A stretch of DNA of 64,000 nucleotides. Origin: Agrococcus baldri (GTDB lineage Bacteria; Actinomycetota; Actinomycetes; Actinomycetales; Microbacteriaceae). How positions within the stretch are numbered: the stretch's first letter is position 1; each line of letters starts with the position of its first letter. Shown here one piece after another: positions 1 to 64,000 of the stretch. The translations under genes and the position numbers were made by a program. The notes beneath the pieces are model-generated. The model ran no database searches. It saw nothing but the letters and a program-made list of their open reading frames with translations, and was not told the origin of the DNA. The stretch covers positions 310,001 through 374,000 of the forward strand of contig FOZN01000001.1 of NCBI GenBank assembly GCA_900114805.1, written 5' to 3'.

Positions 1-226
1 CTGTGCGAGCCCCGTCAGGGGCGGCTCGGCTGGGCGAGCACTCCCTCGTGCGGCTTCACGGTGTCAAGAACCTGACAGGTGGTTCAGGTTTCAGGTTCAA
101 GCATGCGCCGCAGGCTCGCGCGTGTCAAACCCGCCGTTCGAACGTGACCGGATCGTGACCAGCGCAACGGACGGCACGGCCGCTCGTGCTGCTCAGGAGC
201 AGGTGCTGCTCACGAGAAGGCGCTGC
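1..226. other. Intergenic stretch at the window edge
   Basis: I see no convincing gene here. AACCTGA at 69-75 is the reverse complement of TCAGGTT at 84-90, and TCAGGTT is repeated directly at 91-97. A small GC-rich stem, CTGCTC/GAGCAG, sits at 189-202 and could end the minus-strand gene that stops at 227. The flanking gene on the left lies outside the window. Confidence 0.4.
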
Positions 227-850
227 TCAGAAGGCACCGAGGGCCGCGGCGTACGCGGCGGGATCGGCGCGCGTCTCCTCCGTCATGAGAAGCGCAGAGC
301 TGCTGATGACGCGGGTGTGCTCGCTGCGGCACGGGATCGTGACGATCCTCGTGAGCCCGGCCTCCCACGCCGCGATGAGCGCGGCGAGCGAGCGGTGCTC
401 GGGCGTTTCCCGCAGCGGTTGCTGCATCGCCTGTGTCAGCGCATCGAAGCGCCGACCGCTCCACTCCAGGTAGCCGCGCTCGAGCGCCGCGTCGCCGAAG
501 CGGTCGCGCCAGCTCGGCCCGTGCATGGCAAGCAGTGCCGCCAGCCGCTCGTCCGAGGCGTCCTCGGTGTGCATGAGGGCCTCGAGCCGCTCCCCCGGGA
601 TCACGCCTCCGGCATGCTGCACCGCCGCGCTCCAGAGCTGCACCCGGGCCGCCTCCCACATGGAAGCATCCTCCGGCTCCCCCGCGGCCTCCGGCGTCTG
701 GACGAGCAGCGGCGGCACGTCGCCCTCCGGTTGCAGCGCATATGCCTCGCGGATCCAGAGCAACTCCTCGATCGGCGAGCTGTGGTCCTCGATCGAGATG
801 CTCATCGCGGGCGGCCACTGGTTGCCGGGCATCGACATCATCGAGCGCAT
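227..850 (-). CDS. Hypothetical protein, 207 residues
   Basis: I do not recognise the family. The product is soluble-looking and rich in Ala, Glu and Arg, with several Trp residues, and has no signal peptide or membrane segment. The ATG at 850 was chosen because AGGAGG lies five bases upstream; a longer reading to 940 has no such site. Codon use matches the high-GC background, which supports a real gene. It diverges from the broken ABC gene to its right, and the gap holds a perfect 12-bp palindrome. Confidence 0.6.
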   Translation of the reverse strand: MRSMMSMPGNQWPPAMSISIEDHSSPIEELLWIREAYALQPEGDVPPLLVQTPEAAGEPEDASMWEAARVQLWSAAVQHAGGVIPGERLEALMHTEDASDERLAALLAMHGPSWRDRFGDAALERGYLEWSGRRFDALTQAMQQPLRETPEHRSLAALIAAWEAGLTRIVTIPCRSEHTRVISSSALLMTEETRADPAAYAAALGAF

Positions 851-968
851 CCGACCCTCCTCGTGCGGACGACGGCGTCCGCCGCACCAGTCTCGCGGGC
901 GAGGGCTGCGTCTTCCACCGGCATGTGAGAGCCGTCCCATCCCCTGGCCATCGCCGACTCATCGCCGG

Positions 969-980
969 CCATTCGAATGG
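969..980. promoter_or_regulatory. 12-bp perfect palindrome in a divergent promoter gap
   Basis: CCATTCGAATGG is fully self-complementary and lies between two divergent genes, 47 bases before the ATG of the ABC remnant. A dimeric regulator could bind here. There is no direct evidence of a cognate regulator nearby. Confidence 0.3.
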
Positions 981-1026
981 ATCCCGTTGCGACAGCGCGA
1001 CGACCAGAGAACGACGAGGAGACACC

Positions 1027-1610
1027 ATGATCCCCCGGGCGATCGTCGGCGCGCTCACCGTCGTCGGCATGCTCGCGACGCACCTGCGCAACCTGGGCCG
1101 GGTCGCCGAGTACCACGCGCGCGCCGGGGTCGCCAGAGCCGCGGCGATCCGCTTCCTGCAGCTCGAGCCCCTGCCCGATCCGGCCGGGCTGCCGGCGACA
1201 GCGAGGTGGGCCGAATCGCCGCCATCACCGGCGTCGACGCGCTCGCCGAGCGACTCGACCAGGGCTGGGGCACCGACGTCGGGGAGTCCGGCAGGCAGCT
1301 CTCGGCCGGCCAGCGCACGCGCGTCGCACTCGCCCGGGCGATGCTGGGCGATCCGCGCATCCTCGTCCTCGACGAGGCCGACGCGCACCTCGACGCGCAG
1401 ACGCGCGAGACGCTGCGCGAGGTCGTGCGCGGCCGAGCCGGCACGACGCTCGTCCTCACCCACGACGCCGAGCTGGTCGCATCCGCCGACGTGGTCTGGC
1501 ACCTGGATGCCGGTCGCCTGGTGGAGGCGGGGCCGCCGACCGTGCTGCTCGCCGGCGACGGCCCCGCCGCGCGCCTGTTCGCCATGCGCGCCCCGCAGCC
1601 GGTGCGCTGA
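1027..1610 (+). pseudogene. Broken ABC exporter (permease-ATPase type)
   Basis: The start, in frame from the ATG at 1027 with AGGAG upstream, encodes what looks like the last transmembrane helix and linker of an ABC exporter: GMLATHLRNLGRVAEYHARA, then LQLEPLPDPAGLPA. After about position 1195 the reading must move to another frame to continue as the second half of a nucleotide-binding domain: QLSAGQRTRVALARAM (a weak signature), ILVLDEADAHLD (Walker B) and LTHDAELVASAD (H-loop). Most of the membrane domain and the whole Walker A region are absent, so an internal deletion plus a frameshift is the simplest reading. It resembles CydC/CydD-like or multidrug exporter half-molecules and is very unlikely to work. 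Confidence 0.75.
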
Positions 1611-1640
1611 CGCGCCCCCGTGCGGCCAGGCCTGCTCGAG

Positions 1641-1700
1641 CGGTGGAGCAACCCGCGAGCGGTGGAGCTGCGACCCCACCGCTCGCGGGTACCTCCACCG
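1641..1700. repeat. Long intergenic hairpin (a)
   Basis: ACCCGCGAGCGGTGG at 1651-1665 pairs perfectly with 1676-1690 around a 10-base loop. After a two-base internal loop, 1641-1648 (CGGTGGAG) pairs with 1693-1700. It lies between the end of the ABC remnant (+) and the end of the SRPBCC gene (-), so it may terminate both. It is much longer than a usual terminator and has no T-run. Confidence 0.7.
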
Positions 1701-1783
1701 GTCGCACACAGAGCACGCGTCACCGGCGCCGCTGCTCTGGTCAGCGCGAGGACCCGAGCCTCAACCCAGCGCGGGCCCGAGCC

Positions 1784-2260
1784 TCAGCCCCAGTGCGAGG
1801 CCATGCGCTCATAGCCGGCGTCGATGCCGGCGTCCATGCCGCTCGCGTAGGCGCCGTCGCGGCTCTCCTTCGAGTCGTAGACGATCACCGTGCGCAGCGT
1901 CGTGACGCCGTCGTGCTCGGTGAGCGTCGAGCTGTTCGTGGTGGGCGGGAACTCCATGCCGCCCACCGCGCTGCCGCTCATGCGCTCGGTCGTGACGATG
2001 CGGTGCGGCGCGTCTGCTTCGAGCACGTCGCCGGAGATCTCGAGCTCGCCGCTGCCGTCGACCCACACCCAGCGGAACGAGCCTCCGGCGCGCATGTCCA
2101 TCTCGCACGTCGGGAACTCGGTCTCGGGGTCGGGGCCCAGCATCCACGTGCGCACGATCTCCGGGTCGGTGTAGGCCTTCCACACCTCGCTCGCCGGCGC
2201 ATTGAAGTCGCGCTCGTAGGCGATCGAGGTGTCGTCCGGCAGGCTGAATCGGGTCTTCAT
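1784..2260 (-). CDS. SRPBCC (AHSA1-type) protein
   Basis: The 158-residue protein has the START-like SRPBCC fold of the AHSA1 family. Visible family features are the N-terminal FNAPASEVWKAYTDPE, the central LGPDPETEFPTCEMDMRAGG with a glycine-rich turn, and the C-terminal helix YERMASHWG. Members bind hydrophobic ligands in a deep cavity; the ligand here is unknown. The ATG overlaps the stop of the upstream ArsR gene by four bases, so the two are translated together. Pairing of an ArsR regulator with an AHSA1 protein is common in actinobacteria, where the SRPBCC protein is thought to be the controlled effector. Confidence 0.85.
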   Translation of the reverse strand: MKTRFSLPDDTSIAYERDFNAPASEVWKAYTDPEIVRTWMLGPDPETEFPTCEMDMRAGGSFRWVWVDGSGELEISGDVLEADAPHRIVTTERMSGSAVGGMEFPPTTNSSTLTEHDGVTTLRTVIVYDSKESRDGAYASGMDAGIDAGYERMASHWG

Positions 2261-2631
2261 GATGCTTCCTTCGGTGTCGGGCCGGATGCGTCCGGCCGGG
2301 TTCCCGACGTGAGGTGCGCCTCGAGGCGGTCGAGTCGGGCGTCGACCTGCACCTCGAACTGGGAGACGAAGACGGCAGCGCGAATGAGCGGCGCCAGCTC
2401 GATCATGCGGTGGATGCGCTGCGCGTCGCGCTCGGCCCGCACCAGCCCAGCCTCCCCCAGCACCTTCAGATGCTTGGAGACCGCCGGCTGGCTCAGGTCG
2501 GTGAGCGCGGTGAGCTCGGTGACGGTCGCGGCCCCCGACCGCAGCCGCAGCAGGATGCGGCGGCGCGTGCGGTCGGAGAGCGCGGCGAAGATGCGGTCGA
2601 GCGCCTCGTCGTCGACACTGTGCTCGTGCAT
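2257..2631 (-). CDS. ArsR-family winged-helix regulator
   Basis: The protein is 124 residues. FAALSDRTRRRILLRL begins the ArsR winged helix, and LTDLSQPAVSKHLKVLGEAG is the recognition helix region. It has no cysteine-rich metal site, which fits the SdpR-like branch that pairs with SRPBCC proteins rather than metal sensors. The ATG at 2631 is preferred because it follows GAGGCGAG; an in-frame ATG at 2655 has no ribosome site. It is the first gene of a two-gene operon and is probably autoregulated through the operator just upstream. Confidence 0.85.
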   Translation of the reverse strand: MHEHSVDDEALDRIFAALSDRTRRRILLRLRSGAATVTELTALTDLSQPAVSKHLKVLGEAGLVRAERDAQRIHRMIELAPLIRAAVFVSQFEVQVDARLDRLEAHLTSGTRPDASGPTPKEAS

Positions 2632-2650
2632 CTCGCCTCTCGCCTCCATC

Positions 2651-2705
2651 ACCATTCGGTTCTATAACTGTTTGGTAATGTACGCTCGCGCTCCGCCCGT
2701 GTCAA
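2651..2705 (-). promoter_or_regulatory. Promoter and probable operator of the ArsR-SRPBCC operon
   Basis: On the minus strand TTGACA (2700-2705) is followed after 17 bases by TACATT (2677-2682), a near-consensus sigma-70 promoter. Immediately downstream, 2651-2676 is an interrupted palindrome: ACCA, then GTT, a four-base centre, AAC, and TGGT. It lies where a repressor would block transcription. Confidence 0.55.
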
Positions 2706-3955
2706 CCCCCGGTCGCGTGCGCCCGGTCGTCGGCGCGGTCGCCGCCGGCGCGATCGGCGAACCAGCCGACGAGCCGCTCGAACGGCCCGCGCGCACCGCT
2801 GGCCGCCAGCCAAGCGCCGATCAGGAGCGCGACCGCGACCTGCACCGCCCAGCCGCCCCAGCCGCTCGCGATCCCCGGTGCGGTCTCGATGAAGAGCCCG
2901 CCCAGCAGCGTCACCAGCACGATGTGCACGATGTAGATCGTCAGCGGGGCGCCGCCGGCCGCGCGCACCGGCTCGAGCAGCCGGCGGGCGCGCGGGCCAA
3001 GGCGCAGCACGAGCAGGCTCAGCAGCGCGATCGTGAGCAGCGCGATGCCGGCGGTGCGGGCGATGTCGGCCGGCGTGCCCGTGTGCGGCGCGGCGAGCAG
3101 CTGCCACAGCAGACCGCCGGGCTCGGCCGGAGCGACGGGCACGGCGCCGTACCCGTTCTGCAGCAGGATGTCGCGGGCGAGCGCCGGCTCCCCCGGCGCG
3201 ACCGCAGTGGTGAGCAGCAGCACGCCCACCTCGCTCAAGGCGACGCCGATACCTGCCAGCAGTGCCCCGAGGCCCGCCAGCCGCACGAGGGTCGCCCGCT
3301 CGGCGTGCTGGGCGCGCGCGGCGAGCAGCGCCCGCGCGGCCAGCATGCCCATGAGCAGGTAACCGAACCAGATCAGCGCCGGGTAGACCCCGGTGAGCAG
3401 CACGTCGGTGAGCGCGGGCAGCAGCGACTCGGCGGGGCTCAGCTCGCGCGAGATGCGCGTGAGCGACGGTAGGTTCGCCGCACCCCAGGCGACGGCGCTG
3501 CCGCCACCGACCCCGATCGCGGCGGCCAGCACGGCCAGCAGCCACGTCGGCGCGAGCAGCGCGAGGCCGCCGACGGCGATCGCGACACCGAAGGGCACCA
3601 GCACCACGTAGACCGCGGTCGCCAGTGGCGCCACCAGCACGCCCAGCACCGCCACGACCAGGCCCCGCACGACGGTCGAGCGCACCGCTCCGGCCCGATC
3701 GCCGACGGCGAGCCGGGCGCGAGCGGCGAGCACGACGCTCACGCCGCCCAGCACCGCGAACAGCGTCGAGGGCGGCCCGTCGGTGAGCGCCACGGCCGCT
3801 GCCGGCGGCGCACCCGCCCAGGTGAGCGTGTGCGCGGCCATCATGCCCGCCAGCGCGACGAAGCGAGCCAGGTCGATGCCGACCAGCCGGTCGCCGGCGC
3901 GCGCAGAGCCGCTCACGCACCCATCGTGCCGCACCCGGCCGCGTGCGCCGAGCAT
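2702..3955 (-). CDS. Multi-pass membrane protein, acyltransferase-like (DUF1624/DUF418 type)
   Basis: The product is about 417 residues with roughly ten hydrophobic helices. It opens with RLVGIDLARFVALAGMMAAH, the conserved first helix of heparan-alpha-glucosaminide N-acetyltransferase-like and DUF418 families, including the His at its end. It closes with APLTIYIVHIVLVTLL, typical of DUF418 proteins. These proteins are thought to move acyl groups across the membrane; the substrate is unknown. The start is uncertain: the ATG at 3955 has a GGGGTGAG upstream, but a GTG at 3916, closer to the conserved core, is also possible. It lies downstream of glpX in the same direction, separated by a hairpin. 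Confidence 0.7.
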   Translation of the reverse strand: MLGARGRVRHDGCVSGSARAGDRLVGIDLARFVALAGMMAAHTLTWAGAPPAAAVALTDGPPSTLFAVLGGVSVVLAARARLAVGDRAGAVRSTVVRGLVVAVLGVLVAPLATAVYVVLVPFGVAIAVGGLALLAPTWLLAVLAAAIGVGGGSAVAWGAANLPSLTRISRELSPAESLLPALTDVLLTGVYPALIWFGYLLMGMLAARALLAARAQHAERATLVRLAGLGALLAGIGVALSEVGVLLLTTAVAPGEPALARDILLQNGYGAVPVAPAEPGGLLWQLLAAPHTGTPADIARTAGIALLTIALLSLLVLRLGPRARRLLEPVRAAGGAPLTIYIVHIVLVTLLGGLFIETAPGIASGWGGWAVQVAVALLIGAWLAASGARGPFERLVGWFADRAGGDRADDRAHATGG

Positions 3956-4032
3956 CCGCTCACCCCGACGTGGCCAGCGCCGCAAGAGACGCGGCCCGGC
4001 GCCGCGACGACGCAGCCCGCGCCGCAGACGAC

Positions 4033-4065
4033 GCGACCCCGCGGCCGCCGGGGCCACGGGGTCGC
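4033..4065. terminator. GC-rich hairpin downstream of glpX
   Basis: GCGACCCCG at 4033-4041 pairs with CGGGGTCGC at 4057-4065. It sits 14 bases past the glpX stop on the minus strand. Confidence 0.55.
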
Positions 4066-4078
4066 GATCGGGCGTGCG

Positions 4079-5092
4079 TCAGCTGCGCGCCCACTCCTTC
4101 TCGAGCCACTTCTCGGCGCGGTGCTCGGCGATCACGCGGCGCGCGGTGCCCGTCTTCGAGCGCAGCACGAGCGACTCGGTGCGGATGAGCGGCCCCTTGC
4201 GGCGCACGCCGTCGAGCAGCTGCCCGTCGGTGACGCCGGTGGCGACGAAGTAGGTGTTGTCGCTCGCGACCAGATCGTTCAGCCCGAGCACGCGCGTGAG
4301 GTCGTGACCGGCCGCGACGACCTTGCGGTGCTCCTCGTCGCTCTGCGGTGCGAGGCGGCCTTCCATGAAGCCGCCGAGCGCCTTGATCGCGCACGCGGTG
4401 ATGACGCCCTCGGGGGTGCCGCCGGCCCCGGCGCAGATGTCGATGCGGCTCTCCCAGCGGGAGGCGTTGATGCCGCCGGCGACGTCGCCGTCGCGCATCA
4501 GGCGCGTGCCGGCGCCGGCCGAGCGGATCTCCTCGATGAGCTCCGCGTGGCGCGGGCGGTCGAGCACGGCGACCACGATCTCCTCGACGTCCTTGCCGGT
4601 GGCCTTCGCGTACTCGCGGATGTTGTCGCCGATCGACTGGTCGAGCGAGATGACGCCGATCGCCTCGGGGCCGGCGACCAGCTTGTCCATGTAGAACGCG
4701 TCGACCGGGTCGTACATCGTGCCGCGGTCGGCGACCGCGATGACGCTGAGCGCGTTCTGGCGGCCGGCGGCGGTGAGCGAGGTGCCGTCGATCGGGTCGA
4801 CCGCGATGTCGGCGCTGGGGCCGCGGCCGTTGCCGACGTGCTCGCCGTTGAAGAGCATCGGCGCCTCATCCTTCTCGCCCTCGCCGATGACGATCACGCC
4901 GTCGAAGGCGACGGTGGCGAGGAAGGTGCGCATGGCGTCGACCGCTGCGCCGTCGGCCGCGTTCTTGTCACCGCGGCCGATGTACGGCACGGCGCGGATG
5001 GCGGCGGCCTCGGTGGCTCGCACGAGCTCCATCGCGAGGTTGCGGTCGGGGTTGTCGAAGACGGGAGCCTTCTGCGAGTCGCTCTGCGGCAC
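4079..5092 (-). CDS. glpX: Class II fructose-1,6-bisphosphatase
   Basis: This enzyme hydrolyses fructose 1,6-bisphosphate to fructose 6-phosphate in gluconeogenesis. The 337-residue length is normal for GlpX. Metal and substrate motifs are clear: GEGEKDEAPM at residues 70-79 and DPIDGTSL at 99-106, followed by AGAGGTPEGVITACAIKALGG. It begins with GTG after TTGGAGGAC. In actinobacteria glpX commonly lies near fumC and the xse genes, as here, and it is usually the only fructose bisphosphatase, so it is probably essential for growth on non-sugar carbon. The class II aldolase acting next to it in the pathway is encoded about 1 kb away. Confidence 0.95.
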   Translation of the reverse strand: MPQSDSQKAPVFDNPDRNLAMELVRATEAAAIRAVPYIGRGDKNAADGAAVDAMRTFLATVAFDGVIVIGEGEKDEAPMLFNGEHVGNGRGPSADIAVDPIDGTSLTAAGRQNALSVIAVADRGTMYDPVDAFYMDKLVAGPEAIGVISLDQSIGDNIREYAKATGKDVEEIVVAVLDRPRHAELIEEIRSAGAGTRLMRDGDVAGGINASRWESRIDICAGAGGTPEGVITACAIKALGGFMEGRLAPQSDEEHRKVVAAGHDLTRVLGLNDLVASDNTYFVATGVTDGQLLDGVRRKGPLIRTESLVLRSKTGTARRVIAEHRAEKWLEKEWARS

Positions 5093-5125
5093 GGGGTGTC
5101 CTCCAACGGATCAGGGATTGTTTCG

Positions 5126-5131
5126 AGCCTA
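5126..5131 (-). promoter_or_regulatory. Probable -10 element of glpX
   Basis: TAGGCT on the minus strand, 33 bases upstream of the GTG. It leaves room for a short leader containing the GGAGG ribosome site. No good -35 box is visible at 17 bases. Confidence 0.45.
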
Positions 5132-5202
5132 GTGAGCGGATGCGTCCTGGCCGCCATGCCGTGCGGCGAAAGTCCCGCGGTTCCTTCGCAGGTGCGAGGG
5201 TC

Positions 5203-5811
5203 TCACTCGAGCTCGGCGATGACGTCCGCGACCGCGGCCAGGACGACCGCCGACGAGGCGGCCCCGGGGTCGGGGTAGCCCAGGTCGGGGCTGGAGGCGT
5301 CGAAGCGATCCTCGATGGCAGCGGTCTGCATCGCTGCCTCCTCGGCGACGCCGGCCGCGTGGGCGGCGGCATCGGCGCCGCTCTCGCCGCGCTGCAGGTG
5401 CACGTGGGCGTCACCGAGCGCCGGCAGCAGCGTGTCGACGAGCGACTTCTGGCCCAGATGGGCGTCCGTGGCGGCCTCGAGGCCGCGCAGCGCGGCATCG
5501 ACCATGGCCGTCGGCCCGTCGACGATCGCGGCGGCCGCAGCTCTGCCCATCGCGCCCCAGAGCGTGTTGGCGTTGCCCACTTCGCCCGCCCAGGCATCGC
5601 TGGCGGCGGCGAGTGCCCCGCCGTCGGACGCGGCCTCAGCGGCGGCGAGTGCGGCGGTGGCACCGGCGAGCATGTGGGTGCCGTGGTTGCCGTCGTCACC
5701 GACGGCGTCGAGCTCGTCCAGCTCCTCGCGAGCCTCATCGAGTGCGGCCACGATCCGCTCGAGTGCCGTGCGGACGATGGCGTCGCGCAGCTGCCCATCG
5801 TTCGTCTGCAT
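5203..5811 (-). CDS. Stand-alone DhaL-like (dihydroxyacetone kinase L domain) protein
   Basis: The 202-residue protein looks like the nucleotide-binding L subunit of dihydroxyacetone kinases. It has an all-helical, Ala-rich sequence with VGDDGNHGTHMLAGA at residues 37-51 in place of the usual GDGDHG-type metal motif, and a later GDAHVHLQRGESGADAAAHAAG. No DhaK (substrate-binding) or DhaM partner is nearby, so the acceptor is unknown. Asp-Asp-Asn-His replaces the family's usual Asp-His pattern, which may weaken or change nucleotide binding. The ATG follows AGGAGG by six bases. A role in triose metabolism would fit its place between glpX and fba, but that is inference. Confidence 0.65.
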   Translation of the reverse strand: MQTNDGQLRDAIVRTALERIVAALDEAREELDELDAVGDDGNHGTHMLAGATAALAAAEAASDGGALAAASDAWAGEVGNANTLWGAMGRAAAAAIVDGPTAMVDAALRGLEAATDAHLGQKSLVDTLLPALGDAHVHLQRGESGADAAAHAAGVAEEAAMQTAAIEDRFDASSPDLGYPDPGAASSAVVLAAVADVIAELE

Positions 5812-5901
5812 GTCGTGCCTCCTGGGCGCACCCGGCGTCGGCAGGGCGCGTGCCAGAAGCGTAGACCGTCCACCCGAACGCCGCATGCACGTCTCCAGCG
5901 G

Positions 5902-6090
5902 TCAGCCGGGCTCGCCTCCGTGCTCGGGCACATCGCCCGCGCCGCGCAGCCCTGCAGGCTCGCGTGCCGCGATTCGGGTGAGCTCCTCAAGCAGGTAGGC
6001 GTTGAACGACAGACCGCGTGCGTCGGCCCGGCTAGCGAGGGCGGCGTGCACCGACTCGGGCAAATCGGGAATCCGGATCATCTTCGGCAT
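5902..6090 (-). CDS. Small ribbon-helix-helix protein, FitA/VapB antitoxin-like
   Basis: The 62-residue product begins MPKMIRIPDLPESVHAALAS, the beta-strand and first helix of an Arc/FitA-type ribbon-helix-helix DNA-binding domain, followed by GLSFNAYLLEELTRIA. Proteins of this type usually repress their own toxin-antitoxin operon. No PIN-domain or other toxin gene follows, so this looks like an orphan antitoxin or a stand-alone regulator. The ATG at 6090 gives the full domain; a second ATG at 6081 would also keep it. It diverges from fba. Confidence 0.6.
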   Translation of the reverse strand: MPKMIRIPDLPESVHAALASRADARGLSFNAYLLEELTRIAAREPAGLRGAGDVPEHGGEPG

Positions 6091-6176
6091 GCCGCGACGA
6101 TAGATGCGGCCGCCGACACTCGCTGTCGGCCCGGGCCGGCACGACGCGACCCCGCGCATCCGCACGTCCTGCCTCT

Positions 6177-6182
6177 TAGACT
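6177..6182 (+). promoter_or_regulatory. Probable -10 element of fba
   Basis: TAGACT lies 63 bases before the aldolase ATG and would give a leader of about 55 bases ending in an AGGAG ribosome site. Confidence 0.4.
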
Positions 6183-6244
6183 GAGCCTGATCCCGCGCGG
6201 CCCGCGTCAACGGCCCGCGCCCCAGACGAGTCAGGAGCTGTGCC

Positions 6245-7285
<1,041 letters not shown>

Positions 7286-7297
7286 TCATCGCAGACA

Positions 7298-7330
7298 AGA
7301 ACGGGCGCCTCTTCGCGAGGCGCCCGTTCT
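7298..7330 (+). terminator. Terminator of fba
   Basis: AGAACGGGCGCCTC (7298-7311) pairs perfectly with 7317-7330 around a five-base loop, 12 bases after the fba stop. Confidence 0.85.
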
Positions 7331-7430
7331 GCGTCTTGGTGCGGATGCGTCCACGTGGCGCATCCCGCGCGGTTGCGTGACCGAGGCGGTTCAGTTGCGA
7401 CCGCTCGCCAACGACCGCACCGCGGTGGCC

Positions 7431-7757
7431 CTACTCCCAGTCGCCGGCGTCGATGATGCTGTCGGTGCCCTCGGGCATCACGGTGTCGTCGACGCCGTTG
7501 TCGTCGGTGTCGACGCCCGCCTGAGTGCCACCATGCTCGTCGGGGATGTCGGCGGGGTCGTCGCCCTCCCACTCCTCGTCGCGGCCTTCTGAGCCTTCGG
7601 GAGCGTCGTCGCCGTCGATCTCGTCGAGCTCATCGGTCGCGAGCACTCGGTCGGAATCGGTGCTCTCGCCCATCGACTCGTCGTAGTCTTCACCATCGGC
7701 CATCTGCTCGGCCCACTGGTCGTCCTGCGGCTGGCTCTGCGGCTGTGCGTCAGTCAT
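7431..7757 (-). CDS. Very acidic hypothetical protein
   Basis: The 108-residue product is dominated by Asp, Glu, Gly and Gln and is probably disordered. It opens MTDAQPQSQPQDDQWAEQMA and ends DSIIDAGDWE. Similar short acidic proteins next to ispH occur in related actinobacteria, but I cannot name a function. The start is leaderless: TACGAT at 7764-7769 is six bases from the ATG. In the ancestor it was probably the gene directly downstream of ispH; the island now separates them. Confidence 0.65.
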   Translation of the reverse strand: MTDAQPQSQPQDDQWAEQMADGEDYDESMGESTDSDRVLATDELDEIDGDDAPEGSEGRDEEWEGDDPADIPDEHGGTQAGVDTDDNGVDDTVMPEGTDSIIDAGDWE

Positions 7758-7806
7758 GGCCCGATCGTACCCACGGGCGCTGTGGCACGCCAGGGCGGCC
7801 GCTCCG

Positions 7807-8379
7807 CTCAGCGCTTGCGACTGGGGCGCAGCTCCTTCGGCAGCGAGAAGATGAGGTCTTCCTCGGCGGTGCGCACCTCTGCGACGTCGGCGTAGCCGGC
7901 GTCCTCGAGCTCCTGCAGCACCTCGCGCACGAGCCCTTCCGGCACGCTCGCACCGCTCGAGATGCCCACCGTGCGGGCACCCTCGAGCCACTCCTGCTGG
8001 ATCTCGGTCGAGAAGTCGACCCGGTAAGCGGCCTTCGCGCCGTACTCGAGCGCCACCTCGACCAAGCGCACCGAGTTGGAGGAGTTGGCGCTGCCGACGA
8101 CGATCACGACGTCGGCCTCCGGCGCCACCTTCTTGATGGCGACCTGGCGGTTCTGGGTGGCGTAGCAGATGTCGTCGCTGGGCGGATCCTGCAGGTTCGG
8201 GAAACGGATGCGGAGCCTGCGCACCGTCTCCATGGCCTCGTCGACAGAGAGCGTCGTCTGGCTCAGCCACACGAGGCGGTCGGGGTTCTTCACCTGCACC
8301 GTGTCGGCTTAGTCGGGGTTGTTCACGATCGTGACGCGATCGGGCGCGTGGCCGGCGGTGCCCTCGACCTCCTCGTGGC
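7807..8379. repeat. 573-bp direct repeat, left copy (3' part of ispH)
   Basis: This segment matches 12276-12848 at all but about twenty positions by eye, roughly 96% identity, in the same orientation. Homology begins one base outside the ispH stop codon and ends abruptly at 8379. The two copies frame the 3.9-kb island. Confidence 0.9.
7808..8379 (-). pseudogene. Truncated duplicate of the ispH 3' end
   Basis: It encodes the C-terminal 190 or so residues of IspH (from about [15 protein letters not shown] to the natural end SRKR) but lacks the first half of the enzyme, including two of the three cluster cysteines. A TAA at 8309-8311 interrupts it where the intact copy reads His-Glu. Its remaining differences from the full gene are mostly silent or conservative. 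The intact ispH lies 4 kb to the right. This is a scar of the event that brought in the island. Confidence 0.9.
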
Positions 8380-8698
8380 GCGATGGTTGCGACCCGATTG
8401 CGAGAATGCACCGTGAAGAATGATGAACCGTCCTAGGTTCGCTGCCGCTTCTCTGCGGGAGCGGCTCTCGGGTGAGCGTCGCGAAGTAGGCCGCCTAAGA
8501 CTCGTCGGAGCTGATCCGCTGCCGTCCGCACCGCATGGAGTTCATAACCGTCAAGCCTTTCGGCCTAAAGAAGGGACCGCCGCACAACAAGCGACTGTGC
8601 GGCCGTTCCGCTCGGTTCAGCGTCGATCAAGCAAGCTCTCAGGCAACGGCAACCAGGTGCTACTGTTTGGGCCACGTTCGGCTTTAAAGGAGAAGGCC
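8380..8698. other. Island left end, non-coding leader
   Basis: I see no gene here. The base composition is clearly lower in GC than the neighbours. GCCGCACA at 8579-8586 pairs with TGTGCGGC at 8596-8603 to form a small hairpin upstream of the peptide gene. A possible -10 (TACTGT) lies near 8670, about 30 bases before the ATG. Confidence 0.4.
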
Positions 8699-9055
8699 AT
8701 GGCCATAGGTTCCAGGATCGCAGCGCTCGCCTTGACAACAATTGCCGTTGCTGGCCTGACAATCGGTGCAGGTGCGACGCCCGCTCTCGCCGGCGTCGGC
8801 GGCATCGGCTGCCCCGGCGGCGCATCGGCGATCGGGACTTACTACCCAGGCGGCGGAGCCCGGACGACCGAGTTCCTTGACTGCGGCCAGTTTTCGGTTC
8901 GGATCGCATACCGGCCGTACGCGGGTAGCCCGACCTACTACACATCATGGACATACCACCCGACGAACGCCTACCGTGCAGACCCTGGTGGTCAAATTCT
9001 GACGAATCATAACGGCAGTTCCTCCGGTCGATCCTACTTCTCGCTGTCGAGTTGA
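8699..9055 (+). CDS. Small secreted peptide, candidate bacteriocin precursor
   Basis: The 118-residue precursor starts with a Sec signal peptide: MAIGSRIAAL, a hydrophobic core, then a likely cut after ATPALA near residue 31. The mature part is about 87 residues, rich in Gly, Ser, Tyr and Thr, with exactly two cysteines (residues 38 and 62) that could form a disulfide. AAAGGAG precedes the ATG by seven bases, a strong ribosome site for the first gene of the operon. The context of secreted peptide, lipoprotein, adaptor and ABC pair resembles lactococcin 972-type loci of actinobacteria, but the mature sequence lacks that family's usual motifs, so I call it only bacteriocin-like. Confidence 0.65.
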   Translation: MAIGSRIAALALTTIAVAGLTIGAGATPALAGVGGIGCPGGASAIGTYYPGGGARTTEFLDCGQFSVRIAYRPYAGSPTYYTSWTYHPTNAYRADPGGQILTNHNGSSSGRSYFSLSS

Positions 9056-9528
9056 GACTGCCTCCGAAGGGGAATAAAGCGCGCACATCGAGTCGGCAAC
9101 TTGTCCTGGGCGCAGCTCTCGCGCTCGTCTTCGGCGTGTCAGGCTGCGCAGCGGGCGACGACGAGCAATCTGCGACTACGGAGCATGAATACCGCACGGC
9201 GTTTCAGCAGTTTGCGACGTGCATGGAGGCCGCCGGTCACCCCCTTCGCGTCTCCGATGACACGGGAACCGTGATCGACTACTCACTGCCCGAAAGCGCG
9301 ATCACGTCTGGCGTAGAGTCGACGTGCTACACCCCGTTCCAGCCGATCGACATCGCCTGGCAGATCCAGAATGCGTACTCGTCGGCCGCCTCCGTGCAAG
9401 TCCGCGAGTGCCTCGAGAGCGCAGGCATCCAGCCTGCCGGCACGGTAGAGGACGAGCATGCCCAGCTCGTGGACGCGGGACTCGATGAGGCCTGCTTCGC
9501 GAACCCACCGGAGGTTGTCGATCCGTGA
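9052..9528 (+). CDS. Putative lipoprotein of the island
   Basis: The 158-residue product has a lipoprotein signal: a basic N-terminus, a hydrophobic run and the lipobox VSGC, giving an acylated Cys near residue 32. The mature part has several cysteines (CME, CYTP, CLES and CFAN contexts) suited to disulfides outside the membrane. The start is read as TTG overlapping the stop of the peptide gene (TTGA); no ATG or GTG is available before the lipobox. In bacteriocin loci such a surface lipoprotein often gives self-immunity, which is only inference here. I do not recognise the family. Confidence 0.65.
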   Translation: MRLPPKGNKARTSSRQLVLGAALALVFGVSGCAAGDDEQSATTEHEYRTAFQQFATCMEAAGHPLRVSDDTGTVIDYSLPESAITSGVESTCYTPFQPIDIAWQIQNAYSSAASVQVRECLESAGIQPAGTVEDEHAQLVDAGLDEACFANPPEVVDP

Positions 9529-10607
9529 CGCGTAGGCATCGAGACCGGTTGAACCCTCGCACCGCCGCAGCGCTGCTGATCGCGTTCTGGGTGGTTCCCG
9601 TTCTCGTCGTTGCGACTACGCTCGTTCTCGCAGACCGTTTCGAGCGAGCGGCGATCGTCGACGAGGCGGACCCGGTTGTTTCTGTCGGCAGCGTCGTCGA
9701 TGATGCATCCTCTCCGGTCACTGTCACGCTCGTTTCTGGTCAGTCGCGAGAGCTGATCTCACCGATCGGCGGCACCGTGACGTCTTCGTCGACCGGGCAC
9801 GGGGCAGACATCGAAAACGGTGCTGTCGCCCTGCAGGTCGACCGACGAGCGGTCCGGTGGTTCGTCGCGACTTCGCCACTCGTCGGCGATGTATCGCCGG
9901 GGTCGACCGGCACCGATGTCCAACTCGTCGCAGAGCACCTGGGCGTCGACGGCTCCGGAGAGCGGTACAGCGCAGCTCTTCGGCTCGCGATCGACGCACG
10001 GAACGGCGAAGGCGGCTGGCCACGCGACGGAGTGTTCCGCGCTTCGTCGGTGCTCTTCGCGAACCCGACGGAGACCTCCGTGGGCCGCTTCGAGGCCCCG
10101 GTTGGGTCAGTCGTGTCCGAAGGCGGTCGACTCGGTGAGTTCACCGCACCCGTCGTCGAAGCTCGGCTAGCACCGTTGGAGGGAGCTTCGGTCGACGCGC
10201 GCCTGTCTACCGCGAGCACTGTTCTTACAATTGCGGAAAGCACCTTCCCCATTTCAGGAACCGCAATCGCTGAGCCCGGGTTGGCTCCGCTGCTGGCGGC
10301 AATCCAGGCAGCTTCTCTGCCGTCTACGAGAACGTCGGAAACTGAAGTGCAATATCGGGAGGCCATATGGGCATTGGCCGAACCAGAAGAGTACGGCGTC
10401 GTCCCCAGCTCAGCATTGATCGCGACAGACGATGGGACGCCTTGTGTTGTCACCGTTGACGGCGACGCGACAAACGCGGTGCAAGTCGAGGGCACCACCT
10501 CGATCGGGGTCAGTGGCACGTCTGTGGTGCCGGCCTCGCTCATCGGCTCACAGGTCTTGCGCGTCGGCGCTCAGGCACCTGCAGAAACCCAGGCGACATG
10601 CGGTTGA
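9525..10607 (+). CDS. Membrane-anchored adaptor with peptidoglycan-binding-like domain
   Basis: The 360-residue protein has one N-terminal membrane helix (about residues 14-36). Its extracytoplasmic part matches the actinobacterial family of HlyD/MacA-like adaptors carrying a PG_binding_1-like segment: GSTGTDVQLVAEHLGVDG, then VFRASSVLFANP and a lipoyl-like turn VGSVVSEGGRLGEF. A C-terminal beta-rich portion includes YGVVPSSALIATDDGTPCVV. Such adaptors sit beside MacB-type ABC pairs and link them to the cell wall. GTG overlaps the previous stop (GTGA), and the next gene starts inside its end. It is probably part of the peptide export or immunity machine. Confidence 0.7.
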   Translation: MTRRHRDRLNPRTAAALLIAFWVVPVLVVATTLVLADRFERAAIVDEADPVVSVGSVVDDASSPVTVTLVSGQSRELISPIGGTVTSSSTGHGADIENGAVALQVDRRAVRWFVATSPLVGDVSPGSTGTDVQLVAEHLGVDGSGERYSAALRLAIDARNGEGGWPRDGVFRASSVLFANPTETSVGRFEAPVGSVVSEGGRLGEFTAPVVEARLAPLEGASVDARLSTASTVLTIAESTFPISGTAIAEPGLAPLLAAIQAASLPSTRTSETEVQYREAIWALAEPEEYGVVPSSALIATDDGTPCVVTVDGDATNAVQVEGTTSIGVSGTSVVPASLIGSQVLRVGAQAPAETQATCG

Positions 10608-11218
10608 TCGCACACGACGTCATTGTCGAGCTCGGATCGACACGAATCCTGGACGGTCTCAGCTTCACTTTGAAGTCCGGGACGATCACCGCCGTGCGGG
10701 GCCCGTCGGGGAGCGGCAAGACAACCTTGCTCGGCGCGATCGCGGGCTCCGTGCCGATCGAGTCGGGGACCATCGATTGGTGCGACGGCGATCAGGCCAT
10801 CCCGGTGCCAGCCGGCGCCGTCGCATGGGTACCGCAAGGTGGCAATGCGTTGGGTGCACGAACGACGCTCGACAACGTCCTCGTCGCAGCACTTTCGACG
10901 GGCATTTCTGACACCGCCGCACTGCGCAGGTCGATCCAGTGCCTTCAGCGTGTCGACATCGCACCCAGGAAGCGCAACGACGCCGACACTCTCAGCGGTG
11001 GCGAACAGCAGCGACTGTCGTTCGCACGCGCCCTTGCCCTCGACCGCCCACTTGTGCTCGCTGACGAGCCGACCGCGGGACTCGACCGAGCCAATGCTGA
11101 GAACGTCGTCGCGCTGCTCCGGTCCCTGCGCTCTCGCAGCGCGATCGTCGTGGCCACCCACGATCAGCACCTTATTGCCGCATGCGACGTCGTCGTGGAT
11201 CTCGCTCGTGGCGCGTGA
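10598..11218 (+). CDS. ABC transporter ATP-binding protein (MacB/LolD type)
   Basis: The 206-residue nucleotide-binding subunit has Walker A GPSGSGKTT (residues 35-43), Q-loop WVPQGG, signature LSGGEQQRLSFARAL, Walker B LVLADEPTAGLD and H-loop VVATHD. The order and spacing fit the short MacB/LolD-like ATPases that work with a FtsX-like permease, which is the next gene. The ATG lies inside the end of the adaptor gene and the permease start lies inside its own end, so all are co-translated. It drives export of the peptide or clears it from the membrane. Confidence 0.9.
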   Translation: MRLIAHDVIVELGSTRILDGLSFTLKSGTITAVRGPSGSGKTTLLGAIAGSVPIESGTIDWCDGDQAIPVPAGAVAWVPQGGNALGARTTLDNVLVAALSTGISDTAALRRSIQCLQRVDIAPRKRNDADTLSGGEQQRLSFARALALDRPLVLADEPTAGLDRANAENVVALLRSLRSRSAIVVATHDQHLIAACDVVVDLARGA

Positions 11219-12239
11219 CGGATTACGGCCCGCGGCGATCGTCCGTGAGGCGTTGCTCAATGCGACCGGCGGTCGCATTGGCACGGTCGCACTCTCGTGC
11301 GTCGTCATCGCACTCGGCGCGACGTTGAGCGCTGTCGCCGCCGTCGATCACGCAAGCTTCACTGCAGACCAGCAGGTACTGACCGCCGCAGGTGGCCAAG
11401 TCGCCGTCATCGCCTCCAGCACGCGGGCTGAGGTGCAGATCGATCGACGTTCATGTGAGAGGCTCGCGAATCGTTCCGAAGTCGCCCGCGCGGGCCTCAT
11501 CTGGAACTCCCATCGTACGGTCGTCGGACCGACCGGCCTAGGGGTCCCGGTTGTCGAGGTGAGCACTTCGCTCGTGCCGGAATTGTCGGCGTCGACCGCC
11601 GTGATCGGCATTGGCCTCGCTGCTCAGATGAATCCTGGCCATGTCGTCATTGATGACGTCCCGGTCGCAGCAGTCCCGGGATCGGACCAACCAGAGGGAA
11701 TCCCGCTCGACGCAGCGATCGCAGTTACTGCGCCCATAAGCGCCCGATCTGGCGAACGGTGCCTGGTCGAGTTTGAGCCCGGCGCCGAGAGTGCGTCTGC
11801 GTTGGCCGCGGCGACAGCACAGATACGAGTCTTCGGGGGGCCTGTGATCGCCACGCTCACCCATCAAGATGCGACGTCCGCAGTGCAACGCCACCTCGAC
11901 AGACCCAGTCGATGGATGTCACTCCTCGTCGGCGTCCTCGGTGGCGGCCTGCTCGCGCTCACCATCGTCGGTCGGCAGTCTGCGGTCGCAAGCTACCGAG
12001 TGAGCGGTGTCGCGCCCATCGCACTGCGTTGGATCCTCACCCTCGAGACTGCATGGTTCGCCGGCCTCATTGCCATCAGCAACACTGCGGGTCTCATCGC
12101 GCTGCAGGCTTGGCACCCCTCCTTCGCTGCGGATGCGCTGCGTGGATTGGCGGCAGCATGCATCGCACTGCTCGTCAGCGCGATGGCGACGGAATTGGTA
12201 GCGCGACGCCCGTTGCACAGGCAACTCAAGGACCGCTGA
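11208..12239 (+). CDS. ABC transporter permease (MacB/FtsX-like)
   Basis: The 343-residue protein has one helix near the N-terminus (TVALSCVVIALGATLSAVAA), a large extracytoplasmic domain of about 200 residues with paired cysteines, and three C-terminal helices (around LVGVLGGGLLALTIVG, LETAWFAGLIAISNTAG and GLAAACIALLVSAMATEL). That topology is typical of MacB/FtsX permeases. GTG at 11208 was chosen because it overlaps the ATPase stop and leaves a plausible short cytoplasmic start. The gene ends 37 bases before the converging ispH. Confidence 0.8.
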   Translation: MARDGLRPAAIVREALLNATGGRIGTVALSCVVIALGATLSAVAAVDHASFTADQQVLTAAGGQVAVIASSTRAEVQIDRRSCERLANRSEVARAGLIWNSHRTVVGPTGLGVPVVEVSTSLVPELSASTAVIGIGLAAQMNPGHVVIDDVPVAAVPGSDQPEGIPLDAAIAVTAPISARSGERCLVEFEPGAESASALAAATAQIRVFGGPVIATLTHQDATSAVQRHLDRPSRWMSLLVGVLGGGLLALTIVGRQSAVASYRVSGVAPIALRWILTLETAWFAGLIAISNTAGLIALQAWHPSFAADALRGLAAACIALLVSAMATELVARRPLHRQLKDR

Positions 12240-12275
12240 GCAACGCCGCCGACCCCGGCAGCGCCGTGAGGCGTC

Positions 12276-12848
12276 CTCAGCGCTTGCGGCTGGGGCGCAG
12301 CTCCTTGGGCAGCGAGAAGATGAGGTCTTCCTCGGCGGTGCGCACCTCGGCGACGTCGGCGTAGCCGGCGTCCTCGAGCTCCTGCAGCACCTCGCGCACG
12401 AGCCCCTCCGGCACGCTCGCACCGCTCGAGATGCCCACCGTGCGCGCACCCTCGAGCCACTCCTGCTGGATCTCGGTCGAGAAGTCGACCCGGTAAGCGG
12501 CCTTCGCGCCGTACTCGAGCGCCACCTCGACCAAGCGCACCGAGTTCGAGGAGTTGGCGCTGCCGACGACGATCACGACGTCGGCCTCCGGCGCCACCTT
12601 CTTGATGGCGACCTGGCGGTTCTGGGTGGCGTAGCAGATGTCGTCGCTGGGCGGATCCTGCAGGTTCGGGAAGCGAGCCCGGAGGCGGCGCACCGTCTCC
12701 ATGGCCTCGTCGACGGAGAGCGTCGTCTGGCTCAGCCACACGAGGCGGTCGGGGTTCTTGACCTGCACCGTGTCGGCCTCGTGGGGGTTGTTCACGATCG
12801 TGACGCGGTCGGGTGCGTGGCCGGCGGTGCCCTCGACCTCTTCGTGGC
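12276..12848. repeat. 573-bp direct repeat, right copy (inside intact ispH)
   Basis: Partner of 7807-8379, same orientation. Here the sequence continues without interruption into the 5' half of ispH, so this side keeps a working gene. Confidence 0.9.
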
Positions 12849-13305
12849 CCTCGTGGCCGACCAGCAGGATCTCGTAGTCGTCACGCGAGAAGCGCACGGC
12901 CTCGCGGTGCACCTTCGTCACGAGCGGGCAGGTCGCATCGATGGCGTCGAGGCCCCGGTCGGCCGCCGCCTGCACCACTGCCGGGCTGACACCGTGAGCG
13001 CTGAAGATGACGCGCTCGCCCTCTGGAATCTCGTCGACCTCGTTGACGAAGATGGCGCCCTGCTCGGTCAGCTGCGAGACGACGTGCTTGTTGTGCACGA
13101 TCTCCTTGCGCACGTAGATCGGGCCCTCGTACTGCTGCAGCGCCTTCTCGACGGCAAGCACCGCGCGATCGACGCCAGCGCAGTAGCCGCGCGGCGACGC
13201 GAGCAAGATGCGCTTGGCTCCATCCACCGGGTGATTCTGCAGGCGGCCCCGACGGAGTGCGGGACGGGGGTCGTCCAGAGGCACTCGTCCGTTCGTGATC
13301 GTCAC
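12277..13305 (-). CDS. ispH: 4-hydroxy-3-methylbut-2-enyl diphosphate reductase
   Basis: IspH carries out the last step of the MEP pathway, reducing HMBPP to isopentenyl and dimethylallyl diphosphate with an iron-sulfur cluster. The three cluster cysteines are in RGYCAG (Cys42), DATCPL (Cys126) and DDICYAT (Cys224), and the substrate-binding HNKHVV and [10 protein letters not shown] are present. The length of 342 is normal. It starts with GTG six bases after TAGACT (13312-13317), so the message is probably leaderless. Because its last 190 codons are duplicated at 7808, the present 3' half may come from the incoming element. It diverges from xseA. Confidence 0.96.
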
Positions 13306-13396
13306 CGCCCCAGTCTACCGTTGGTGGCACGCGGTGGCCCCGTGGTCGCTGCGAGCGAACACCGCCGCACTTTCGAGGCAGACACCGAGGAGCACG

Positions 13397-14620
13397 ATGG
13401 CCGAACGCATCACCGGCACCCCCGACGAGCCGTGGAGCGTGGAGCGCCTGGGCGCCGAGCTGAAGGGCTACATCGGCAGGCTCGGGCACCTGTGGGTCGA
13501 GGGCGAGATCACGCAGTGGTCGAACTCGCGCGGCAACGTCTTCGGCAAGCTCAAGGACGTCACCGCCGACGCCACGGTCTCGTTCAACGTCTGGAGCTCG
13601 ACCCTCAGTCGCATCGAGGGCGACTTCAAGCAGGGCGACCGCGCGGTGATGCTCGTGAAGCCCGACTACTGGCCGCGCGCCGGCACCCTCTCGATGGTGA
13701 CGCAGCAGATGCGCCACGTCGGCCTCGGCGACCTGCTCGCCCGGCTCGAGGCGCTGCGCCGCGCGCTCGCCGAGGAGGGGCTGTTCGACGCTGGCCGCAA
13801 GCGCCCCCTCCCGTTTCTGCCGAACCGCATCGGGCTCATCACCGGGCGCGACTCGGATGCCGAGAAGGATGTGCTGCGCAACGCGCAGCTGCGCTGGCCG
13901 GGGGTCGAGTTCCGCGTCGAGCACGCCGCGGTGCAGGGCGACCAGACGGTGCCGACGGTGCTCGCCGCGCTCGCGCTGCTGGAGGCCGACCCGGAAGTCG
14001 ACGTGATCGTGATCGCCCGCGGCGGCGGCGACTTCCAGAACCTGCTCGGCTTCAGCGACGAGCGGCTGCTGCGCGCGGTCGCGGCCGCGACCACGCCGAT
14101 CGTCTCGGCGATCGGCCACGAGAACGATCGCCCGCTGCTCGACGACGTCGCCGACCTGCGCGCGTCGACGCCGACGGATGCGGCGAAGCGGGTGGTGCCG
14201 GATGTCGCGGAGGAGCTCAACCGCATCGCGCAAGCGCGCGCGCAGCTGCGCGCGAGGGTGACGCAGCACGTCGCCCGCGAGGCGGAGCGGCTCGAGGCGT
14301 TCCGCACGCGCCCCTCGCTTGCACGCCCCGAGACGATCATCGAGTCCCTCGGCGACGACCTCGCCCGGCTGACCGCTCGGGCCGACGAGCTCACCGGTCG
14401 CGTCGTCGACCTCGGCGGCCAGCGCCTCGACCACCTGCGACAGACCCTGCGGGCGCTCAGCCCGCAGGCGACCCTCGACCGCGGCTACGCCGTCGTGCAG
14501 ACCGCAGCCGGCTCTGTCGCGCGCGACGCGGCGACGCTGACCGCAGGCGAAGCACTGCTCGTCACCCTCGCATCCGGCACCCTCGACGCCGAGGTGCGCG
14601 CCGCGCATCCGCAGCCCTGA
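13397..14620 (+). CDS. xseA: Exodeoxyribonuclease VII large subunit
   Basis: The 407-residue catalytic subunit of exonuclease VII degrades single-stranded DNA from both ends. An N-terminal OB fold (about residues 10-105: LGHLWVEGEITQWS...GDFKQGDRAVMLVKP) is followed by the nuclease core with IGLITGRDSDAEKDVL, VDVIVIARGGGDFQNLLGF and SAIGHENDRPLLDDVADLRASTPT. A helical region and a C-terminal LSPQATLDRGYAVV segment close it. ATG at 13397 follows GAGGAG by six bases. The small subunit gene lies 98 bases downstream with its own promoter. Confidence 0.96.
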   Translation: MAERITGTPDEPWSVERLGAELKGYIGRLGHLWVEGEITQWSNSRGNVFGKLKDVTADATVSFNVWSSTLSRIEGDFKQGDRAVMLVKPDYWPRAGTLSMVTQQMRHVGLGDLLARLEALRRALAEEGLFDAGRKRPLPFLPNRIGLITGRDSDAEKDVLRNAQLRWPGVEFRVEHAAVQGDQTVPTVLAALALLEADPEVDVIVIARGGGDFQNLLGFSDERLLRAVAAATTPIVSAIGHENDRPLLDDVADLRASTPTDAAKRVVPDVAEELNRIAQARAQLRARVTQHVAREAERLEAFRTRPSLARPETIIESLGDDLARLTARADELTGRVVDLGGQRLDHLRQTLRALSPQATLDRGYAVVQTAAGSVARDAATLTAGEALLVTLASGTLDAEVRAAHPQP

Positions 14621-14718
14621 CAGGCCGGCGCCACGACCGGTGACGGCGGCGACGGACATGGCCGCGCGGTCGCACGCGAGCATCCTGCATGTGCGGGCCG
14701 CGCGGTAGGCTGGAGCAC

Positions 14719-14982
14719 GTGACCGATGCAGCCGACAGCCCCGTGAACAGCGACGTCCCCGAGCTCTCGTACGAGCAGGCTCGCGACGAGCTGGTGCGGG
14801 TGGTGACGGCGCTCGAGTCGGGCGGCGCGACGCTCGAGGATTCGCTCGCGCTCTGGGAGCGCGGCAACGCGCTGGCCGACCGCTGCGAGGAGTGGCTGCA
14901 GGGCGCCAAGGCGCGCCTCGACGCCGCCCGCACGTCGGCCTCGACCGCGTCGGAGAACCCGGAAGGCGCCGATCGGGCATGA
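14719..14982 (+). CDS. xseB: Exodeoxyribonuclease VII small subunit
   Basis: The 87-residue protein has the family's signature helices: [20 protein letters not shown] and [24 protein letters not shown]. Several copies coat the long helices of XseA. The GTG follows TAGGCT by seven bases (14706-14711); GGAG also lies in that space, so the transcript may be leaderless or nearly so. Its stop overlaps the next ATG. Confidence 0.94.
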
Positions 14983-15614
14983 GCGGCAAGGACCCCCGCG
15001 TCGTCGCCGAGCTCGGCCGGCCGGAGACCCCCGACGAGGCTGCCGCCCGCAAGGCCGCATCGTCGCGACGGCACCGTGAGAACCGCACCTTCACGAACCT
15101 GCTCGCGGCGATCGTGGTGTGCCTCGGGGTCGTGTTGGTGATGGTGCTCGTGGTGGTGCGGCCGCCGATGCCCGAGCGCGAGCCGATCGACGTCGCCGCG
15201 GCGGCCGAGGCCTCGCAGATCGTCTCGAACCAGCCGCTGATCGTGCCGGAGCTGCCGGAGGGCTGGGGCTCGAACGCGGCCGAGATCCGCACGGGAGCCG
15301 ACCAGATCGTCACCTGGCACGTCGGCTACATCACCCCCGCCGAGCAGTACGCCTTCGTGCAGCAGGCGATCGACGCGAACCCGACCTGGCTCGTCGCCGC
15401 GATCGAGGGCGCGACGCGCACGGGCGAGCGCACGATCGACGGCACCACCTGGATCGAGTACGACCAGCGTGCGACGGAGGACCCCGGCAACCTCGCGTAC
15501 GTGCTCACGACCGAGCACGACGCATCCACCGTGGTCATCGGCGGCACCGCCGACGACACGGAGCTGCAGACCTTCGCCGAAGCCGTGAGCGCGCAGCTCA
15601 CCGCCGGCGACTAG
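14979..15614 (+). CDS. Membrane-anchored DUF4245-like protein
   Basis: The 211-residue protein has a cytoplasmic N-terminus, one helix ([23 protein letters not shown], about residues 38-60) and an extracytoplasmic domain starting after [14 protein letters not shown]. This matches DUF4245 proteins, which sit beside xseB, glpX and fumC in many actinobacteria. Their role is unknown. The ATG overlaps the xseB stop (ATGA), so the two are co-translated. Confidence 0.75.
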
Positions 15615-15655
15615 CCACCCAGAACGCAACCAGCAGCCAAGTGAAAGGCAGTGCA

Positions 15656-17059
15656 GTGAACGACGTCGACTACCGGATCGAGCACGACACGATGGGCGAG
15701 GTGCGCGTGCCCAAGGACGCGCTCTACGCCGCGCAGACGCAGCGAGCGGTCGAGAACTTCCCCATCTCGGGCTCGGGCCTGGAGCCCGCCCAGATCGTGG
15801 CGCTCGCGCGCATCAAGCGCGCCGCGGCCCTGGCGAACAAGGAGCTCGGCACGGTCGACGGCCGGATCGCCGACGCGATCGTCGCGGCCGCCGACGAGGT
15901 CATCGGCGGCGCCCACCACGACCAGTTCCCGATCGACACGTACCAGACCGGCTCGGGCACCTCGTCGAACATGAACATGAACGAGGTGCTCGCGACGCTC
16001 GCGACCAAGCACCTCGGCGACACGGTGCACCCGAACGACCACGTCAACGCCTCGCAGTCGTCGAACGACGTCTTCCCCACCTCGGTGCACATCGCCGTCA
16101 CCGGTGCGCTCATCGAGCAGGCGATCCCGGCGCTCGAGCACCTCGCCGGCGCGCTGGAGGAGAAGGCGACGCTCTGGGCCGACGCCGTCAAGCCCGGCCG
16201 CACGCACCTGATGGACGCGACGCCGGTCACGCTCGGCCAGGAGTTCGGCGGCTACGCCGCGCAGGTGCGCTACGGCATCGAGCGCATCCAGGCCGCGCTC
16301 CCCCGCGTGGCCGAGGTGCCGCAGGGCGGCACCGCCGTCGGCACGGGCATCAACACGCCGCTCGGCTTCCCCGAGAAGGTGATCGCCGAGATCGCCGCCT
16401 CCAGCGGGCTGCCGATCACCGAGGCGCGCAACCACTTCGAGGCGCAGGCCAACCGCGACGGCCTCGTGGAGGCATCCGGCGCCCTGCGCACGATCGCGGT
16501 CTCGCTCACGAAGATCAACAACGACCTGCGCTGGATGGGCTCGGGGCCGAACACGGGCCTCGGCGAGCTGCAGATCCCCGACCTGCAGCCGGGCTCGTCG
16601 ATCATGCCGGGCAAGGTCAACCCCGTCGTCCCCGAGGCCGTGCTGATGGTCTGCGCGCGCATCATCGGCAACGACGCGACGATCGCGTGGGCCGGCGCCT
16701 CCGGCTCGTTCGAGCTCAACGTGCAGATCCCGGTGATGGGCACGGCGCTGCTCGAGTCGATCCGGCTGCTCTCGAACGCCTCGCGCGTGCTCGCCGACAA
16801 GACCGTCGCGGGCCTGGAGGCCAACGTCGAGCGCGCCGCCGCGCTGGCCGGCATGAGCCCCTCGATCGTGACGCCGCTCAACCGCCTGATCGGCTACGAG
16901 GCGGCCGCGAAGATCGCCAAGCACTCGGTCGCCGAGGGCATCACCGTGCGCGAGGCCGTCATCGACCTCGGCTACGTCGAGCGCGGCGAGCTGACCGAGG
17001 CCGACATGGACAAGGCGCTCGACCTGCTGTCGATGACGCACCCGGGCGTCGCGAAGTAG
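15656..17059 (+). CDS. fumC: Class II fumarate hydratase
   Basis: FumC interconverts fumarate and malate in the TCA cycle. The 467-residue protein has all landmarks: [14 protein letters not shown] near residue 98, the catalytic His184 in [10 protein letters not shown], and the family signature [11 protein letters not shown] at residues 313-323, with the catalytic serine in the flexible loop. The start is GTG preceded by GAAAGG. It follows the DUF4245-like gene by 41 bases and is probably read through from it. A strong terminator follows. Confidence 0.96.
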
Positions 17060-17078
17060 CTGCCGCCCGCCACGGCGC

Positions 17079-17111
17079 AAGGGCGCGGATCCGGTTCGGA
17101 TCCGCGCCCTT
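17079..17111. terminator. Bidirectional terminator after fumC
   Basis: AAGGGCGCGGATCC (17079-17092) pairs perfectly with 17098-17111 around GGTTC. Outer bases 17072-17079 and 17117-17124 extend the stem. It lies between two convergent operons and can end both. Confidence 0.85.
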
Positions 17112-17154
17112 CTCCGTGCGCCGTTGCACACCCGCGTGCGCGGCGGGCACGATC

Positions 17155-18576
17155 TCAGGAGTCGAAGCCGATGCCGAAGCGCTCAAGCGTGGTCAGCAGC
17201 GGGCCGGGCCTTCCTCGCTCGTCCGCACGCGCGACGGCACCCCGGATCGTCTGCACGATCGGTGTGGCGAAGGGTTCGGGCGGGATGGGGATCGGCAGGC
17301 CCGTCGCCAGCCGCAGTCGGGTTCGGGCAGTGTCGGATCCCTCGAGCAGGTCGAGCATGGTCGCCGCGCCGAATCGCGTGGCAGCCACTCCCAGGCCGGT
17401 GTACCCCAACGAGTACGCCACCCGGCCTCCGAGCGCGGTTCCCTGGCTCGCCACGAGTCGAGTCGACATGTCGATCATGCCGCCCCAACTGTGCGTGAAG
17501 CGCACGCCAGCGAGCGCGGGAAACGTCGTGAGGAAGTGGTCGGCGAGCCGTCGGAACGTCTCGGGCCGCTGATCGTGTTCGTCACGGACGCGACCGCCCG
17601 GGTGGTAGACCGCATCGAACCCTCCCCAGAGGATGCGGTCATCGGCGCTCTTTCTGGCGTAATGGAACTGCCTGCCTGAGTCCGTGATGCCGTGCCTGCC
17701 CGTCCATCCGATCTCCTCGAGCTGCGCTGCGGTCAGCGGCTCGGTCATCAGCGCGTAGTCGTAGACCGGGAGGGTCAGCAGCCGCAGGCGCGGCAGCAGC
17801 GATCGGAAGCCGTTGGAGGCCAGAGCGACGCGTCGTGCTCGGATGGCGCCTCCCGGCACCTGGACTGTGACGCCATCGCCGTCGCGTCGCAGCGCCAGCG
17901 CGGGTGTCGCCTCATGGATCCGAACGCCGAGTTCCACGCAGACGCGACGCAGCTCCTGGACGAGCCGCGCCGGGTGCAGCAGCGCATAGCCGTCGCGCTT
18001 GAGCAGCCCGGCGCGGTGCACGGGCGCTCGCGTGTACCTCGCGAGCGCCTCTCCCGTCAGCAGCGGCGTCTCGGGAGTGGCCGCGGCGCGCAGCTCGGCG
18101 ACGTGATGCTCCTCGACCGCGGTCTGCAGCACGCCGGTCTGCTCGAACTCGACCTGCATCCGGTATCGGTCGAGCGTGCCCAGCAACCCCGTGAAGTTGT
18201 CACGCTCCACCTCCCGGATCGCTGCCAGCTCGTCCTCGAACCGCATGCGAGCGTTCGCGCCGCCGTGCGTCAGGCTCGCCTCACAGAACCCGCCATTCCG
18301 GCCACTCGCTGCCCAGCCCAGCGTCCGAGCCTCGATAAGCAGCACGTCGCGACCGGGATTCGGCTCTTTCGCCTGCAGCGCCGTCCAGAGCCCCGCGAAG
18401 CCTCCGCCGATCACCAGCAGATCGGCAGTCGCATCCTCCCGAAGCCGAGGAGCCGCTTCCCCGGTCGGCAGGTCGTCGATCCAGAACGGTACCGGAGCGG
18501 CGTCGCGCAGAGCGGAGTCGAGCTCGCGCACGTCGTGCCGGTGCGTCGCGCTGTAGACCGGATGCGACGCCGTCAC
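17155..18576 (-). CDS. FAD-dependent oxidoreductase, amine/sarcosine oxidase-like
   Basis: The 473-residue DAO-family flavoenzyme has an FAD-binding GGGFAG at residues 57-62, LGWAASGRNGGFCEASLTHG just after (typical of PuuB/sarcosine oxidase-like proteins), and a C-terminal SWGGMIDMSTR...YSLGYTGLGVAATRFGA. Relatives oxidise secondary amines or N-methyl amino acids. Its gene overlaps the hydantoinase B gene by four bases, so it acts in the same pathway. One consistent idea is that the hydantoinase product is hydrolysed to an N-substituted amino acid that this enzyme oxidises, as sarcosine oxidase does in creatinine breakdown; the substrate is not proved. Confidence 0.8.
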   Translation of the reverse strand: MTASHPVYSATHRHDVRELDSALRDAAPVPFWIDDLPTGEAAPRLREDATADLLVIGGGFAGLWTALQAKEPNPGRDVLLIEARTLGWAASGRNGGFCEASLTHGGANARMRFEDELAAIREVERDNFTGLLGTLDRYRMQVEFEQTGVLQTAVEEHHVAELRAAATPETPLLTGEALARYTRAPVHRAGLLKRDGYALLHPARLVQELRRVCVELGVRIHEATPALALRRDGDGVTVQVPGGAIRARRVALASNGFRSLLPRLRLLTLPVYDYALMTEPLTAAQLEEIGWTGRHGITDSGRQFHYARKSADDRILWGGFDAVYHPGGRVRDEHDQRPETFRRLADHFLTTFPALAGVRFTHSWGGMIDMSTRLVASQGTALGGRVAYSLGYTGLGVAATRFGAATMLDLLEGSDTARTRLRLATGLPIPIPPEPFATPIVQTIRGAVARADERGRPGPLLTTLERFGIGFDS

Positions 18577-20243
18577 GGTCGCGCCTCCAGCCTGCCATCC
18601 GCGAGGTCCGCTGCGGCGTCATCCTCGCTTCGCAAGGCAGGGTTCCCGTAGCCACCTCCGCCCGCCGTCTCGACGCGCACGATCGTGCCTGCAGGCAGCG
18701 TCGTGGAAGCCTTCGACGGCGCGGCGGTCTCCCTGCCCTGCTCGTCCACGAAGGTGATCCGCGTCGACTTGCCGTCCTCGCCACCGGCCGCACCGCGGGG
18801 GCGGAAGTCAGGATGCGTCTGCTCGGCGTAGAACGTGACGCGCTGGGCGTGGTCGAGGATCTCGTACTCACGGCGCAGCCCCATGCCGCCGTTGAACTGG
18901 CCGCGGCCCTGCGAGCCGGGGACAAACTCGGTGCGGCGAACGCGCACGGCGTAGTTCGTCTCGACCACCTCCGCGGGCATGACGCCGACGTTCGACATGT
19001 ACGTGTCCACGCCATCGAGCCCGTCGCCGAGCGACGACGCGCCGGTGCCACCGCCGACGACATCCGCCATGACCGCAGGTCGGCCGGTGCGCGGATCGGT
19101 GCTACCGACGTTGAAGCAGAAGAAGCTCACGGTGCTGCTGCCGACCGCCTTACTCGGCCACAGGTCTGTCAGCGCCCGAATGAGCGTGTCCGCGAAGCGC
19201 TGGCAGGTGTTGTGGCGGATGGAGACGGCCGCCGGAGCGATCGGGTTGAGCACGATGCCGTCTGGTGCGACGATGTCGACCGCTCGCAAGAGCCCGTCGT
19301 TCGCTCCCATGTCGGGCGCGACAACGGCGCGCACCGCGTACACGATGCCGGCCCGGGCGCTCGCCCACGGCACGTTCATGGCACCCGCCGTCTGCGGGTC
19401 GCTGCCCGAGAGATCGATGTGCAGCCGGTCGCCACGCTTCGTCACCGCCACGTGGATCCGCGTCGGGCGACCGCCCCTCCCGTCGTCGTCCAAGAAGCCT
19501 TCGGCGCTCCCCGTTCCGTCCGGGAGGTCGTCGAGCGCGGTGCGGACGCCGCGCTCCACCGAGTCGAGCATGCGCGCCATGATCTGGCTCAGCACCTCCA
19601 CTCCGTAGCGCTCGGCCAGCTCCAGCACTCGGTCGGAGCCCAGGTGGCAGGCCGCGCGCTGCGCTCGGAGATCGCTGATGGTGCTGCGAGGATCGCGGAT
19701 GTTCTCGGTGAGCAGCGCGATGACGTCGTCGTTCTCCTCACCCGCGATCGAGAGCCGCACCGGCGGGAGGACGAGCCCCTCGCCGAACAGGTCCTGCAAC
19801 TCTGGGCCCTCGCTGCCGGGATTCACGCCGCCGACGTCGATGTGATGCGCCGCAGTGCCCGTCCAGGCGATGAGCTCGCTCCCCTCGAACACGGGTGCCA
19901 CGATGTTGATGTCGGGCAGGTGCATCGCACCGAGGTATGGATGGTTGCAGATGTAGACGTCGCCCGGCTGGATGCGGCCGTTCCAGCGCGCAAGCACCGC
20001 CTGGACGACAAGCGACATGGCACCGAGTTGCGCGGGGATGTAATCGGCCTGCGCGACCAAGTGGCCGTCCGCCGTGAAGATGGCGCACGAGAAGTCGTCC
20101 ATGTCACGGATGATGGGGCTGTAGCTGGAGCGCTTGAGCACGCTGCCCATCTCCTCGGCCGCGGACTGCAGGCCCGCGGCGGCGACCTCGAAGGTCACCG
20201 GGTCGATCGCTGCCGTCACTGCCGGCTGGTCGGTGAGAGTCAT
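18573..20243 (-). CDS. hyuB: Hydantoinase B / N-methylhydantoinase beta subunit
   Basis: The 556-residue HyuB-family subunit has VTFEVAAAGLQSAAEEMGSVL at the start, RSSYSPIIRDMDDFSCAIF, the characteristic GDVYICNHPYLGAMHLPD (residues about 92-109), HHIDVGG and, near the end, a glycine-rich GGGGYGNP. With HyuA it forms the ATP-dependent enzyme that opens hydantoin or 5-oxoproline-like rings. Start and stop each overlap the neighbouring genes by four bases, so hyuA, hyuB and the oxidase are one translational unit. Confidence 0.93.
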   Translation of the reverse strand: MTLTDQPAVTAAIDPVTFEVAAAGLQSAAEEMGSVLKRSSYSPIIRDMDDFSCAIFTADGHLVAQADYIPAQLGAMSLVVQAVLARWNGRIQPGDVYICNHPYLGAMHLPDINIVAPVFEGSELIAWTGTAAHHIDVGGVNPGSEGPELQDLFGEGLVLPPVRLSIAGEENDDVIALLTENIRDPRSTISDLRAQRAACHLGSDRVLELAERYGVEVLSQIMARMLDSVERGVRTALDDLPDGTGSAEGFLDDDGRGGRPTRIHVAVTKRGDRLHIDLSGSDPQTAGAMNVPWASARAGIVYAVRAVVAPDMGANDGLLRAVDIVAPDGIVLNPIAPAAVSIRHNTCQRFADTLIRALTDLWPSKAVGSSTVSFFCFNVGSTDPRTGRPAVMADVVGGGTGASSLGDGLDGVDTYMSNVGVMPAEVVETNYAVRVRRTEFVPGSQGRGQFNGGMGLRREYEILDHAQRVTFYAEQTHPDFRPRGAAGGEDGKSTRITFVDEQGRETAAPSKASTTLPAGTIVRVETAGGGGYGNPALRSEDDAAADLADGRLEARP

Positions 20244-22279
20244 CGGTCATCCTCCATCACGATGAGATCGCCCCCGTCGGCGACGATGGCGTGCTGTCTG
20301 CCCAGCAAGAAGGTGGTCGAGTCCATCTGGGCGATGATCGCCGGACCGTCGACGCGGTCCCCCGCGCGCAGCAGCGCGCGATCGATCACGTCGATCTCGC
20401 GCATCCCCTCTGCGGGGATGCGCACCTCGCGCCGGCCTATGCGCGAATCGACGGCGTCCCCGCTGTCGGCTGCGGAGCGGCTAGGACGTGCGTACGCCCC
20501 GGTGACCGCCATACGGACAGTGACGAGCTCGATCGCTTCGCCGCGGCTCGCGTGCCCGTAGAGCTCCCCGTGCGCGGCGTGGAAGCGCTCCGCCACGTCG
20601 GCGAGGCCCGTCACGTCCGCCTCCTCGATCGGGATGGTGAGCTCGTAGCCCTGGCCGTGATAGCGGCAGTCGGCCGATGCTTGCGCCGTGATCGCGTCAC
20701 CCGGCACGCCGTCGAGCTCGAGCTGCGCCCGGCCGATCGCCTCAGCGGACTCGTACCACTCGGCGAGATCGGCGACCGCGTGCGGCTCGAGCGTCCGGAG
20801 CACCGTGCGCGAGTCGTCGAACCGCAGACCGGCGACGAGCAGACCGTCCGCCGAGAACAGTCCGGGCTGGCGCGGCACGATGACCGAGCGGAGGCCCAGG
20901 TGGCGCAGCAGCAAGCCTGCGTGGAGCGGTCCGGCACCGCCGAATGGCACCAGCGAGAACTCCTTAGGGTCGAGCCCGCGCTCCACGCTGACCTTGCGCA
21001 CCGCTTGGACCATGTGTGCGAGGCCGATCGCGAGGATCGCCTCTGCAGTCTCCTCGGGCGAGAGCCCCAGGGGTTCCCCGACACGCGCCATCGCTCGAAC
21101 CGCAGCGTCCCGGTCGAGCGTGAGCCCGCCCGCGAGTTCTGCGCCGCCGAGCGTGCCGAGCACGACGTGCGCGTCGGTGATGGTGGGCTCGACGCCGCCG
21201 CGTCCGTACGATGCCGGGCCCGGGACCGCGCGAGCGGAGTGCGGGCCGACACGGAGCCGCCCCGTCGGGTCTAGCCAGGCGATGCTGCCGCCGCCCGCGC
21301 CGATGGTGTGGATGTCGATGGTCGGGGCGAGGAGCGTGTGATCCTGCAGCCGCTGCTCTCGCGCGAACGGTGCGCGACCGTCGCGCACGAGGCAGACGTC
21401 GGTCGATGTTCCGCCCATGTCGAGGCTGATGAGGTTGTCGATACCGTGCACCTCGGCGAGGTGCACAAGTCCGGCGACGCCGCCGGCGGGCCCCGAGAGT
21501 ACGAGCTGGTGCGACTGGCGCTCGGCGCGCTCGGCCGGCACGCTTCCGCCATTCGATTGCATCACCACGAAGGGCGCATCGAGGCCCGCCTCCACCACGG
21601 CGGCTTCCGCGCGCCCCAAGTAGGCGCCGACGACCGGCCGCAGCGCGGCGTTGAGCACGGTAGTGGCGGTGCGCGGGTACTCGCGGAACTCTCGCACGAT
21701 CTCACTCGAGACCGAGATCGGAGTGTCCGGCAGCGCGGCGCGCAGGGCTGCGCCCAGACGGCGCTCGTGCTCGTCCTCGAGGTAGCTGAACAGCAGGCTC
21801 ACGGCCACCGCGGAGGGGGCGAGCGCGACGACCTCGTCCACGACCCGCGCGATCTCATCGTCGGTAAGCGCGACAACCACTTCGCCACGGCCCCCGATGC
21901 GCTCATCGACCTCGATGCGGGCGCGACGGTCGACCAGGTCGCGGGGGCGTCGCGGGGTGAGGCTGTAGACGTCGGGACGGCTGCTCTGGCGGTACCCCAT
22001 GACATCCCGGAAACCGAGAGTGGTCACGAGCGCCACATCCGCGAGCCCATCCGTAAGGATGGCGTTCGTCGCGACGGTCGTGCCGTGGCACAGCAGCGCG
22101 ACGTCGCTGAGCGGCAAGCCCTCGGCCGCGAGCGCCTCGATCGCGCGCTGCAGACCCTGCGCCGGATCGTGGGGTGTTGATGCCACCTTCGCGACGCGCG
22201 TATCACCCTCCGTCGAGCGAGCGATCGCGTCGGTGAATGTGCCGCCTGCGTCGATGCTGACCGTCCATCGTGCCGTCAT
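20240..22279 (-). CDS. hyuA: Hydantoinase A / N-methylhydantoinase alpha subunit
   Basis: The 679-residue HyuA-family subunit contains an actin-like ATPase: SIDAGGTFTDAI at residues 9-20 and a second phosphate loop SLDMGGTSTDVCLV, plus LCHGTTVATNAIL and a C-terminal domain. It couples ATP hydrolysis to ring opening of cyclic amides. GGGAGG lies six bases before the ATG. It is the first gene of the catabolic operon and diverges from the regulator; a plausible promoter (ATGACA, 18 bases, TCTACT on the minus strand) lies next to the palindrome at 22361-22378. Confidence 0.93.
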   Translation of the reverse strand: MTARWTVSIDAGGTFTDAIARSTEGDTRVAKVASTPHDPAQGLQRAIEALAAEGLPLSDVALLCHGTTVATNAILTDGLADVALVTTLGFRDVMGYRQSSRPDVYSLTPRRPRDLVDRRARIEVDERIGGRGEVVVALTDDEIARVVDEVVALAPSAVAVSLLFSYLEDEHERRLGAALRAALPDTPISVSSEIVREFREYPRTATTVLNAALRPVVGAYLGRAEAAVVEAGLDAPFVVMQSNGGSVPAERAERQSHQLVLSGPAGGVAGLVHLAEVHGIDNLISLDMGGTSTDVCLVRDGRAPFAREQRLQDHTLLAPTIDIHTIGAGGGSIAWLDPTGRLRVGPHSARAVPGPASYGRGGVEPTITDAHVVLGTLGGAELAGGLTLDRDAAVRAMARVGEPLGLSPEETAEAILAIGLAHMVQAVRKVSVERGLDPKEFSLVPFGGAGPLHAGLLLRHLGLRSVIVPRQPGLFSADGLLVAGLRFDDSRTVLRTLEPHAVADLAEWYESAEAIGRAQLELDGVPGDAITAQASADCRYHGQGYELTIPIEEADVTGLADVAERFHAAHGELYGHASRGEAIELVTVRMAVTGAYARPSRSAADSGDAVDSRIGRREVRIPAEGMREIDVIDRALLRAGDRVDGPAIIAQMDSTTFLLGRQHAIVADGGDLIVMEDDR

Positions 22280-22360
22280 CGGTGCCTCCCGTCATTGGGC
22301 CGCCGCGCCGGATTCGTGCGGCGCTGTGACCCAGTAGACCGTCCGCGGCGCACGCTTGTC

Positions 22361-22378
22361 ATGCGTCATATGACGTAT
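22361..22378. promoter_or_regulatory. Operator palindrome 1 of the hydantoinase cluster
   Basis: ATGCGTCATATGACGTAT contains the perfect palindrome CGTCATATGACG (22364-22375). It lies in the divergent gap between hyuA and the regulator, beside the likely hyuA -35 and touching a TATCGT that may be the regulator's own -10. A 16/18 match lies before the permease gene at 24113. Confidence 0.65.
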
Positions 22379-22382
22379 CGTC

Positions 22383-24125
22383 GTGAGCGTGACCCCCGCC
22401 GATGGAACCACCGACGTCTTCACGATCCGCCTCGCGCCACACGCGGACGACGCAGCCCGCGAGCCGGAGCTGCTCGCGCTCGCGCGCGGCTTCATCATCA
22501 CGGGACGTCGTAGCGCCCGGTTCCTGTGGCATTCGCGGTCCGCATGGCATGCGGTGCATCTCACGCGAGCGACCACCACCGACGAGCCGACCGCGTCGGT
22601 GGCCGTCGCTCCTGCGACGCTCCCTCGCGGGATCACCACACGAGAGGCGCAAGTCCTCACGCTCGTGGCACTGGGACTCACGAACGGCGAGATCGCGGGT
22701 CGTCTCGGCACCCGCCCGCGCACCGTGTCGACGCAGGTCGAGCGCCTGCTGAGCAAACTCGGCCAGGGAAGCCGATCGGGCCTGGCAGCGATGGCGGTCG
22801 ATGCCTCGTTGATCGTGCTCCCGCTGCCGGGCGGCAACGTGCTCTCCACGTCGATCACGCAAGCAGAGATCCAGCACGCGGCGGCGACGCTGCACCGGCG
22901 GTGGGATGCGGGTGCGGATGCGGCGGTCTCCTTCCCCGAGCACCGCCCGATCGTGCTGGGCACGATTGCGCCGTTGCTGGGCGCCGGCGCGTCCGACGCG
23001 CTCGAACTGGTCCGCGGCGCCTCCATCGCGGTGCGCGAGATCAACGAGCGCGGCGGGATCGACGGGCGATTGGTCGAGCACCGGATCGAGGAAGTCGACC
23101 TCTTCGATGCAGGCTCGGTCGAGCGGGCGGTCGAGCGGCTGATCGCCGAGGACGCGGACGGGATCACGACGAGTTATGTCACTGCCGAGCAGCCCGCGAT
23201 GATCGACCGCATCGCGCAGCACGGGTGCCCGCTGCTGCACACCGCGAGCCTCGAATCGCTCGCACAGCTCGTCCGGGACGACCCCGAGCGCTACGGCAAC
23301 GTGTTCCAGACGTGTCCGACTGAGGTGCACTACCGCCGCGGTTTCGCTGCGTTCCTAGAGACGCTCGTCGACGATGGCAGCTGGCGTCCCGAGGGCAGGC
23401 GAGTGGTCGCGGTCGAGGCTGACACTCCCAGCAGCACGCTCGCTGACAGCGAGCTCGCGGTGCAGCTCACCGAGATCGGCTGGGAGCTGAGTGAGCGTAT
23501 CCGCGTGCCCGTCCGCGACGCCGACTGGCGAGGAGTGCACGACGCGATCCGACAGCTGGAGCCGGACGCCGTGCTCATCACTCACTTCCTGCCCGACGTC
23601 GCCCTGCTGCAGCGCTGCCTCGCCCAGAGCGGGTACGAGGGGCTGGTGTACTACGTGTACGCCGCTGCCATCCCACATTTCCAGGCGCTCGCGGGGGATG
23701 CGGCCGAAGGCATCGTGTGGTCGACAGTCACCGGCCGCTACGAGGACGCGATGGGCGAGCGCTTCCAGCGCCAGTTCATGCTCCGCTACGGCGAGGCGCC
23801 CGGTTGGTCGCAGGCGAGTGCGGCCTACGACCAAGTGCGGCTGCTGGCCGATGCGTGGACGACGAACGGCACGACCGATCGTGCGGCGACCGCGGAGCAT
23901 CTCCGCTCCACGATCATCCGGGGACTCAACGGTGTCTACTACCTCGGCGCTCCTGGCCAGACCGCCCTGTGCTTCCCGTACGAGACCGAGGACTCGTCTA
24001 TCGGCCAGGCACTGCTCATCCATCAAGTGCAGGAGGGGGCGCTCGTCACGCTCGCGCCGGCACCCAAAGGCGACGTGCGCCGCTTCCGGGCGCCGTCGAT
24101 CATCGCTGCGACATCCGTCAGATGA
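22383..24125 (+). CDS. LuxR-type HTH fused to a substrate-binding-protein sensor
   Basis: The 580-residue protein has an unusual order. Residues about 1-80 are of unknown type. Residues 84-140 are a LuxR/GerE helix-turn-helix (ITTREAQVLTLVALGLTNGE...RTVSTQVERLLSKLG). Residues about 188-565 are a type I periplasmic-binding-protein fold of the Leu/amide/urea kind (IAPLLGAGASDALELVRG, AVREINERGGIDGRLVEH). There is no signal peptide or membrane helix, so the sensor is cytoplasmic, as in AmiC-like proteins. It probably binds the imported amide and controls hyuA and the permease through the repeated palindrome. The start is GTG at 22383, or GTG at 22389 if the transcript is leaderless. Confidence 0.85.
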   Translation: MSVTPADGTTDVFTIRLAPHADDAAREPELLALARGFIITGRRSARFLWHSRSAWHAVHLTRATTTDEPTASVAVAPATLPRGITTREAQVLTLVALGLTNGEIAGRLGTRPRTVSTQVERLLSKLGQGSRSGLAAMAVDASLIVLPLPGGNVLSTSITQAEIQHAAATLHRRWDAGADAAVSFPEHRPIVLGTIAPLLGAGASDALELVRGASIAVREINERGGIDGRLVEHRIEEVDLFDAGSVERAVERLIAEDADGITTSYVTAEQPAMIDRIAQHGCPLLHTASLESLAQLVRDDPERYGNVFQTCPTEVHYRRGFAAFLETLVDDGSWRPEGRRVVAVEADTPSSTLADSELAVQLTEIGWELSERIRVPVRDADWRGVHDAIRQLEPDAVLITHFLPDVALLQRCLAQSGYEGLVYYVYAAAIPHFQALAGDAAEGIVWSTVTGRYEDAMGERFQRQFMLRYGEAPGWSQASAAYDQVRLLADAWTTNGTTDRAATAEHLRSTIIRGLNGVYYLGAPGQTALCFPYETEDSSIGQALLIHQVQEGALVTLAPAPKGDVRRFRAPSIIAATSVR

Positions 24126-24130
24126 CGTAT
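24113..24130. promoter_or_regulatory. Operator palindrome 2, upstream of the permease
   Basis: ATCCGTCAGATGACGTAT matches operator 1 at 16 of 18 positions. It spans the regulator's stop codon and lies about 60 bases before the permease ATG, so the permease probably has its own controlled promoter. Confidence 0.6.
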
Positions 24131-24188
24131 GGATGCCAGCCGTCCGCAGACCCAGAATGGGGAGCCATCTGAGCCGATGGAGGCCATC

Positions 24189-25577
24189 ATGACCCGCAGC
24201 AATGACGCCGCACCCCAACTCAAGCGAGTGCTGGGCCTGGGCGGGGCGATGACCTTCGGTCTCGCCTACATGATCCCGTTGACCGTGTTCACGACGCTTG
24301 GCATCGCCAACGTCATGACCGACGGCAATCTCGTCGCCGCCTATGCGATCACGCTCGTGGCGATGGCGTTCACGGCCGTCAGCTACGCCACGATGGTGCG
24401 CCGACACCCGGTGGCGGGCTCCGCGTACACCTTCAGCCGGCGCACCTTCGGCGGGCATGTCGGCTTCCTCGCGGGCTGGGCGCTACTACTCGACTACCTG
24501 TTGCTGCCCATGGTGACGTACCTCGTGATCGGCATCTACCTGAATGCGGCCTTCCCCGCCATCCCGATGTGGGTCTTCTTCGTCGCCGCGCTCGTGCTGG
24601 TGACGATCCTCAACATCATCGGTATCCGGCTCCTCGCCGGTGTCAACGTCGCCCTGCTCGCGTTGCAGGTCGTCTTCATCGGCGTCTTCCTCGTCATGGT
24701 GGTGGGCGGCATCTCCGGTACGTCGATGCCCAGTCTCGCCGAGGTGTTCCTCAACGACCGCGCCAACCTGGTCGCGATTCTCTCGGGCAGCGCGCTGCTG
24801 TGCTTCTCGTTCCTCGGCTTCGATGCGGTCTCAACCCTTGCAGAGGAGACGAAGGCTCCCGAGCGGACCCTGCCCCGCGCGATCATCCTCGTGACAGTGC
24901 TTGGCGGGCTGCTGTTCATGCTGCTCTCCGCTGCCTCCAACCTCGTCTTCCCCGACTACACGACGTACTCCTCCCCCGACTCGGCGTCGCTCGACGTCAT
25001 GGCCGCGGCGGGCGGCGAGCTGCTGAGTGCCTTCTTCACCGCCGCCTATGTCGCGGGATGCTTCGCCTCAGTGATGGCCTCGCAGGCCACTGTCTCGCGC
25101 ATCCTCTTCGCGATGGGGCGCGACCGCATGCTGCCCCGCCGGCTCTTCGCCTTCGTGCACCCGCGCTTCCGCACGCCGGCCGGAGCGACCGCGGCCGTCG
25201 CTGTGGTCTCCCTCGTGGGACTCGCCCTCGATTTGATGACGCTTTCGAGCCTCATCAGCTTCGGAGCGCTCGTCGCCTTCAGCATGGTGAACCTGAGCGT
25301 GATCAAGCACCACCTCGTCGATGAGCGCCGCCGCGGCGCACGCGCGATCCTGCTCTACGGGGTGCTGCCCGGCATCGGCTTCCTCCTCACCGCCTGGCTT
25401 TGGACCAGCCTCTCCGGCTCCGCGCTCGCCGTCGGGCTCATCTGGGTGGGCGTCGGCGTCGTCATCCTCGCGGTCATGACCCGTGGGTTCCGGCAGCCGC
25501 CGCCGCAGATCGACGTCGACAAGGCCGAGACGGCCGGAATCCGCGTTGAGGAGCCGGAAGTCAGCGTCGCGAAGTAG
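24189..25577 (+). CDS. APC-family amino acid/amine permease
   Basis: The 462-residue integral membrane protein has about twelve helices and the APC opening LKRVLGLGGAMTFGLAYMIPL, with the conserved ATMVRRHPVAGSAYTFSRRT and the central LCFSFLGFDAVSTLAEETKAPERT. APC transporters bring in amino acids, amines or related compounds with protons or sodium. ATG at 24189 is preferred because GGAGG lies six bases upstream. With operator 2 before it, it most likely imports the substrate of the hydantoinase pathway. A terminator follows. Confidence 0.9.
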   Translation: MTRSNDAAPQLKRVLGLGGAMTFGLAYMIPLTVFTTLGIANVMTDGNLVAAYAITLVAMAFTAVSYATMVRRHPVAGSAYTFSRRTFGGHVGFLAGWALLLDYLLLPMVTYLVIGIYLNAAFPAIPMWVFFVAALVLVTILNIIGIRLLAGVNVALLALQVVFIGVFLVMVVGGISGTSMPSLAEVFLNDRANLVAILSGSALLCFSFLGFDAVSTLAEETKAPERTLPRAIILVTVLGGLLFMLLSAASNLVFPDYTTYSSPDSASLDVMAAAGGELLSAFFTAAYVAGCFASVMASQATVSRILFAMGRDRMLPRRLFAFVHPRFRTPAGATAAVAVVSLVGLALDLMTLSSLISFGALVAFSMVNLSVIKHHLVDERRRGARAILLYGVLPGIGFLLTAWLWTSLSGSALAVGLIWVGVGVVILAVMTRGFRQPPPQIDVDKAETAGIRVEEPEVSVAK

Positions 25578-25590
25578 CTAGCACCGCGAG

Positions 25591-25618
25591 AGGGGCATCC
25601 GCTGCGGCGGGTGCCCCT
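25591..25618 (+). terminator. Terminator of the APC permease gene
   Basis: AGGGGCATCC (25591-25600) pairs with GGGTGCCCCT (25609-25618) with one G-T pair and an eight-base loop, 13 bases after the stop. Confidence 0.75.
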
Positions 25619-25620
25619 CC

Positions 25621-25689
25621 CGCGTGTGGCCAGTGTGCAGTTCTCGTGCAGACTTGCTGGACGCACGAACTGCACACTCGCGACACGCG
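25621..25689. repeat. Long intergenic hairpin (b)
   Basis: AGTGTGCAGTT, a two-base bulge and CGTGC on the left pair with GCACG and AACTGCACACT on the right; outer arms CGCGTGT (25621-25627) and ACACGCG (25683-25689) extend the stem. The AGTGTGCAG/CTGCACACT core is shared with hairpin (c) at 34569-34620, so the two are members of one repeat family. Confidence 0.75.
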
Positions 25690-25855
25690 GGTCAGCGGGG
25701 CCAGCCGCCGCACGACGACTACCAGCGCCGGTTGTCGTCGGCAGCGGTTGCGCGACCCGACAACCCCGAGCAGCAAGTGGCGCGCTTTCAGGCGCAGCAG
25801 GTCGGAGCATGAGGCGTGCGGCGGCGGGCGACAGCCGACACGCGACGGCGCCTCG
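25690..25855. other. Remaining gap before the oligopeptidase gene
   Basis: No gene seen. GGTTGTCG (25730-25737) pairs with CGACAACC (25758-25765). TAGGGT at 25856-25861 closes the gap as the likely -10 of the next gene. Confidence 0.4.
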
Positions 25856-25867
25856 TAGGGTGGGCGG

Positions 25868-28108
25868 ATGCGCTACCCCGAGGTGAGAAGAGACGACACG
25901 GTCGAGACCATCCACGGGGAGGCGATCGCCGACCCGTACCGCTGGCTCGAGGACGGCGACTCGGCCGAAACGCGGGCGTTCATCGAGGCGCAGAACGCGT
26001 TCGCCGAGCCGTTCCTGGCGGCGCTGCCCGCCCGCGAGGCGTTCCGCGAGCGCGTCACCGCGCTGCTGGAGGCGCCCACCCGCGGTTGCCCCTGGGTGCG
26101 CGGCGGCCGGGTCTTCGCCTGGCACTCCGACGGCCAGAACCAGCCTGTGCTTGTCGTCGCCGACTCGATCGACGAGCTGGACGGCACCGGGGAGGCGGCG
26201 CCGCGCGTGCTGCTCGACCCGAACGCGCTCTCGAGCGACGGCACGGTCGCGGTGACCATGGCGACCGTCTCCCCCGACGGCGCGCTGCTCGCCTACGGCG
26301 CGGCCGACGGCGGCTCCGACTGGCGCACCATCCGCGTGCGCGACGTCGACACCGGGGAGGACCTCGCCGACGAGATCGGGTGGACCAAGTGGAACTCCGC
26401 GGTCTGGCTGCCCGGCGGCCGCGCCTTCAGCTACTGGGCCTACGACGAGCCGACCGACGACGCGCTCACCGACGAGATGGGAGCCGGGCGCCTGATGCGG
26501 CACGAGGTCGGCGCCGACCCGGCAGGCGACACCGTGCTCTTCTCCCGCCCCGACGAGCCGCGGCTGTTCGCGCGCCACTGGCCGCGCGACGACGAGTGGT
26601 TCGTGCTCTCGACCGACACCGGCTCCTCCAGCGGCAACGACCTGGCGGTGCGCCGCCACGACGAGACTGAGTACCGGCAGCTGGTCAGCGGCCACGAGCA
26701 GGAGTGGAACGCGATCGGCATCCACGGCGGTCTGCTCTACGCCGTCACCGACGCGGATGCGCCGCGGTACCGGCTCGCGGCCTTCGACCTCGCGACCGGC
26801 GACGAGCGCGCCATCGTGCCCGAGCACCCGGAGGACGTGCTGCTCGATGCCGGCCTCACCGCATCCGGTCTCGTGCTCGAGTACTCGCACGACGCGAGCC
26901 ACCGCATGCAGCTGGCGAGCTTCGACGGCGCGGTCGGCGACGACGTGCCGCTCGGCGAGGGCGTCAGCATCGTCGGCTCCGAGACCAGCGCGCACTCCGG
27001 CACCGTGACCGCGCTGACGCAGAGCTTCGTCGACCGCGGCACGCGCCACGTCATCGAGGTGGACGGCGCGCGGCTCGTCTCGCACCGCACGATCGCCACC
27101 CCGGGGCCGGCGGCGCCCGCGGCGACCACGCAGCGCATCCGCGTCGTCTCCAGCGACGGCGAGACGGTGCCGGCCTTCGTGGTGCGGCCCGCAGCGGAGG
27201 AGACTGAGCCGCAGAGCGATGCGGCGCCGGCCGACACCACGCTGGGCGCCACTGCGCTGCACGACCCTGCACCGGACCACACTGCGCTCACCGACACCGT
27301 GCTGGTCGACGACCCGCAGCCGACGCTGATCTGGGGCTACGGCGGCTTCAACATCCCGATGAACCCCGGCTTCCGCGCGGTGCTGGCGGCGTGGGTCGCC
27401 GCGGGCGGCGTGCTGGTGGTGCCGAACCTGCGCGGCGGCGGCGAGTTCGGCTCCGAGTGGCACAAGGGCGGCACGAAGGAGCGCAAGCAGCAGGTCTTCG
27501 ACGACCTCTTCGCCGTCGCCGAGCGACTGATCGACTCGGGCGTCACGACGGCCCGCCAGCTGGCGCTGCACGGCCGCTCGAACGGCGGCCTGCTCGCCGG
27601 CGCCGCGCTGACGCAGCGGCCCGAGCTGTGGGCCGCGGTGCTGCCGGGCGTCGGCGTGCTCGACATGCTGCGCTACCACCGCTTCACGATCGGCTGGGCG
27701 TGGGCGAGCGACTACGGCGACCCGGACGAGGCGGATGCGTTCGGGTACCTGCGTGCATACTCGCCGCTGCACAACGTGCGGGCGGGCGTCGCCTATCCCC
27801 CGACGCTCATCACCACCGGCGACCACGACGACCGCGTCGTGCCGGCGCACTCGTTCAAGTTCGCCGCCGAGCTGCAGCGGGCGCAGGCCGACGCCGGCTC
27901 GGTCGCGCCCGGCTCGGCGACCGCCGGCGATGGCGGCGCGGACCCGATGAAGGATGCGCCCGTGCTGCTCTCGGTCGATACCCGCGCCGGGCACGGCATG
28001 GGCAAGCCGAAGGATGCCGCGGCCCTCGAGTTCGCCGACCAGCTGGCGTTCGCGGCGCACCACACCGGACTGCAGGTGCCTCCGGCGGCGGAGGGGAGCT
28101 CGGCATGA
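25868..28108 (+). CDS. Prolyl oligopeptidase family serine peptidase
   Basis: The 746-residue protein has an N-terminal beta-propeller (IADPYRWLEDGDSAE at residues about 18-32, typical of this family) and a C-terminal alpha/beta-hydrolase. The catalytic triad is visible: Ser571 in GRSNGG, Asp655 in DHDDRVVP and His709 in GHGMG. Members cleave short peptides after proline or basic residues in the cytoplasm. An odd feature is an acidic, Ala/Asp/Thr-rich insertion of about 40 residues near 440-480, just before LIWGYGGF, that the family does not normally have. It is leaderless: TAGGGT, six bases, ATG. Its stop overlaps the next start. Confidence 0.92.
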   Translation: MRYPEVRRDDTVETIHGEAIADPYRWLEDGDSAETRAFIEAQNAFAEPFLAALPAREAFRERVTALLEAPTRGCPWVRGGRVFAWHSDGQNQPVLVVADSIDELDGTGEAAPRVLLDPNALSSDGTVAVTMATVSPDGALLAYGAADGGSDWRTIRVRDVDTGEDLADEIGWTKWNSAVWLPGGRAFSYWAYDEPTDDALTDEMGAGRLMRHEVGADPAGDTVLFSRPDEPRLFARHWPRDDEWFVLSTDTGSSSGNDLAVRRHDETEYRQLVSGHEQEWNAIGIHGGLLYAVTDADAPRYRLAAFDLATGDERAIVPEHPEDVLLDAGLTASGLVLEYSHDASHRMQLASFDGAVGDDVPLGEGVSIVGSETSAHSGTVTALTQSFVDRGTRHVIEVDGARLVSHRTIATPGPAAPAATTQRIRVVSSDGETVPAFVVRPAAEETEPQSDAAPADTTLGATALHDPAPDHTALTDTVLVDDPQPTLIWGYGGFNIPMNPGFRAVLAAWVAAGGVLVVPNLRGGGEFGSEWHKGGTKERKQQVFDDLFAVAERLIDSGVTTARQLALHGRSNGGLLAGAALTQRPELWAAVLPGVGVLDMLRYHRFTIGWAWASDYGDPDEADAFGYLRAYSPLHNVRAGVAYPPTLITTGDHDDRVVPAHSFKFAAELQRAQADAGSVAPGSATAGDGGADPMKDAPVLLSVDTRAGHGMGKPKDAAALEFADQLAFAAHHTGLQVPPAAEGSSA

Positions 28109-28587
28109 GCTGGGAGCGGGACCTCGCCGCCCTCTGGGACGACGAGTCGATCGACGACCTCGAGCGGGTCGAGCGCATGGCCGTGCTCGCGCCGACGGCA
28201 CCGCATCCCGCGCTCGGGCTGTTCGAGCTCGCGAGCGCGCACGACGGCGCGGGGCTCGAGCCCCAGGCTGCGGCCCTCTACGAGGAGGCGGCGGCCGCCG
28301 GCCTCGCCGAGATCGACCCCGACCTCGATGCGCACCGGCAGATCCAGCACGCCTCCACGCTGCGCAACCTCGGCCGCCTCGAGGAGGCGCTCGCCATGCT
28401 TCGTGACGCGCCCGACCACCCGGAGGTCGGTGCCGCCCGCGACGCCTTCCTCGCGCTGACGCTGCACGACGCGGGCCGACACGACGAGGCGCTGCGCGTC
28501 ACGATCGAGGCGCTGGTGCCGACGCTGCCGATGTACCGGCGAGCGCTCACCGACTACGCCGCCATGCTCACCGAGGAGCGCGCATGA
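28105..28587 (+). CDS. Small TPR-repeat protein
   Basis: The 160-residue, all-helical protein contains TPR-like repeats of the TPR_5 type: ALGLFELASAHDGAGLEPQA, HASTLRNLGRLEEALAMLRD and LALTLHDAGRHDEALRVTIE. It has no catalytic motif, signal or membrane segment. ATGA overlaps join it to the oligopeptidase upstream and its paralogue downstream. It probably works as a scaffold or adaptor in the same process. Such small TPR proteins are common in actinobacteria but have no established role. Confidence 0.8.
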   Translation: MSWERDLAALWDDESIDDLERVERMAVLAPTAPHPALGLFELASAHDGAGLEPQAAALYEEAAAAGLAEIDPDLDAHRQIQHASTLRNLGRLEEALAMLRDAPDHPEVGAARDAFLALTLHDAGRHDEALRVTIEALVPTLPMYRRALTDYAAMLTEERA

Positions 28588-29069
28588 GCGGCGACTGGCA
28601 GGCGCGCGCCGACGCGCTCTGGGAACGGCTCGACCAGACGCCGCGGGATGCGGCGGTGGCCGAGATGCAGCAGCTGGCGGATGCGTACCCGGGCACCGAC
28701 GGGCGTGGCGCGTTCGAGCTGGCAGGCATGTACGACTCGAACGGCTTCGAGCAAGAGGCCGAGCGCGAGTATGAGCGGGCGCTCGCGCTGGGCCTCGAGC
28801 CCGAGCAGCACGCGCAGCTTGCCGTGCAGTACGGCTCGACGCTGCGCAACACCGGCCGTCTCGACGAGGCGATCGCGGTGCTGGAGGCCGCGCCGACGCA
28901 TCCGTCGACCGGCGCCGCCCCGCGCGTCTTCCTCGCGCTCGCGCTGCACACCGCCGGCCGCCACGACGAGGCGATGCGCGTCGTGGTCGAGGCGATCGAG
29001 CCGACGCTGCCGCGATACAACCGCTCGGTGCGGGCCTACGCGGTCGCGCTCACCGAGCCTGAGGACTGA
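28584..29069 (+). CDS. Small TPR-repeat protein, paralogue
   Basis: This 161-residue product is a clear paralogue of the preceding gene: both share STLRN(L/T)GRL(E/D)EA, a P-x-HP turn, LAL(T/A)LH(D/T)AGRHDEA and an IEALVPTLP/IEPTLP-type end. Tandem duplication is the likely origin. It lies last in the operon and overlaps its neighbour by four bases. The function is unknown; it may bind the same partner. Confidence 0.8.
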   Translation: MSGDWQARADALWERLDQTPRDAAVAEMQQLADAYPGTDGRGAFELAGMYDSNGFEQEAEREYERALALGLEPEQHAQLAVQYGSTLRNTGRLDEAIAVLEAAPTHPSTGAAPRVFLALALHTAGRHDEAMRVVVEAIEPTLPRYNRSVRAYAVALTEPED

Positions 29070-29097
29070 GCTGCTGCCGCGAAGGCGACGGCGCTGA

Positions 29098-30162
29098 TCA
29101 GCCGGCGAGCTCCCCAACCAGTCGCTCTGCGACGTCGTGATGGAGGTCGAGCAGCGGCGCGGTGCGCTCGGCCGGGCCGCGGCCGAAGCCGCATTCGGTG
29201 GCGATGCCGAACGCCCCGGGCGCCGCGAGCGCCGGCACTGCCGTCTGCGCGGCACGGGCGCGGCGCAGGGCGCCGTCGACGCCGTCCTCATGGTGCACGA
29301 GGCCCAGGAACGGCTGCGTCCGGCCCCACTCGATGCCCGCGAGCGGCGCGAAGTAGGCCTCGTCGTCGCGCTCGATCGGCACGGGCAGGTGGATCCAGTC
29401 GACCTGGCGCGGCGCAGCAGCGAGCACGCCGCGGATGACGGCGGCGAGGGTGCCGGCATCCTCGGGCTGCACGAAGTGCGCCTCCTCGACGTCGCCGTAG
29501 CAGAGGTGGAAGCCCTGCTGCACCTCGGCCGGCACCCATGAGGCGAGCTCGCTCAGCCTGGCGACGACACCGTCGAGCGCGTCGCCGTCCCACCATGGCT
29601 CGATGATGAAGCCGGGCTTGCGGTCGCGCTCGAGGATCGCGAACTCCACAGCCGCGTCGAATTGGATCGCGAGCCGCTCGTGCGGGATCGCGGCCAGGAT
29701 CGCGTCGAGTTCGGCTCTGAGCGCATCCCGGTAGATCGGCTCGAAGGCGGCACGGCTGCCCGGCTCGATGAAGGCGCCGAGGATCGCGATCGGCGTCGGC
29801 AGCGACACCTGGAAGCGCGTGCCGGCGGCGAGCACGCCCTGCTCCTGCAGCGCGGCGAAGCGCGCATAGGAGTCGATCGCGGCGGCGGCATAGCCGAGCT
29901 CCGGCAGCTGCACGTCGCCCGTGATCGTGAACTGGCGCACGTCGAACTGGTCGCGGATGCGGTACCCCGGCTCCCCGACGCGCTCGAGGCCGGGCGTCTG
30001 GTCGAAGCGCAGCGTCTGGAACTGGATCCAGTAGTAGCGCTCGCCCACCTCTCCGTCGGGGATGCGCGGCACATCGTCGAGCCGGTCGGCGACGACGCGG
30101 AAGACGGACTCCGCGTCTGGCTGGTTGATGCTGCCGACGAGATGGGTGGCGACTGCGCTCAT
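29098..30162 (-). CDS. MetE-like zinc-site protein of unknown function
   Basis: The 354-residue protein begins VATHLVGSINQPDAESVFR and looks like a single UROD/MetE-type barrel. A possible zinc site resembles that of cobalamin-independent methionine synthase: His-x-Cys in GFHLCYGD and a late Cys in ATECGFGRGP. It is half the length of MetE and has no N-terminal duplicate domain. Relatives are widespread and unnamed; a methyl- or alkyl-transfer reaction to a thiol is a reasonable guess. It converges with the TPR operon and lies 47 bases downstream of the TetR gene in the same direction. Confidence 0.6.
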   Translation of the reverse strand: MSAVATHLVGSINQPDAESVFRVVADRLDDVPRIPDGEVGERYYWIQFQTLRFDQTPGLERVGEPGYRIRDQFDVRQFTITGDVQLPELGYAAAAIDSYARFAALQEQGVLAAGTRFQVSLPTPIAILGAFIEPGSRAAFEPIYRDALRAELDAILAAIPHERLAIQFDAAVEFAILERDRKPGFIIEPWWDGDALDGVVARLSELASWVPAEVQQGFHLCYGDVEEAHFVQPEDAGTLAAVIRGVLAAAPRQVDWIHLPVPIERDDEAYFAPLAGIEWGRTQPFLGLVHHEDGVDGALRRARAAQTAVPALAAPGAFGIATECGFGRGPAERTAPLLDLHHDVAERLVGELAG

Positions 30163-30209
30163 GCGACCATCATGCGCGCCGGTGCCCGGTTCCGCTCGAC
30201 TGTGACGGA

Positions 30210-30983
30210 CTATGACGAAGCGCGATCGGCGAGCGCCATGGCGCCGACCACGATCATCTCCAGCCCGAAGCGGAACGAGCGCTCGGCGTCGCCGAGTCCG
30301 TAGTCCTCGCCGGCGGCCTGGCCGACGCGGCCGGAGACCGGGTACCTGCTGCCGTCCATCACCTCTTCGAGCACCGCGCCCGTCTGCAGCCACCACTCGA
30401 GATCGCTCTCGCCGAGCGCCATCCGCTCCTGCTCTGCGACCCAGCCGCGCGCGATACCGTCGACGAAGGCTCTGATCGTGGTGACCACCTGATCCATCGT
30501 GATGTCGTCGAGGCCGAAGCCGTCGATGCCGGCGAGCTGCCACTCGTAGCGATCGCTCAGGTGCGGCCCGATCCAGGGGCGGGGCAGGCGCGCGTCGACC
30601 CGCCAAGGGTGCCGCCGGTACTCGGCCATCAGCTCCTCCGCGATCGCGACCACCCGCTCGCCGAGCCCGCCGGCGTGCGGCGCCCGCGGGGCCTCCCCCG
30701 CCACCTCGTCGATCATCAGGCCCAGCAGCTCCGAGCGGCCGGGCACGTAGCCGTAGAGGGTCATCGCGCCCACGCCCACACGTTCCGCGACGCTGCGCAT
30801 GGTGACCGCGTCGATGCCTTCCTCGTCGGCGATCGCGACGGCCGAGCGCACGATCTCGTCGGTCGACGCCCGCGGTCGCGGACCGCGCTTGGGTGCCTCG
30901 TCGGTGAGCGATGCGCGCCACAGCAGCCGCAGCGTCCTGCGGGGCTCCTCGGTCGGATCCACGGCCTCGTGCTTGTCGCTCAT
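30210..30983 (-). CDS. TetR-family repressor
   Basis: The 257-residue regulator has an N-terminal HTH at residues 41-85 (IVRSAVAIADEEGIDAVTMR, then VGVGAMTLYGYV) and a TetR_C-type ligand domain. It diverges from a DrrAB-like exporter and very likely represses it. Its own promoter is leaderless: TACAAT (minus strand, 30990-30995) lies six bases from the ATG. Two 15-bp operators sit between the divergent genes, so it probably controls itself as well. Confidence 0.88.
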   Translation of the reverse strand: MSDKHEAVDPTEEPRRTLRLLWRASLTDEAPKRGPRPRASTDEIVRSAVAIADEEGIDAVTMRSVAERVGVGAMTLYGYVPGRSELLGLMIDEVAGEAPRAPHAGGLGERVVAIAEELMAEYRRHPWRVDARLPRPWIGPHLSDRYEWQLAGIDGFGLDDITMDQVVTTIRAFVDGIARGWVAEQERMALGESDLEWWLQTGAVLEEVMDGSRYPVSGRVGQAAGEDYGLGDAERSFRFGLEMIVVGAMALADRASS

Positions 30984-31003
30984 GCGTCCATTGTAGAGGA
31001 ACT

Positions 31004-31048
31004 CCGTATGGTGTACGGTGATCTCGCTTCACTCCGTACAATGTACGA
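31004..31048. promoter_or_regulatory. Paired TetR operators and exporter promoter
   Basis: CCGTATGGTGTACGG (31004-31018) and CCGTACAATGTACGA (31034-31048) are near-palindromes whose first bases are 30 apart, each preceded by ACT. The second contains TACAAT (31037-31042), the likely -10 of the exporter genes, so repressor binding would block the polymerase directly. Confidence 0.6.
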
Positions 31049-31060
31049 GGAAAGGGTTCG

Positions 31061-32005
31061 ATGTCCACCCCACTCGCGATCAGCGCCACCGGGATCCACA
31101 AGCGCTATGGCGGCACCGCCGCTCTCGACGGCTTCGACCTCGAGGTGCTCGCCGGCACCATTCACGGACTGCTCGGACCGAACGGCGCGGGCAAGAGCAC
31201 CGCGGTGGGCGTGCTCACGACCTTGCGCCGCGCCGACGCCGGCCAGGCGTCGATCGCCGGCTTCGACGTGCGCAGGCAGGCCGGCGAGGTGCGCCGCCGG
31301 ATCGGGCTCGTCGGGCAGGCGCACGCCGTCGACGACATCCTGGGCGGCAGGCAGAACCTCGTCATGTTCGGCCGGCTGGCCGGGCTCGCGCCCGCGGCCG
31401 CCAGAGCGCGGGCCGACGAGCTGCTCGAGCGCTTCGAGCTCATCGAGGCCGCCGCGAAGCCCGTCTCGCAGTACTCCGGCGGCATGCGGCGACGACTCGA
31501 CATCGCGGTCGCGCTGCTGCTCTCCCCCGCAGTCCTGTTCCTCGACGAGCCCACCACCGGGCTCGACCCACGCGGCCGCGCGGAGGTCTGGTTGGCAGTC
31601 GGGGAGGTCGCGCAGCGCGGCGCCGCGGTGCTGCTGACCACGCAGTACCTCGACGAGGCCGACCGCATGGCCGGCCGCATCTCGGTGCTGCGCCGCGGCG
31701 CCGTGATCGCCGAGGGCACGCCGCGAGAGCTCAAGCAGTCGATCGGCGGCGACCGCGTCGCGGTGGCGCCGAACGATCCCGCCGACCTCGCGGCGACTGC
31801 GGCGGCGATGCAGTCGGCCATCGGCGCTGAGGCGCATGTCGACGAGGAGACACGCACCGTCACCGTGCCCGCGCTGGATGGCACCGCGGCGGTGCTCGCC
31901 GTGCTGCGCGCGGTCGACGCCGCCGGCATCGAGATCGCCGACCTCGAGCTGCGCCGCCCCACTCTCGATGACGTCTTCCTCACCCTCACCAAGGAGGCAG
32001 CATGA
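31061..32005 (+). CDS. ABC exporter ATP-binding protein (DrrA type)
   Basis: The 314-residue protein has Walker A GPNGAGKST (residues 39-47), Q-loop GLVGQAHAVD, signature YSGGMRRRLDIAVAL, Walker B LFLDEPTTGLDP and the C-terminal DrrA-type extension ending RPTLDDVFLTLTKEAA. This family exports drugs and antibiotics, as DrrA does for daunorubicin. It follows the TetR operators and overlaps the permease gene by four bases. The substrate is unknown. Confidence 0.92.
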   Translation: MSTPLAISATGIHKRYGGTAALDGFDLEVLAGTIHGLLGPNGAGKSTAVGVLTTLRRADAGQASIAGFDVRRQAGEVRRRIGLVGQAHAVDDILGGRQNLVMFGRLAGLAPAAARARADELLERFELIEAAAKPVSQYSGGMRRRLDIAVALLLSPAVLFLDEPTTGLDPRGRAEVWLAVGEVAQRGAAVLLTTQYLDEADRMAGRISVLRRGAVIAEGTPRELKQSIGGDRVAVAPNDPADLAATAAAMQSAIGAEAHVDEETRTVTVPALDGTAAVLAVLRAVDAAGIEIADLELRRPTLDDVFLTLTKEAA

Positions 32006-32781
32006 CCACGCTCACCCACGCGGGCATCCTCACGCGCCGCGAGCTCGCGCACTGGGTGCGGCAGCCGATGGCGCCCATCTTCAACCTGGCGTTCTCGCTC
32101 ATGCTGCTGGCGATGTTCGGCCTGCTGTTCGGCGGCGCCATCGAGGTGCCCGGCGGCGACGACTACATCGGCTTCCTACTGCCGGGGCTGCTGGCGATGG
32201 TGATGATGTTCGGCATCCAGGGCACGATGCTCGGCATGGCCGAGGACGCCAAGCGAGGCATCTCCGACCGGTTCCGCTCGCTGCCGATGAGCGGTGCGGC
32301 GGTGGCGATGGGCCGCAGCGGCGCCGACATGCTCAGCTCCGCGCTCGAGCTGGTGGTGCTGGTCGGCGGCGGGCTGCTCATGGGCTGGCGCATCGACGCC
32401 ACGCCGCTCGAGGCGATCGCAGGCGTGGCACTGCTGCTGTGGCTGCGCTACACGCTGGTCTGGCTGGGCATCTTCCTGGGGCTGACCTTCCGCGGGGAGA
32501 GCGCGATGGTCGCCGTGCAGGTGCTCGTCTGGCCGATCGGCTTCGCCTCGAACGCGCTGGTCGCGCCTGAGACGATGCCCGCCTGGCTGGGAGCGATCAC
32601 CGAGTGGAACCCCATCTCGGCGACCGCCACCGCCGTGCGACAGCTGTTCGGCAACGCCACCGGCATCACCGGCGGCTGGCTCGCCGATGCATCGATCTGG
32701 CTCGCGATCGGCTGGCCAGCGCTCATCATCGCGATCTTCCTGCCGCTGTCGGCCCGCGCCTACCGGCGGCTGGGCGACTGA
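32002..32781 (+). CDS. ABC-2 type permease (DrrB type)
   Basis: The 259-residue membrane partner of the preceding ATPase has six helices of the ABC-2 fold. The family segment LLPGLLAMVMMFGIQGTMLG followed by KRGISDRFRSLPMSGAAVAMGR is characteristic of DrrB-like exporters, as is FASNALVAPETMPAWLGAITEWNPIS. It starts within the ATPase stop (ATGA). Together they form a TetR-controlled drug-type efflux pump. Confidence 0.92.
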   Translation: MTTLTHAGILTRRELAHWVRQPMAPIFNLAFSLMLLAMFGLLFGGAIEVPGGDDYIGFLLPGLLAMVMMFGIQGTMLGMAEDAKRGISDRFRSLPMSGAAVAMGRSGADMLSSALELVVLVGGGLLMGWRIDATPLEAIAGVALLLWLRYTLVWLGIFLGLTFRGESAMVAVQVLVWPIGFASNALVAPETMPAWLGAITEWNPISATATAVRQLFGNATGITGGWLADASIWLAIGWPALIIAIFLPLSARAYRRLGD

Positions 32782-32823
32782 GCCGGCCCCGCGCATCCGC
32801 CGATCACGACGGATGCGCCGGCT
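32781..32823. terminator. Bidirectional hairpin between the exporter and metI
   Basis: GCGCATCCG (32791-32799) pairs with CGGATGCGC (32810-32818); outer AGCCGG (32781-32786) pairs with CCGGCT (32818-32823). It lies between convergent operons. Confidence 0.65.
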
Positions 32824-32826
32824 GAC

Positions 32827-33486
32827 TCATCGGCGCATGATGCGGCGCGCGAGCCAGTTGCCCAACGCCTGAATCAGCTGCACGACGATCACCACCATGA
32901 TCAGCGCCGACCACGTCACGACCTCGTCGAACTGCCGGTAGCCGTACATGACGGCCCAGTTGCCGAGGCCCTCGCCGCCGACGAGCCCGGCAACGGCCGA
33001 CATGTCGACGATGGCGATGACCGCGAAGGTGAAGCCGAGCACGAGCGGCCCGAGCGTCTCCGGGATGATCACCGTGCGGATGATGCGCCACGGGCTCGCG
33101 CCCGTCGCCCGCGCCGCCTCGACGACACCGGCCGGCAGCGCCACCAGGTTCTGCTCGACGATGCGGGCGATGCCGAAGGTCGCGGCGATGGCGATGGCGA
33201 AGACGGCGTATTCGGTGCCGATGCCCTTCCCGACCACCAGCCGGCCGACCGGCTGCAGCGCCGCCAGCAGGATGATGAACGGGATCGGGCGGAAGGTGTT
33301 GACGAGCACGTTCAGCACCCACCACACGATGGGCTGCTGCAGGATGCCGCCGCGGCGGGTGACGGTCAGCCCCGTGCCGATGACCAGCCCGCCGATGCCG
33401 CCGAGGGCGAGCGAGAGCGCGACCATCCACAGCATGATCGCCGTCTGCTCCAGCAGGTCGGGCAGCACGCCCACGATCTCGCTCAT
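32827..33486 (-). CDS. metI: Methionine ABC transporter permease
   Basis: MetI, 219 residues with five helices, forms the membrane channel of the MetNIQ D/L-methionine importer. The conserved EAA-type loop reads GVVEAARATGASPWRIIRTVIIPE. It overlaps metN by four bases and is the last gene of the metQ-metN-metI operon. A hairpin 4 bases past its stop probably ends the message. Confidence 0.94.
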   Translation of the reverse strand: MSEIVGVLPDLLEQTAIMLWMVALSLALGGIGGLVIGTGLTVTRRGGILQQPIVWWVLNVLVNTFRPIPFIILLAALQPVGRLVVGKGIGTEYAVFAIAIAATFGIARIVEQNLVALPAGVVEAARATGASPWRIIRTVIIPETLGPLVLGFTFAVIAIVDMSAVAGLVGGEGLGNWAVMYGYRQFDEVVTWSALIMVVIVVQLIQALGNWLARRIMRR

Positions 33487-34514
33487 CGCTGCTCCTCCAC
33501 CGTGACGCCCGAGCCGATGCCGTCCAGCGCGCGTGCCACCGCGTCCGCCTCACCGCGCACCGCGATCGTCAGCAGGCCGTAGACCCGCCCCTGGATGTCG
33601 TCGACCCCGCCGTGCACGAGGTTGAAGTCGACACCGGCCTTCGCGAGCGCCGAGAACACCCGCGCCTCGCTCACGCCCTCGTCGGTGAACGAGATGGTGA
33701 AGAAGCGGCCATCGTGCGTCGCGCGCAGCCTGGCGAGCTCGTCGCCCTCCGGCAGCGCCCGCACGACCGTCTGCACGAAGCGCTTCGCCGTCGCGGTCTG
33801 CGGTCGTGTGAACACGTCGTAGGTGAGGCCCGTCTCGACGACACGCCCCGCATCCATCACCGCCACGCGGTCGGCGATGCGGGTGATCACCTCCATCTCG
33901 TGGGTGATCACGACGATCGTGACGCCCAGCTGGCGGTTGACGCGGGCCAGCAGGTCGAGCACCTCGGCCGTCGTCTCGGGGTCCAGGGCGGATGTGGCTT
34001 CGTCGGCGAGCAGGATCTGCGGGTTCGCGGCCAGCGCGCGTGCGATGCCGACGCGCTGCTGCTGCCCGCCGGAGAGCTGCTCGGGGTAGGCGTCGGCGCG
34101 GCCCTCGAGGCCGACGAACTCGAGCAGCTCCTCGACGCGCCGCGTGCGCTCTGCCCGCCCGACCCCGATCACTTCGAGCGGATAGGCGACGTTGCCGGCG
34201 ACCGTGCGCGAGGTGAGCAGGTTGAAGCGCTGGAAGATCATGCCGATGCGGGTCTGCTGCTCGCGCAGGCGCTTGCCGCGCAGTTCGCTGATCGTCACGT
34301 CGCCGACGGTGATCGCTCCGCTCGTGACCGGCTCGAGCTGGTTGATGAGCCGCACGAGCGTCGACTTGCCGGCGCCCGAGTAGCCGATGATGCCGAAGAC
34401 CTCGCCCTGCTCGATCGCGAGCGAGACGTCGTCGACGGCCACGATCTCGTCGCCGCCGCGCTTCGCGGGCGGGAACCGCTTGCTGACCCGATCGAGCACG
34501 ATGTGGCTGGTCAC
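33483..34514 (-). CDS. metN: Methionine ABC transporter ATP-binding protein
   Basis: MetN, 343 residues, powers methionine uptake. It shows Walker A GYSGAGKST, signature LSGGQQQRVGIARAL, Walker B LLADEATSALDP and the C-terminal NIL regulatory domain (FFTISFTDEGVSEARVFSAL...GVDFNLVHGG), where bound methionine inhibits transport in homologues. The GTG at 34514 was chosen because AAGGAG precedes it by seven bases and upstream codons would read through a hairpin. Confidence 0.95.
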   Translation of the reverse strand: MTSHIVLDRVSKRFPPAKRGGDEIVAVDDVSLAIEQGEVFGIIGYSGAGKSTLVRLINQLEPVTSGAITVGDVTISELRGKRLREQQTRIGMIFQRFNLLTSRTVAGNVAYPLEVIGVGRAERTRRVEELLEFVGLEGRADAYPEQLSGGQQQRVGIARALAANPQILLADEATSALDPETTAEVLDLLARVNRQLGVTIVVITHEMEVITRIADRVAVMDAGRVVETGLTYDVFTRPQTATAKRFVQTVVRALPEGDELARLRATHDGRFFTISFTDEGVSEARVFSALAKAGVDFNLVHGGVDDIQGRVYGLLTIAVRGEADAVARALDGIGSGVTVEEQR

Positions 34515-34568
34515 GGTCGCTCCTTGCTGTGCTGAGTGGTGGTGCGCCGCGCAGGGCGCGGGTCTGCG

Positions 34569-34620
34569 AGTGTGCAGGTCTTGCGCGCATCCGGCTCCGG
34601 CCGCGCAAGAACCGCACACT
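34569..34620. repeat. Long intergenic hairpin (c), inside the met operon
   Basis: AGTGTGCAGGTCTTGCGCG (34569-34587) pairs with 34602-34620 at 17 of 19 positions. It lies between metQ and metN. The core is shared with hairpin (b), so it is a dispersed repeat; here it could also trim or protect the message so that MetQ is made in excess over MetN. Confidence 0.75.
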
Positions 34621-34639
34621 CCGCGGGTGCCGCAGGTGG

Positions 34640-35566
34640 CTACTGCTGCTGCAGCGCCTCCTGCACGGCGGCGAGGCTCGCCTGCAGCTCTGCCTTTGGC
34701 GTCTGCACGAACAGGCCGGTGCCGCCGGAGGACTCGAGCGCGCCCGCCTGCACCTCCTCGTTGGTCTGGTAGATCTCGACCAGACGGTTCAGCACCTCGT
34801 TGTCGGCGTTGTCGGCAGTGGTCGCGAAGACGTTGATGTAGGGCTGCGCTGCCGGGTCGGCCGGGTCGTCGACGGCGATCGCGTCGGCCGGGTCGATGCC
34901 GGCGTCGGTGAGGAAGTCGTTGTTGATGATCGCGGCCGCGACATCGGGCAGCGAGGTGGCGGTGATGGCGGCGTCGACGGCGCTGACAGTCACGCGCGAC
35001 TCGGCCTCGATGACGTCGTCGACGGTCGAGTAGGGGCTGCCGCCGTCCTCGAGCACGACGAGCCCGGCCGACTGCAGCACGAGCAGGCCGCGCGCCTGGT
35101 TGGTGTCATCGTTCGGCACGATCACCTCGGCGCCGTCCGGGATGTCGTCGGTCGACTCGTACTGCGACGAGTAGAGCCCGATCGGGTAGGTCGCGGTCGA
35201 GCCGATCGGCTGCAGGTCGTCGCCGGACTGCACGTTGTAGTTGGCGAGGTAGATGATGTGCTGGAACTGGTTGATGTCGAGCTCGCCCTCGCTGGTGGCG
35301 GGGTTGGGCTGGTTGTAGTCGCCGAAGTCGACGATGTCGAGCTCGATGCCCTCGGCCTCGACGGCCTCCTCGTAGGCCTCCCAGTACGGCTCGGCGGCAC
35401 CCACGACGCCCAGCTGCACGGGGTTCTCGGCCGAGCCGAGCTCTGCGCCGTCGGCACCGGCGGCGGCGCTGCAGCCGACCAGGGTGACGGCGATGCCGAG
35501 GGCGCCGGCGATCGCGAGCGCGCGGCCGGGCTGACGGCGGTTGGAGAGGCTGGGGCGGATGGACAT
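34640..35566 (-). CDS. metQ: Methionine-binding lipoprotein
   Basis: MetQ, 308 residues, is the substrate-binding lipoprotein of the importer. A basic N-terminus and hydrophobic core lead to the lipobox LVGC (Cys32). The NlpA-type fold follows: NPVQLGVVGAAEPYWEAYEE, then FGDYNQPNPATSEGELDINQFQH. AAGGAG lies six bases before the ATG. It is the first gene of the operon; the 14-bp tandem array lies roughly 90-230 bases upstream. Confidence 0.94.
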   Translation of the reverse strand: MSIRPSLSNRRQPGRALAIAGALGIAVTLVGCSAAAGADGAELGSAENPVQLGVVGAAEPYWEAYEEAVEAEGIELDIVDFGDYNQPNPATSEGELDINQFQHIIYLANYNVQSGDDLQPIGSTATYPIGLYSSQYESTDDIPDGAEVIVPNDDTNQARGLLVLQSAGLVVLEDGGSPYSTVDDVIEAESRVTVSAVDAAITATSLPDVAAAIINNDFLTDAGIDPADAIAVDDPADPAAQPYINVFATTADNADNEVLNRLVEIYQTNEEVQAGALESSGGTGLFVQTPKAELQASLAAVQEALQQQ

Positions 35567-35654
35567 GGTGGCTCCTTCAAGCGTGCTGCCGGGGTATCCG
35601 GCCTGCCCACCACGCTAGGAATCAGATACCTGCGCCGACCAATCGGGCTGTCAC

Positions 35655-35793
35655 GCGAGGTCACATAGCGCGGGTCACACTGCGCGGGTAGCACTGCGCA
35701 GGTCACAGCGCGCGCCACACAACGCGCGCCACGCAACGCGCGTCACACAATGCGCGTCGCACAGCGCAGGACACATGACGCAGGTCACACGAC
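35655..35793. repeat. Tandem array of 14-bp units
   Basis: About ten head-to-tail units follow each other without gaps. The first is 13 bases; the others are exactly 14. Consensus is near GCGCGGGTCACACN; examples are GCGCGGGTCACACT (35668-35681), GCGCAGGTCACAGC (35696-35709), GCGCGTCACACAAT (35738-35751) and GCAGGTCACACGAC (35780-35793). Units vary at three to five positions. The array fills the gap between metQ and the prepilin peptidase gene and runs through the latter's stop codon. Confidence 0.85.
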
Positions 35794-36354
35794 GCGCAAC
35801 GCCGCAGCGACGGCGGCCAGCGCGTGGCCGACGAGCAGCCACGGCCCGAACGCCACCGTGCGCCGGCCGGCGACGAGCGCGAGGAGCCCGGCGATGCCGC
35901 CCACCATGACGGATGCGGCCAGTCCCGCGAGCGGGACGGCCCACCCGAGCGTCGCGGTCGCGAGCGCGAGCGCCGTGCCGAGCTTCACATCGCCCATGCC
36001 CATGCCGCCGGTGATCGCCATGACCAGCAGGATGACGCCGCAGCCGAGCGCGACGAGCAGCGCGGGGTCGCCGGTCAGCAGTCGCACGACGCAGGCGAGG
36101 GCACCCAGCAGGAGCAGCGGCAGCGTGATCGCGTTCGGCAGCCGACGCTCGGCCGTGTCGATGCGCGCGAGGGCGGGCGCCGCGAAGGCTGCCACCGCCA
36201 GCGGCACGATCGCGGTCGCATCCCAGCCCTGCGTGACCAGCAGCGCGGCGACGGCCGAGGCGAGCGGGACTCCGAGCAGGTCGGCCGGGCGCAGGCGCAG
36301 CGGTGGCTGCCGCCCGGCGAGCTCGCTCGCCGTCGCCTCCGCCAGTGTGGTCAC
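35785..36354 (-). CDS. Type IV prepilin peptidase (A24 family)
   Basis: This is a short A24 aspartic protease with about six helices, without the N-terminal methylase domain. The two active-site regions are ARIDTAERRLPNAITLPLLL (first Asp) and GGMGMGDVKLGTALAL (GxGD motif). These enzymes process prepilins of Tad/Flp or competence pili; no pilus genes are in view. The GTG at 36354 starts right before the membrane part but has no clear ribosome site; an ATG at 36438 is the other choice. The last codons lie inside the tandem array. Confidence 0.75.
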   Translation of the reverse strand: MTTLAEATASELAGRQPPLRLRPADLLGVPLASAVAALLVTQGWDATAIVPLAVAAFAAPALARIDTAERRLPNAITLPLLLLGALACVVRLLTGDPALLVALGCGVILLVMAITGGMGMGDVKLGTALALATATLGWAVPLAGLAASVMVGGIAGLLALVAGRRTVAFGPWLLVGHALAAVAAALRVV

Positions 36355-36453
36355 GCGGGCCACGGTAGCCAGGATCGGGGTGCTGGCGATGCCGTTCTCC
36401 ACAGGCCGCGGCCTGTCCGCGACACGCCCGGGATGCATTCTTTCGAATCTGCT

Positions 36454-36481
36454 GCAACCGATCGGGTCTCGCTCGCCGATA
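36454..36481 (+). promoter_or_regulatory. Possible ECF-type promoter of the DUF4397 gene
   Basis: GCAACC (36454-36459), 16 bases, then CCGATA (36476-36481), 50 bases before the ATG. An AAC-containing -35 fits ECF sigma factors, one of which is encoded in the same cluster. Confidence 0.3.
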
Positions 36482-36530
36482 TGGGGGTAGAGGCGACGCA
36501 CACCGTGTCGCGAAGATTGAGGAGAAGACC

Positions 36531-37349
36531 ATGAAGCGCAAGCTCGCGATCGGCGTCGGCGCCGCTCTCGCCCTGTCGGCATTCGGCGCCGCTCCGGCCA
36601 TGGCGGCCGAGGGCGACTCGACGGTGTCGGTGCTGCACGCCGTGCCCGGCCTGACGGTCGACGTCTACATCAATGGCGAAGAGGCCATCGCCGACTTCGA
36701 GCCCGGGACGCTCACCGACCCGATGATGCTCGCCGCCGGCAGCTACGACATCCAGGTCTTCGCCGACGGCGACACACCCGATTCCGCAGACCCTGCCATC
36801 GAGGCGATGGGGGTCGAGGTGCCCGCCTCGGCCAATCTGACCCTCGCCGCGCACCTCACGGAGAGCGGTGACCCGACGCTGTCGGCGTTCGCGAACGACA
36901 CCGCCGCCGTCGAGGCCGGCCAGGCCCGGCTCACGGTCCGGCACCTGGCAGCCGCACCCGCGGTCGACATCCGCGCCGGCGGCGACATCATCGTCGAGGG
37001 CCTCACGAACCCGGATGAGGCCGCACTCGAGACCGCGGCCGGCTCGGTCTCTGCCGATGTCGTGCTCGCGGGCACCGAGGACATCGCGATCGGCCCGGCC
37101 GATCTCGAGCTCGCTGAGGGCGTCAACACCATCGTGACCGCCTGGGGCAGCGCCGCAGACGGCAACCTGGCGCTCGCCGTGCAGACCGTCGAGGCGCACA
37201 GCGCCCCGAGCGGTGTGCCGTCCGACCTCGGCGTCGCTGCCGGCGATGACGGGACCACCGGCATCGCACTTGCGATCGCCGGCCTGATGGGGCTCGCGGC
37301 GCTCGTCGTGGTCCGCCGCCAGACGGCACCGGTCGCCGAGCGACGCTGA
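36531..37349 (+). CDS. Secreted DUF4397 protein with C-terminal membrane anchor
   Basis: The 272-residue protein has a Sec signal peptide (cut near AMA-AEG, residue 25), two DUF4397 beta domains (VSVLHAVPGLTVDVYING, and TVRHLAAAPAVDIRAGG), and a C-terminal tail: a Gly-rich linker, the hydrophobic GIALAIAGLMGLAALVVV and a basic end. That tail looks like a sorting or anchor signal, but no clear LPxTG or LAxTG is visible. GAGGAG precedes the ATG. Neighbours are a sortase and an ECF sigma/anti-sigma pair, suggesting a surface protein whose display is regulated. Confidence 0.82.
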   Translation: MKRKLAIGVGAALALSAFGAAPAMAAEGDSTVSVLHAVPGLTVDVYINGEEAIADFEPGTLTDPMMLAAGSYDIQVFADGDTPDSADPAIEAMGVEVPASANLTLAAHLTESGDPTLSAFANDTAAVEAGQARLTVRHLAAAPAVDIRAGGDIIVEGLTNPDEAALETAAGSVSADVVLAGTEDIAIGPADLELAEGVNTIVTAWGSAADGNLALAVQTVEAHSAPSGVPSDLGVAAGDDGTTGIALAIAGLMGLAALVVVRRQTAPVAERR

Positions 37350-37355
37350 CTGGAG

Positions 37356-37387
37356 GGAGTCCCCGCGGCTGTGCCCGCGGGGACTCC
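37356..37387 (+). terminator. Hairpin between the DUF4397 and sortase genes
   Basis: GGAGTCCCCGCGG (37356-37368) pairs perfectly with 37375-37387 around six bases. It would reduce read-through into the sortase gene. Confidence 0.75.
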
Positions 37388-37413
37388 TGCACGACCCGAT
37401 CGAGAGGAGCACC

Positions 37414-38082
37414 GTGTCCCGAGCCAAGGCACCCATGGTGATCGCCGCCGTCCTGAGCGCCGCCGCGGTGGTCGTCGGGATCGTCCTGCTGCTGCCCGAC
37501 GCACCCACGGCTCCGATGCCGAGCGCGTCCGGCGCGGCGGCACCGACCGCATCCGCCCAGCCGTCCGCCGCCGCGCCCGCCAGCACGTCGATCGGTCGAT
37601 CCGACGCAGGGATCGGCGCGCAGGCGCAGCAGCCGAGCGACGAGCCGGTCGCGCTGTCGATGCCCGAGCTCGGAGTCGACCTGGCCGTCGTGCCGGTCGG
37701 CGTGCGCGACGACGGCCAGATGGATGTGCCGCTGCTGGTCTCGGAAGCCGGCTGGTACCGCTTCGGGCCAGAGCCCGGCGCGGACGCCGGCTCGGCGGTC
37801 ATCGCAGCGCACGTCGCCTCCGATCAGGGCGCGGCGCCTATGGCCGTGCTGCTCGACGCGACGCCCGGCTTCACGATCGAGGTCATGACGCGCAGTGGCG
37901 AGGTGCTGCGGTACCGCGTCGACACGGTTGAGCAGCTCGGCAAGGAGCGCCTGCCCGTCGACGAGCTCTTCGCGCGCGACGGCGAGCACCGGTTGCGCCT
38001 CATCACCTGCGCCGGCGAGTGGGATCCCGTGGCGGGGGCGTTCGAGGACAACGTCGTGGCCACCGCCACGCTGATCGGCTGA
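37414..38082 (+). CDS. Class F-like sortase
   Basis: The 222-residue membrane-anchored protein has one N-terminal helix (residues 8-28), a Pro/Ala/Ser-rich linker, and a sortase barrel with VIAAHVAS (His133) and LITCAGEWD (Cys199). The strand after the Cys reads FEDNVVATA; the Arg that completes the sortase active site is not evident there. Sortases join secreted proteins to the cell wall or trim them. GTG follows GAGAGGAG. The DUF4397 protein upstream is the obvious candidate substrate. Confidence 0.8.
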   Translation: MSRAKAPMVIAAVLSAAAVVVGIVLLLPDAPTAPMPSASGAAAPTASAQPSAAAPASTSIGRSDAGIGAQAQQPSDEPVALSMPELGVDLAVVPVGVRDDGQMDVPLLVSEAGWYRFGPEPGADAGSAVIAAHVASDQGAAPMAVLLDATPGFTIEVMTRSGEVLRYRVDTVEQLGKERLPVDELFARDGEHRLRLITCAGEWDPVAGAFEDNVVATATLIG

Positions 38083-38096
38083 GATACCGTAGCGGG

Positions 38097-38669
38097 GTGC
38101 GGAGCGATGAGGAGCACGAGGCGATGATCGCCCGCGTCTTCGCCGATGGCCCGGCCGAGGATGGTCTCCGCCTCGCGTACGAGCGCTGGGGTGGCCTGGT
38201 GCTCGCCCTGGCGCTGCGCGCGATGAGCCGGTCGGATGCGGAGGACGTCGTGCAGCGCACCTTCGTCTCAGCGTGGCGGTCCCGCGACGCCTACGACCCC
38301 GACGCCGGTCCGCTGGGCGCGTGGCTCGTGCGCATCGCCCGTCGACGGATCGCCGACCACTGCCGCTCCTCCGCGGTGCAGCGCGAGCGCACCGTCGCCC
38401 CCGAGGCGCTGTTCGAGCAGCTCGAGACCGAGGGCACGGATGACGTGCCCGTCGCGGTCGCAGAGGCGATCGCCGTCGAAGAGGCGCTCGCCTCCCTGGG
38501 CGAGCCGCAGGGCACGATCGTGCGGATGGCCGTGCTCGAGGACCAGCCCACGGCCGTCATCGCCGACACGCTGCAGATGCCGGTGGGGACGGTCAAGAGC
38601 CATTTGTCCCGTTCGCTCCGAAGACTCAGAGACCGATGGGAGGGAGCTCATGACGCACATCTCGCCTGA
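38097..38669 (+). CDS. ECF-type sigma factor
   Basis: The 190-residue sigma-70 family protein contains region 2 (LAYERWGGLVLALALRAM, then DAEDVVQRTFVSAWR) and region 4 (LASLGEPQGTIVRMAVLEDQ, then MPVGTVKSHLSRSLRRLRDRW). The GTG at 38097 is six bases after TACCGT (38085-38090), so it may be leaderless; an ATG at 38124 with a GAGGAG upstream is the alternative. The next gene overlaps it and encodes a zinc-binding anti-sigma protein, the SigK/RskA arrangement. It probably drives the surface-protein and sortase genes just upstream. Confidence 0.9.
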   Translation: MRSDEEHEAMIARVFADGPAEDGLRLAYERWGGLVLALALRAMSRSDAEDVVQRTFVSAWRSRDAYDPDAGPLGAWLVRIARRRIADHCRSSAVQRERTVAPEALFEQLETEGTDDVPVAVAEAIAVEEALASLGEPQGTIVRMAVLEDQPTAVIADTLQMPVGTVKSHLSRSLRRLRDRWEGAHDAHLA

Positions 38670-39423
38670 GCGGCTCGCCGAGCTCGCTCTCGATGCCGCC
38701 GAGCACGATGCGCATCTCGACGCCTGCGACGTCTGCCGCGCCGAGCTTGCGACACTGCGCGCCGAGGTCGGGCATCTGCGTGCAGCGGCGGTGAGCCCTG
38801 AGCCGCTGCCGGCGGGCCTCTGGACGCGGATCGCCGCGGAGATCGCCGAGCCCGAGACGATGGCCGGGATTCGGACCTCCGGTGACGCAGACGACGCCAT
38901 CACCGGTGCCGCGGTGCCGCTCCGCGACGACAGCCGGGCGAACGATCACGTCGCTCCGCGGCGCGCTCGACGGGCACGCGGCATTCGGCGCTTCAGCGCG
39001 GGTGCGCTGGCGCTCGCGTGCGTCGCCACTGCAGTCGTCGTCGGCGGTGTCGCGCTCGGGGTCGGCGTCCTTGCGAACCGCACGAACCCGGGGACGGTCG
39101 TCGCGGCCGCTCCGCTGGAGCCGCTGACCGGCGGCCTCGCACCGGCGAGCGCGGAAGTGGTCGAGCGCGACGGTCGTCAGGTGCTGGTGCTCGACACCGG
39201 CGCGCTGCCCGCCGCCGACGGCTACTTCGATGTCTGGCTCATCGACACCGACGTGCAGGGCATGATCAACGTCGGCATCCTCGACGCAGGCACCCAGGAG
39301 TACGTGCTGCCCGAGGGTGTGGACATCGGCCGGTTCCCGATCGTCGACGTCTCGGTCGAGCCGTTCGACGGTGACCCGACGCACAGCGGCGAGAGCATCT
39401 GGCGGGGTCAGCTGCAGTCCTGA
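38650..39423 (+). CDS. Anti-sigma factor, RskA-like
   Basis: The 257-residue membrane protein has a cytoplasmic zinc-type anti-sigma domain (His22...Cys26-x2-Cys29 in HLDACDVC), one helix (about residues 115-137) and an extracytoplasmic RskA domain: GYFDVWLIDTDVQGMINVGIL and VDVSVEPFDGDPTHSGESI. It should hold the sigma factor at the membrane until an outside signal leads to proteolysis. It overlaps the sigma gene by 20 bases. Six bases separate its stop from the convergent winged-helix gene. Confidence 0.9.
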   Translation: MTHISPERLAELALDAAEHDAHLDACDVCRAELATLRAEVGHLRAAAVSPEPLPAGLWTRIAAEIAEPETMAGIRTSGDADDAITGAAVPLRDDSRANDHVAPRRARRARGIRRFSAGALALACVATAVVVGGVALGVGVLANRTNPGTVVAAAPLEPLTGGLAPASAEVVERDGRQVLVLDTGALPAADGYFDVWLIDTDVQGMINVGILDAGTQEYVLPEGVDIGRFPIVDVSVEPFDGDPTHSGESIWRGQLQS

Positions 39424-39429
39424 CGCTCG

Positions 39430-40566
39430 TCATGCGTGCGGCCAGCGCGCGAGCGCGCGCTCGATCTGCCGCTGCCGTGCGGCCGGCAGCGCCTCGGCGA
39501 GCTCGAGCCGCGGCTCCCCCGCCGGAACGCCCTTCGCGATGGGGATCCGCCACGAACCGACCGTCCGGCCGTCCACCAGCACCATCGGCCGGAAGACGCC
39601 GTTGCGGCCGGGCAGGATCGCCGCGAGCGCGGCGGGGCTTGCCGTGAACGAGCGGTCCCGGTAGCCCAGGAACCACTCGTCGAAGCCCGGCGCGAGCGTC
39701 ACCCCGGTCGTGCGCGCGGGCTGGGAGCCGGGCTCCAGCACCATCCGTTCGCCCGCGACCTCGGCCTCCGCGAGCCTGCCGGCGGCGACCGCTCGTTGGA
39801 GCGAGGCCCGCACCGCCACCCTGCCGGTGCCCAGCCACCAGGCGGCGTCGTCGGCCGCGACGGGCCCGCGCGCGATCGCGAAGCGCACCAGCGCCTCGTC
39901 GAGCGCGGCCTGCGGAGCCGTGACCGCGGGGGCGGCGCCACCGACGAGCAGCTGCTCGCGATCGCCCGCACCGGTCGCAGCGAACGGCCCGAACCGCACC
40001 AGCTCGTCGTAGGCGAGCAAGGCCAGCAGGTGATAGCCGTTGCCGCCGCCGGTCTCGATGCCGGCCGCCTGCCAGGCCGCGAGCAGGTCGGAGCGCCGCA
40101 TCGGCCCGGCAGCCAGCGCTGCGGTAGCGACCGCCGCGGCACGCGCGGCGGTGGCCTCGTCGATGCCGCGCTCGGTGCACATTCGCCACTCCTGCCGCCG
40201 CATCCGCTCTGCGACGGCGCCATGCAGCACCGCGAGATCCTGCGGCGTCGAGACGAACAGGGTGCCGCGCATCGCCCACGAGCGCACGAGCTCGCCGCGG
40301 TCGAAGGCGGCGCGCACGTCGGCGACCGCCGTGCCCGCCGCCGAGCGGATCGCGATCGCGCGGAGCACCTGCCGCAGATCCTGCCCCTGCATCGCGACCA
40401 TGCGGCGCACGACCTCGACGGGCGTGCGACCGGCCGTGGCCGAAGCGCCACCGCTGGATGTGCGGCCGGCCGCGGAGCCCGCGGCACCGCCCGCCCGGCC
40501 GCCGCGCGCCAGCCCCTGCGCGACCAGACGCATCCGTCTCGCCTCGGCCTTCGTCAGCTCGAGCAT
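39430..40566 (-). CDS. Winged-helix DNA-binding protein (HTH_42/AlkZ-like family)
   Basis: The 378-residue protein belongs to the HTH_42 (DUF1006) family, which includes the AlkZ DNA glycosylases. VVRRMVAMQGQDLRQVLRAIAIRS corresponds to the family's QxQD segment; SWAMRGTLFVSTPQDLAVLH and the late PGFDEWFLGYRDRS are also typical. Some members unhook interstrand cross-links; others have no known activity. A low-complexity Gly/Ala/Arg stretch fills residues 20-50. It starts leaderless: TAGCGT (40573-40578, minus strand), six bases, ATG. Confidence 0.85.
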   Translation of the reverse strand: MLELTKAEARRMRLVAQGLARGGRAGGAAGSAAGRTSSGGASATAGRTPVEVVRRMVAMQGQDLRQVLRAIAIRSAAGTAVADVRAAFDRGELVRSWAMRGTLFVSTPQDLAVLHGAVAERMRRQEWRMCTERGIDEATAARAAAVATAALAAGPMRRSDLLAAWQAAGIETGGGNGYHLLALLAYDELVRFGPFAATGAGDREQLLVGGAAPAVTAPQAALDEALVRFAIARGPVAADDAAWWLGTGRVAVRASLQRAVAAGRLAEAEVAGERMVLEPGSQPARTTGVTLAPGFDEWFLGYRDRSFTASPAALAAILPGRNGVFRPMVLVDGRTVGSWRIPIAKGVPAGEPRLELAEALPAARQRQIERALARWPHA

Positions 40567-40620
40567 GCGCTCACGCTACCGGCAGCCACCCACCGTCGAC
40601 CGCCGTCTGCCGCATGAGCT

Positions 40621-40678
40621 GGACCCGTTCGAGATCGTGAGTCCCGATCTGCGGGGTCCCGGAATCTCGAACAGGTCC
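40621..40678. repeat. Long intergenic hairpin (d)
   Basis: GGACCCGTTCGAGAT (40621-40635) pairs with 40664-40678 at 14 of 15 positions; the loop holds a smaller CCCG/CGGG stem. It lies between the PhoH-like gene and the winged-helix gene, both on the minus strand. The sequence is unrelated to hairpins (b) and (c). Confidence 0.7.
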
Positions 40679-40761
40679 ACTGCGCTGCGCCGCACCGCCG
40701 CGGTCGTGCGCAGCGCCGTGCGGCGCCATCGCGCCCGTGCGCTGCGCGGCGCAGCGAACGC

Positions 40762-42099
40762 TCACCCCTCCAGCAGGCTCGTCACCAGCGCGGCGATGCG
40801 CGAGCGCTCCGAACGCATCAGCGTGATGTGGCCGAAGAGGTCTTCGCCCTTGAGCGTCTCGATGACGCTCGCGACGCCGTCGTGCCGGCCGACGCGCAGA
40901 TTGTCGCGCTGCGCGACGTCGTGCGTGAGCACCACGCGCGAGTTCTGGCCGATGCGCGAGAGCACCGTCAGCAGCACGTTGCGCTCGAGCGACTGCGCCT
41001 CGTCGACGATCACGAAGGCGTCGTGCAGGGAGCGGCCGCGGATGTGCGTCAGCGGCAGCACCTCGAGCATGCCGCGGTCGGCGACCTCGTCGAGCACGTT
41101 GTCGCCCACCAGTGCGCCGAGGGTGTCGTAGATCGCCTGGCCCCAGGGGTTCATCTTCTCGTCCTTGTCGCCGGGCAGATAGCCGAGCTCCTGGCCGCCG
41201 ACGGCGTAGAGGGGGCGGAAGACGATGACCTTCTTGTGCAGGCGCCGCTCGAGCACGGCCTCGAGGCCCGCCGCGAGCGCGAGCGCCGACTTGCCGGTGC
41301 CTGCCGAGCCGCCGAGCGAGACGATGCCCACCTCGTTGTCGAGCAGCAGGTCGATCGCGAGGCGCTGCTCGGCAGAGCGGCCGTGCACGCCGAACACCTC
41401 GCGGTCGCCGCGCACGAGCGAGATCTCGCCGGGCCGCGTCACGCGTCCGAGCGCCGAGCCGCGCTCGGAGGAGATCACGAGGCCGGTGTTGAGCGCCAGG
41501 TCCTTGACTGCGGCCGTCTCGATGCGCTCGTCCTCGTAGAGCGCGTTGATCTGCTCGCCGGAGAGCGCGATCTCGGCCATGCCCGTCCAGCCCGAGTCGA
41601 CCGCCTGCTCGGCCAGGTACTCCTCGGCGGCCAGGCCGATGGAGGCGGCCTTCACGCGCATCGGCATGTCCTTCGACACGACGCAGACGTCGAGGCCATC
41701 GCCAGCCAGATTGGATGCGACGGCGAGGATGCGCGAATCGTTGTCGCCCAGCTGCAGGCCGCTGGGCAGCACCTGCTGGTTCGTGTGGTTCAGCTCGACC
41801 CGCAGGCTCCCGCCGCCGTCGGTCGGCACCGGGAAGTCCAGCCGCTCGTGCGCGGTGCGCAGGTCGTCGAGGTTTCGCAGCGCCTTGCGCGCGAAGTAGC
41901 CGATCTCGGGGTCGTGCCGCTTCTTCTCGAGCTCGGCGATGACGATCACCGGGATCACCACCTGGTGCTCGGCGAAGCGGTGGATCGCCCCCGGGTCCGA
42001 CAGCAGCACGCTGGTGTCGAGCACGTACGTGCGCTGGCGGGTCTCGACGTCGTCGACCTCGAAGACTTCGGCTGCGGGGGTGGTGGCGAGTTCAGGCAC
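40762..42099 (-). CDS. PhoH-like protein with PIN domain
   Basis: The 445-residue protein joins an N-terminal PIN ribonuclease domain ([18 protein letters not shown], acidic Asp28; [12 protein letters not shown]) to a C-terminal PhoH helicase-like ATPase with Walker [17 protein letters not shown] and [13 protein letters not shown]. In mycobacteria such PhoH2 proteins act as RNA helicase/RNases. GTG follows GAAGGGAG. It is separated from uppS by a 222-base leader with two stem-loops. Confidence 0.92.
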
Positions 42100-42321
42100 G
42101 AGGCGCTCCCTTCCGACCTAGGGTCGGATCACGCGGCCGTCGCCTCCCGTGGTGCTCGCAGACACGATGGCCGCTCGCTCGTCGGGCGAAGCTGCCCGAC
42201 ATGGCCGAATCTACGGTCGCCGCCCACGCGGGCGACGCAGACACACGGATGCGCCCATTCTGTTCACCTCAAGGACACCTTGAAGGTTCGGGTCGGCGTC
42301 CGTCGGCACCCCTGGGCGTCG
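42100..42321. other. Leader region of the PhoH-like gene
   Basis: No gene seen. TCAAGGACACCTTGA (42269-42283) is a near-perfect palindrome and may be an operator. GTCGGGC (42181-42187) pairs with GCCCGAC (42194-42200). TAGATT on the minus strand near 42220 is a possible -10, leaving a leader of about 110 bases. Confidence 0.4.
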
Positions 42322-43098
42322 TCACTTCCCGTAGCGGCGCTCCCGCAGCCCGTACGCGCGCACGGCACGCAGGAAGTCGACCTCGCGCAGGTCTGGCCCG
42401 AGCGCCTCGACGAAGTAGAACTCGCTGTGGGCGCTCTGCCACAGCATGAAGTCGCTCAGCCGCTGCTCGCCAGAGGTGCGGATCACCAGGTCCGGGTCGG
42501 GCTGGCCGGCGGTCGAGAGGTGCTCCGCGATCAGCTCGGGCGTGAGCCGCTCGGCGAGCTCCTCGTGGCTGACCTCGCCCGCGCTGGCGAGGATGCGCCG
42601 CACCGCCTCGACCAGCTCGTGCCGGCCGCCGTAGCCGACGGCGAGGTTCACGTGGATGCCGTCGTGCTGCGCGCTGCGGTCGACGGCGGCCTGCAGCGCA
42701 CCGACGAGCGGCTCCGGCAGTCCCTTCATGTCACCGACGTGGCGGATGCGTCGGCCCGGCTGCCGAGACAGGTCGTCGGCGAGCTCCGCGATGATCTCGC
42801 ACAGCTCGCCGAGCTCCTCCGTCGCGCGGCCGCTGAGGTTGTCGCGCGAGAGCAGGTAGAGGGTGACGACCTCGACGCCGATCGAGGCGCACCAGTCGAC
42901 GAACTCGCGCAGCTTCGCGGCGCCCGCGCGGTGGCCGTGCCCGGCGGTGGCCAGATTCTGCTCGCGCGCCCAGCGCCTGTTGCCGTCGATGATCATGGCG
43001 ATGTGCCGCGGCACGGGCGCCCGCTCGAGGTCGCGTCGCAGCCGTCGCTCGTAGTAGCGGTAGACGAGCGGTGAGCCCGGGGCGCTTCGCAGTCGCAT
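42322..43098 (-). CDS. uppS: Isoprenyl transferase (undecaprenyl diphosphate synthase)
   Basis: The 258-residue cis-prenyltransferase condenses isopentenyl diphosphates into the long lipid carrier for cell-wall synthesis. Family motifs are HIAMIIDGNRRWAREQNL (metal-binding Asp38), GHGHRAGAAKLREFVDWC, NLAVGYGGRHELVEAVRR and the late DLVIRTSGEQRLSDFMLWQSA. It follows naturally from IspH in the same isoprenoid pathway. It starts leaderless: TAGATT (43105-43110, minus strand), six bases, ATG. Confidence 0.95.
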   Translation of the reverse strand: MRLRSAPGSPLVYRYYERRLRRDLERAPVPRHIAMIIDGNRRWAREQNLATAGHGHRAGAAKLREFVDWCASIGVEVVTLYLLSRDNLSGRATEELGELCEIIAELADDLSRQPGRRIRHVGDMKGLPEPLVGALQAAVDRSAQHDGIHVNLAVGYGGRHELVEAVRRILASAGEVSHEELAERLTPELIAEHLSTAGQPDPDLVIRTSGEQRLSDFMLWQSAHSEFYFVEALGPDLREVDFLRAVRAYGLRERRYGK

Positions 43099-43169
43099 CC
43101 GCTGAATCTACCCGCCCGCACGACGGATGCATGCGCATCCGGTCACTGCGTACGCCGTACGCTGTCATC

Positions 43170-43886
43170 ATGCGAGCCATGAGCGACCCGGCAGACGCCC
43201 ACCTGCCCTTCATCGAGGCCGCCGGCGACGCGATCGCCGAGGCGGCCATCGAGCAGAAGCCCACCTGGCGCGGCTGGATCCACGCCGCGACCGCGCCGCT
43301 CGCCCTCGTGCTCGGCATCGTCCTGGTGGTGCTGGCCGACGGCCCCGTCGCCACCTGGACGACCGCGGTGTTCGCGCTCTCGGGCGTGCTGCTGTTCGGC
43401 ATCTCCGCCGTCTACCACCGCTTCCGCTGGCAGGAGCGCACGCGCGTCGTGCTCAAGCGGCTCGACCACGCCAACATCTTCCTCCTGATCGCCGGCAGCT
43501 ACACGCCGATCGCGATGCTGACGCTGCCCTCCCCCACCGACTGGATCCTGCTGGCCGTGATCTGGGGCGGCGCGCTGCTGGGCATCGCCTTCCGGGTCTT
43601 CTGGCTGGGTGCGCCGCGCTGGCTCTACGTGCCCATCTATCTGGCGCTGGGCTGGGCGGCGGTCGCCTTCATGGGCCAGATCTGGGCGGCGAACGCCGCC
43701 ACCGCGGCTCTGACGATCGCCGGCGGCCTGGCCTACACGGTCGGCGCCGTCTTCTACGGGCTGAAGAAGCCCAACCCCTTCCCCGGCCACTTCGGCTTCC
43801 ACGAGATCTTCCACGTCTGCACCGTGCTCGCGTTCGCCTGCCACTGGACGGGCATCCTGCTCGTCGCGCTGGATCCGCCGGCCTAG
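43170..43886 (+). CDS. trhA: Hemolysin III / PAQR family membrane protein
   Basis: The 238-residue protein has seven predicted helices. Conserved PAQR/TrhA features are the early Glu-rich cytoplasmic start, LFGISAVYHRFRWQERTRVVLKRLDHANIFLLIAGSYTPIA (quoted in parts: AVYHRF; RLDHANIFLLIAGSYTP), and the late HEIFHVCTVLAFACHW with the zinc-binding histidines. TrhA in Gram-positives affects membrane energetics and lipid composition. Leaderless start: TACGCT (43158-43163), six bases, ATG. It diverges from uppS across a 71-base gap carrying two opposite promoters. Confidence 0.9.
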   Translation: MRAMSDPADAHLPFIEAAGDAIAEAAIEQKPTWRGWIHAATAPLALVLGIVLVVLADGPVATWTTAVFALSGVLLFGISAVYHRFRWQERTRVVLKRLDHANIFLLIAGSYTPIAMLTLPSPTDWILLAVIWGGALLGIAFRVFWLGAPRWLYVPIYLALGWAAVAFMGQIWAANAATAALTIAGGLAYTVGAVFYGLKKPNPFPGHFGFHEIFHVCTVLAFACHWTGILLVALDPPA

Positions 43887-43931
43887 CCTCCCAGCCTTCC
43901 CCCGGTGCGCCGCCCTAGCGTGGTGACCACC

Positions 43932-45044
43932 ATGCGCCACCTCCGAACAGCAGCCGTACTCACCGCGGCGGCCGCCGTGCTCACGGTGACCGGCTGCATC
44001 CTGCCGCCGCCGCTGCCCACCGCGCCGCAGCAGTCACCGGCAGCGCAGCAGCCGCCCAGCACGCCGGTGCCGCAGCCGGCCAGATCGTGGCAGCCGACCC
44101 CCGCGCCGCAGGACGACCCGGCCGGCTCGGCCGCAGAGCGGGTCGAGCCCGACGAGCCGATCACCACGAGCGACGAGACCGCTGCGGACTCCGGCGAGCT
44201 CTATGCGGGTGAGCCCGGCCGGACGGGCGACGGCTACTTCCCCGACGCCGCGTACGACATGGTGCTGGCGCCGACCCGCGGCACGCCTGCTGTCGCCCCC
44301 GGCATCGCGCTGCCGACCAGCGATGCCGGTGACGAGCTCTACGCGGGCCAGCCGCACCGTGCGGGGGGCGACCTGCTGCTCACCACCGTCGGGCGCCTGG
44401 TGCTCGAGAGCGAAGAGGCGGAGTACACCTGCAGCGGCACGGTCATCAACAGCGCGACCGGCCTGGTCGTGCTCACGGCGGCGCACTGCGTCTGGGATGA
44501 CGACACGCGCGACTACTACGACCGCATCACCTTCAGCCCCGGCTACGAGCGCGGCGACGCGCCGTTCGGCACCTGGGAGGCCGAGGAGCTCTGGGTGCCG
44601 CAGCAGTACCTCGATGCGAACACGCGCTGGCTCGACGGCGCCGACGACAACGGCTGGATGGGCTTCGACTTCGGGCTGATCCGCTTCGCGCCGCAGCAGG
44701 GCCAGACGCTCGAGGACGCGGTGGGCGGTCAGGGCGTGAGCTTCACGGCGGAGACGAACGGCGTGGTGATCGCCGGCTACCCGGGCAACGACGACTTCGA
44801 CGCCGAGGTGCTGCGGTACTGCGCCGAGGACGACGTCGGCTACGGCGCCGGCGACGACCCCAACTACGGCGCCGACTGCGAGATGGGCGACGGCGCCTCG
44901 GGCTCGGGCTGGGTCTCCAACCTCGATGCGGCCACCGGCGCCGGCACGATCACCGCGGTCTACTCCAACGGCGGCGCGACCGGCGCCTACGGACCGCCGC
45001 TGGGCGTCACCGCCTGGAACGGCCTACAGTCGCTCGGCGGCTGA
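43932..45044 (+). CDS. Secreted trypsin-like serine protease, lipoprotein
   Basis: The 370-residue precursor has a lipobox (TVTGC, Cys22) and a long Pro/Gln/Ser linker. The trypsin-like domain carries a full triad: His185 in LTAAHC, Asp246 in GFDFGLI and Ser323 in GDGASGSGW. An internal repeat, ELYAGEPGRTGDG and ELYAGQPHRAGGD (residues 89-101 and 135-146), precedes the domain and may form a propeptide or processing site. It likely acts at the cell surface. Its stop is six bases from the convergent secA stop. Confidence 0.85.
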   Translation: MRHLRTAAVLTAAAAVLTVTGCILPPPLPTAPQQSPAAQQPPSTPVPQPARSWQPTPAPQDDPAGSAAERVEPDEPITTSDETAADSGELYAGEPGRTGDGYFPDAAYDMVLAPTRGTPAVAPGIALPTSDAGDELYAGQPHRAGGDLLLTTVGRLVLESEEAEYTCSGTVINSATGLVVLTAAHCVWDDDTRDYYDRITFSPGYERGDAPFGTWEAEELWVPQQYLDANTRWLDGADDNGWMGFDFGLIRFAPQQGQTLEDAVGGQGVSFTAETNGVVIAGYPGNDDFDAEVLRYCAEDDVGYGAGDDPNYGADCEMGDGASGSGWVSNLDAATGAGTITAVYSNGGATGAYGPPLGVTAWNGLQSLGG

Positions 45045-45050
45045 GCCGCG

Positions 45051-47858
<2,808 letters not shown>

Positions 47859-47960
47859 GGTGGGATGCCTTCCGTGTTCTGGGGTCAGAGCGCCCGGGTG
47901 GGGGCGCCGGGAGGAAGAGACCGGTTCGGTAACCGACTGCCCATCCTAACAAGGCACAGG

Positions 47961-47996
47961 CCAGAGGCGCCCCGGAAGGCTCCGGGACGCCTCTGG
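47961..47996. terminator. Terminator of hpf
   Basis: CCAGAGGCG-C-CCCGGA pairs with TCCGGG-A-CGCCTCTGG around a short loop, eight bases beyond the hpf stop. Confidence 0.8.
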
Positions 47997-48003
47997 GTGC
48001 CGA

Positions 48004-48681
48004 TCAGGACGCAGCGCGCTCGGTGTCGGCGGCGGCTGCCTCGGAGGCCTGGTCGTCGAGCGTGATGACGCCGTAGGACCAGCCCTTGCGCCGGTAGACG
48101 ACCGCGCACTCACCGCTGGCGTCGTCGACGAAGAGGTAGAAGGGGTGACCGACCAGCTCCATCTGGTCGACCGCATCCCGCACGCTCATGCGCTTGGAGG
48201 GGAAGCGCTTCTGGCGGATGACCACCGGCGACCAGTCGGTCTCCTGCTGCTCGGCCTCGACGGTAGGGATGGATCCGGTGCGCACCGCGTCGACGACGGC
48301 CGGGTCGGCGGGCGTGATGTCGACCTGCTGGAAGCCCGTCGCGACCGCCTCGTGCAGCGGGGTGCGCTTGCGGCCGCCGTGGTCGGTGCGCTTGTCGTGC
48401 ACGCGACGCGCGCGCTCCATGACGCGGTGGTAGGCGGAGTCGAAGGCCATGTACTTGTCGGGCCCATCGGATTCGGCGCGGATGATGGAGCCCGGGCCGT
48501 GCACGGTGATCTCCACCCGGCCACCTGCGACCGAGGTATGAGGCACCGCGTGCCGGGTGAGCTTGACATCGAGAGCGGTGGCTCGGGGAAGCAGCTGCGT
48601 GACCTTCGCGAGCTTCTCCTCGGCGTACGCACGGAACCGGTCTGTGATGTCAGCGCCCTTTGCGCCGAATGTGATCTCCAT
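48004..48681 (-). CDS. hpf: Long-form ribosome hibernation promoting factor
   Basis: The 225-residue protein has an N-terminal HPF/RaiA domain (residues 1-100: MEITFGAKGADITDRFRAYA, EKLAKVTQLLPRAT) and the C-terminal dimerisation domain of long HPFs (VVIRQKRFPSKRMSVRDAVDQM, HPFYLFVDDASGECAVVYRRK). It pairs 70S ribosomes into inactive 100S particles in stationary phase. GGGAGG precedes the ATG. The position between comF and secA matches the mycobacterial order. Confidence 0.95.
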   Translation of the reverse strand: MEITFGAKGADITDRFRAYAEEKLAKVTQLLPRATALDVKLTRHAVPHTSVAGGRVEITVHGPGSIIRAESDGPDKYMAFDSAYHRVMERARRVHDKRTDHGGRKRTPLHEAVATGFQQVDITPADPAVVDAVRTGSIPTVEAEQQETDWSPVVIRQKRFPSKRMSVRDAVDQMELVGHPFYLFVDDASGECAVVYRRKGWSYGVITLDDQASEAAAADTERAAS

Positions 48682-48775
48682 CGTGGCCTCCCGTAATGTT
48701 CGGCGTCGGCGCCAGCGGCTGCTGTGCCGACTTGCGTGCCGACACTCTACCCCCGGCAGCCATGCGTTTCGCCAG

Positions 48776-49468
48776 TCATCCCGGGAGTCGCCTGGGCGTC
48801 CTCGCGACGGCCGCGATCCCGACCGGTTCGCAGCCCGCGACGCGCAGCGCGCGCACCGCTTCGCGCACCGTCGCGCCGCTCGTGACGATGTCGTCGACGA
48901 CCACCACCGGCAGTCCCGCGAGCGCCCGCGCGGCCCGCTGCGGGAGCACGAGCGACCCCCGCGCGGCGCGCGCCCGCTCCTCGATCGTGCGCTCCTTCTG
49001 GGCGCCGCTCCCCCGCCCCGCAGGAGCGCGGCGCAGTGCCGCGGTGCGCAGCCCGGCCGCGCGCGCGACGAGCACGACCGGGTCGAAGCCGCGCCGACGC
49101 ATCCCCTCGCGACCCGACGGCACAAGCACCGCCTCGGCCGGCGGCAGCGCCGCGAGTGCGAGCGCCAGCCCCGCGCCGAGGGCACGCGCCTCGGCTCGGC
49201 CGCCGTGCTCCTTGAGCGAACCGATCAGAGCGCGCACCGACCCCGCGTACTCGGCGGCCGCCACGAGCGGCATGCCTTCGAACCGCTCCCGCACGAGTCC
49301 CGCGAGCAGCTGGTCCCGGCAGGCCGGGCAGACGGCGATGTCGAGCGCGCCGCAGCCCGCGCACTCGACCGGCCAGAGCACGCTCGCCGCCTCGCGCAGC
49401 GCGGCCGCCAGCCGCGTGGCGCTCGTCGGTGCACGGGCGCTCGTCGGTGCACGGGCGGTCGAATCCAT
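48776..49468 (-). CDS. comF: ComF family protein
   Basis: The 230-residue protein has an N-terminal four-cysteine zinc finger (CAGCGALDIAVCPAC) and a phosphoribosyltransferase domain with VVVVDDIVTSGATVREA near the end. ComF assists DNA uptake in competent bacteria; in actinobacteria it sits beside lpqB and its role is less certain. The N-terminus contains ARAPTSARAPTS, the product of an 18-bp tandem duplication (49419-49454); a later start would remove it. No ribosome site is obvious. Confidence 0.9.
   Translation of the reverse strand: MDSTARAPTSARAPTSATRLAAALREAASVLWPVECAGCGALDIAVCPACRDQLLAGLVRERFEGMPLVAAAEYAGSVRALIGSLKEHGGRAEARALGAGLALALAALPPAEAVLVPSGREGMRRRGFDPVVLVARAAGLRTAALRRAPAGRGSGAQKERTIEERARAARGSLVLPQRAARALAGLPVVVVDDIVTSGATVREAVRALRVAGCEPVGIAAVARTPRRLPG
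49419..49454. repeat. 18-bp tandem duplication in the comF 5' end
   Basis: The unit GCGCTCGTCGGTGCACGG is present twice in a row and encodes two copies of Ala-Arg-Ala-Pro-Thr-Ser on the minus strand. It probably varies between strains. Confidence 0.8.
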
Positions 49469-49538
49469 GCGGGCAAGGATGGCGTGCGGATGCGCGGGCT
49501 CGCTCGCGCGCGCACCACACCTGTGGAGAGTCGTGCGG

Positions 49539-51191
49539 CTACTGCTGCGTGACCATCAGCTGGATCGGGTCGAGGCCGTTCGCCGGGCTCCACACGCGAT
49601 CGCGCAGCGACAGCAGCGAGCCCTCGGCACCCAGGGCGCGCAGGGTCGCGGTGCCCTCGCTGCCGCCGACGATCGCACGCACGGGGCCGTTCGGGGTGGG
49701 CAGCTGCTCGGAGACGCCGCCGATGGTGAGCACCGCGATCTGCGCGGCGTCGTCGTCGGTGGCGAGCACCGCGACCTGCGTCGGGCTGACCCAGGTGATG
49801 TCGGTGCCGGCGCCCTCGACGCCGGGCATCGGGTAGGGCTCGCCGAGGCTGACGGGTCTGCCGTCGACGTCGCGCACGACCGCGAGCACCCAGACCGCGC
49901 TGGTGCTGCCGTCGGAGGTGACGACCGCCAGCCGCGTGCCATCGCGCGAGAGCTCCATCGCGGCGATCTCGTTCGAGCCCGGCGGCAGCGCGAGCTCGAC
50001 GCGCTCGCCATCGCGCCACGCGACCAGTCGCTGCGCCGCGCCGCGCTCCTGCAGCAGCACCCAGCCGCTGTCGTCCACGGTCGGCACGGCCCCGACAGCC
50101 GTGGAGACCACCACGGGGTCTGCGCCGGGCACGATCCAGGTCGCGGCGGTGCCCGTGCTGGCGATGCCGCCTGCGGCACCGACGGTGAAGCTCGTCGCCC
50201 CGATCTCGGCCAGCGTCGGCCCGACGTCGTCGATCATCGACGTGCCGCCACCGACCGAGCGCAGCTCGTCGCCCTCGAGCACCAGCGGGCGCTGGTCGAC
50301 GCTGCCCTGGTCGACCGGTTCCGCCTCGGTGCTCGAGATGAAGCCGCTGATCCCCTCCACCTCCACCCGCACCTCGCGCACGCCGACATCCTGCAGCGAC
50401 CGCGCCAGCTGCGCCGCGAGCGGCACCAGGCTGGCAGAGGGAAGCTGCTCGAGCTGCACGGCGCCGAGCGTGACGGTCATGGTGGTGCCGGTGATGCGCG
50501 GCGGCCCGACGAGCGCGGCGTCCGGCGCGGCATACGTGGTCACCGCCGGCGCCAGCCAGGCAGAGGGCCCGCGCAGCAGGGCGTCGACGATGCGCTCCTT
50601 CAGCGTGCTGGCGGTGCGCTCGAACCAGCGCACCTCCGGCACGGCGCGCGTGCCGTCGGGGGTGACCCAGGAGAGCGTGTGCGCGCGGAAGAGCTGGTCG
50701 AAGTAATAGGCGGAGAGCACGATGCCCTCCGGCGCCTCGACGATGCGCCACTCGCCCTCGATCTGCGCGAGCGCGAACTCCAGCATGCGGTCGCCGCCGG
50801 TCAGCCGCAGCGCTCCCCCGGCGTCGAGCTCGGACAGCGCCGAGACGACGGCGCTCGCCTCGGTCTCCGTCTCGCCGCTCAGCGAGATCTCTGGCTGCAC
50901 GCCAGAGCGCACGATCACGCGGGCGTTGGGATTCCAGGTCGCGGCGGCGAGACCCGACAGGTACTCGCGGGCGACCTCGAAGTCGTCGCTCGGGTTGATG
51001 GCGGCCGTGAGGAAGCCGAGGATGATCTCCTCCTGCGTGGCGCCCTCCTCCGGGCCCGGCGGCAGGAAGAGCAGGTCGTTGCTCTGCTGGTCGGTGTCCA
51101 CCTGCCCCTGCACGACCGGTCCGGCGTCGGGGATGGCGACGCATCCGACCAGTCCCAGCACGGCCACGAGTGCGATCAGGATGCGTTTCAT
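49539..51191 (-). CDS. lpqB: Lipoprotein LpqB
   Basis: LpqB, 550 residues, is the lipoprotein partner of the MtrB sensor. The lipobox is LVGC (Cys17), followed by VAIPDAGPVVQGQ, a GerMN-like domain (TPDGTRAVPEVRWFERTAST) and a C-terminal beta-propeller. In mycobacteria it modulates MtrB and cell-wall homeostasis. It overlaps mtrB by four bases as the third gene of mtrA-mtrB-lpqB. Confidence 0.94.
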   Translation of the reverse strand: MKRILIALVAVLGLVGCVAIPDAGPVVQGQVDTDQQSNDLLFLPPGPEEGATQEEIILGFLTAAINPSDDFEVAREYLSGLAAATWNPNARVIVRSGVQPEISLSGETETEASAVVSALSELDAGGALRLTGGDRMLEFALAQIEGEWRIVEAPEGIVLSAYYFDQLFRAHTLSWVTPDGTRAVPEVRWFERTASTLKERIVDALLRGPSAWLAPAVTTYAAPDAALVGPPRITGTTMTVTLGAVQLEQLPSASLVPLAAQLARSLQDVGVREVRVEVEGISGFISSTEAEPVDQGSVDQRPLVLEGDELRSVGGGTSMIDDVGPTLAEIGATSFTVGAAGGIASTGTAATWIVPGADPVVVSTAVGAVPTVDDSGWVLLQERGAAQRLVAWRDGERVELALPPGSNEIAAMELSRDGTRLAVVTSDGSTSAVWVLAVVRDVDGRPVSLGEPYPMPGVEGAGTDITWVSPTQVAVLATDDDAAQIAVLTIGGVSEQLPTPNGPVRAIVGGSEGTATLRALGAEGSLLSLRDRVWSPANGLDPIQLMVTQQ

Positions 51192-52969
51192 CGGTCGGCC
51201 TCCTCGGTCGCGGTCGTGTCGGTGCTGGTGATACCGGAGTCGGTGGGGCTGACCTCGTTCCCTCCGGTGTCGGTGGAGACGGTCGTGGTCGAGACGGCGG
51301 GATCGAACAGCGCCGTCCCGTCGCTGTCGGGCTCGCGCGCCGGCTCGGGCGTCGAGCCGTCCGGCGGCATCGCCACCGGCAGCGCCAGCGGCTGCGTGTC
51401 GTCGGGCACCAGCTCGATGGGCGAGGCGACCGCCGTGGCGCCGGCGCGCGGCAGCGTGAGCCGGAACTGGGTGCCCTCGCCGGGCTTCGACCAGATGTCG
51501 ATCCAGCCCCCGTGCAGCGCCGCGTCGTCACGGCTGATCGAGAGCCCCAGCCCGGATCCGCCGGTGCGGCGCTGCCGCGAGGGGTCGGCGCGCCAGAAGC
51601 GGTCGAACACCCGCTGTGCCTCCTCCTCCGACATCCCCACGCCGTGATCGCGCACGGCGATGCCCGCCGCATCCGTCGACGAATCGACGATCACCACCAC
51701 CGGCTTGCCCTCGCCGTGGTCGATGGCGTTGCCGAGCAGGTTCTGCAGGATGCGGCGGATGCGGCGCGGGTCGACCTCTGCCTCGAAGTGCCCGCCGGGC
51801 GCCACCAGCCGCAGCTCGGTGCCGCGCTCGGCGGCCAGCGGCTGCACCGCCTCGATCTCGCGCTCGGCGAGGCGCACCAGGTTGGTCGGCTCGATCTCGA
51901 GCTGCGAGGCGCCGGCGTCGAAGCGGCTGAGCTCGAGCAGGTCGGCGAGCAGCTGCTCGAAGCGCTCGATCTGCGTGTAGAGCAGCTCGACCGTGCGGCT
52001 GGTGACCGGGTCGAAGGACGTGCGCCGGTCGTACAGCACGTCGCCGGCCAGCCGGATGGTGGTGAGCGGGGTGCGCAGCTCGTGCGAGACGTCGGAGACG
52101 AAGCGCTGCTGCACGGTGGAGAGGGTCGCGAGCTCGTTGATCTGGCGCGAGATCGAGTCGGCCATGTCGTTGAACGAGCGGCCGAGCTTCGCCAGCTCGT
52201 CGTCGCCCCGCACCGGGATGCGCACGTCGAGCTCGCCCGCCGCGATGCGCGCGCTCGACTCGGCGGCGGTCTGCACCGGGCCCACGATCAGGCGCGCGAC
52301 CATCCAGGTGATCATGCCGATGAGCGCGATGAGCGCGAGGCCACCGAGCATCATCGTCAGCTGCATGAAGTCGAGCGTCTCCTGCGTCGACTGCAGGCTC
52401 GTCATCAGGTACAGCTCGTACTGGCCGGTGAGCGGCACGTCCACCGCGGTGCCGACGATCAGCCCGGGCTGGTCGCCGGTGGGCGTGGCGATGCGCACCG
52501 ATTGGTAGAAGGGGCTCTCGGGCGCATCGGCGACCGCCCGGCGCAGATCGAACGTCAGCAGATCGGCCTCGAAGGCCTGCGACTGCACGTCGTTCATCTG
52601 CAGCAGCGTCTCTGCCTGCCCGTTCGAGCGCAGCATCGCGTACTCGGTGGTGGAGCGGCTGGAGATGATGCCGGAGATCGCCTGCAGCGCGGTGTCCTGC
52701 AGCGCATCCACCTCGCCGCTCGTGAGGTTCTGGGTGACGGCCTCGTTGAAGATCTGCTGCATCTCGCCGGAGGCCTGCACCGCCTCGACCAGCGCGTCGT
52801 CGCGGCGGGTCTCGAAGAGGTTCTGGCCGACCGAGGCCGACATGTAGCCGAACACGCCCACCAGCGCGAGCGTCGAGAGCGCCATGCTGGCCGCGACCAC
52901 GCGCGCCTGCAGCGATCGCCGGAACACGCCGATGGCGCGCTCCCACATCGTGAGGCGTCGTGCGGCCAC
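51188..52969 (-). CDS. mtrB: Sensor histidine kinase MtrB
   Basis: The 593-residue kinase has two membrane helices enclosing an extracytoplasmic sensor, a HAMP domain, a HisKA domain (VSDVSHELRTPLTTIRL, phosphorylated His) and an HATPase (NLLGNAIDHGEGKPVVV; GVGMSEEEAQRVFDRFWR; GGSGLGLSIS). A Thr/Ser/Asp-rich C-terminal tail of about 100 residues follows. MtrAB responds to cell-wall and osmotic state and controls growth and division genes. It begins seven bases after the mtrA stop. Confidence 0.96.
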   Translation of the reverse strand: MAARRLTMWERAIGVFRRSLQARVVAASMALSTLALVGVFGYMSASVGQNLFETRRDDALVEAVQASGEMQQIFNEAVTQNLTSGEVDALQDTALQAISGIISSRSTTEYAMLRSNGQAETLLQMNDVQSQAFEADLLTFDLRRAVADAPESPFYQSVRIATPTGDQPGLIVGTAVDVPLTGQYELYLMTSLQSTQETLDFMQLTMMLGGLALIALIGMITWMVARLIVGPVQTAAESSARIAAGELDVRIPVRGDDELAKLGRSFNDMADSISRQINELATLSTVQQRFVSDVSHELRTPLTTIRLAGDVLYDRRTSFDPVTSRTVELLYTQIERFEQLLADLLELSRFDAGASQLEIEPTNLVRLAEREIEAVQPLAAERGTELRLVAPGGHFEAEVDPRRIRRILQNLLGNAIDHGEGKPVVVIVDSSTDAAGIAVRDHGVGMSEEEAQRVFDRFWRADPSRQRRTGGSGLGLSISRDDAALHGGWIDIWSKPGEGTQFRLTLPRAGATAVASPIELVPDDTQPLALPVAMPPDGSTPEPAREPDSDGTALFDPAVSTTTVSTDTGGNEVSPTDSGITSTDTTATEEADR

Positions 52970-52976
52970 GGGCGGC

Positions 52977-53663
52977 TCAGCCCAGCGGGGCGCCGGCGCG
53001 GTAGCCGACCCCGCGCACGGTCGTCACGACCACGGGGTTGTCGACGTCGCGCTCGACCTTGGAGCGCAGCCGCTGCACGTGCACGTTCACCAGCCGCGTG
53101 TCGGCCTTGTAGTGGTAGCCCCAGACCTGCTCGAGCAGCATCTCGCGCGTGAACACCTGGCTGGGCTTGGAGGCGAGCGTGACGAGCAGCTCGAACTCCA
53201 GCGGCGTCAGCGCGATGGTCTCGCCTGCGCGGCTCACCCGGTGCCCCTCGACGTCGATCTCGAGGTCGGCCGCCTTCAGGGTGCCGGTGTCGGCGGCGCG
53301 CTGCGGGCGCAGCCGGGTGCGCACGCGGGCGACCAGCTCCTTCGGGTTGAAGGGCTTGACGACGTAGTCGTCCGCGCCGGACTCCAGGCCGAGCACGATG
53401 TCGGTCGGGTCGCCCTTCGCGGTCAGCATGATGATGGGCACGCCCGACTCGGCGCGGATCTCGGTGCAGATCTGGATGCCGTCCTTGCCCGGCAGCATCA
53501 GATCGAGCAGCACCAGATCGGGACGCACCTCGTGGAACCGGTCGAGCGCATCCGACCCGTCGGCGCAGTACTCGAGCGCGTAGCCCTCGCCCGCGAGCAC
53601 GATGCCGATCATCTCGGCGAGCGCGGGATCGTCGTCGACGACGAGGATCGTCTGCTCTGACAT
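52977..53663 (-). CDS. mtrA: Response regulator MtrA
   Basis: The 228-residue OmpR-type regulator has a receiver domain (ILVVDDDPALAEMI, phospho-Asp in LVLLDLMLPGKDG, Lys in VVKPFNPKELVAR) and a winged-helix domain (LTPLEFELLVTLASKPSQVF, then VWGYHYKADTRLVNVHVQRL). GGGAG precedes the ATG by seven bases. In actinobacteria MtrA is usually essential and regulates cell-wall and replication genes. It is the first gene of its operon; TACAGT on the minus strand near 53727 is a possible -10. Confidence 0.97.
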   Translation of the reverse strand: MSEQTILVVDDDPALAEMIGIVLAGEGYALEYCADGSDALDRFHEVRPDLVLLDLMLPGKDGIQICTEIRAESGVPIIMLTAKGDPTDIVLGLESGADDYVVKPFNPKELVARVRTRLRPQRAADTGTLKAADLEIDVEGHRVSRAGETIALTPLEFELLVTLASKPSQVFTREMLLEQVWGYHYKADTRLVNVHVQRLRSKVERDVDNPVVVTTVRGVGYRAGAPLG

Positions 53664-53863
53664 GGGCGCTCCCTTCGTGCTGCTCCGCGATTTCGCTGCA
53701 CCGCTCCGGCGCGGCTCCCGCCACTGTATCCGAGTCGCCTGGGGCCTAAGCAGTCCCGATCGCGAGGCTGCGATTTGATAGAAGTAAGTGTGACGTGGCT
53801 TTGGGCGGCGCAATTGGTTCGATACTCATGCCGAAGATCTACGCGTTCGGCTAGCCTCCGACT
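53664..53863. other. Gap between mtrA and the DUF4062-TPR gene
   Basis: No gene seen. It carries the mtrA promoter (possible -10 near 53727, minus) and, at 53852-53857, TAGCCT six bases before the next ATG. GC drops towards the right end, marking the edge of the cassette. Confidence 0.4.
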
Positions 53864-55444
53864 ATGCCGATCGAGCTCCAAGGACGTCAGGTCTTCATCG
53901 CATCACCTTCAGGGCTCGACCCCGAACGGGACGCCGTGCGCCAAGCGCTCCGCATATTCAACCGCTCGGACGCCATGCGTGAAGGTGTGATCTTCATCGA
54001 CAGAGGGTGGGAAGAAACGCCCCCGGGAGTTGGCCGCGCCCAGACCCTGATCAATCGATTGATCGAGCCTTGCGACTTCATGTTGGTAGTGCTGGGAGAA
54101 AGGTGGGGGACGCCACCGGGCGAGTCGAAGTTTAGCTCCGGCACAGAAGAGGAGTTCTATTACGCGTTAGATCTGCTTGCGGCAGTAAACAGCGACATGC
54201 GTGACATCCACGTCTATTTTCGAACTATTGCCCCTGAACTACTTCGTGATCCAGGCGATGAACTAAAGAAGGTCCTGGCATTCAAACAGCGGCTGCAGGA
54301 GAGTCAGAAGATTCTTTACTCGACCTTCGACACTGATGAGAACCTTGCGCTCAGGGTGCATCGCAGCCTGCGTGAATGGTCTGGCACCCTGAGCGCAAGG
54401 TCACCCATGGTGATCGACATGCCGGGATCATTCGCCGACTTCGAACGCGCGTCGGTGGATCCCCTCGAGGCGGCTCTCGAGGCCGAGACGCAGGGCGCCA
54501 CGGTTCGAGCAGAAATCCTCTTCGCCCAGGCCGCCGAGGATGGTGACCCTGCGGCGCTCGTGGCGTCCGCCCGCTTCGCGCGGCGTAGGGGGTTGCTAGA
54601 AGATGCGACAGAACAGAACAAGCATGCAGTCGCAGCGCTGTCGGCCCGGCGCGACCGAAGCTCTGACGAAGACTCGGCGTTGGTGAGCGCCATGGCTAAC
54701 ATTGGCGTGATTGCGCGATCCCAAGGAGACATCGAGCGGTCCATCGCAGCCCTGGAGGAGGCGATCCGTCTAGCGGAGTCGTCCCCGCATGACGTGACGG
54801 AGCAGCTCACCTACGCACTCGACAATCTCGGCCATTCGCTCGCACACATCTCTCATCTCGACGAAGCGCGCGCCGCTTACGAACGAGCCGGCGACGCTCG
54901 ACGAATCGCGGGCGACCCACGCCATGCACTGATGACTTCACTGCACTTGGGCTGGCTTGCCCTCAAGAACTCACAGCCGGAGATCGCTGCGGCGAACTTC
55001 GAGTCGGCGGCCGCGGAGCTCGAGGACGATCCTGTCGAGATGGCACGCTGCCTGAGCGGGTGGGGAGACGCGCTGGTTCAAGTCGGGCGTGCCGACGAAG
55101 CGGTGGAGAAGCTTGATCGATCTCTCGAGATCAATAAGGAGCTCGGCAACTCCAACGGGATCAGCATTGCGAGCGGCTTGTTAGCGCGTGCTTACGCCAA
55201 CTTGGGGGACGGAGACGCAGAGCAAGCAGCAATCGAGGAGACGATCCGCCAAAGCGAGCGGTCGGGCAGCGCTATAGGCCGCGCCACTGGCCTGCGTCTG
55301 CAAGCTGAGAGGTTCGCACGCCTCGGAGACCAGGTCAGCGCGTTGCGGAGCTTTGAGACCGCCGAGGAAGTGGCAAATGCCAGCGGCAACGCGCCCCTCG
55401 CCTCGGCCATCGCCAACAGTCGTAGGTCAAGCCTCGGAACTTGA
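53864..55444 (+). CDS. DUF4062-like domain protein with TPR repeats
   Basis: The 526-residue protein starts with a DUF4062-like alpha/beta domain: VFIASPSGLDPERDAVR (residues 10-26), then INRLIEPCDFMLVVLGERWG and GTEEEFYYAL. After about residue 215 it becomes all-helical, with TPR units such as LVSAMANIGVIARSQGDIER and LDNLGHSLAHISHLDEARAA. DUF4062 resembles TIR folds and occurs in NLR-like and other defence proteins with repeat sensors. Base use is clearly lower in GC than its neighbours. Leaderless start: TAGCCT, six bases, ATG. It ends 18 bases inside the convergent phosphatase gene. Confidence 0.75.
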   Translation: MPIELQGRQVFIASPSGLDPERDAVRQALRIFNRSDAMREGVIFIDRGWEETPPGVGRAQTLINRLIEPCDFMLVVLGERWGTPPGESKFSSGTEEEFYYALDLLAAVNSDMRDIHVYFRTIAPELLRDPGDELKKVLAFKQRLQESQKILYSTFDTDENLALRVHRSLREWSGTLSARSPMVIDMPGSFADFERASVDPLEAALEAETQGATVRAEILFAQAAEDGDPAALVASARFARRRGLLEDATEQNKHAVAALSARRDRSSDEDSALVSAMANIGVIARSQGDIERSIAALEEAIRLAESSPHDVTEQLTYALDNLGHSLAHISHLDEARAAYERAGDARRIAGDPRHALMTSLHLGWLALKNSQPEIAAANFESAAAELEDDPVEMARCLSGWGDALVQVGRADEAVEKLDRSLEINKELGNSNGISIASGLLARAYANLGDGDAEQAAIEETIRQSERSGSAIGRATGLRLQAERFARLGDQVSALRSFETAEEVANASGNAPLASAIANSRRSSLGT

Positions 55445-56032
55445 CTGGAACCACTCTTTCGATGGCCATCTGAAGCAGGTTAATCTCCCCCGTGGGAGGG
55501 TCCCGCAGCCAGTATCGATAAGTGCGTAGTTGGCACCCAATGTAGGCACCAGGCCCACCCTGGCCGAGTGACCTGCCACCAGAAACGAGCGTCCAAGGGG
55601 CACAGTGCGCGCATCGTGGACGGCAAGAACGCTACCGTTGGTCCAACTAGGCAGCGTTGCTGACAGGAAAGCTCGATGCGTCGAGGGGACAGCGCGCCGG
55701 AAGTGCGCAACGACATCGTGCGACGCTCCCTCAATGTACGAAGAAATCGTCGGCGCGCCTCCCATACGCAGAAACTTGTCTATCGAATCGTCCTCCGACA
55801 TTGCCCGCAGCATTGCCTCGTCGTGATTTCCCCGGAGGAACACCGTCTCGGCCTGCCGGCCGGCCGCTAGGGCGATGAGAGTGTCTATGACACGGCTCGA
55901 GTCCGGCCCCCGATCAACATAGTCGCCGAGGAACACGAGCGGGACGGGAATGTTGGCTAGACGGGTCAGCATCCCCTGCAGGACATCCACTCGGCCGTGA
56001 ATGTCGCCGACGAAGGCAGCTTCGTCGGTCAC
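55427..56032 (-). CDS. PPP-type metallophosphatase
   Basis: The 201-residue phosphoesterase has all core PPP motifs: GDIHG (residues 9-13), GDYVDRG (36-42) and GNHD (68-71), with a later VAGHSARVG in place of the usual GHT. These bind two metal ions and remove phosphate from proteins or dinucleotides such as Ap4A; the substrate here is unknown. It starts with GTG inside the stop of the nucleotidyltransferase gene (GTGA), so the two are co-translated. A phosphatase paired with a nucleotidyltransferase suggests opposing or sequential modification. Confidence 0.82.
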   Translation of the reverse strand: MTDEAAFVGDIHGRVDVLQGMLTRLANIPVPLVFLGDYVDRGPDSSRVIDTLIALAAGRQAETVFLRGNHDEAMLRAMSEDDSIDKFLRMGGAPTISSYIEGASHDVVAHFRRAVPSTHRAFLSATLPSWTNGSVLAVHDARTVPLGRSFLVAGHSARVGLVPTLGANYALIDTGCGTLPRGRLTCFRWPSKEWFQSSSEA

Positions 56033-56841
56033 AGAATCACCCGTGGAATCTCGGTATATGGCCCATCCGAGTCTGTTGCAAGGAGAAGAATGGCTGCATC
56101 TGCCAACTCCGGACGATGTACAGACTCACCGACGATCAGATCCGCGATGGACTGGTATCCCAGGGACTCCGGTTCAAGAATCTCGCGGATGCGCCTGTCG
56201 AGCTCCGATAACACGGACAGAGTCGGAGGGCCCTGGACCGCCGAATGCGATGAAAGCATCGCGGCGAGAGCCGGATCGGCATCTCGCACGGCTAGCTCGG
56301 CGACTGAAAAGCATGGAGCGCCCGCTTCTATAGCCTGCATGTACTTGGCCGTACGGAGCACATAACGGGCGTGACGCACGAATGCGGGCAGCCGTGCTAG
56401 CACTTGGTCGTCTGGCAAGGTGAGCAGTCCTGCGAGCGAGCGCAGTCGAGATCGAAGTCGAGGCAAATCGACGGTATGGAAACCGCTGATAAGCGATCTC
56501 ACGCGCCCCGCGTCGTGCAGGATCACGCCGTCGCGCGCCAGGTGCATGCCAAAGATGGTTCCGGCCGCGGACTCAAGCTGAGAAAAGTCGTACGTCGACA
56601 CATTGACCCTGCCGCAGGCAACTGTCGCGGCGTGCCGATTGGCGACCACGAGCAAATCGATATCCGAGGATTCGGAAGCGTCTCCGCGAGCTTGACTGCC
56701 GTACAGGATCACGCCCAAGGCATCCGAAGGCAACGCCTGAGCGATTTCGCTAATGACCTTCGGGTCGACAGCGCGCGCGCTCAAAAGCTTCGCAACGCGG
56801 CGTGCGTCAAGGTTCGTCGCGTTCGGCAGCGAAGCAATCAC
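56029..56841 (-). CDS. MNT-type nucleotidyltransferase
   Basis: The 270-residue protein has a minimal nucleotidyltransferase core at residues about 42-66: ILYGSQARGDASESSDIDLL, giving Gly48-Ser49 and Asp60-x-Asp62, the metal-binding signature. The C-terminal 150 residues are helical (RHARYVLRTAKYMQAIEAG) and could be a HEPN-like or substrate domain. MNT enzymes act as antitoxins, AMP-transferring effectors or drug-modifying enzymes. GTG at 56841 is chosen because TACCTT (56848-56853, minus strand) lies six bases upstream, a leaderless start. First gene of a two-gene operon with the phosphatase. Confidence 0.78.
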   Translation of the reverse strand: MIASLPNATNLDARRVAKLLSARAVDPKVISEIAQALPSDALGVILYGSQARGDASESSDIDLLVVANRHAATVACGRVNVSTYDFSQLESAAGTIFGMHLARDGVILHDAGRVRSLISGFHTVDLPRLRSRLRSLAGLLTLPDDQVLARLPAFVRHARYVLRTAKYMQAIEAGAPCFSVAELAVRDADPALAAMLSSHSAVQGPPTLSVLSELDRRIREILEPESLGYQSIADLIVGESVHRPELADAAILLLATDSDGPYTEIPRVIL

Positions 56842-56903
56842 ATCGCCAAGGTATCGGAGCCGCTGCGCGGCCGCCGACGTGCCGCGCGCTGCGCGCGCCG
56901 CGC

Positions 56904-58748
<1,845 letters not shown>

Positions 58749-58775
58749 ATGGCCTCCATCATCCCGCACGCCCAG

Positions 58776-58845
58776 GATCTCAACGTCTCAGGTGGTCGTT
58801 CGGCGCATGGGGTGCGGCGAACCACCACCTGACACGTTGAGAATC
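58776..58845. repeat. Long intergenic hairpin (e)
   Basis: Arms 58776-58802 and 58818-58845 pair at about 25 positions with two mismatches and one bulge (core CTCAACGT and TCAGGTGGT). The loop contains a further CGCA/TGCG stem. It fills the gap between ispE and the ABC-F gene, both on the minus strand. Confidence 0.8.
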
Positions 58846-58852
58846 GGGCGCG

Positions 58853-59776
58853 TCAGTCGATCAGGCGGGCGCCGGGCACGGGGCCGGTCACCTTCACCGC
58901 CATCAGCTGCGCGGCCGAGAGGCTGATCTGCAGCTCGATCGCCGACTCAAGCGAGTCGCACAGGAACGCGACGGTCGGTCCCGATCCGGAGATCACGCCG
59001 GCGAGCGCGCCGGAGCGCTCCCCCAGCTCGAGCGTGCCGGCGAGGCGCGGCTTGAGCCGCAGCGCGGGCGCCTGCAGGTCGTTCTGCAGCGACTCGGCCA
59101 GCATGCCCGCATCGCCGGCCCGGAGCGCCTGCAGCACCCGCGCATCCACCGTCGGCACGTCGTGCGCGGGGGCGATGTCGGCCGCGTGCAGCGCCCGGTG
59201 CTCGTCGAGCGCCCGGTAGACGTCGGGGGTCGAGAGCCCCGCGTCGGCGTAGGCGAGCACCCAGTGGAACTGCCCCTTCGCGAGCGCGGGCGAGAGCTGG
59301 TCGCCGCGGCCGGTGCCGATGGCGGTGCCGCCGGCGAGCGCGAAGGGCACGTCGGCGCCCAGCTCGCGCGCGATCTCGTGCAGCGCCTCCCGGCCCAGGT
59401 GCAGCCCCCACAGCTCGTCGCACGCCACGAGCGTCGCGGCCGCGTCGGCCGAGCCGCCGCCCATGCCGCCGGCGATCGGCACGTGCTTCTCGATCGAGAG
59501 CGCCACGCCGCTGGTGACGCGGCCGCGGCGCGCGAGCGCCATCGCCGCGCGGATCGCCAGGTTGTCGGCCCCGGTCGAGAGGTGCTCGTGCGGGATCGGT
59601 CCCGAGAAGCGCACCGAGAAGTCGGGCGCCTCGGTCGCCTCCACGAACTCGTAGAGGCTGACGGCCTGGTACGCGGTGGCGACGTCGTGGTAGCCGTCGT
59701 CCTGCAGCGCGCCCACGCCGAGGTGCACGTTGATCTTGCCGGGCGCTTTCGCCCGCACCGCGCTGCCTCGTCCCAC
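58853..59776 (-). CDS. ispE: 4-diphosphocytidyl-2-C-methyl-D-erythritol kinase
   Basis: IspE, 307 residues, phosphorylates CDP-methylerythritol in the MEP pathway that ends with IspH. It is a GHMP kinase: [13 protein letters not shown] (residues 10-22), the ATP loop [14 protein letters not shown] (100-113) and the late [16 protein letters not shown]. Start is GTG, leaderless: TAGGTT (59783-59788, minus strand) lies six bases upstream. Confidence 0.95.
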
Positions 59777-59868
59777 GCCTCAAACCTAGTGGCCGTCGAC
59801 GGCCGTTCCTGCACGGTCGCCCAACCGCTGCATCGCTCGCGCCGGCCGGGGGGCTACCGCGCACCCGC

Positions 59869-60261
59869 ATGGCGCATGCGCTCATGTTCGACGCCGACGA
59901 CCCCCTGCTGGCACGCGTGCGCGCGATCGCGCTGGCGATGCCGGGCGCGAGCGAGAAGGTCTCGCACGGCCGGCCGGCGTTCTTCACGCAGAAGGTCTTC
60001 GCCTACTACGGCGGCACCACGAAGGCCGAGCACAACGAGGGCCTGCACCCGCCGCGGCTGAGCGTGCTGCTCGAGCCCGACGAGCGGCTGGCGATGCTGG
60101 GCGAGGGCGCCATCGCGCCCGCTTACCTCGGGCCGTACGGATGGGTTGCCGTCGACCTCGGGAGCGCGACCGATTGGGTGCGCATGGGCGAGCTCATCGA
60201 CGCGAGCTTCCGCGTGACGGCGCCGAAGCGCCTGGTGGCCGAGCTGGACGCGCGGCTCTGA
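59869..60261 (+). CDS. MmcQ/YjbR family protein
   Basis: The 130-residue protein has the YjbR fold: IALAMPGASEKVSHGRPAFF, KVFAYYGG and GPYGWVAVDLGSATDWVRMGELIDASFRV. Family members bind DNA weakly in vitro and have no settled function. It stands alone on the plus strand between ispE and a minus-strand gene, with hairpin (f) just after it. No clear ribosome site precedes the ATG. Confidence 0.85.
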   Translation: MAHALMFDADDPLLARVRAIALAMPGASEKVSHGRPAFFTQKVFAYYGGTTKAEHNEGLHPPRLSVLLEPDERLAMLGEGAIAPAYLGPYGWVAVDLGSATDWVRMGELIDASFRVTAPKRLVAELDARL

Positions 60262-60275
60262 CCGCCCGAGCCGCG

Positions 60276-60334
60276 GAGATGGGTCACGATCTGCTCGATC
60301 TCGCAGCGGGACGCAGCATTTCGTGACCCATCTC
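60276..60334. repeat. Long intergenic hairpin (f)
   Basis: GAGATGGGTCACGATCTGCT (60276-60295) pairs with 60315-60334 at 18 of 20 positions. An outer AGCCGC/GCGGCT pair (60269-60274, 60343-60348) may extend it. It lies between convergent genes. Confidence 0.8.
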
Positions 60335-60371
60335 GTGCGGGAGCGGCTGCGCGAGAGGGAAGGGAGCCGTC

Positions 60372-60902
60372 TCAGCCGGCGGCGGCCTCGAAGATCGCCG
60401 CGATCTCCTCTTCCGCGGGCGCCATCGCCGCGGGGTCGGGCAGCTTCTCGAACGTCAGGTTGATGCCGGTGCCGCTCTTGCCCTGCTTCTGTGCCGCTGC
60501 GGACAGCCGGGTGCCGTCGTCGAGGCGCCACCGCACGACCGGGTAGGAGGCGGCGAGGTTTTCGCCGTGCGCGTCGCCGTGCCGCGCCTCGATCGCCGTT
60601 CGCACCGCAGCGAGCGCATCGAGCCGCTCGCCCGGCACAGTGCGGGTCTTGGAGACCACGAAGGTGCCGTCGGCCTGCTGCCCGGGCAGCCGTCCCTTGT
60701 GGGTCTGCTCGAAGTCGACCGTGATGCCCTGCGCCCACCAGCCGTCGACGCCCTGCTCGTTCACGAGCCACTCGGCGGTCGCCTTGTGCGTCCACTCGAG
60801 GGCACCGGCCTGCTCAAGCAGCGCCCGCCATGCCTCTCGCGTGCGCCCAGTGGCGGCCAGCAGCGCCTCGGCGCTCGTGCTCTTGTCTATGCGCTCGACC
60901 AT
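60372..60902 (-). CDS. DUF4287-like protein
   Basis: The 176-residue protein matches the DUF4287 type: LAATGRTREAWRALLEQAGA, then HKATAEWLVNEQGVDGWWAQGITVDFEQ. The rest resembles a SRPBCC-like second half (VVRWRLDDGTRLSAAAQKQG, INLTFEKLPD). Function unknown. Its ATG overlaps the rsmA stop by one base (TGATG), so it is co-translated with rsmA. Confidence 0.78.
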   Translation of the reverse strand: MVERIDKSTSAEALLAATGRTREAWRALLEQAGALEWTHKATAEWLVNEQGVDGWWAQGITVDFEQTHKGRLPGQQADGTFVVSKTRTVPGERLDALAAVRTAIEARHGDAHGENLAASYPVVRWRLDDGTRLSAAAQKQGKSGTGINLTFEKLPDPAAMAPAEEEIAAIFEAAAG

Positions 60903-61822
60903 CAGGGCTCCTCGGTCTCGGCAGCGGATGCGGCCTCCGCGATGCGGATGAAGTCGGGCAGCGACAGCGCCTCGCCGCGCAGCGTCGGGTCGACGCCGGC
61001 GCGCTCGAGCACCTCGGTGGCGGCGGCCGACGAGCCGTAGAGCCCCGAGAGCGCCTGCCGCAGCATCTTGCGCCGCTGCCCGAAGGCGCCGTCGATCACG
61101 GCGAAGGTGCGCCGCCGCAGCGACTCCGAGCCCATCGAGGGCCCGCGCCGGAAGCCCACCAGCACGCTGTCGACGTTCGGCACCGGCCAGAAGATCTGCC
61201 GCGACACGTCGCCCTCGAGCGACCACGGCCCCCACCAGGCGACCTTCGCCGAGGGCGAGCCGTAGGTCTTCGAGCCCGGCCGCGCGGCGAGCCGGTGGCC
61301 CACCTCCGCCTGCACCATCACGAGCACCCGCTCGATCGTCTCGAAGCGCTCGAGCAGGTGGATGAGCACCGGCACCGAGACGTTGTAGGGCAGGTTCGCC
61401 ACCACGGCCTGCGGCGCGAAGGGCAGCTCCTCGAGCGTGAGCGCATCGTGGTGCACGACCTCGAGCCGGGCATCCGGCTGCTTGCGCGCGACGGTGCGCG
61501 GCAGCAGCTCGGCGAGGCGCTGGTCGATCTCGACTGCCGCCACCCTGGCGCCCACCTCGGTCAGGCCGAGCGTGAGCGAGCCGAGACCGGGCCCGACCTC
61601 CACGACATCCAGGCCCGACACATCCGCCGTCCTGACGATGCGCCGCACGGTGTTCGCGTCGACGACGAAGTTCTGCCCCCAGCGCTTGGTGGGCGTCAGG
61701 TCGAGCTCGGCCGCCAGCGCGCGGATCTCGGTGCCGCCCAGCAGCGTCGCCGCGCTCGATCGGCCCTCCGCCGCGCGCCCGGCCGCGTCTCCCGCCGCCG
61801 CTCCTTCGATGCTCTCGCTCAC
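60902..61822 (-). CDS. rsmA: 16S rRNA dimethyladenosine transferase
   Basis: RsmA (KsgA), 306 residues, dimethylates two adenines near the 3' end of 16S rRNA. KRWGQNFVVDANTVRRIV begins the core, GPGLGS (residues 77-82) binds S-adenosylmethionine and NLPYNVSVPVL is the catalytic NLPY motif. An Ala/Gly-rich extension of about 30 residues precedes it. The start is GTG, leaderless: TAGGCT (61829-61834, minus strand), six bases upstream. It sits in the usual tatD-rsmA-ispE-ABC-F order. Confidence 0.95.
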   Translation of the reverse strand: MSESIEGAAAGDAAGRAAEGRSSAATLLGGTEIRALAAELDLTPTKRWGQNFVVDANTVRRIVRTADVSGLDVVEVGPGLGSLTLGLTEVGARVAAVEIDQRLAELLPRTVARKQPDARLEVVHHDALTLEELPFAPQAVVANLPYNVSVPVLIHLLERFETIERVLVMVQAEVGHRLAARPGSKTYGSPSAKVAWWGPWSLEGDVSRQIFWPVPNVDSVLVGFRRGPSMGSESLRRRTFAVIDGAFGQRRKMLRQALSGLYGSSAAATEVLERAGVDPTLRGEALSLPDFIRIAEAASAAETEEP

Positions 61823-61927
61823 GCGTCGAGCCTATGCTGAGCGCACCGGCAGGCGCCCCACGGCGGCGCCTGCGACGATGGTGACGCGACCGGCGAGGGC
61901 GCCGGTGGCGCTCCGAAGGAGGAACGC

Positions 61928-62881
61928 ATGCCCAGCACCACGACCCGCACGACCAGGCGGTCACGGATGCTCGCGGCCGTCGCGCTCGTGGGTGCGGCCG
62001 CGCTCGTGGCCGGCTGCGCGAGCGGCGACACCGATCCTGGCGCGACGATGGCGCCGGGGGTGACCCCGGGCGCCGAGCCTGTGCCGCTCGACGATGCGCG
62101 GCTGCCCGGCCTCGACGTCTTCGACGGCATCCAGGAGTCGGCGATCGCGGTGCGCTGGGCGACGCCGGGCGAGTCGCTCGCGGTGATTGTGGGCGGATCG
62201 GGCGCCGGTGGCGAGTGCATCGTGCAGCCGCAGGGCGCGGGCCTCGACCCGAGCGGGCCGACCATCACGGTGCGCTTCGACCCGCCGAACCCCGAGGCGA
62301 TGTGCACCATGGACTTCCGCCTGCACGGCTGGGAGCTCGTGCTGCCCGAGCCCATCGACCCCTCGGCCACCGTGCCGGTGGAGCTCGTGAACACCAGCGA
62401 CGCGGACGTCACCATCGAGGTCGAGCTCGGCCCCGACGACCTGCTCGACGCGGGCCCCACCGCCGACCCGCAGCCGAGCGAGATCCCCGACGCGGGCGAG
62501 GCGCCCGCGCCCGAAGTCATCCCCGCCGACCAGCTCGGCGCGCAGAGCAACCTGATGATCGCGGGCGGCGAACCGCTGTCGGCGCTCTGGGTGGAGCCGG
62601 GCAGGACGATCGCGGTGCTGCTGGGCGACTCCGGCACTCCCGCGTGCGTGCCGACGCCGGTCGGCGCGGTCTCGAGCGGGCCGGGTGTGATCGATGTCAC
62701 CTTCGAGCCGGCCGTGGGCACGACCTGCACGGACGACTTCGTGGTCTACGGCTGGCAGTTCACCCTGCCGGAGGCTGTCTCGGCGACCCTGCCGGTCGAG
62801 GTGCGGGTCACCGGCACCAGCGACGCCGGTCCCTTCCTCGACGTCACCGTCGCGCCCGACGACGTGCTCGAATTGCAATGA
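61928..62881 (+). CDS. Lipoprotein with two copies of an unnamed domain
   Basis: The 317-residue precursor has a lipobox (LVAGC, Cys30). The mature part contains two copies of a domain of about 100 residues. Shared pattern: a beta start with an aromatic (IAVRW / SALWV), LAVIVGGSG / IAVLLGDSG, a Cys before a Gln/Pro turn, ITVRF / IDVTF, a second Cys before DF, then GW-x-L/F-x-LPE. The copies are joined by an acidic Pro-rich linker. GGAGGA precedes the ATG. A single copy occurs in the next gene. I do not recognise the domain. Confidence 0.8.
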   Translation: MPSTTTRTTRRSRMLAAVALVGAAALVAGCASGDTDPGATMAPGVTPGAEPVPLDDARLPGLDVFDGIQESAIAVRWATPGESLAVIVGGSGAGGECIVQPQGAGLDPSGPTITVRFDPPNPEAMCTMDFRLHGWELVLPEPIDPSATVPVELVNTSDADVTIEVELGPDDLLDAGPTADPQPSEIPDAGEAPAPEVIPADQLGAQSNLMIAGGEPLSALWVEPGRTIAVLLGDSGTPACVPTPVGAVSSGPGVIDVTFEPAVGTTCTDDFVVYGWQFTLPEAVSATLPVEVRVTGTSDAGPFLDVTVAPDDVLELQ

Positions 62882-62975
62882 TCCGTCCAGGCCGCATCCA
62901 GCCCCGTCGTGCACGGTTGGCGGACGCGGAATCTCCTGTGAGCAGCACGGGCCGTCACCGAAGGAGTTGGACGTC

Positions 62976-63527
62976 ATGCGAAGGATCCTGCCCATAGCGA
63001 TCATCGGCATCGTCGCCCTTGCCGGCTGCGCGTCGGCAGGCGAGCCGGAGGAGAGCGCACCGGCCCCCGACTCGCAGACGCCCGTGCCGACGGTGACCGA
63101 GACCGTCACCCCGGAGCCCACCCAGACCTCGGAGCCGTCGCCCACCGCGGAGGCGGAGGCGCCGTACCGCCTCGAGGATGACGCGCTCGCCGCCTACAGC
63201 ATCGACGACATCCCGGGCGGTGAGCCGCTGGTGGTCTGGGCCGACGCCGACCGCACGCTCGTGCACGTGCTGGGCACCGGCAGCGGCAGCCTCAACTGCC
63301 AGCCCGCCGGCGAGTCGATCGAGGTCGACGACGGCATGCTCGAGATCGACTTCGAGTGGGAGGAGTCCGACCCGATGATGGCCTGCACCGCCGACCTGCG
63401 CGTGTTCGGCTGGGCCTTCCCCGTGGTGGGCGCCGACGACACCATCACCGAGGCGCATGTCGACGACTGGACGCAGGACGGGCAGGACTTCACCGTCGAG
63501 ATCCAGCCGATGTCCGAGACCAACTGA
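62976..63527 (+). CDS. Lipoprotein with one copy of the same domain
   Basis: The 183-residue precursor has a lipobox (LAGC, Cys18), a Thr/Pro/Glu linker and one domain like those of the preceding gene: LVVWADADRTLVHVLGTGSG, a Cys before QP, LEIDFEW, a second Cys (ACTADLRVFGWAFPV) and an acidic end. AAGGAG lies nine bases before the ATG. Adjacent position and shared cysteines indicate duplication. Confidence 0.8.
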   Translation: MRRILPIAIIGIVALAGCASAGEPEESAPAPDSQTPVPTVTETVTPEPTQTSEPSPTAEAEAPYRLEDDALAAYSIDDIPGGEPLVVWADADRTLVHVLGTGSGSLNCQPAGESIEVDDGMLEIDFEWEESDPMMACTADLRVFGWAFPVVGADDTITEAHVDDWTQDGQDFTVEIQPMSETN

Positions 63528-63565
63528 CCCCAGCCGCTGCGCCGGGGCCACGGCCGCGCCGCCTC

Positions 63566-63602
63566 GAGCCCCGCCGCCCGGCAGTCGCCGGCGGCGGGGC
63601 TC
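63566..63602. terminator. Bidirectional terminator before tatD
   Basis: GAGCCCCGCCGCC at 63566-63578 pairs with GGCGGCGGGGCTC ending at 63602 with a small bulge near the loop. It lies between convergent genes. Confidence 0.75.
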
Positions 63603-63612
63603 GTCGCTGCGG

Positions 63613-64000
63613 TCAGCCCCAGCTGCCGTAGGCGCGCAGGGTGTTCTCGGCCGTCTCGGCGGCCAGCTGATCGGCCTCGACGCCCAGCCGCTCGGCCATG
63701 AAGCGCACGGTGAGCGGCGTCAGGTAGGGGCTGTTCGGGCGGCCGCGGAACGGCGCGGGGGTCAGGAACGGCGCATCCGTCTCGACCAGGATGCGGCTGC
63801 GGTCGGCCACCTGCAGCGCCGCGTGCAGGTTCTTCGCGTTCGAGAAGGTGACGGTGCCGGCGAAGGAGAGGTACCAGCCGTGCTCGGCGGCGATGCGTGC
63901 CAGGTGCTCGTCGCCCGAGAAGCAGTGGAAGACGGTCGTCTCGGGCGCGCCCACCCGCAGCAGCGTCTCGACCACCTCGTCGTGCGCGTCGCGGTCGTGG
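63613..64000 (-). CDS. tatD: TatD family metal-dependent DNase, partial
   Basis: Only the C-terminal 129 residues are in the window; the gene continues past the right edge. HCFSGDEHLARIAAEHGWYLSF and ILVETDAPFLTPAPFRGRPNSP are the metal-binding His and Asp segments of TatD enzymes, and the ending LAAETAENTLRAYG is typical. TatD acts as a 3'-5' exonuclease in DNA repair or apoptosis-like degradation. Its place upstream of rsmA is conserved. Confidence 0.93.
   Translation of the reverse strand, partial: HDRDAHDEVVETLLRVGAPETTVFHCFSGDEHLARIAAEHGWYLSFAGTVTFSNAKNLHAALQVADRSRILVETDAPFLTPAPFRGRPNSPYLTPLTVRFMAERLGVEADQLAAETAENTLRAYGSWG

Follow-up and report, generated by a model that had tools for sequence, protein, structure and literature searches.

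One-sided homologous capture may have placed a small competition operon behind an essential gene in Agrococcus baldri. In the 64,000-nucleotide window analyzed here (the whole stretch of DNA under study), a five-gene operon, probably a lactococcin-972-type bacteriocin operon with a divergent peptide, lies between two direct copies of the 3′ end of ispH. We give slightly better than even odds (roughly 52%) to the reading that this operon entered by one-sided homologous capture without an integrase, and we infer its donor, its crossover route, and its killing function from the sequence.

The bracket around the operon is real. A repeat search of the region found just one family of long direct repeats, whose copies (7807–8379 and 12276–12848, both on the minus strand) align without gaps over 573 bases with 21 differences (96.3% identity) and comprise 572 ispH bases and a single base past the gene's stop codon. 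This is not a chance match, because the repeat scores 939 bits and the best of 395 mismatched flank pairs scores 39 bits. The near copy forms the end of a complete ispH gene (4-hydroxy-3-methylbut-2-enyl diphosphate reductase, 12277–13305, minus strand; an ORF of 342 codons; Pfam LYTB, E = 1.7e-94), so the first-pass annotation was right about both the direct copies and the intact gene. The far copy is a truncated allele running from codon 153 to the stop, without a start; codons 1–152 are absent and one in-frame stop lies at codon 176. Between the copies is an insert of 3,896 bp (8380–12275), whose joint opposite the shared ispH falls inside ispH at codon 153.

The insert carries the five products that had been proposed for it, all on the plus strand: a secreted peptide of 118 aa with two cysteines, in the bacteriocin slot and without a Pfam family (8699–9055); a lipoprotein with lipobox Cys32 and four further cysteines (9052–9528); a membrane-anchored adaptor with no Pfam match of its own, whose relatives carry PG_binding_1 (9525–10607); an ABC transporter ATPase (10598–11218); and an ABC permease of 343 residues with a hydrophobic stretch at its N-terminal end and at least two more at its C-terminal end (11208–12239). 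Start and stop codons of these genes overlap, and their products show the motifs and hydrophobic segments expected of them. The operon had been described as a 3.9-kb low-GC unit; the size holds, but "low" is only relative, with 64.6% G+C in the insert against 70.7% in the whole window and GC3 of 0.67–0.76 for the operon's five genes, compared with 0.92 for ispH and fba.

Related genomes show what the site looks like when empty. The next gene after ispH in relatives encodes an acidic protein (7431–7757, minus strand, in the window) and marks the empty site. Among the other Agrococcus genomes, 20/23 have an ispH match, each of them a single one, and 18 of these 20 loci are empty; the other two (G014 and G004) hold other DNA, with no second ispH copy beside the cargo of G014 at the same site. 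The cargo itself is foreign to the genus as sampled, judging from the permease, which was found in 0/23 of the other Agrococcus genomes. Searches for a source returned no donor strain or circle: permease, peptide, and adaptor had no match in 72,556 plasmid records, the plasmid DNA search matched only the end of an IS3 element and a short part of the ATPase gene, and viral contigs gave no confirmed permease relative.

Differences between the two ispH ends suggest that both diverged within working genes. Fourteen of the 17 differing codons are synonymous (P = 3e-6; 9e-7 to 9e-4 over twelve mutation models, with changes taken as independent in all significance tests), and among changes polarised to the far fragment 8/9 are synonymous, one of these within the stop codon (P 9e-5 to 6e-3). 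The copies thus appear to have diverged synonymously, under purifying selection, before the truncation. This sits poorly with a recent local duplication, the outcome that would have undone the first-pass interpretation, and the description of the far copy as "decayed" was overstated. In the tree the two ends are sisters (support 97/99) and G014 is rejected as the partner of either (AU p < 0.001), so both stem from the lineage of the host itself or from one very close to it. Divergence along the copies is uneven, falling from 7–8% in the initial 200 bp to about 1.6% further on. As a separate observation, the distribution of derived bases between the copies hints at a reciprocal crossover point inside ispH (Fisher 0.06, a comparison picked after seeing the data).

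The best reading of the locus is one-sided capture. A near relative would have had the operon immediately downstream of ispH, and its DNA, as a circle or a linear piece, would have recombined with the host through ispH on one side, while on the other side an illegitimate joint at codon 153 of ispH would have closed the insertion. In the product, complete ispH would be followed by the operon, the leftover ispH 3′ end, and the native downstream gene. Because the crossover would regenerate ispH, the essential gene would stay whole; an integrase would be unnecessary, and RecA could act on the repeats to take the operon out again. An excerpt of PMC3240628 describes partial gene duplications of 109–950 bp that arose in E. 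coli from single crossovers by circles. Empty sites, synonymous divergence, sister ends, and gene-end brackets elsewhere (below) favor capture. Against it stand the uneven divergence, which differs from the prediction of a simple crossover, the failure of the searches to find a donor or circle, the cargo without an ispH copy in G014, and, among loci elsewhere, the many without a bracket and one that shows loss.

Similar brackets occur around related operons at other genes. Duplicated 3′ ends of different genes bracket 5/24 five-gene-type loci in four genera, the window included, with no gene-end bracket at the other 19; brackets were found at 0/36 other loci, and a repeat as strong of any kind in 1/198 control windows. 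With the window left out and one genus with two bracketed species (G149 and G201; g59) counted once, the comparison, which was set up after two cases had already been seen, is 3/22 against 1/198 controls with a repeat above 70 bits (P = 0.003). Loci taken from Lactococcin_972 matches comprised 36 of 37 in a first set, leaving out G236, and 20 from a second set of 24, leaving out G555, G439, and G712, with a second G760 match falling inside L208; contig ends shorten four of the retrieved loci (L195, L209, L213, and L215). Four other repeats were not accepted as brackets: a 99-bp repeat at L194 (G192), read as self-complementary and intergenic; a 46-bit repeat at L223; one at L208 that sits ahead of two adjacent Lactococcin_972 peptide copies; and a duplication at L236 located within the operon. 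For two further bracketed genes, relatives without the operon were found. G231 lacks genes that in G182 separate pcrA from the gene after it, which makes this case an insertion with loss. That the bracket recurs at the ends of other genes, in three genera besides Agrococcus, makes a general route more credible.

The brackets can also be read as the trace of a site-specific element. Elements such as e14 and phage 21 integrate at the 3′ end of icd, and cis-mobilisable elements offer a further model; the operon could likewise be the remnant of an element that targets gene 3′ ends and carries a spare end, or be mobilised in trans as one, with the integrase lost or located elsewhere. Consistent with this, repeats end near the stop codon (one base past it for ispH and a zinc-protease-like gene, five bases before its end for a deiminase gene), and G149 and G201 share a 5.3-kb unit, gene-end copy included, at 99.9% identity, with flanks 83–96% identical per 250 bp. 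However, no integrase or recombinase family was detected among the Pfam-scanned ORFs (the cargo plus seven neighbors), in line with the first-pass annotation, and gaps of 75–355 bp beside the operon in G231 and G245 leave no room for one. Repeat lengths of 49, 71, 163, and 573 bp, at four different genes, are very variable for a recombination core, and the pcrA repeat extends 32 bp beyond the stop. In G149/G201 the break in identity lies about 90 bp beyond the deiminase gene, which is itself native, and an att-like break right at the stop of that gene was accordingly rejected. Although the ispH end is present in 370/398 genomes of the family, only four by our count (G000, the window's own genome and the one examined here, and G116, G230, and G310) have two matches, which tends to argue against a dedicated ispH-targeting element. 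We therefore consider a site-specific origin unlikely. The first-pass annotation had an element entering ispH and supplying a replacement 3′ end; the foreign cargo and the empty sites bear out the entry, but the rarity of second ispH ends, the g59 break, and the host-lineage origin of both ends speak against an end brought along as an adaptation. No tRNA genes were found at 12 loci of this operon type.

The one transfer that could be followed is that in G149 and G201, two species of one genus between which the unit passed at 99.9% identity. A bolder generalization, which we offer tentatively and think improbable as a whole, is that five-gene lactococcin-972-type operons are integrase-free mobile units that sit behind household genes, each with a spare host-gene tail, loop out by homologous recombination, and redock harmlessly at the same gene of a related strain or another species close by, with G149/G201 as a fresh case. 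If duplicated gene tails do mark the capture route, docking behind the same gene, excision via the repeats, and two gene-end alleles per genome are expected.

Likeness to lactococcin 972 loci suggests what the cargo does. Behind true Lactococcin_972 (PF09683) peptides, homologues of the window's lipoprotein, adaptor, ATPase, and permease occur at 9/16, 9/16, 12/16, and 8/16 loci, respectively, against 0/22, 0/22, 4/22, and 0/22 control loci, and they keep the gene order and similar spacing. Three loci of other genera have the identical order lipoprotein-adaptor-ATPase-permease, two of them with related peptides. The ATPase matches TIGR03608 (lactococcin 972 group) as its second-best NCBIfam family at 122.7 bits, below the cut-off of 254.85. 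No Pfam family matches the window peptide, which places it outside PF09683; in profile comparison with Lactococcin_972 (hhalign) only the signal peptide aligns, no PF09683 peptide was found in its own genome, no convincing relative appeared in the PDB (best E 0.12), and its AlphaFold model is unusable (pLDDT 40). Those peptide results would suit an envelope export or sensing module that merely has its transporter in common with Lactococcin_972 loci, but the shared genes, order, and spacing behind true PF09683 peptides make such a module rather doubtful. The operon is probably of lactococcin-972 type, for a probable bacteria-killing peptide, and would extend what is found at actinobacterial loci of this kind by a divergent family of peptides and a set of lipoprotein, adaptor, and transporter. 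As an excerpt of PMC4055356 describes it, the lactococcin 972 operon of plasmid pBL1 likewise places a small secreted peptide gene ahead of genes for a presumed immunity ABC transporter; set against that description, the window has a peptide outside PF09683, an additional lipoprotein and separate adaptor, and its 343-residue permease. The same excerpt reports that the pBL1 cluster stabilises its carrier DNA and that entry into the chromosome was observed.

An insertion sequence lies close to one junction. Beyond 44 bp that follow the ispH fragment (8380–8423, no strand assigned) is the right-end remnant of an IS3-family element, overlooked in the first-pass inventory, with its terminal repeat and last transposase codons including the stop (8424 to about 8514, minus strand, perhaps reaching further right). 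When 8380–8622 was searched in 149 genomes, matches outside its own genome started at 8422–8424 or further in, and one plasmid match at 8420; the remnant is 85% identical across 92 bp in G459, and two Frondihabitans plasmids carry an annotated IS3 family transposase beneath its match. Its position suggests that an IS3-family element could have moved the operon, with ispH duplicated through a one-ended or replicative event, and the excerpt of PMC4055356 records that IS981 and IS1216 moved an Lcn972 plasmid in Lactococcus, with IS-flanked chromosomal integration. Here, however, this single end does not touch the junction, and no second IS end was found around the operon, as a composite transposon would have. 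No other copy occurs in its own genome (pattern search, two mismatches allowed) or at 23 other five-gene-type loci (E ≤ 1e-4), and we regard movement by this element as quite improbable.

Plain long target duplication, in which host ispH was copied locally on operon entry and the spare then decayed, shares its anatomy with the "insertion with long target duplication" put forward for genes of restriction-modification systems (Nobusato 2000 and Furuta 2010, as cited in the excerpted PMC3031569) but is already disfavored and very improbable, as a decaying copy should gather mostly amino-acid changes and the fragment's are almost all synonymous. One-sided capture bears on the spread of small competition operons that have neither integrase nor transposase to move them, and if duplicated gene tails mark such a route, operons gained recently could be recognized from a simple signature in the sequence.

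Our literature search found no paper on gene-end duplication around bacteriocin clusters or on an island at ispH, and the closest parallels are partial. In icd, e14 and phage 21 leave the gene intact with a second 3′ end on the far side that differs mostly synonymously, as at ispH; here no integrase was found, the genes differ, and repeat length varies. Restriction-modification systems with target duplication, as presented in the excerpt of PMC3031569, are also selfish-type gene units within long direct repeats of variable length, and the window shares with them both the long flanking repeats and the single insert-free copy in relatives. It differs in its bacteriocin-type cargo, in repeats that are gene 3′ ends, and in ispH copies that, by their synonymous divergence before truncation, resemble two alleles diverged as working genes rather than the host's own duplicated target. 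Single crossover and homology-facilitated illegitimate recombination (excerpts of PMC3240628 and PMC5361080) are read here from natural scars, from which we infer the donor and the illegitimate joint; the window matches those systems in having homology on one side only, with ispH shared and the other joint within it, and leftover gene pieces beside competition genes.

The first-pass report of a duplicated ispH 3′ end framing a five-gene operon is confirmed. In the window, part of a 2.9 Mb genome (G000), the complete ispH lies on the minus strand at 12277–13305, and 12276–12848 recurs at 7807–8379 as 573 bases with 21 differences and no gaps. The 3,896 bp between the copies carry five overlapping plus-strand genes (8699–12239) for a secreted peptide, a lipoprotein, an adaptor, an ABC ATPase, and an ABC permease, and behind the far copy come an acidic gene (7431–7757, minus strand) and fba, the same genes as behind ispH in relatives. 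From 8424 to about 8514 the DNA resembles the end of IS3-family elements of several genera (most matches begin at 8422–8424), with 85% identity over 92 bp in genome G459 and matches in two Frondihabitans plasmids, there annotated as IS3 family transposase; it translates as a transposase C-terminus with stop. The remaining IS sequence was not found at this locus, nor a further copy of this end in a pattern search of the G000 genome. Elsewhere in the window are a second low-GC stretch (53500–56750, 0.57–0.64 vs. a window mean of 0.71) and a pair of direct repeats (28345–29012, 188 bp, 79% identical).

Relatives show both the empty sites and the other cargo that had been proposed for comparison. 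An ispH match is present in 21/24 Agrococcus genomes and is double in G000 alone; G013 (one contig, 99% complete) has none in the genus or family search. Among the 20 other ispH loci, 18 are empty, the acidic gene beginning 29–232 bp behind ispH. The gap is 525 bp in G004, with a small ORF (read by eye). In G014, the genome closest to G000 by ispH, it is 1,761 bp and contains an ECF sigma factor gene plus a second gene (locus L024, 4894–6499); no ispH copy was found behind this cargo. The window permease is absent from all 23 other Agrococcus genomes (E<=0.001). Across the family, the ispH end matched in 370/398 genomes (28 without a match at the threshold used), and twice, counting from the list, in four of the 370: G000, G116 (on different contigs), G230, and G310.

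The fragment had been described as decayed, too strong a term for the substitutions seen. Among 17 codons differing between the copies, 14 differ synonymously, against 25–42% expected from random change across the mutation models tried (P = 9e-7 to 9e-4, taking codons as independent). The three nonsynonymous differences, full copy vs. fragment, are H175 vs. D, A210 vs. I, and a fragment stop codon at 176; at codon 175 (12781–12783) the working ispH has His, and all 20 relatives in the alignment share the fragment's Asp-giving base. Nine changes polarize to the fragment, eight of them synonymous (one within the stop codon). Because its changes are mostly synonymous, the fragment seems to have evolved inside a working gene until recently. 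In trees, the 5′ half of ispH groups with G014 (support 97/88), the two 3′ ends group with each other (97/99), and an AU test rejects grouping either end with G014 (p<0.001). The fragment's branch is 0.030 long vs. 0.013 for the full copy. Divergence between the copies is uneven, at 7–8% in the first 200 bp and about 1.6% afterwards, a pattern for which we have no full account.

The operon is placed by its partner genes, not by its peptide. The ATPase is the one product that Pfam identifies confidently, and TIGR03608 (lactococcin 972 ATPase group) is its second-best NCBIfam match, with a score under cut-off. Gene order is identical in operons of G181, G367, and G373, which belong to other genera, and related two-cysteine peptides were found in G181 and G367; in G181 (L035) two such peptide genes, related to each other, flank the operon (6338–6706 and 10101–10520). 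The permease matched in 9/398 family genomes, G000 included, five of them weakly. At loci with true Lactococcin_972 (PF09683) peptides, HMMs of the operon genes found same-strand lipoproteins in 9/16, adaptors in 9/16, ATPases in 12/16, and permeases in 8/16, at similar spacing; the corresponding counts at 22 control loci (455 kb) were 0, 0, 4, and 0. Judging from sequence, its partner genes thus mark the operon as lactococcin-972-type, though its own peptide fails the PF09683 test. The literature searched, including passages of PMC12823222 and with most subscription papers outside its scope, showed no earlier description of the five-gene arrangement.

Gene-end brackets recur around this operon type. 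Self-comparison of 19 such loci revealed repeats close around two operons. In G245 the repeat is the last 163 bp of a PF05618 zinc-protease-like gene, and in G231 it is 71 bp across the 3′ end of pcrA/uvrD. Our survey set of 60 loci comprised 24 of the five-gene type (window included; defined by adaptor match, not every other gene being scored in all 24) and 36 others, and flank-to-flank repeats >70 bits occur in 6/24 vs. 1/36. That single repeat lies in front of two neighboring peptide copies and was not counted as a bracket; one of the six, a G192 repeat read as self-complementary and intergenic, was not counted as a gene end. Gene ends bracket five of the 24 operons (none in 19/24): ispH in G000, zinc protease in G245, pcrA in G231, and, as a 49-bp repeat, a PF04371 deiminase in G149 and G201, two species of one genus. 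In G125 (L236), a direct repeat pair (7707–8395/9232–9919, 689 bp, 90%) covers the operon's peptide–lipoprotein segment. Mismatched flank pairs (n = 395) match at 39 bits at best, and control windows exceed 70 bits in 1/198 cases (0/60 for those displaced within the same loci). With the window left out and G149 and G201 taken as one case, 3/22 compares with 1/198 (P = 0.003) or 0/60 displaced (P = 0.017), in a comparison made once the first two cases had been seen.

Other bracket sites are also found without the operon. Three of seven zinc protease relatives (G399, G285, and G146) lack it, and there the DNA following the G245 fragment (from 143–173 bp on) sits 2–392 bp behind the gene; the other four are non-syntenic. 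Five of six deiminase relatives lack it, with carrier DNA from 0.85–1.2 kb past the fragment lying directly or <=181 bp behind the gene. For pcrA, the one syntenic relative of seven (G182) has in the operon's place, between pcrA and a DUF6350 gene, two genes that we take from translation to be sucC and sucD, both absent from G231 (L228, 5506–9538).

The deiminase brackets record movement as a unit. G149 and G201, whose flanks are 83–96% identical per 250 bp, share 5,344 bp with six differing positions (99.9% identity). This stretch starts about 90 bp after the deiminase stop codon and ends 67 bp beyond the 49-bp gene-end copy; past it, identity is about 98% for 0.8 kb and then about 92% again. 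Genes for a ThsB-like TIR protein and a PDC-M50A-like partner lie inside the bracket with the operon (L238, 7651–8684, in G201; counterpart in L188 of G149). Both species carry an identical gene-end copy, yet their full deiminase genes differ at four of the same 49 bases, which indicates that the unit passed between species together with its gene-end copy, the host deiminase gene staying native.

The association of duplicated gene ends with this operon type is new, and we infer the mechanism behind it. Against the main rival, integrase action at gene ends, stand repeat lengths that differ from 49 to 573 bp and the finding of no integrase in the scanned ORFs. One-sided homologous capture fits the cases: incoming DNA with an operon behind a gene would recombine through that gene, its other end being joined inside the recipient's copy. 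The earlier reading, foreign entry with a replacement ispH end, is partly supported overall: the framing duplication stands, and "decayed" is too strong a word for the far copy. Capture of this kind has parallels in the parts of published accounts we consulted. In Escherichia coli, partly deleted circles that recombined by a single crossover left target-gene duplications of 109–950 bp in 14 sequenced clones (PMC3240628), and a leftover-gene model via homology-facilitated illegitimate recombination has been proposed for type VI effector modules (PMC5361080). A lactococcin 972 cluster is described as promoting its own retention, and an Lcn972 plasmid has been seen integrated between IS copies (PMC4055356).
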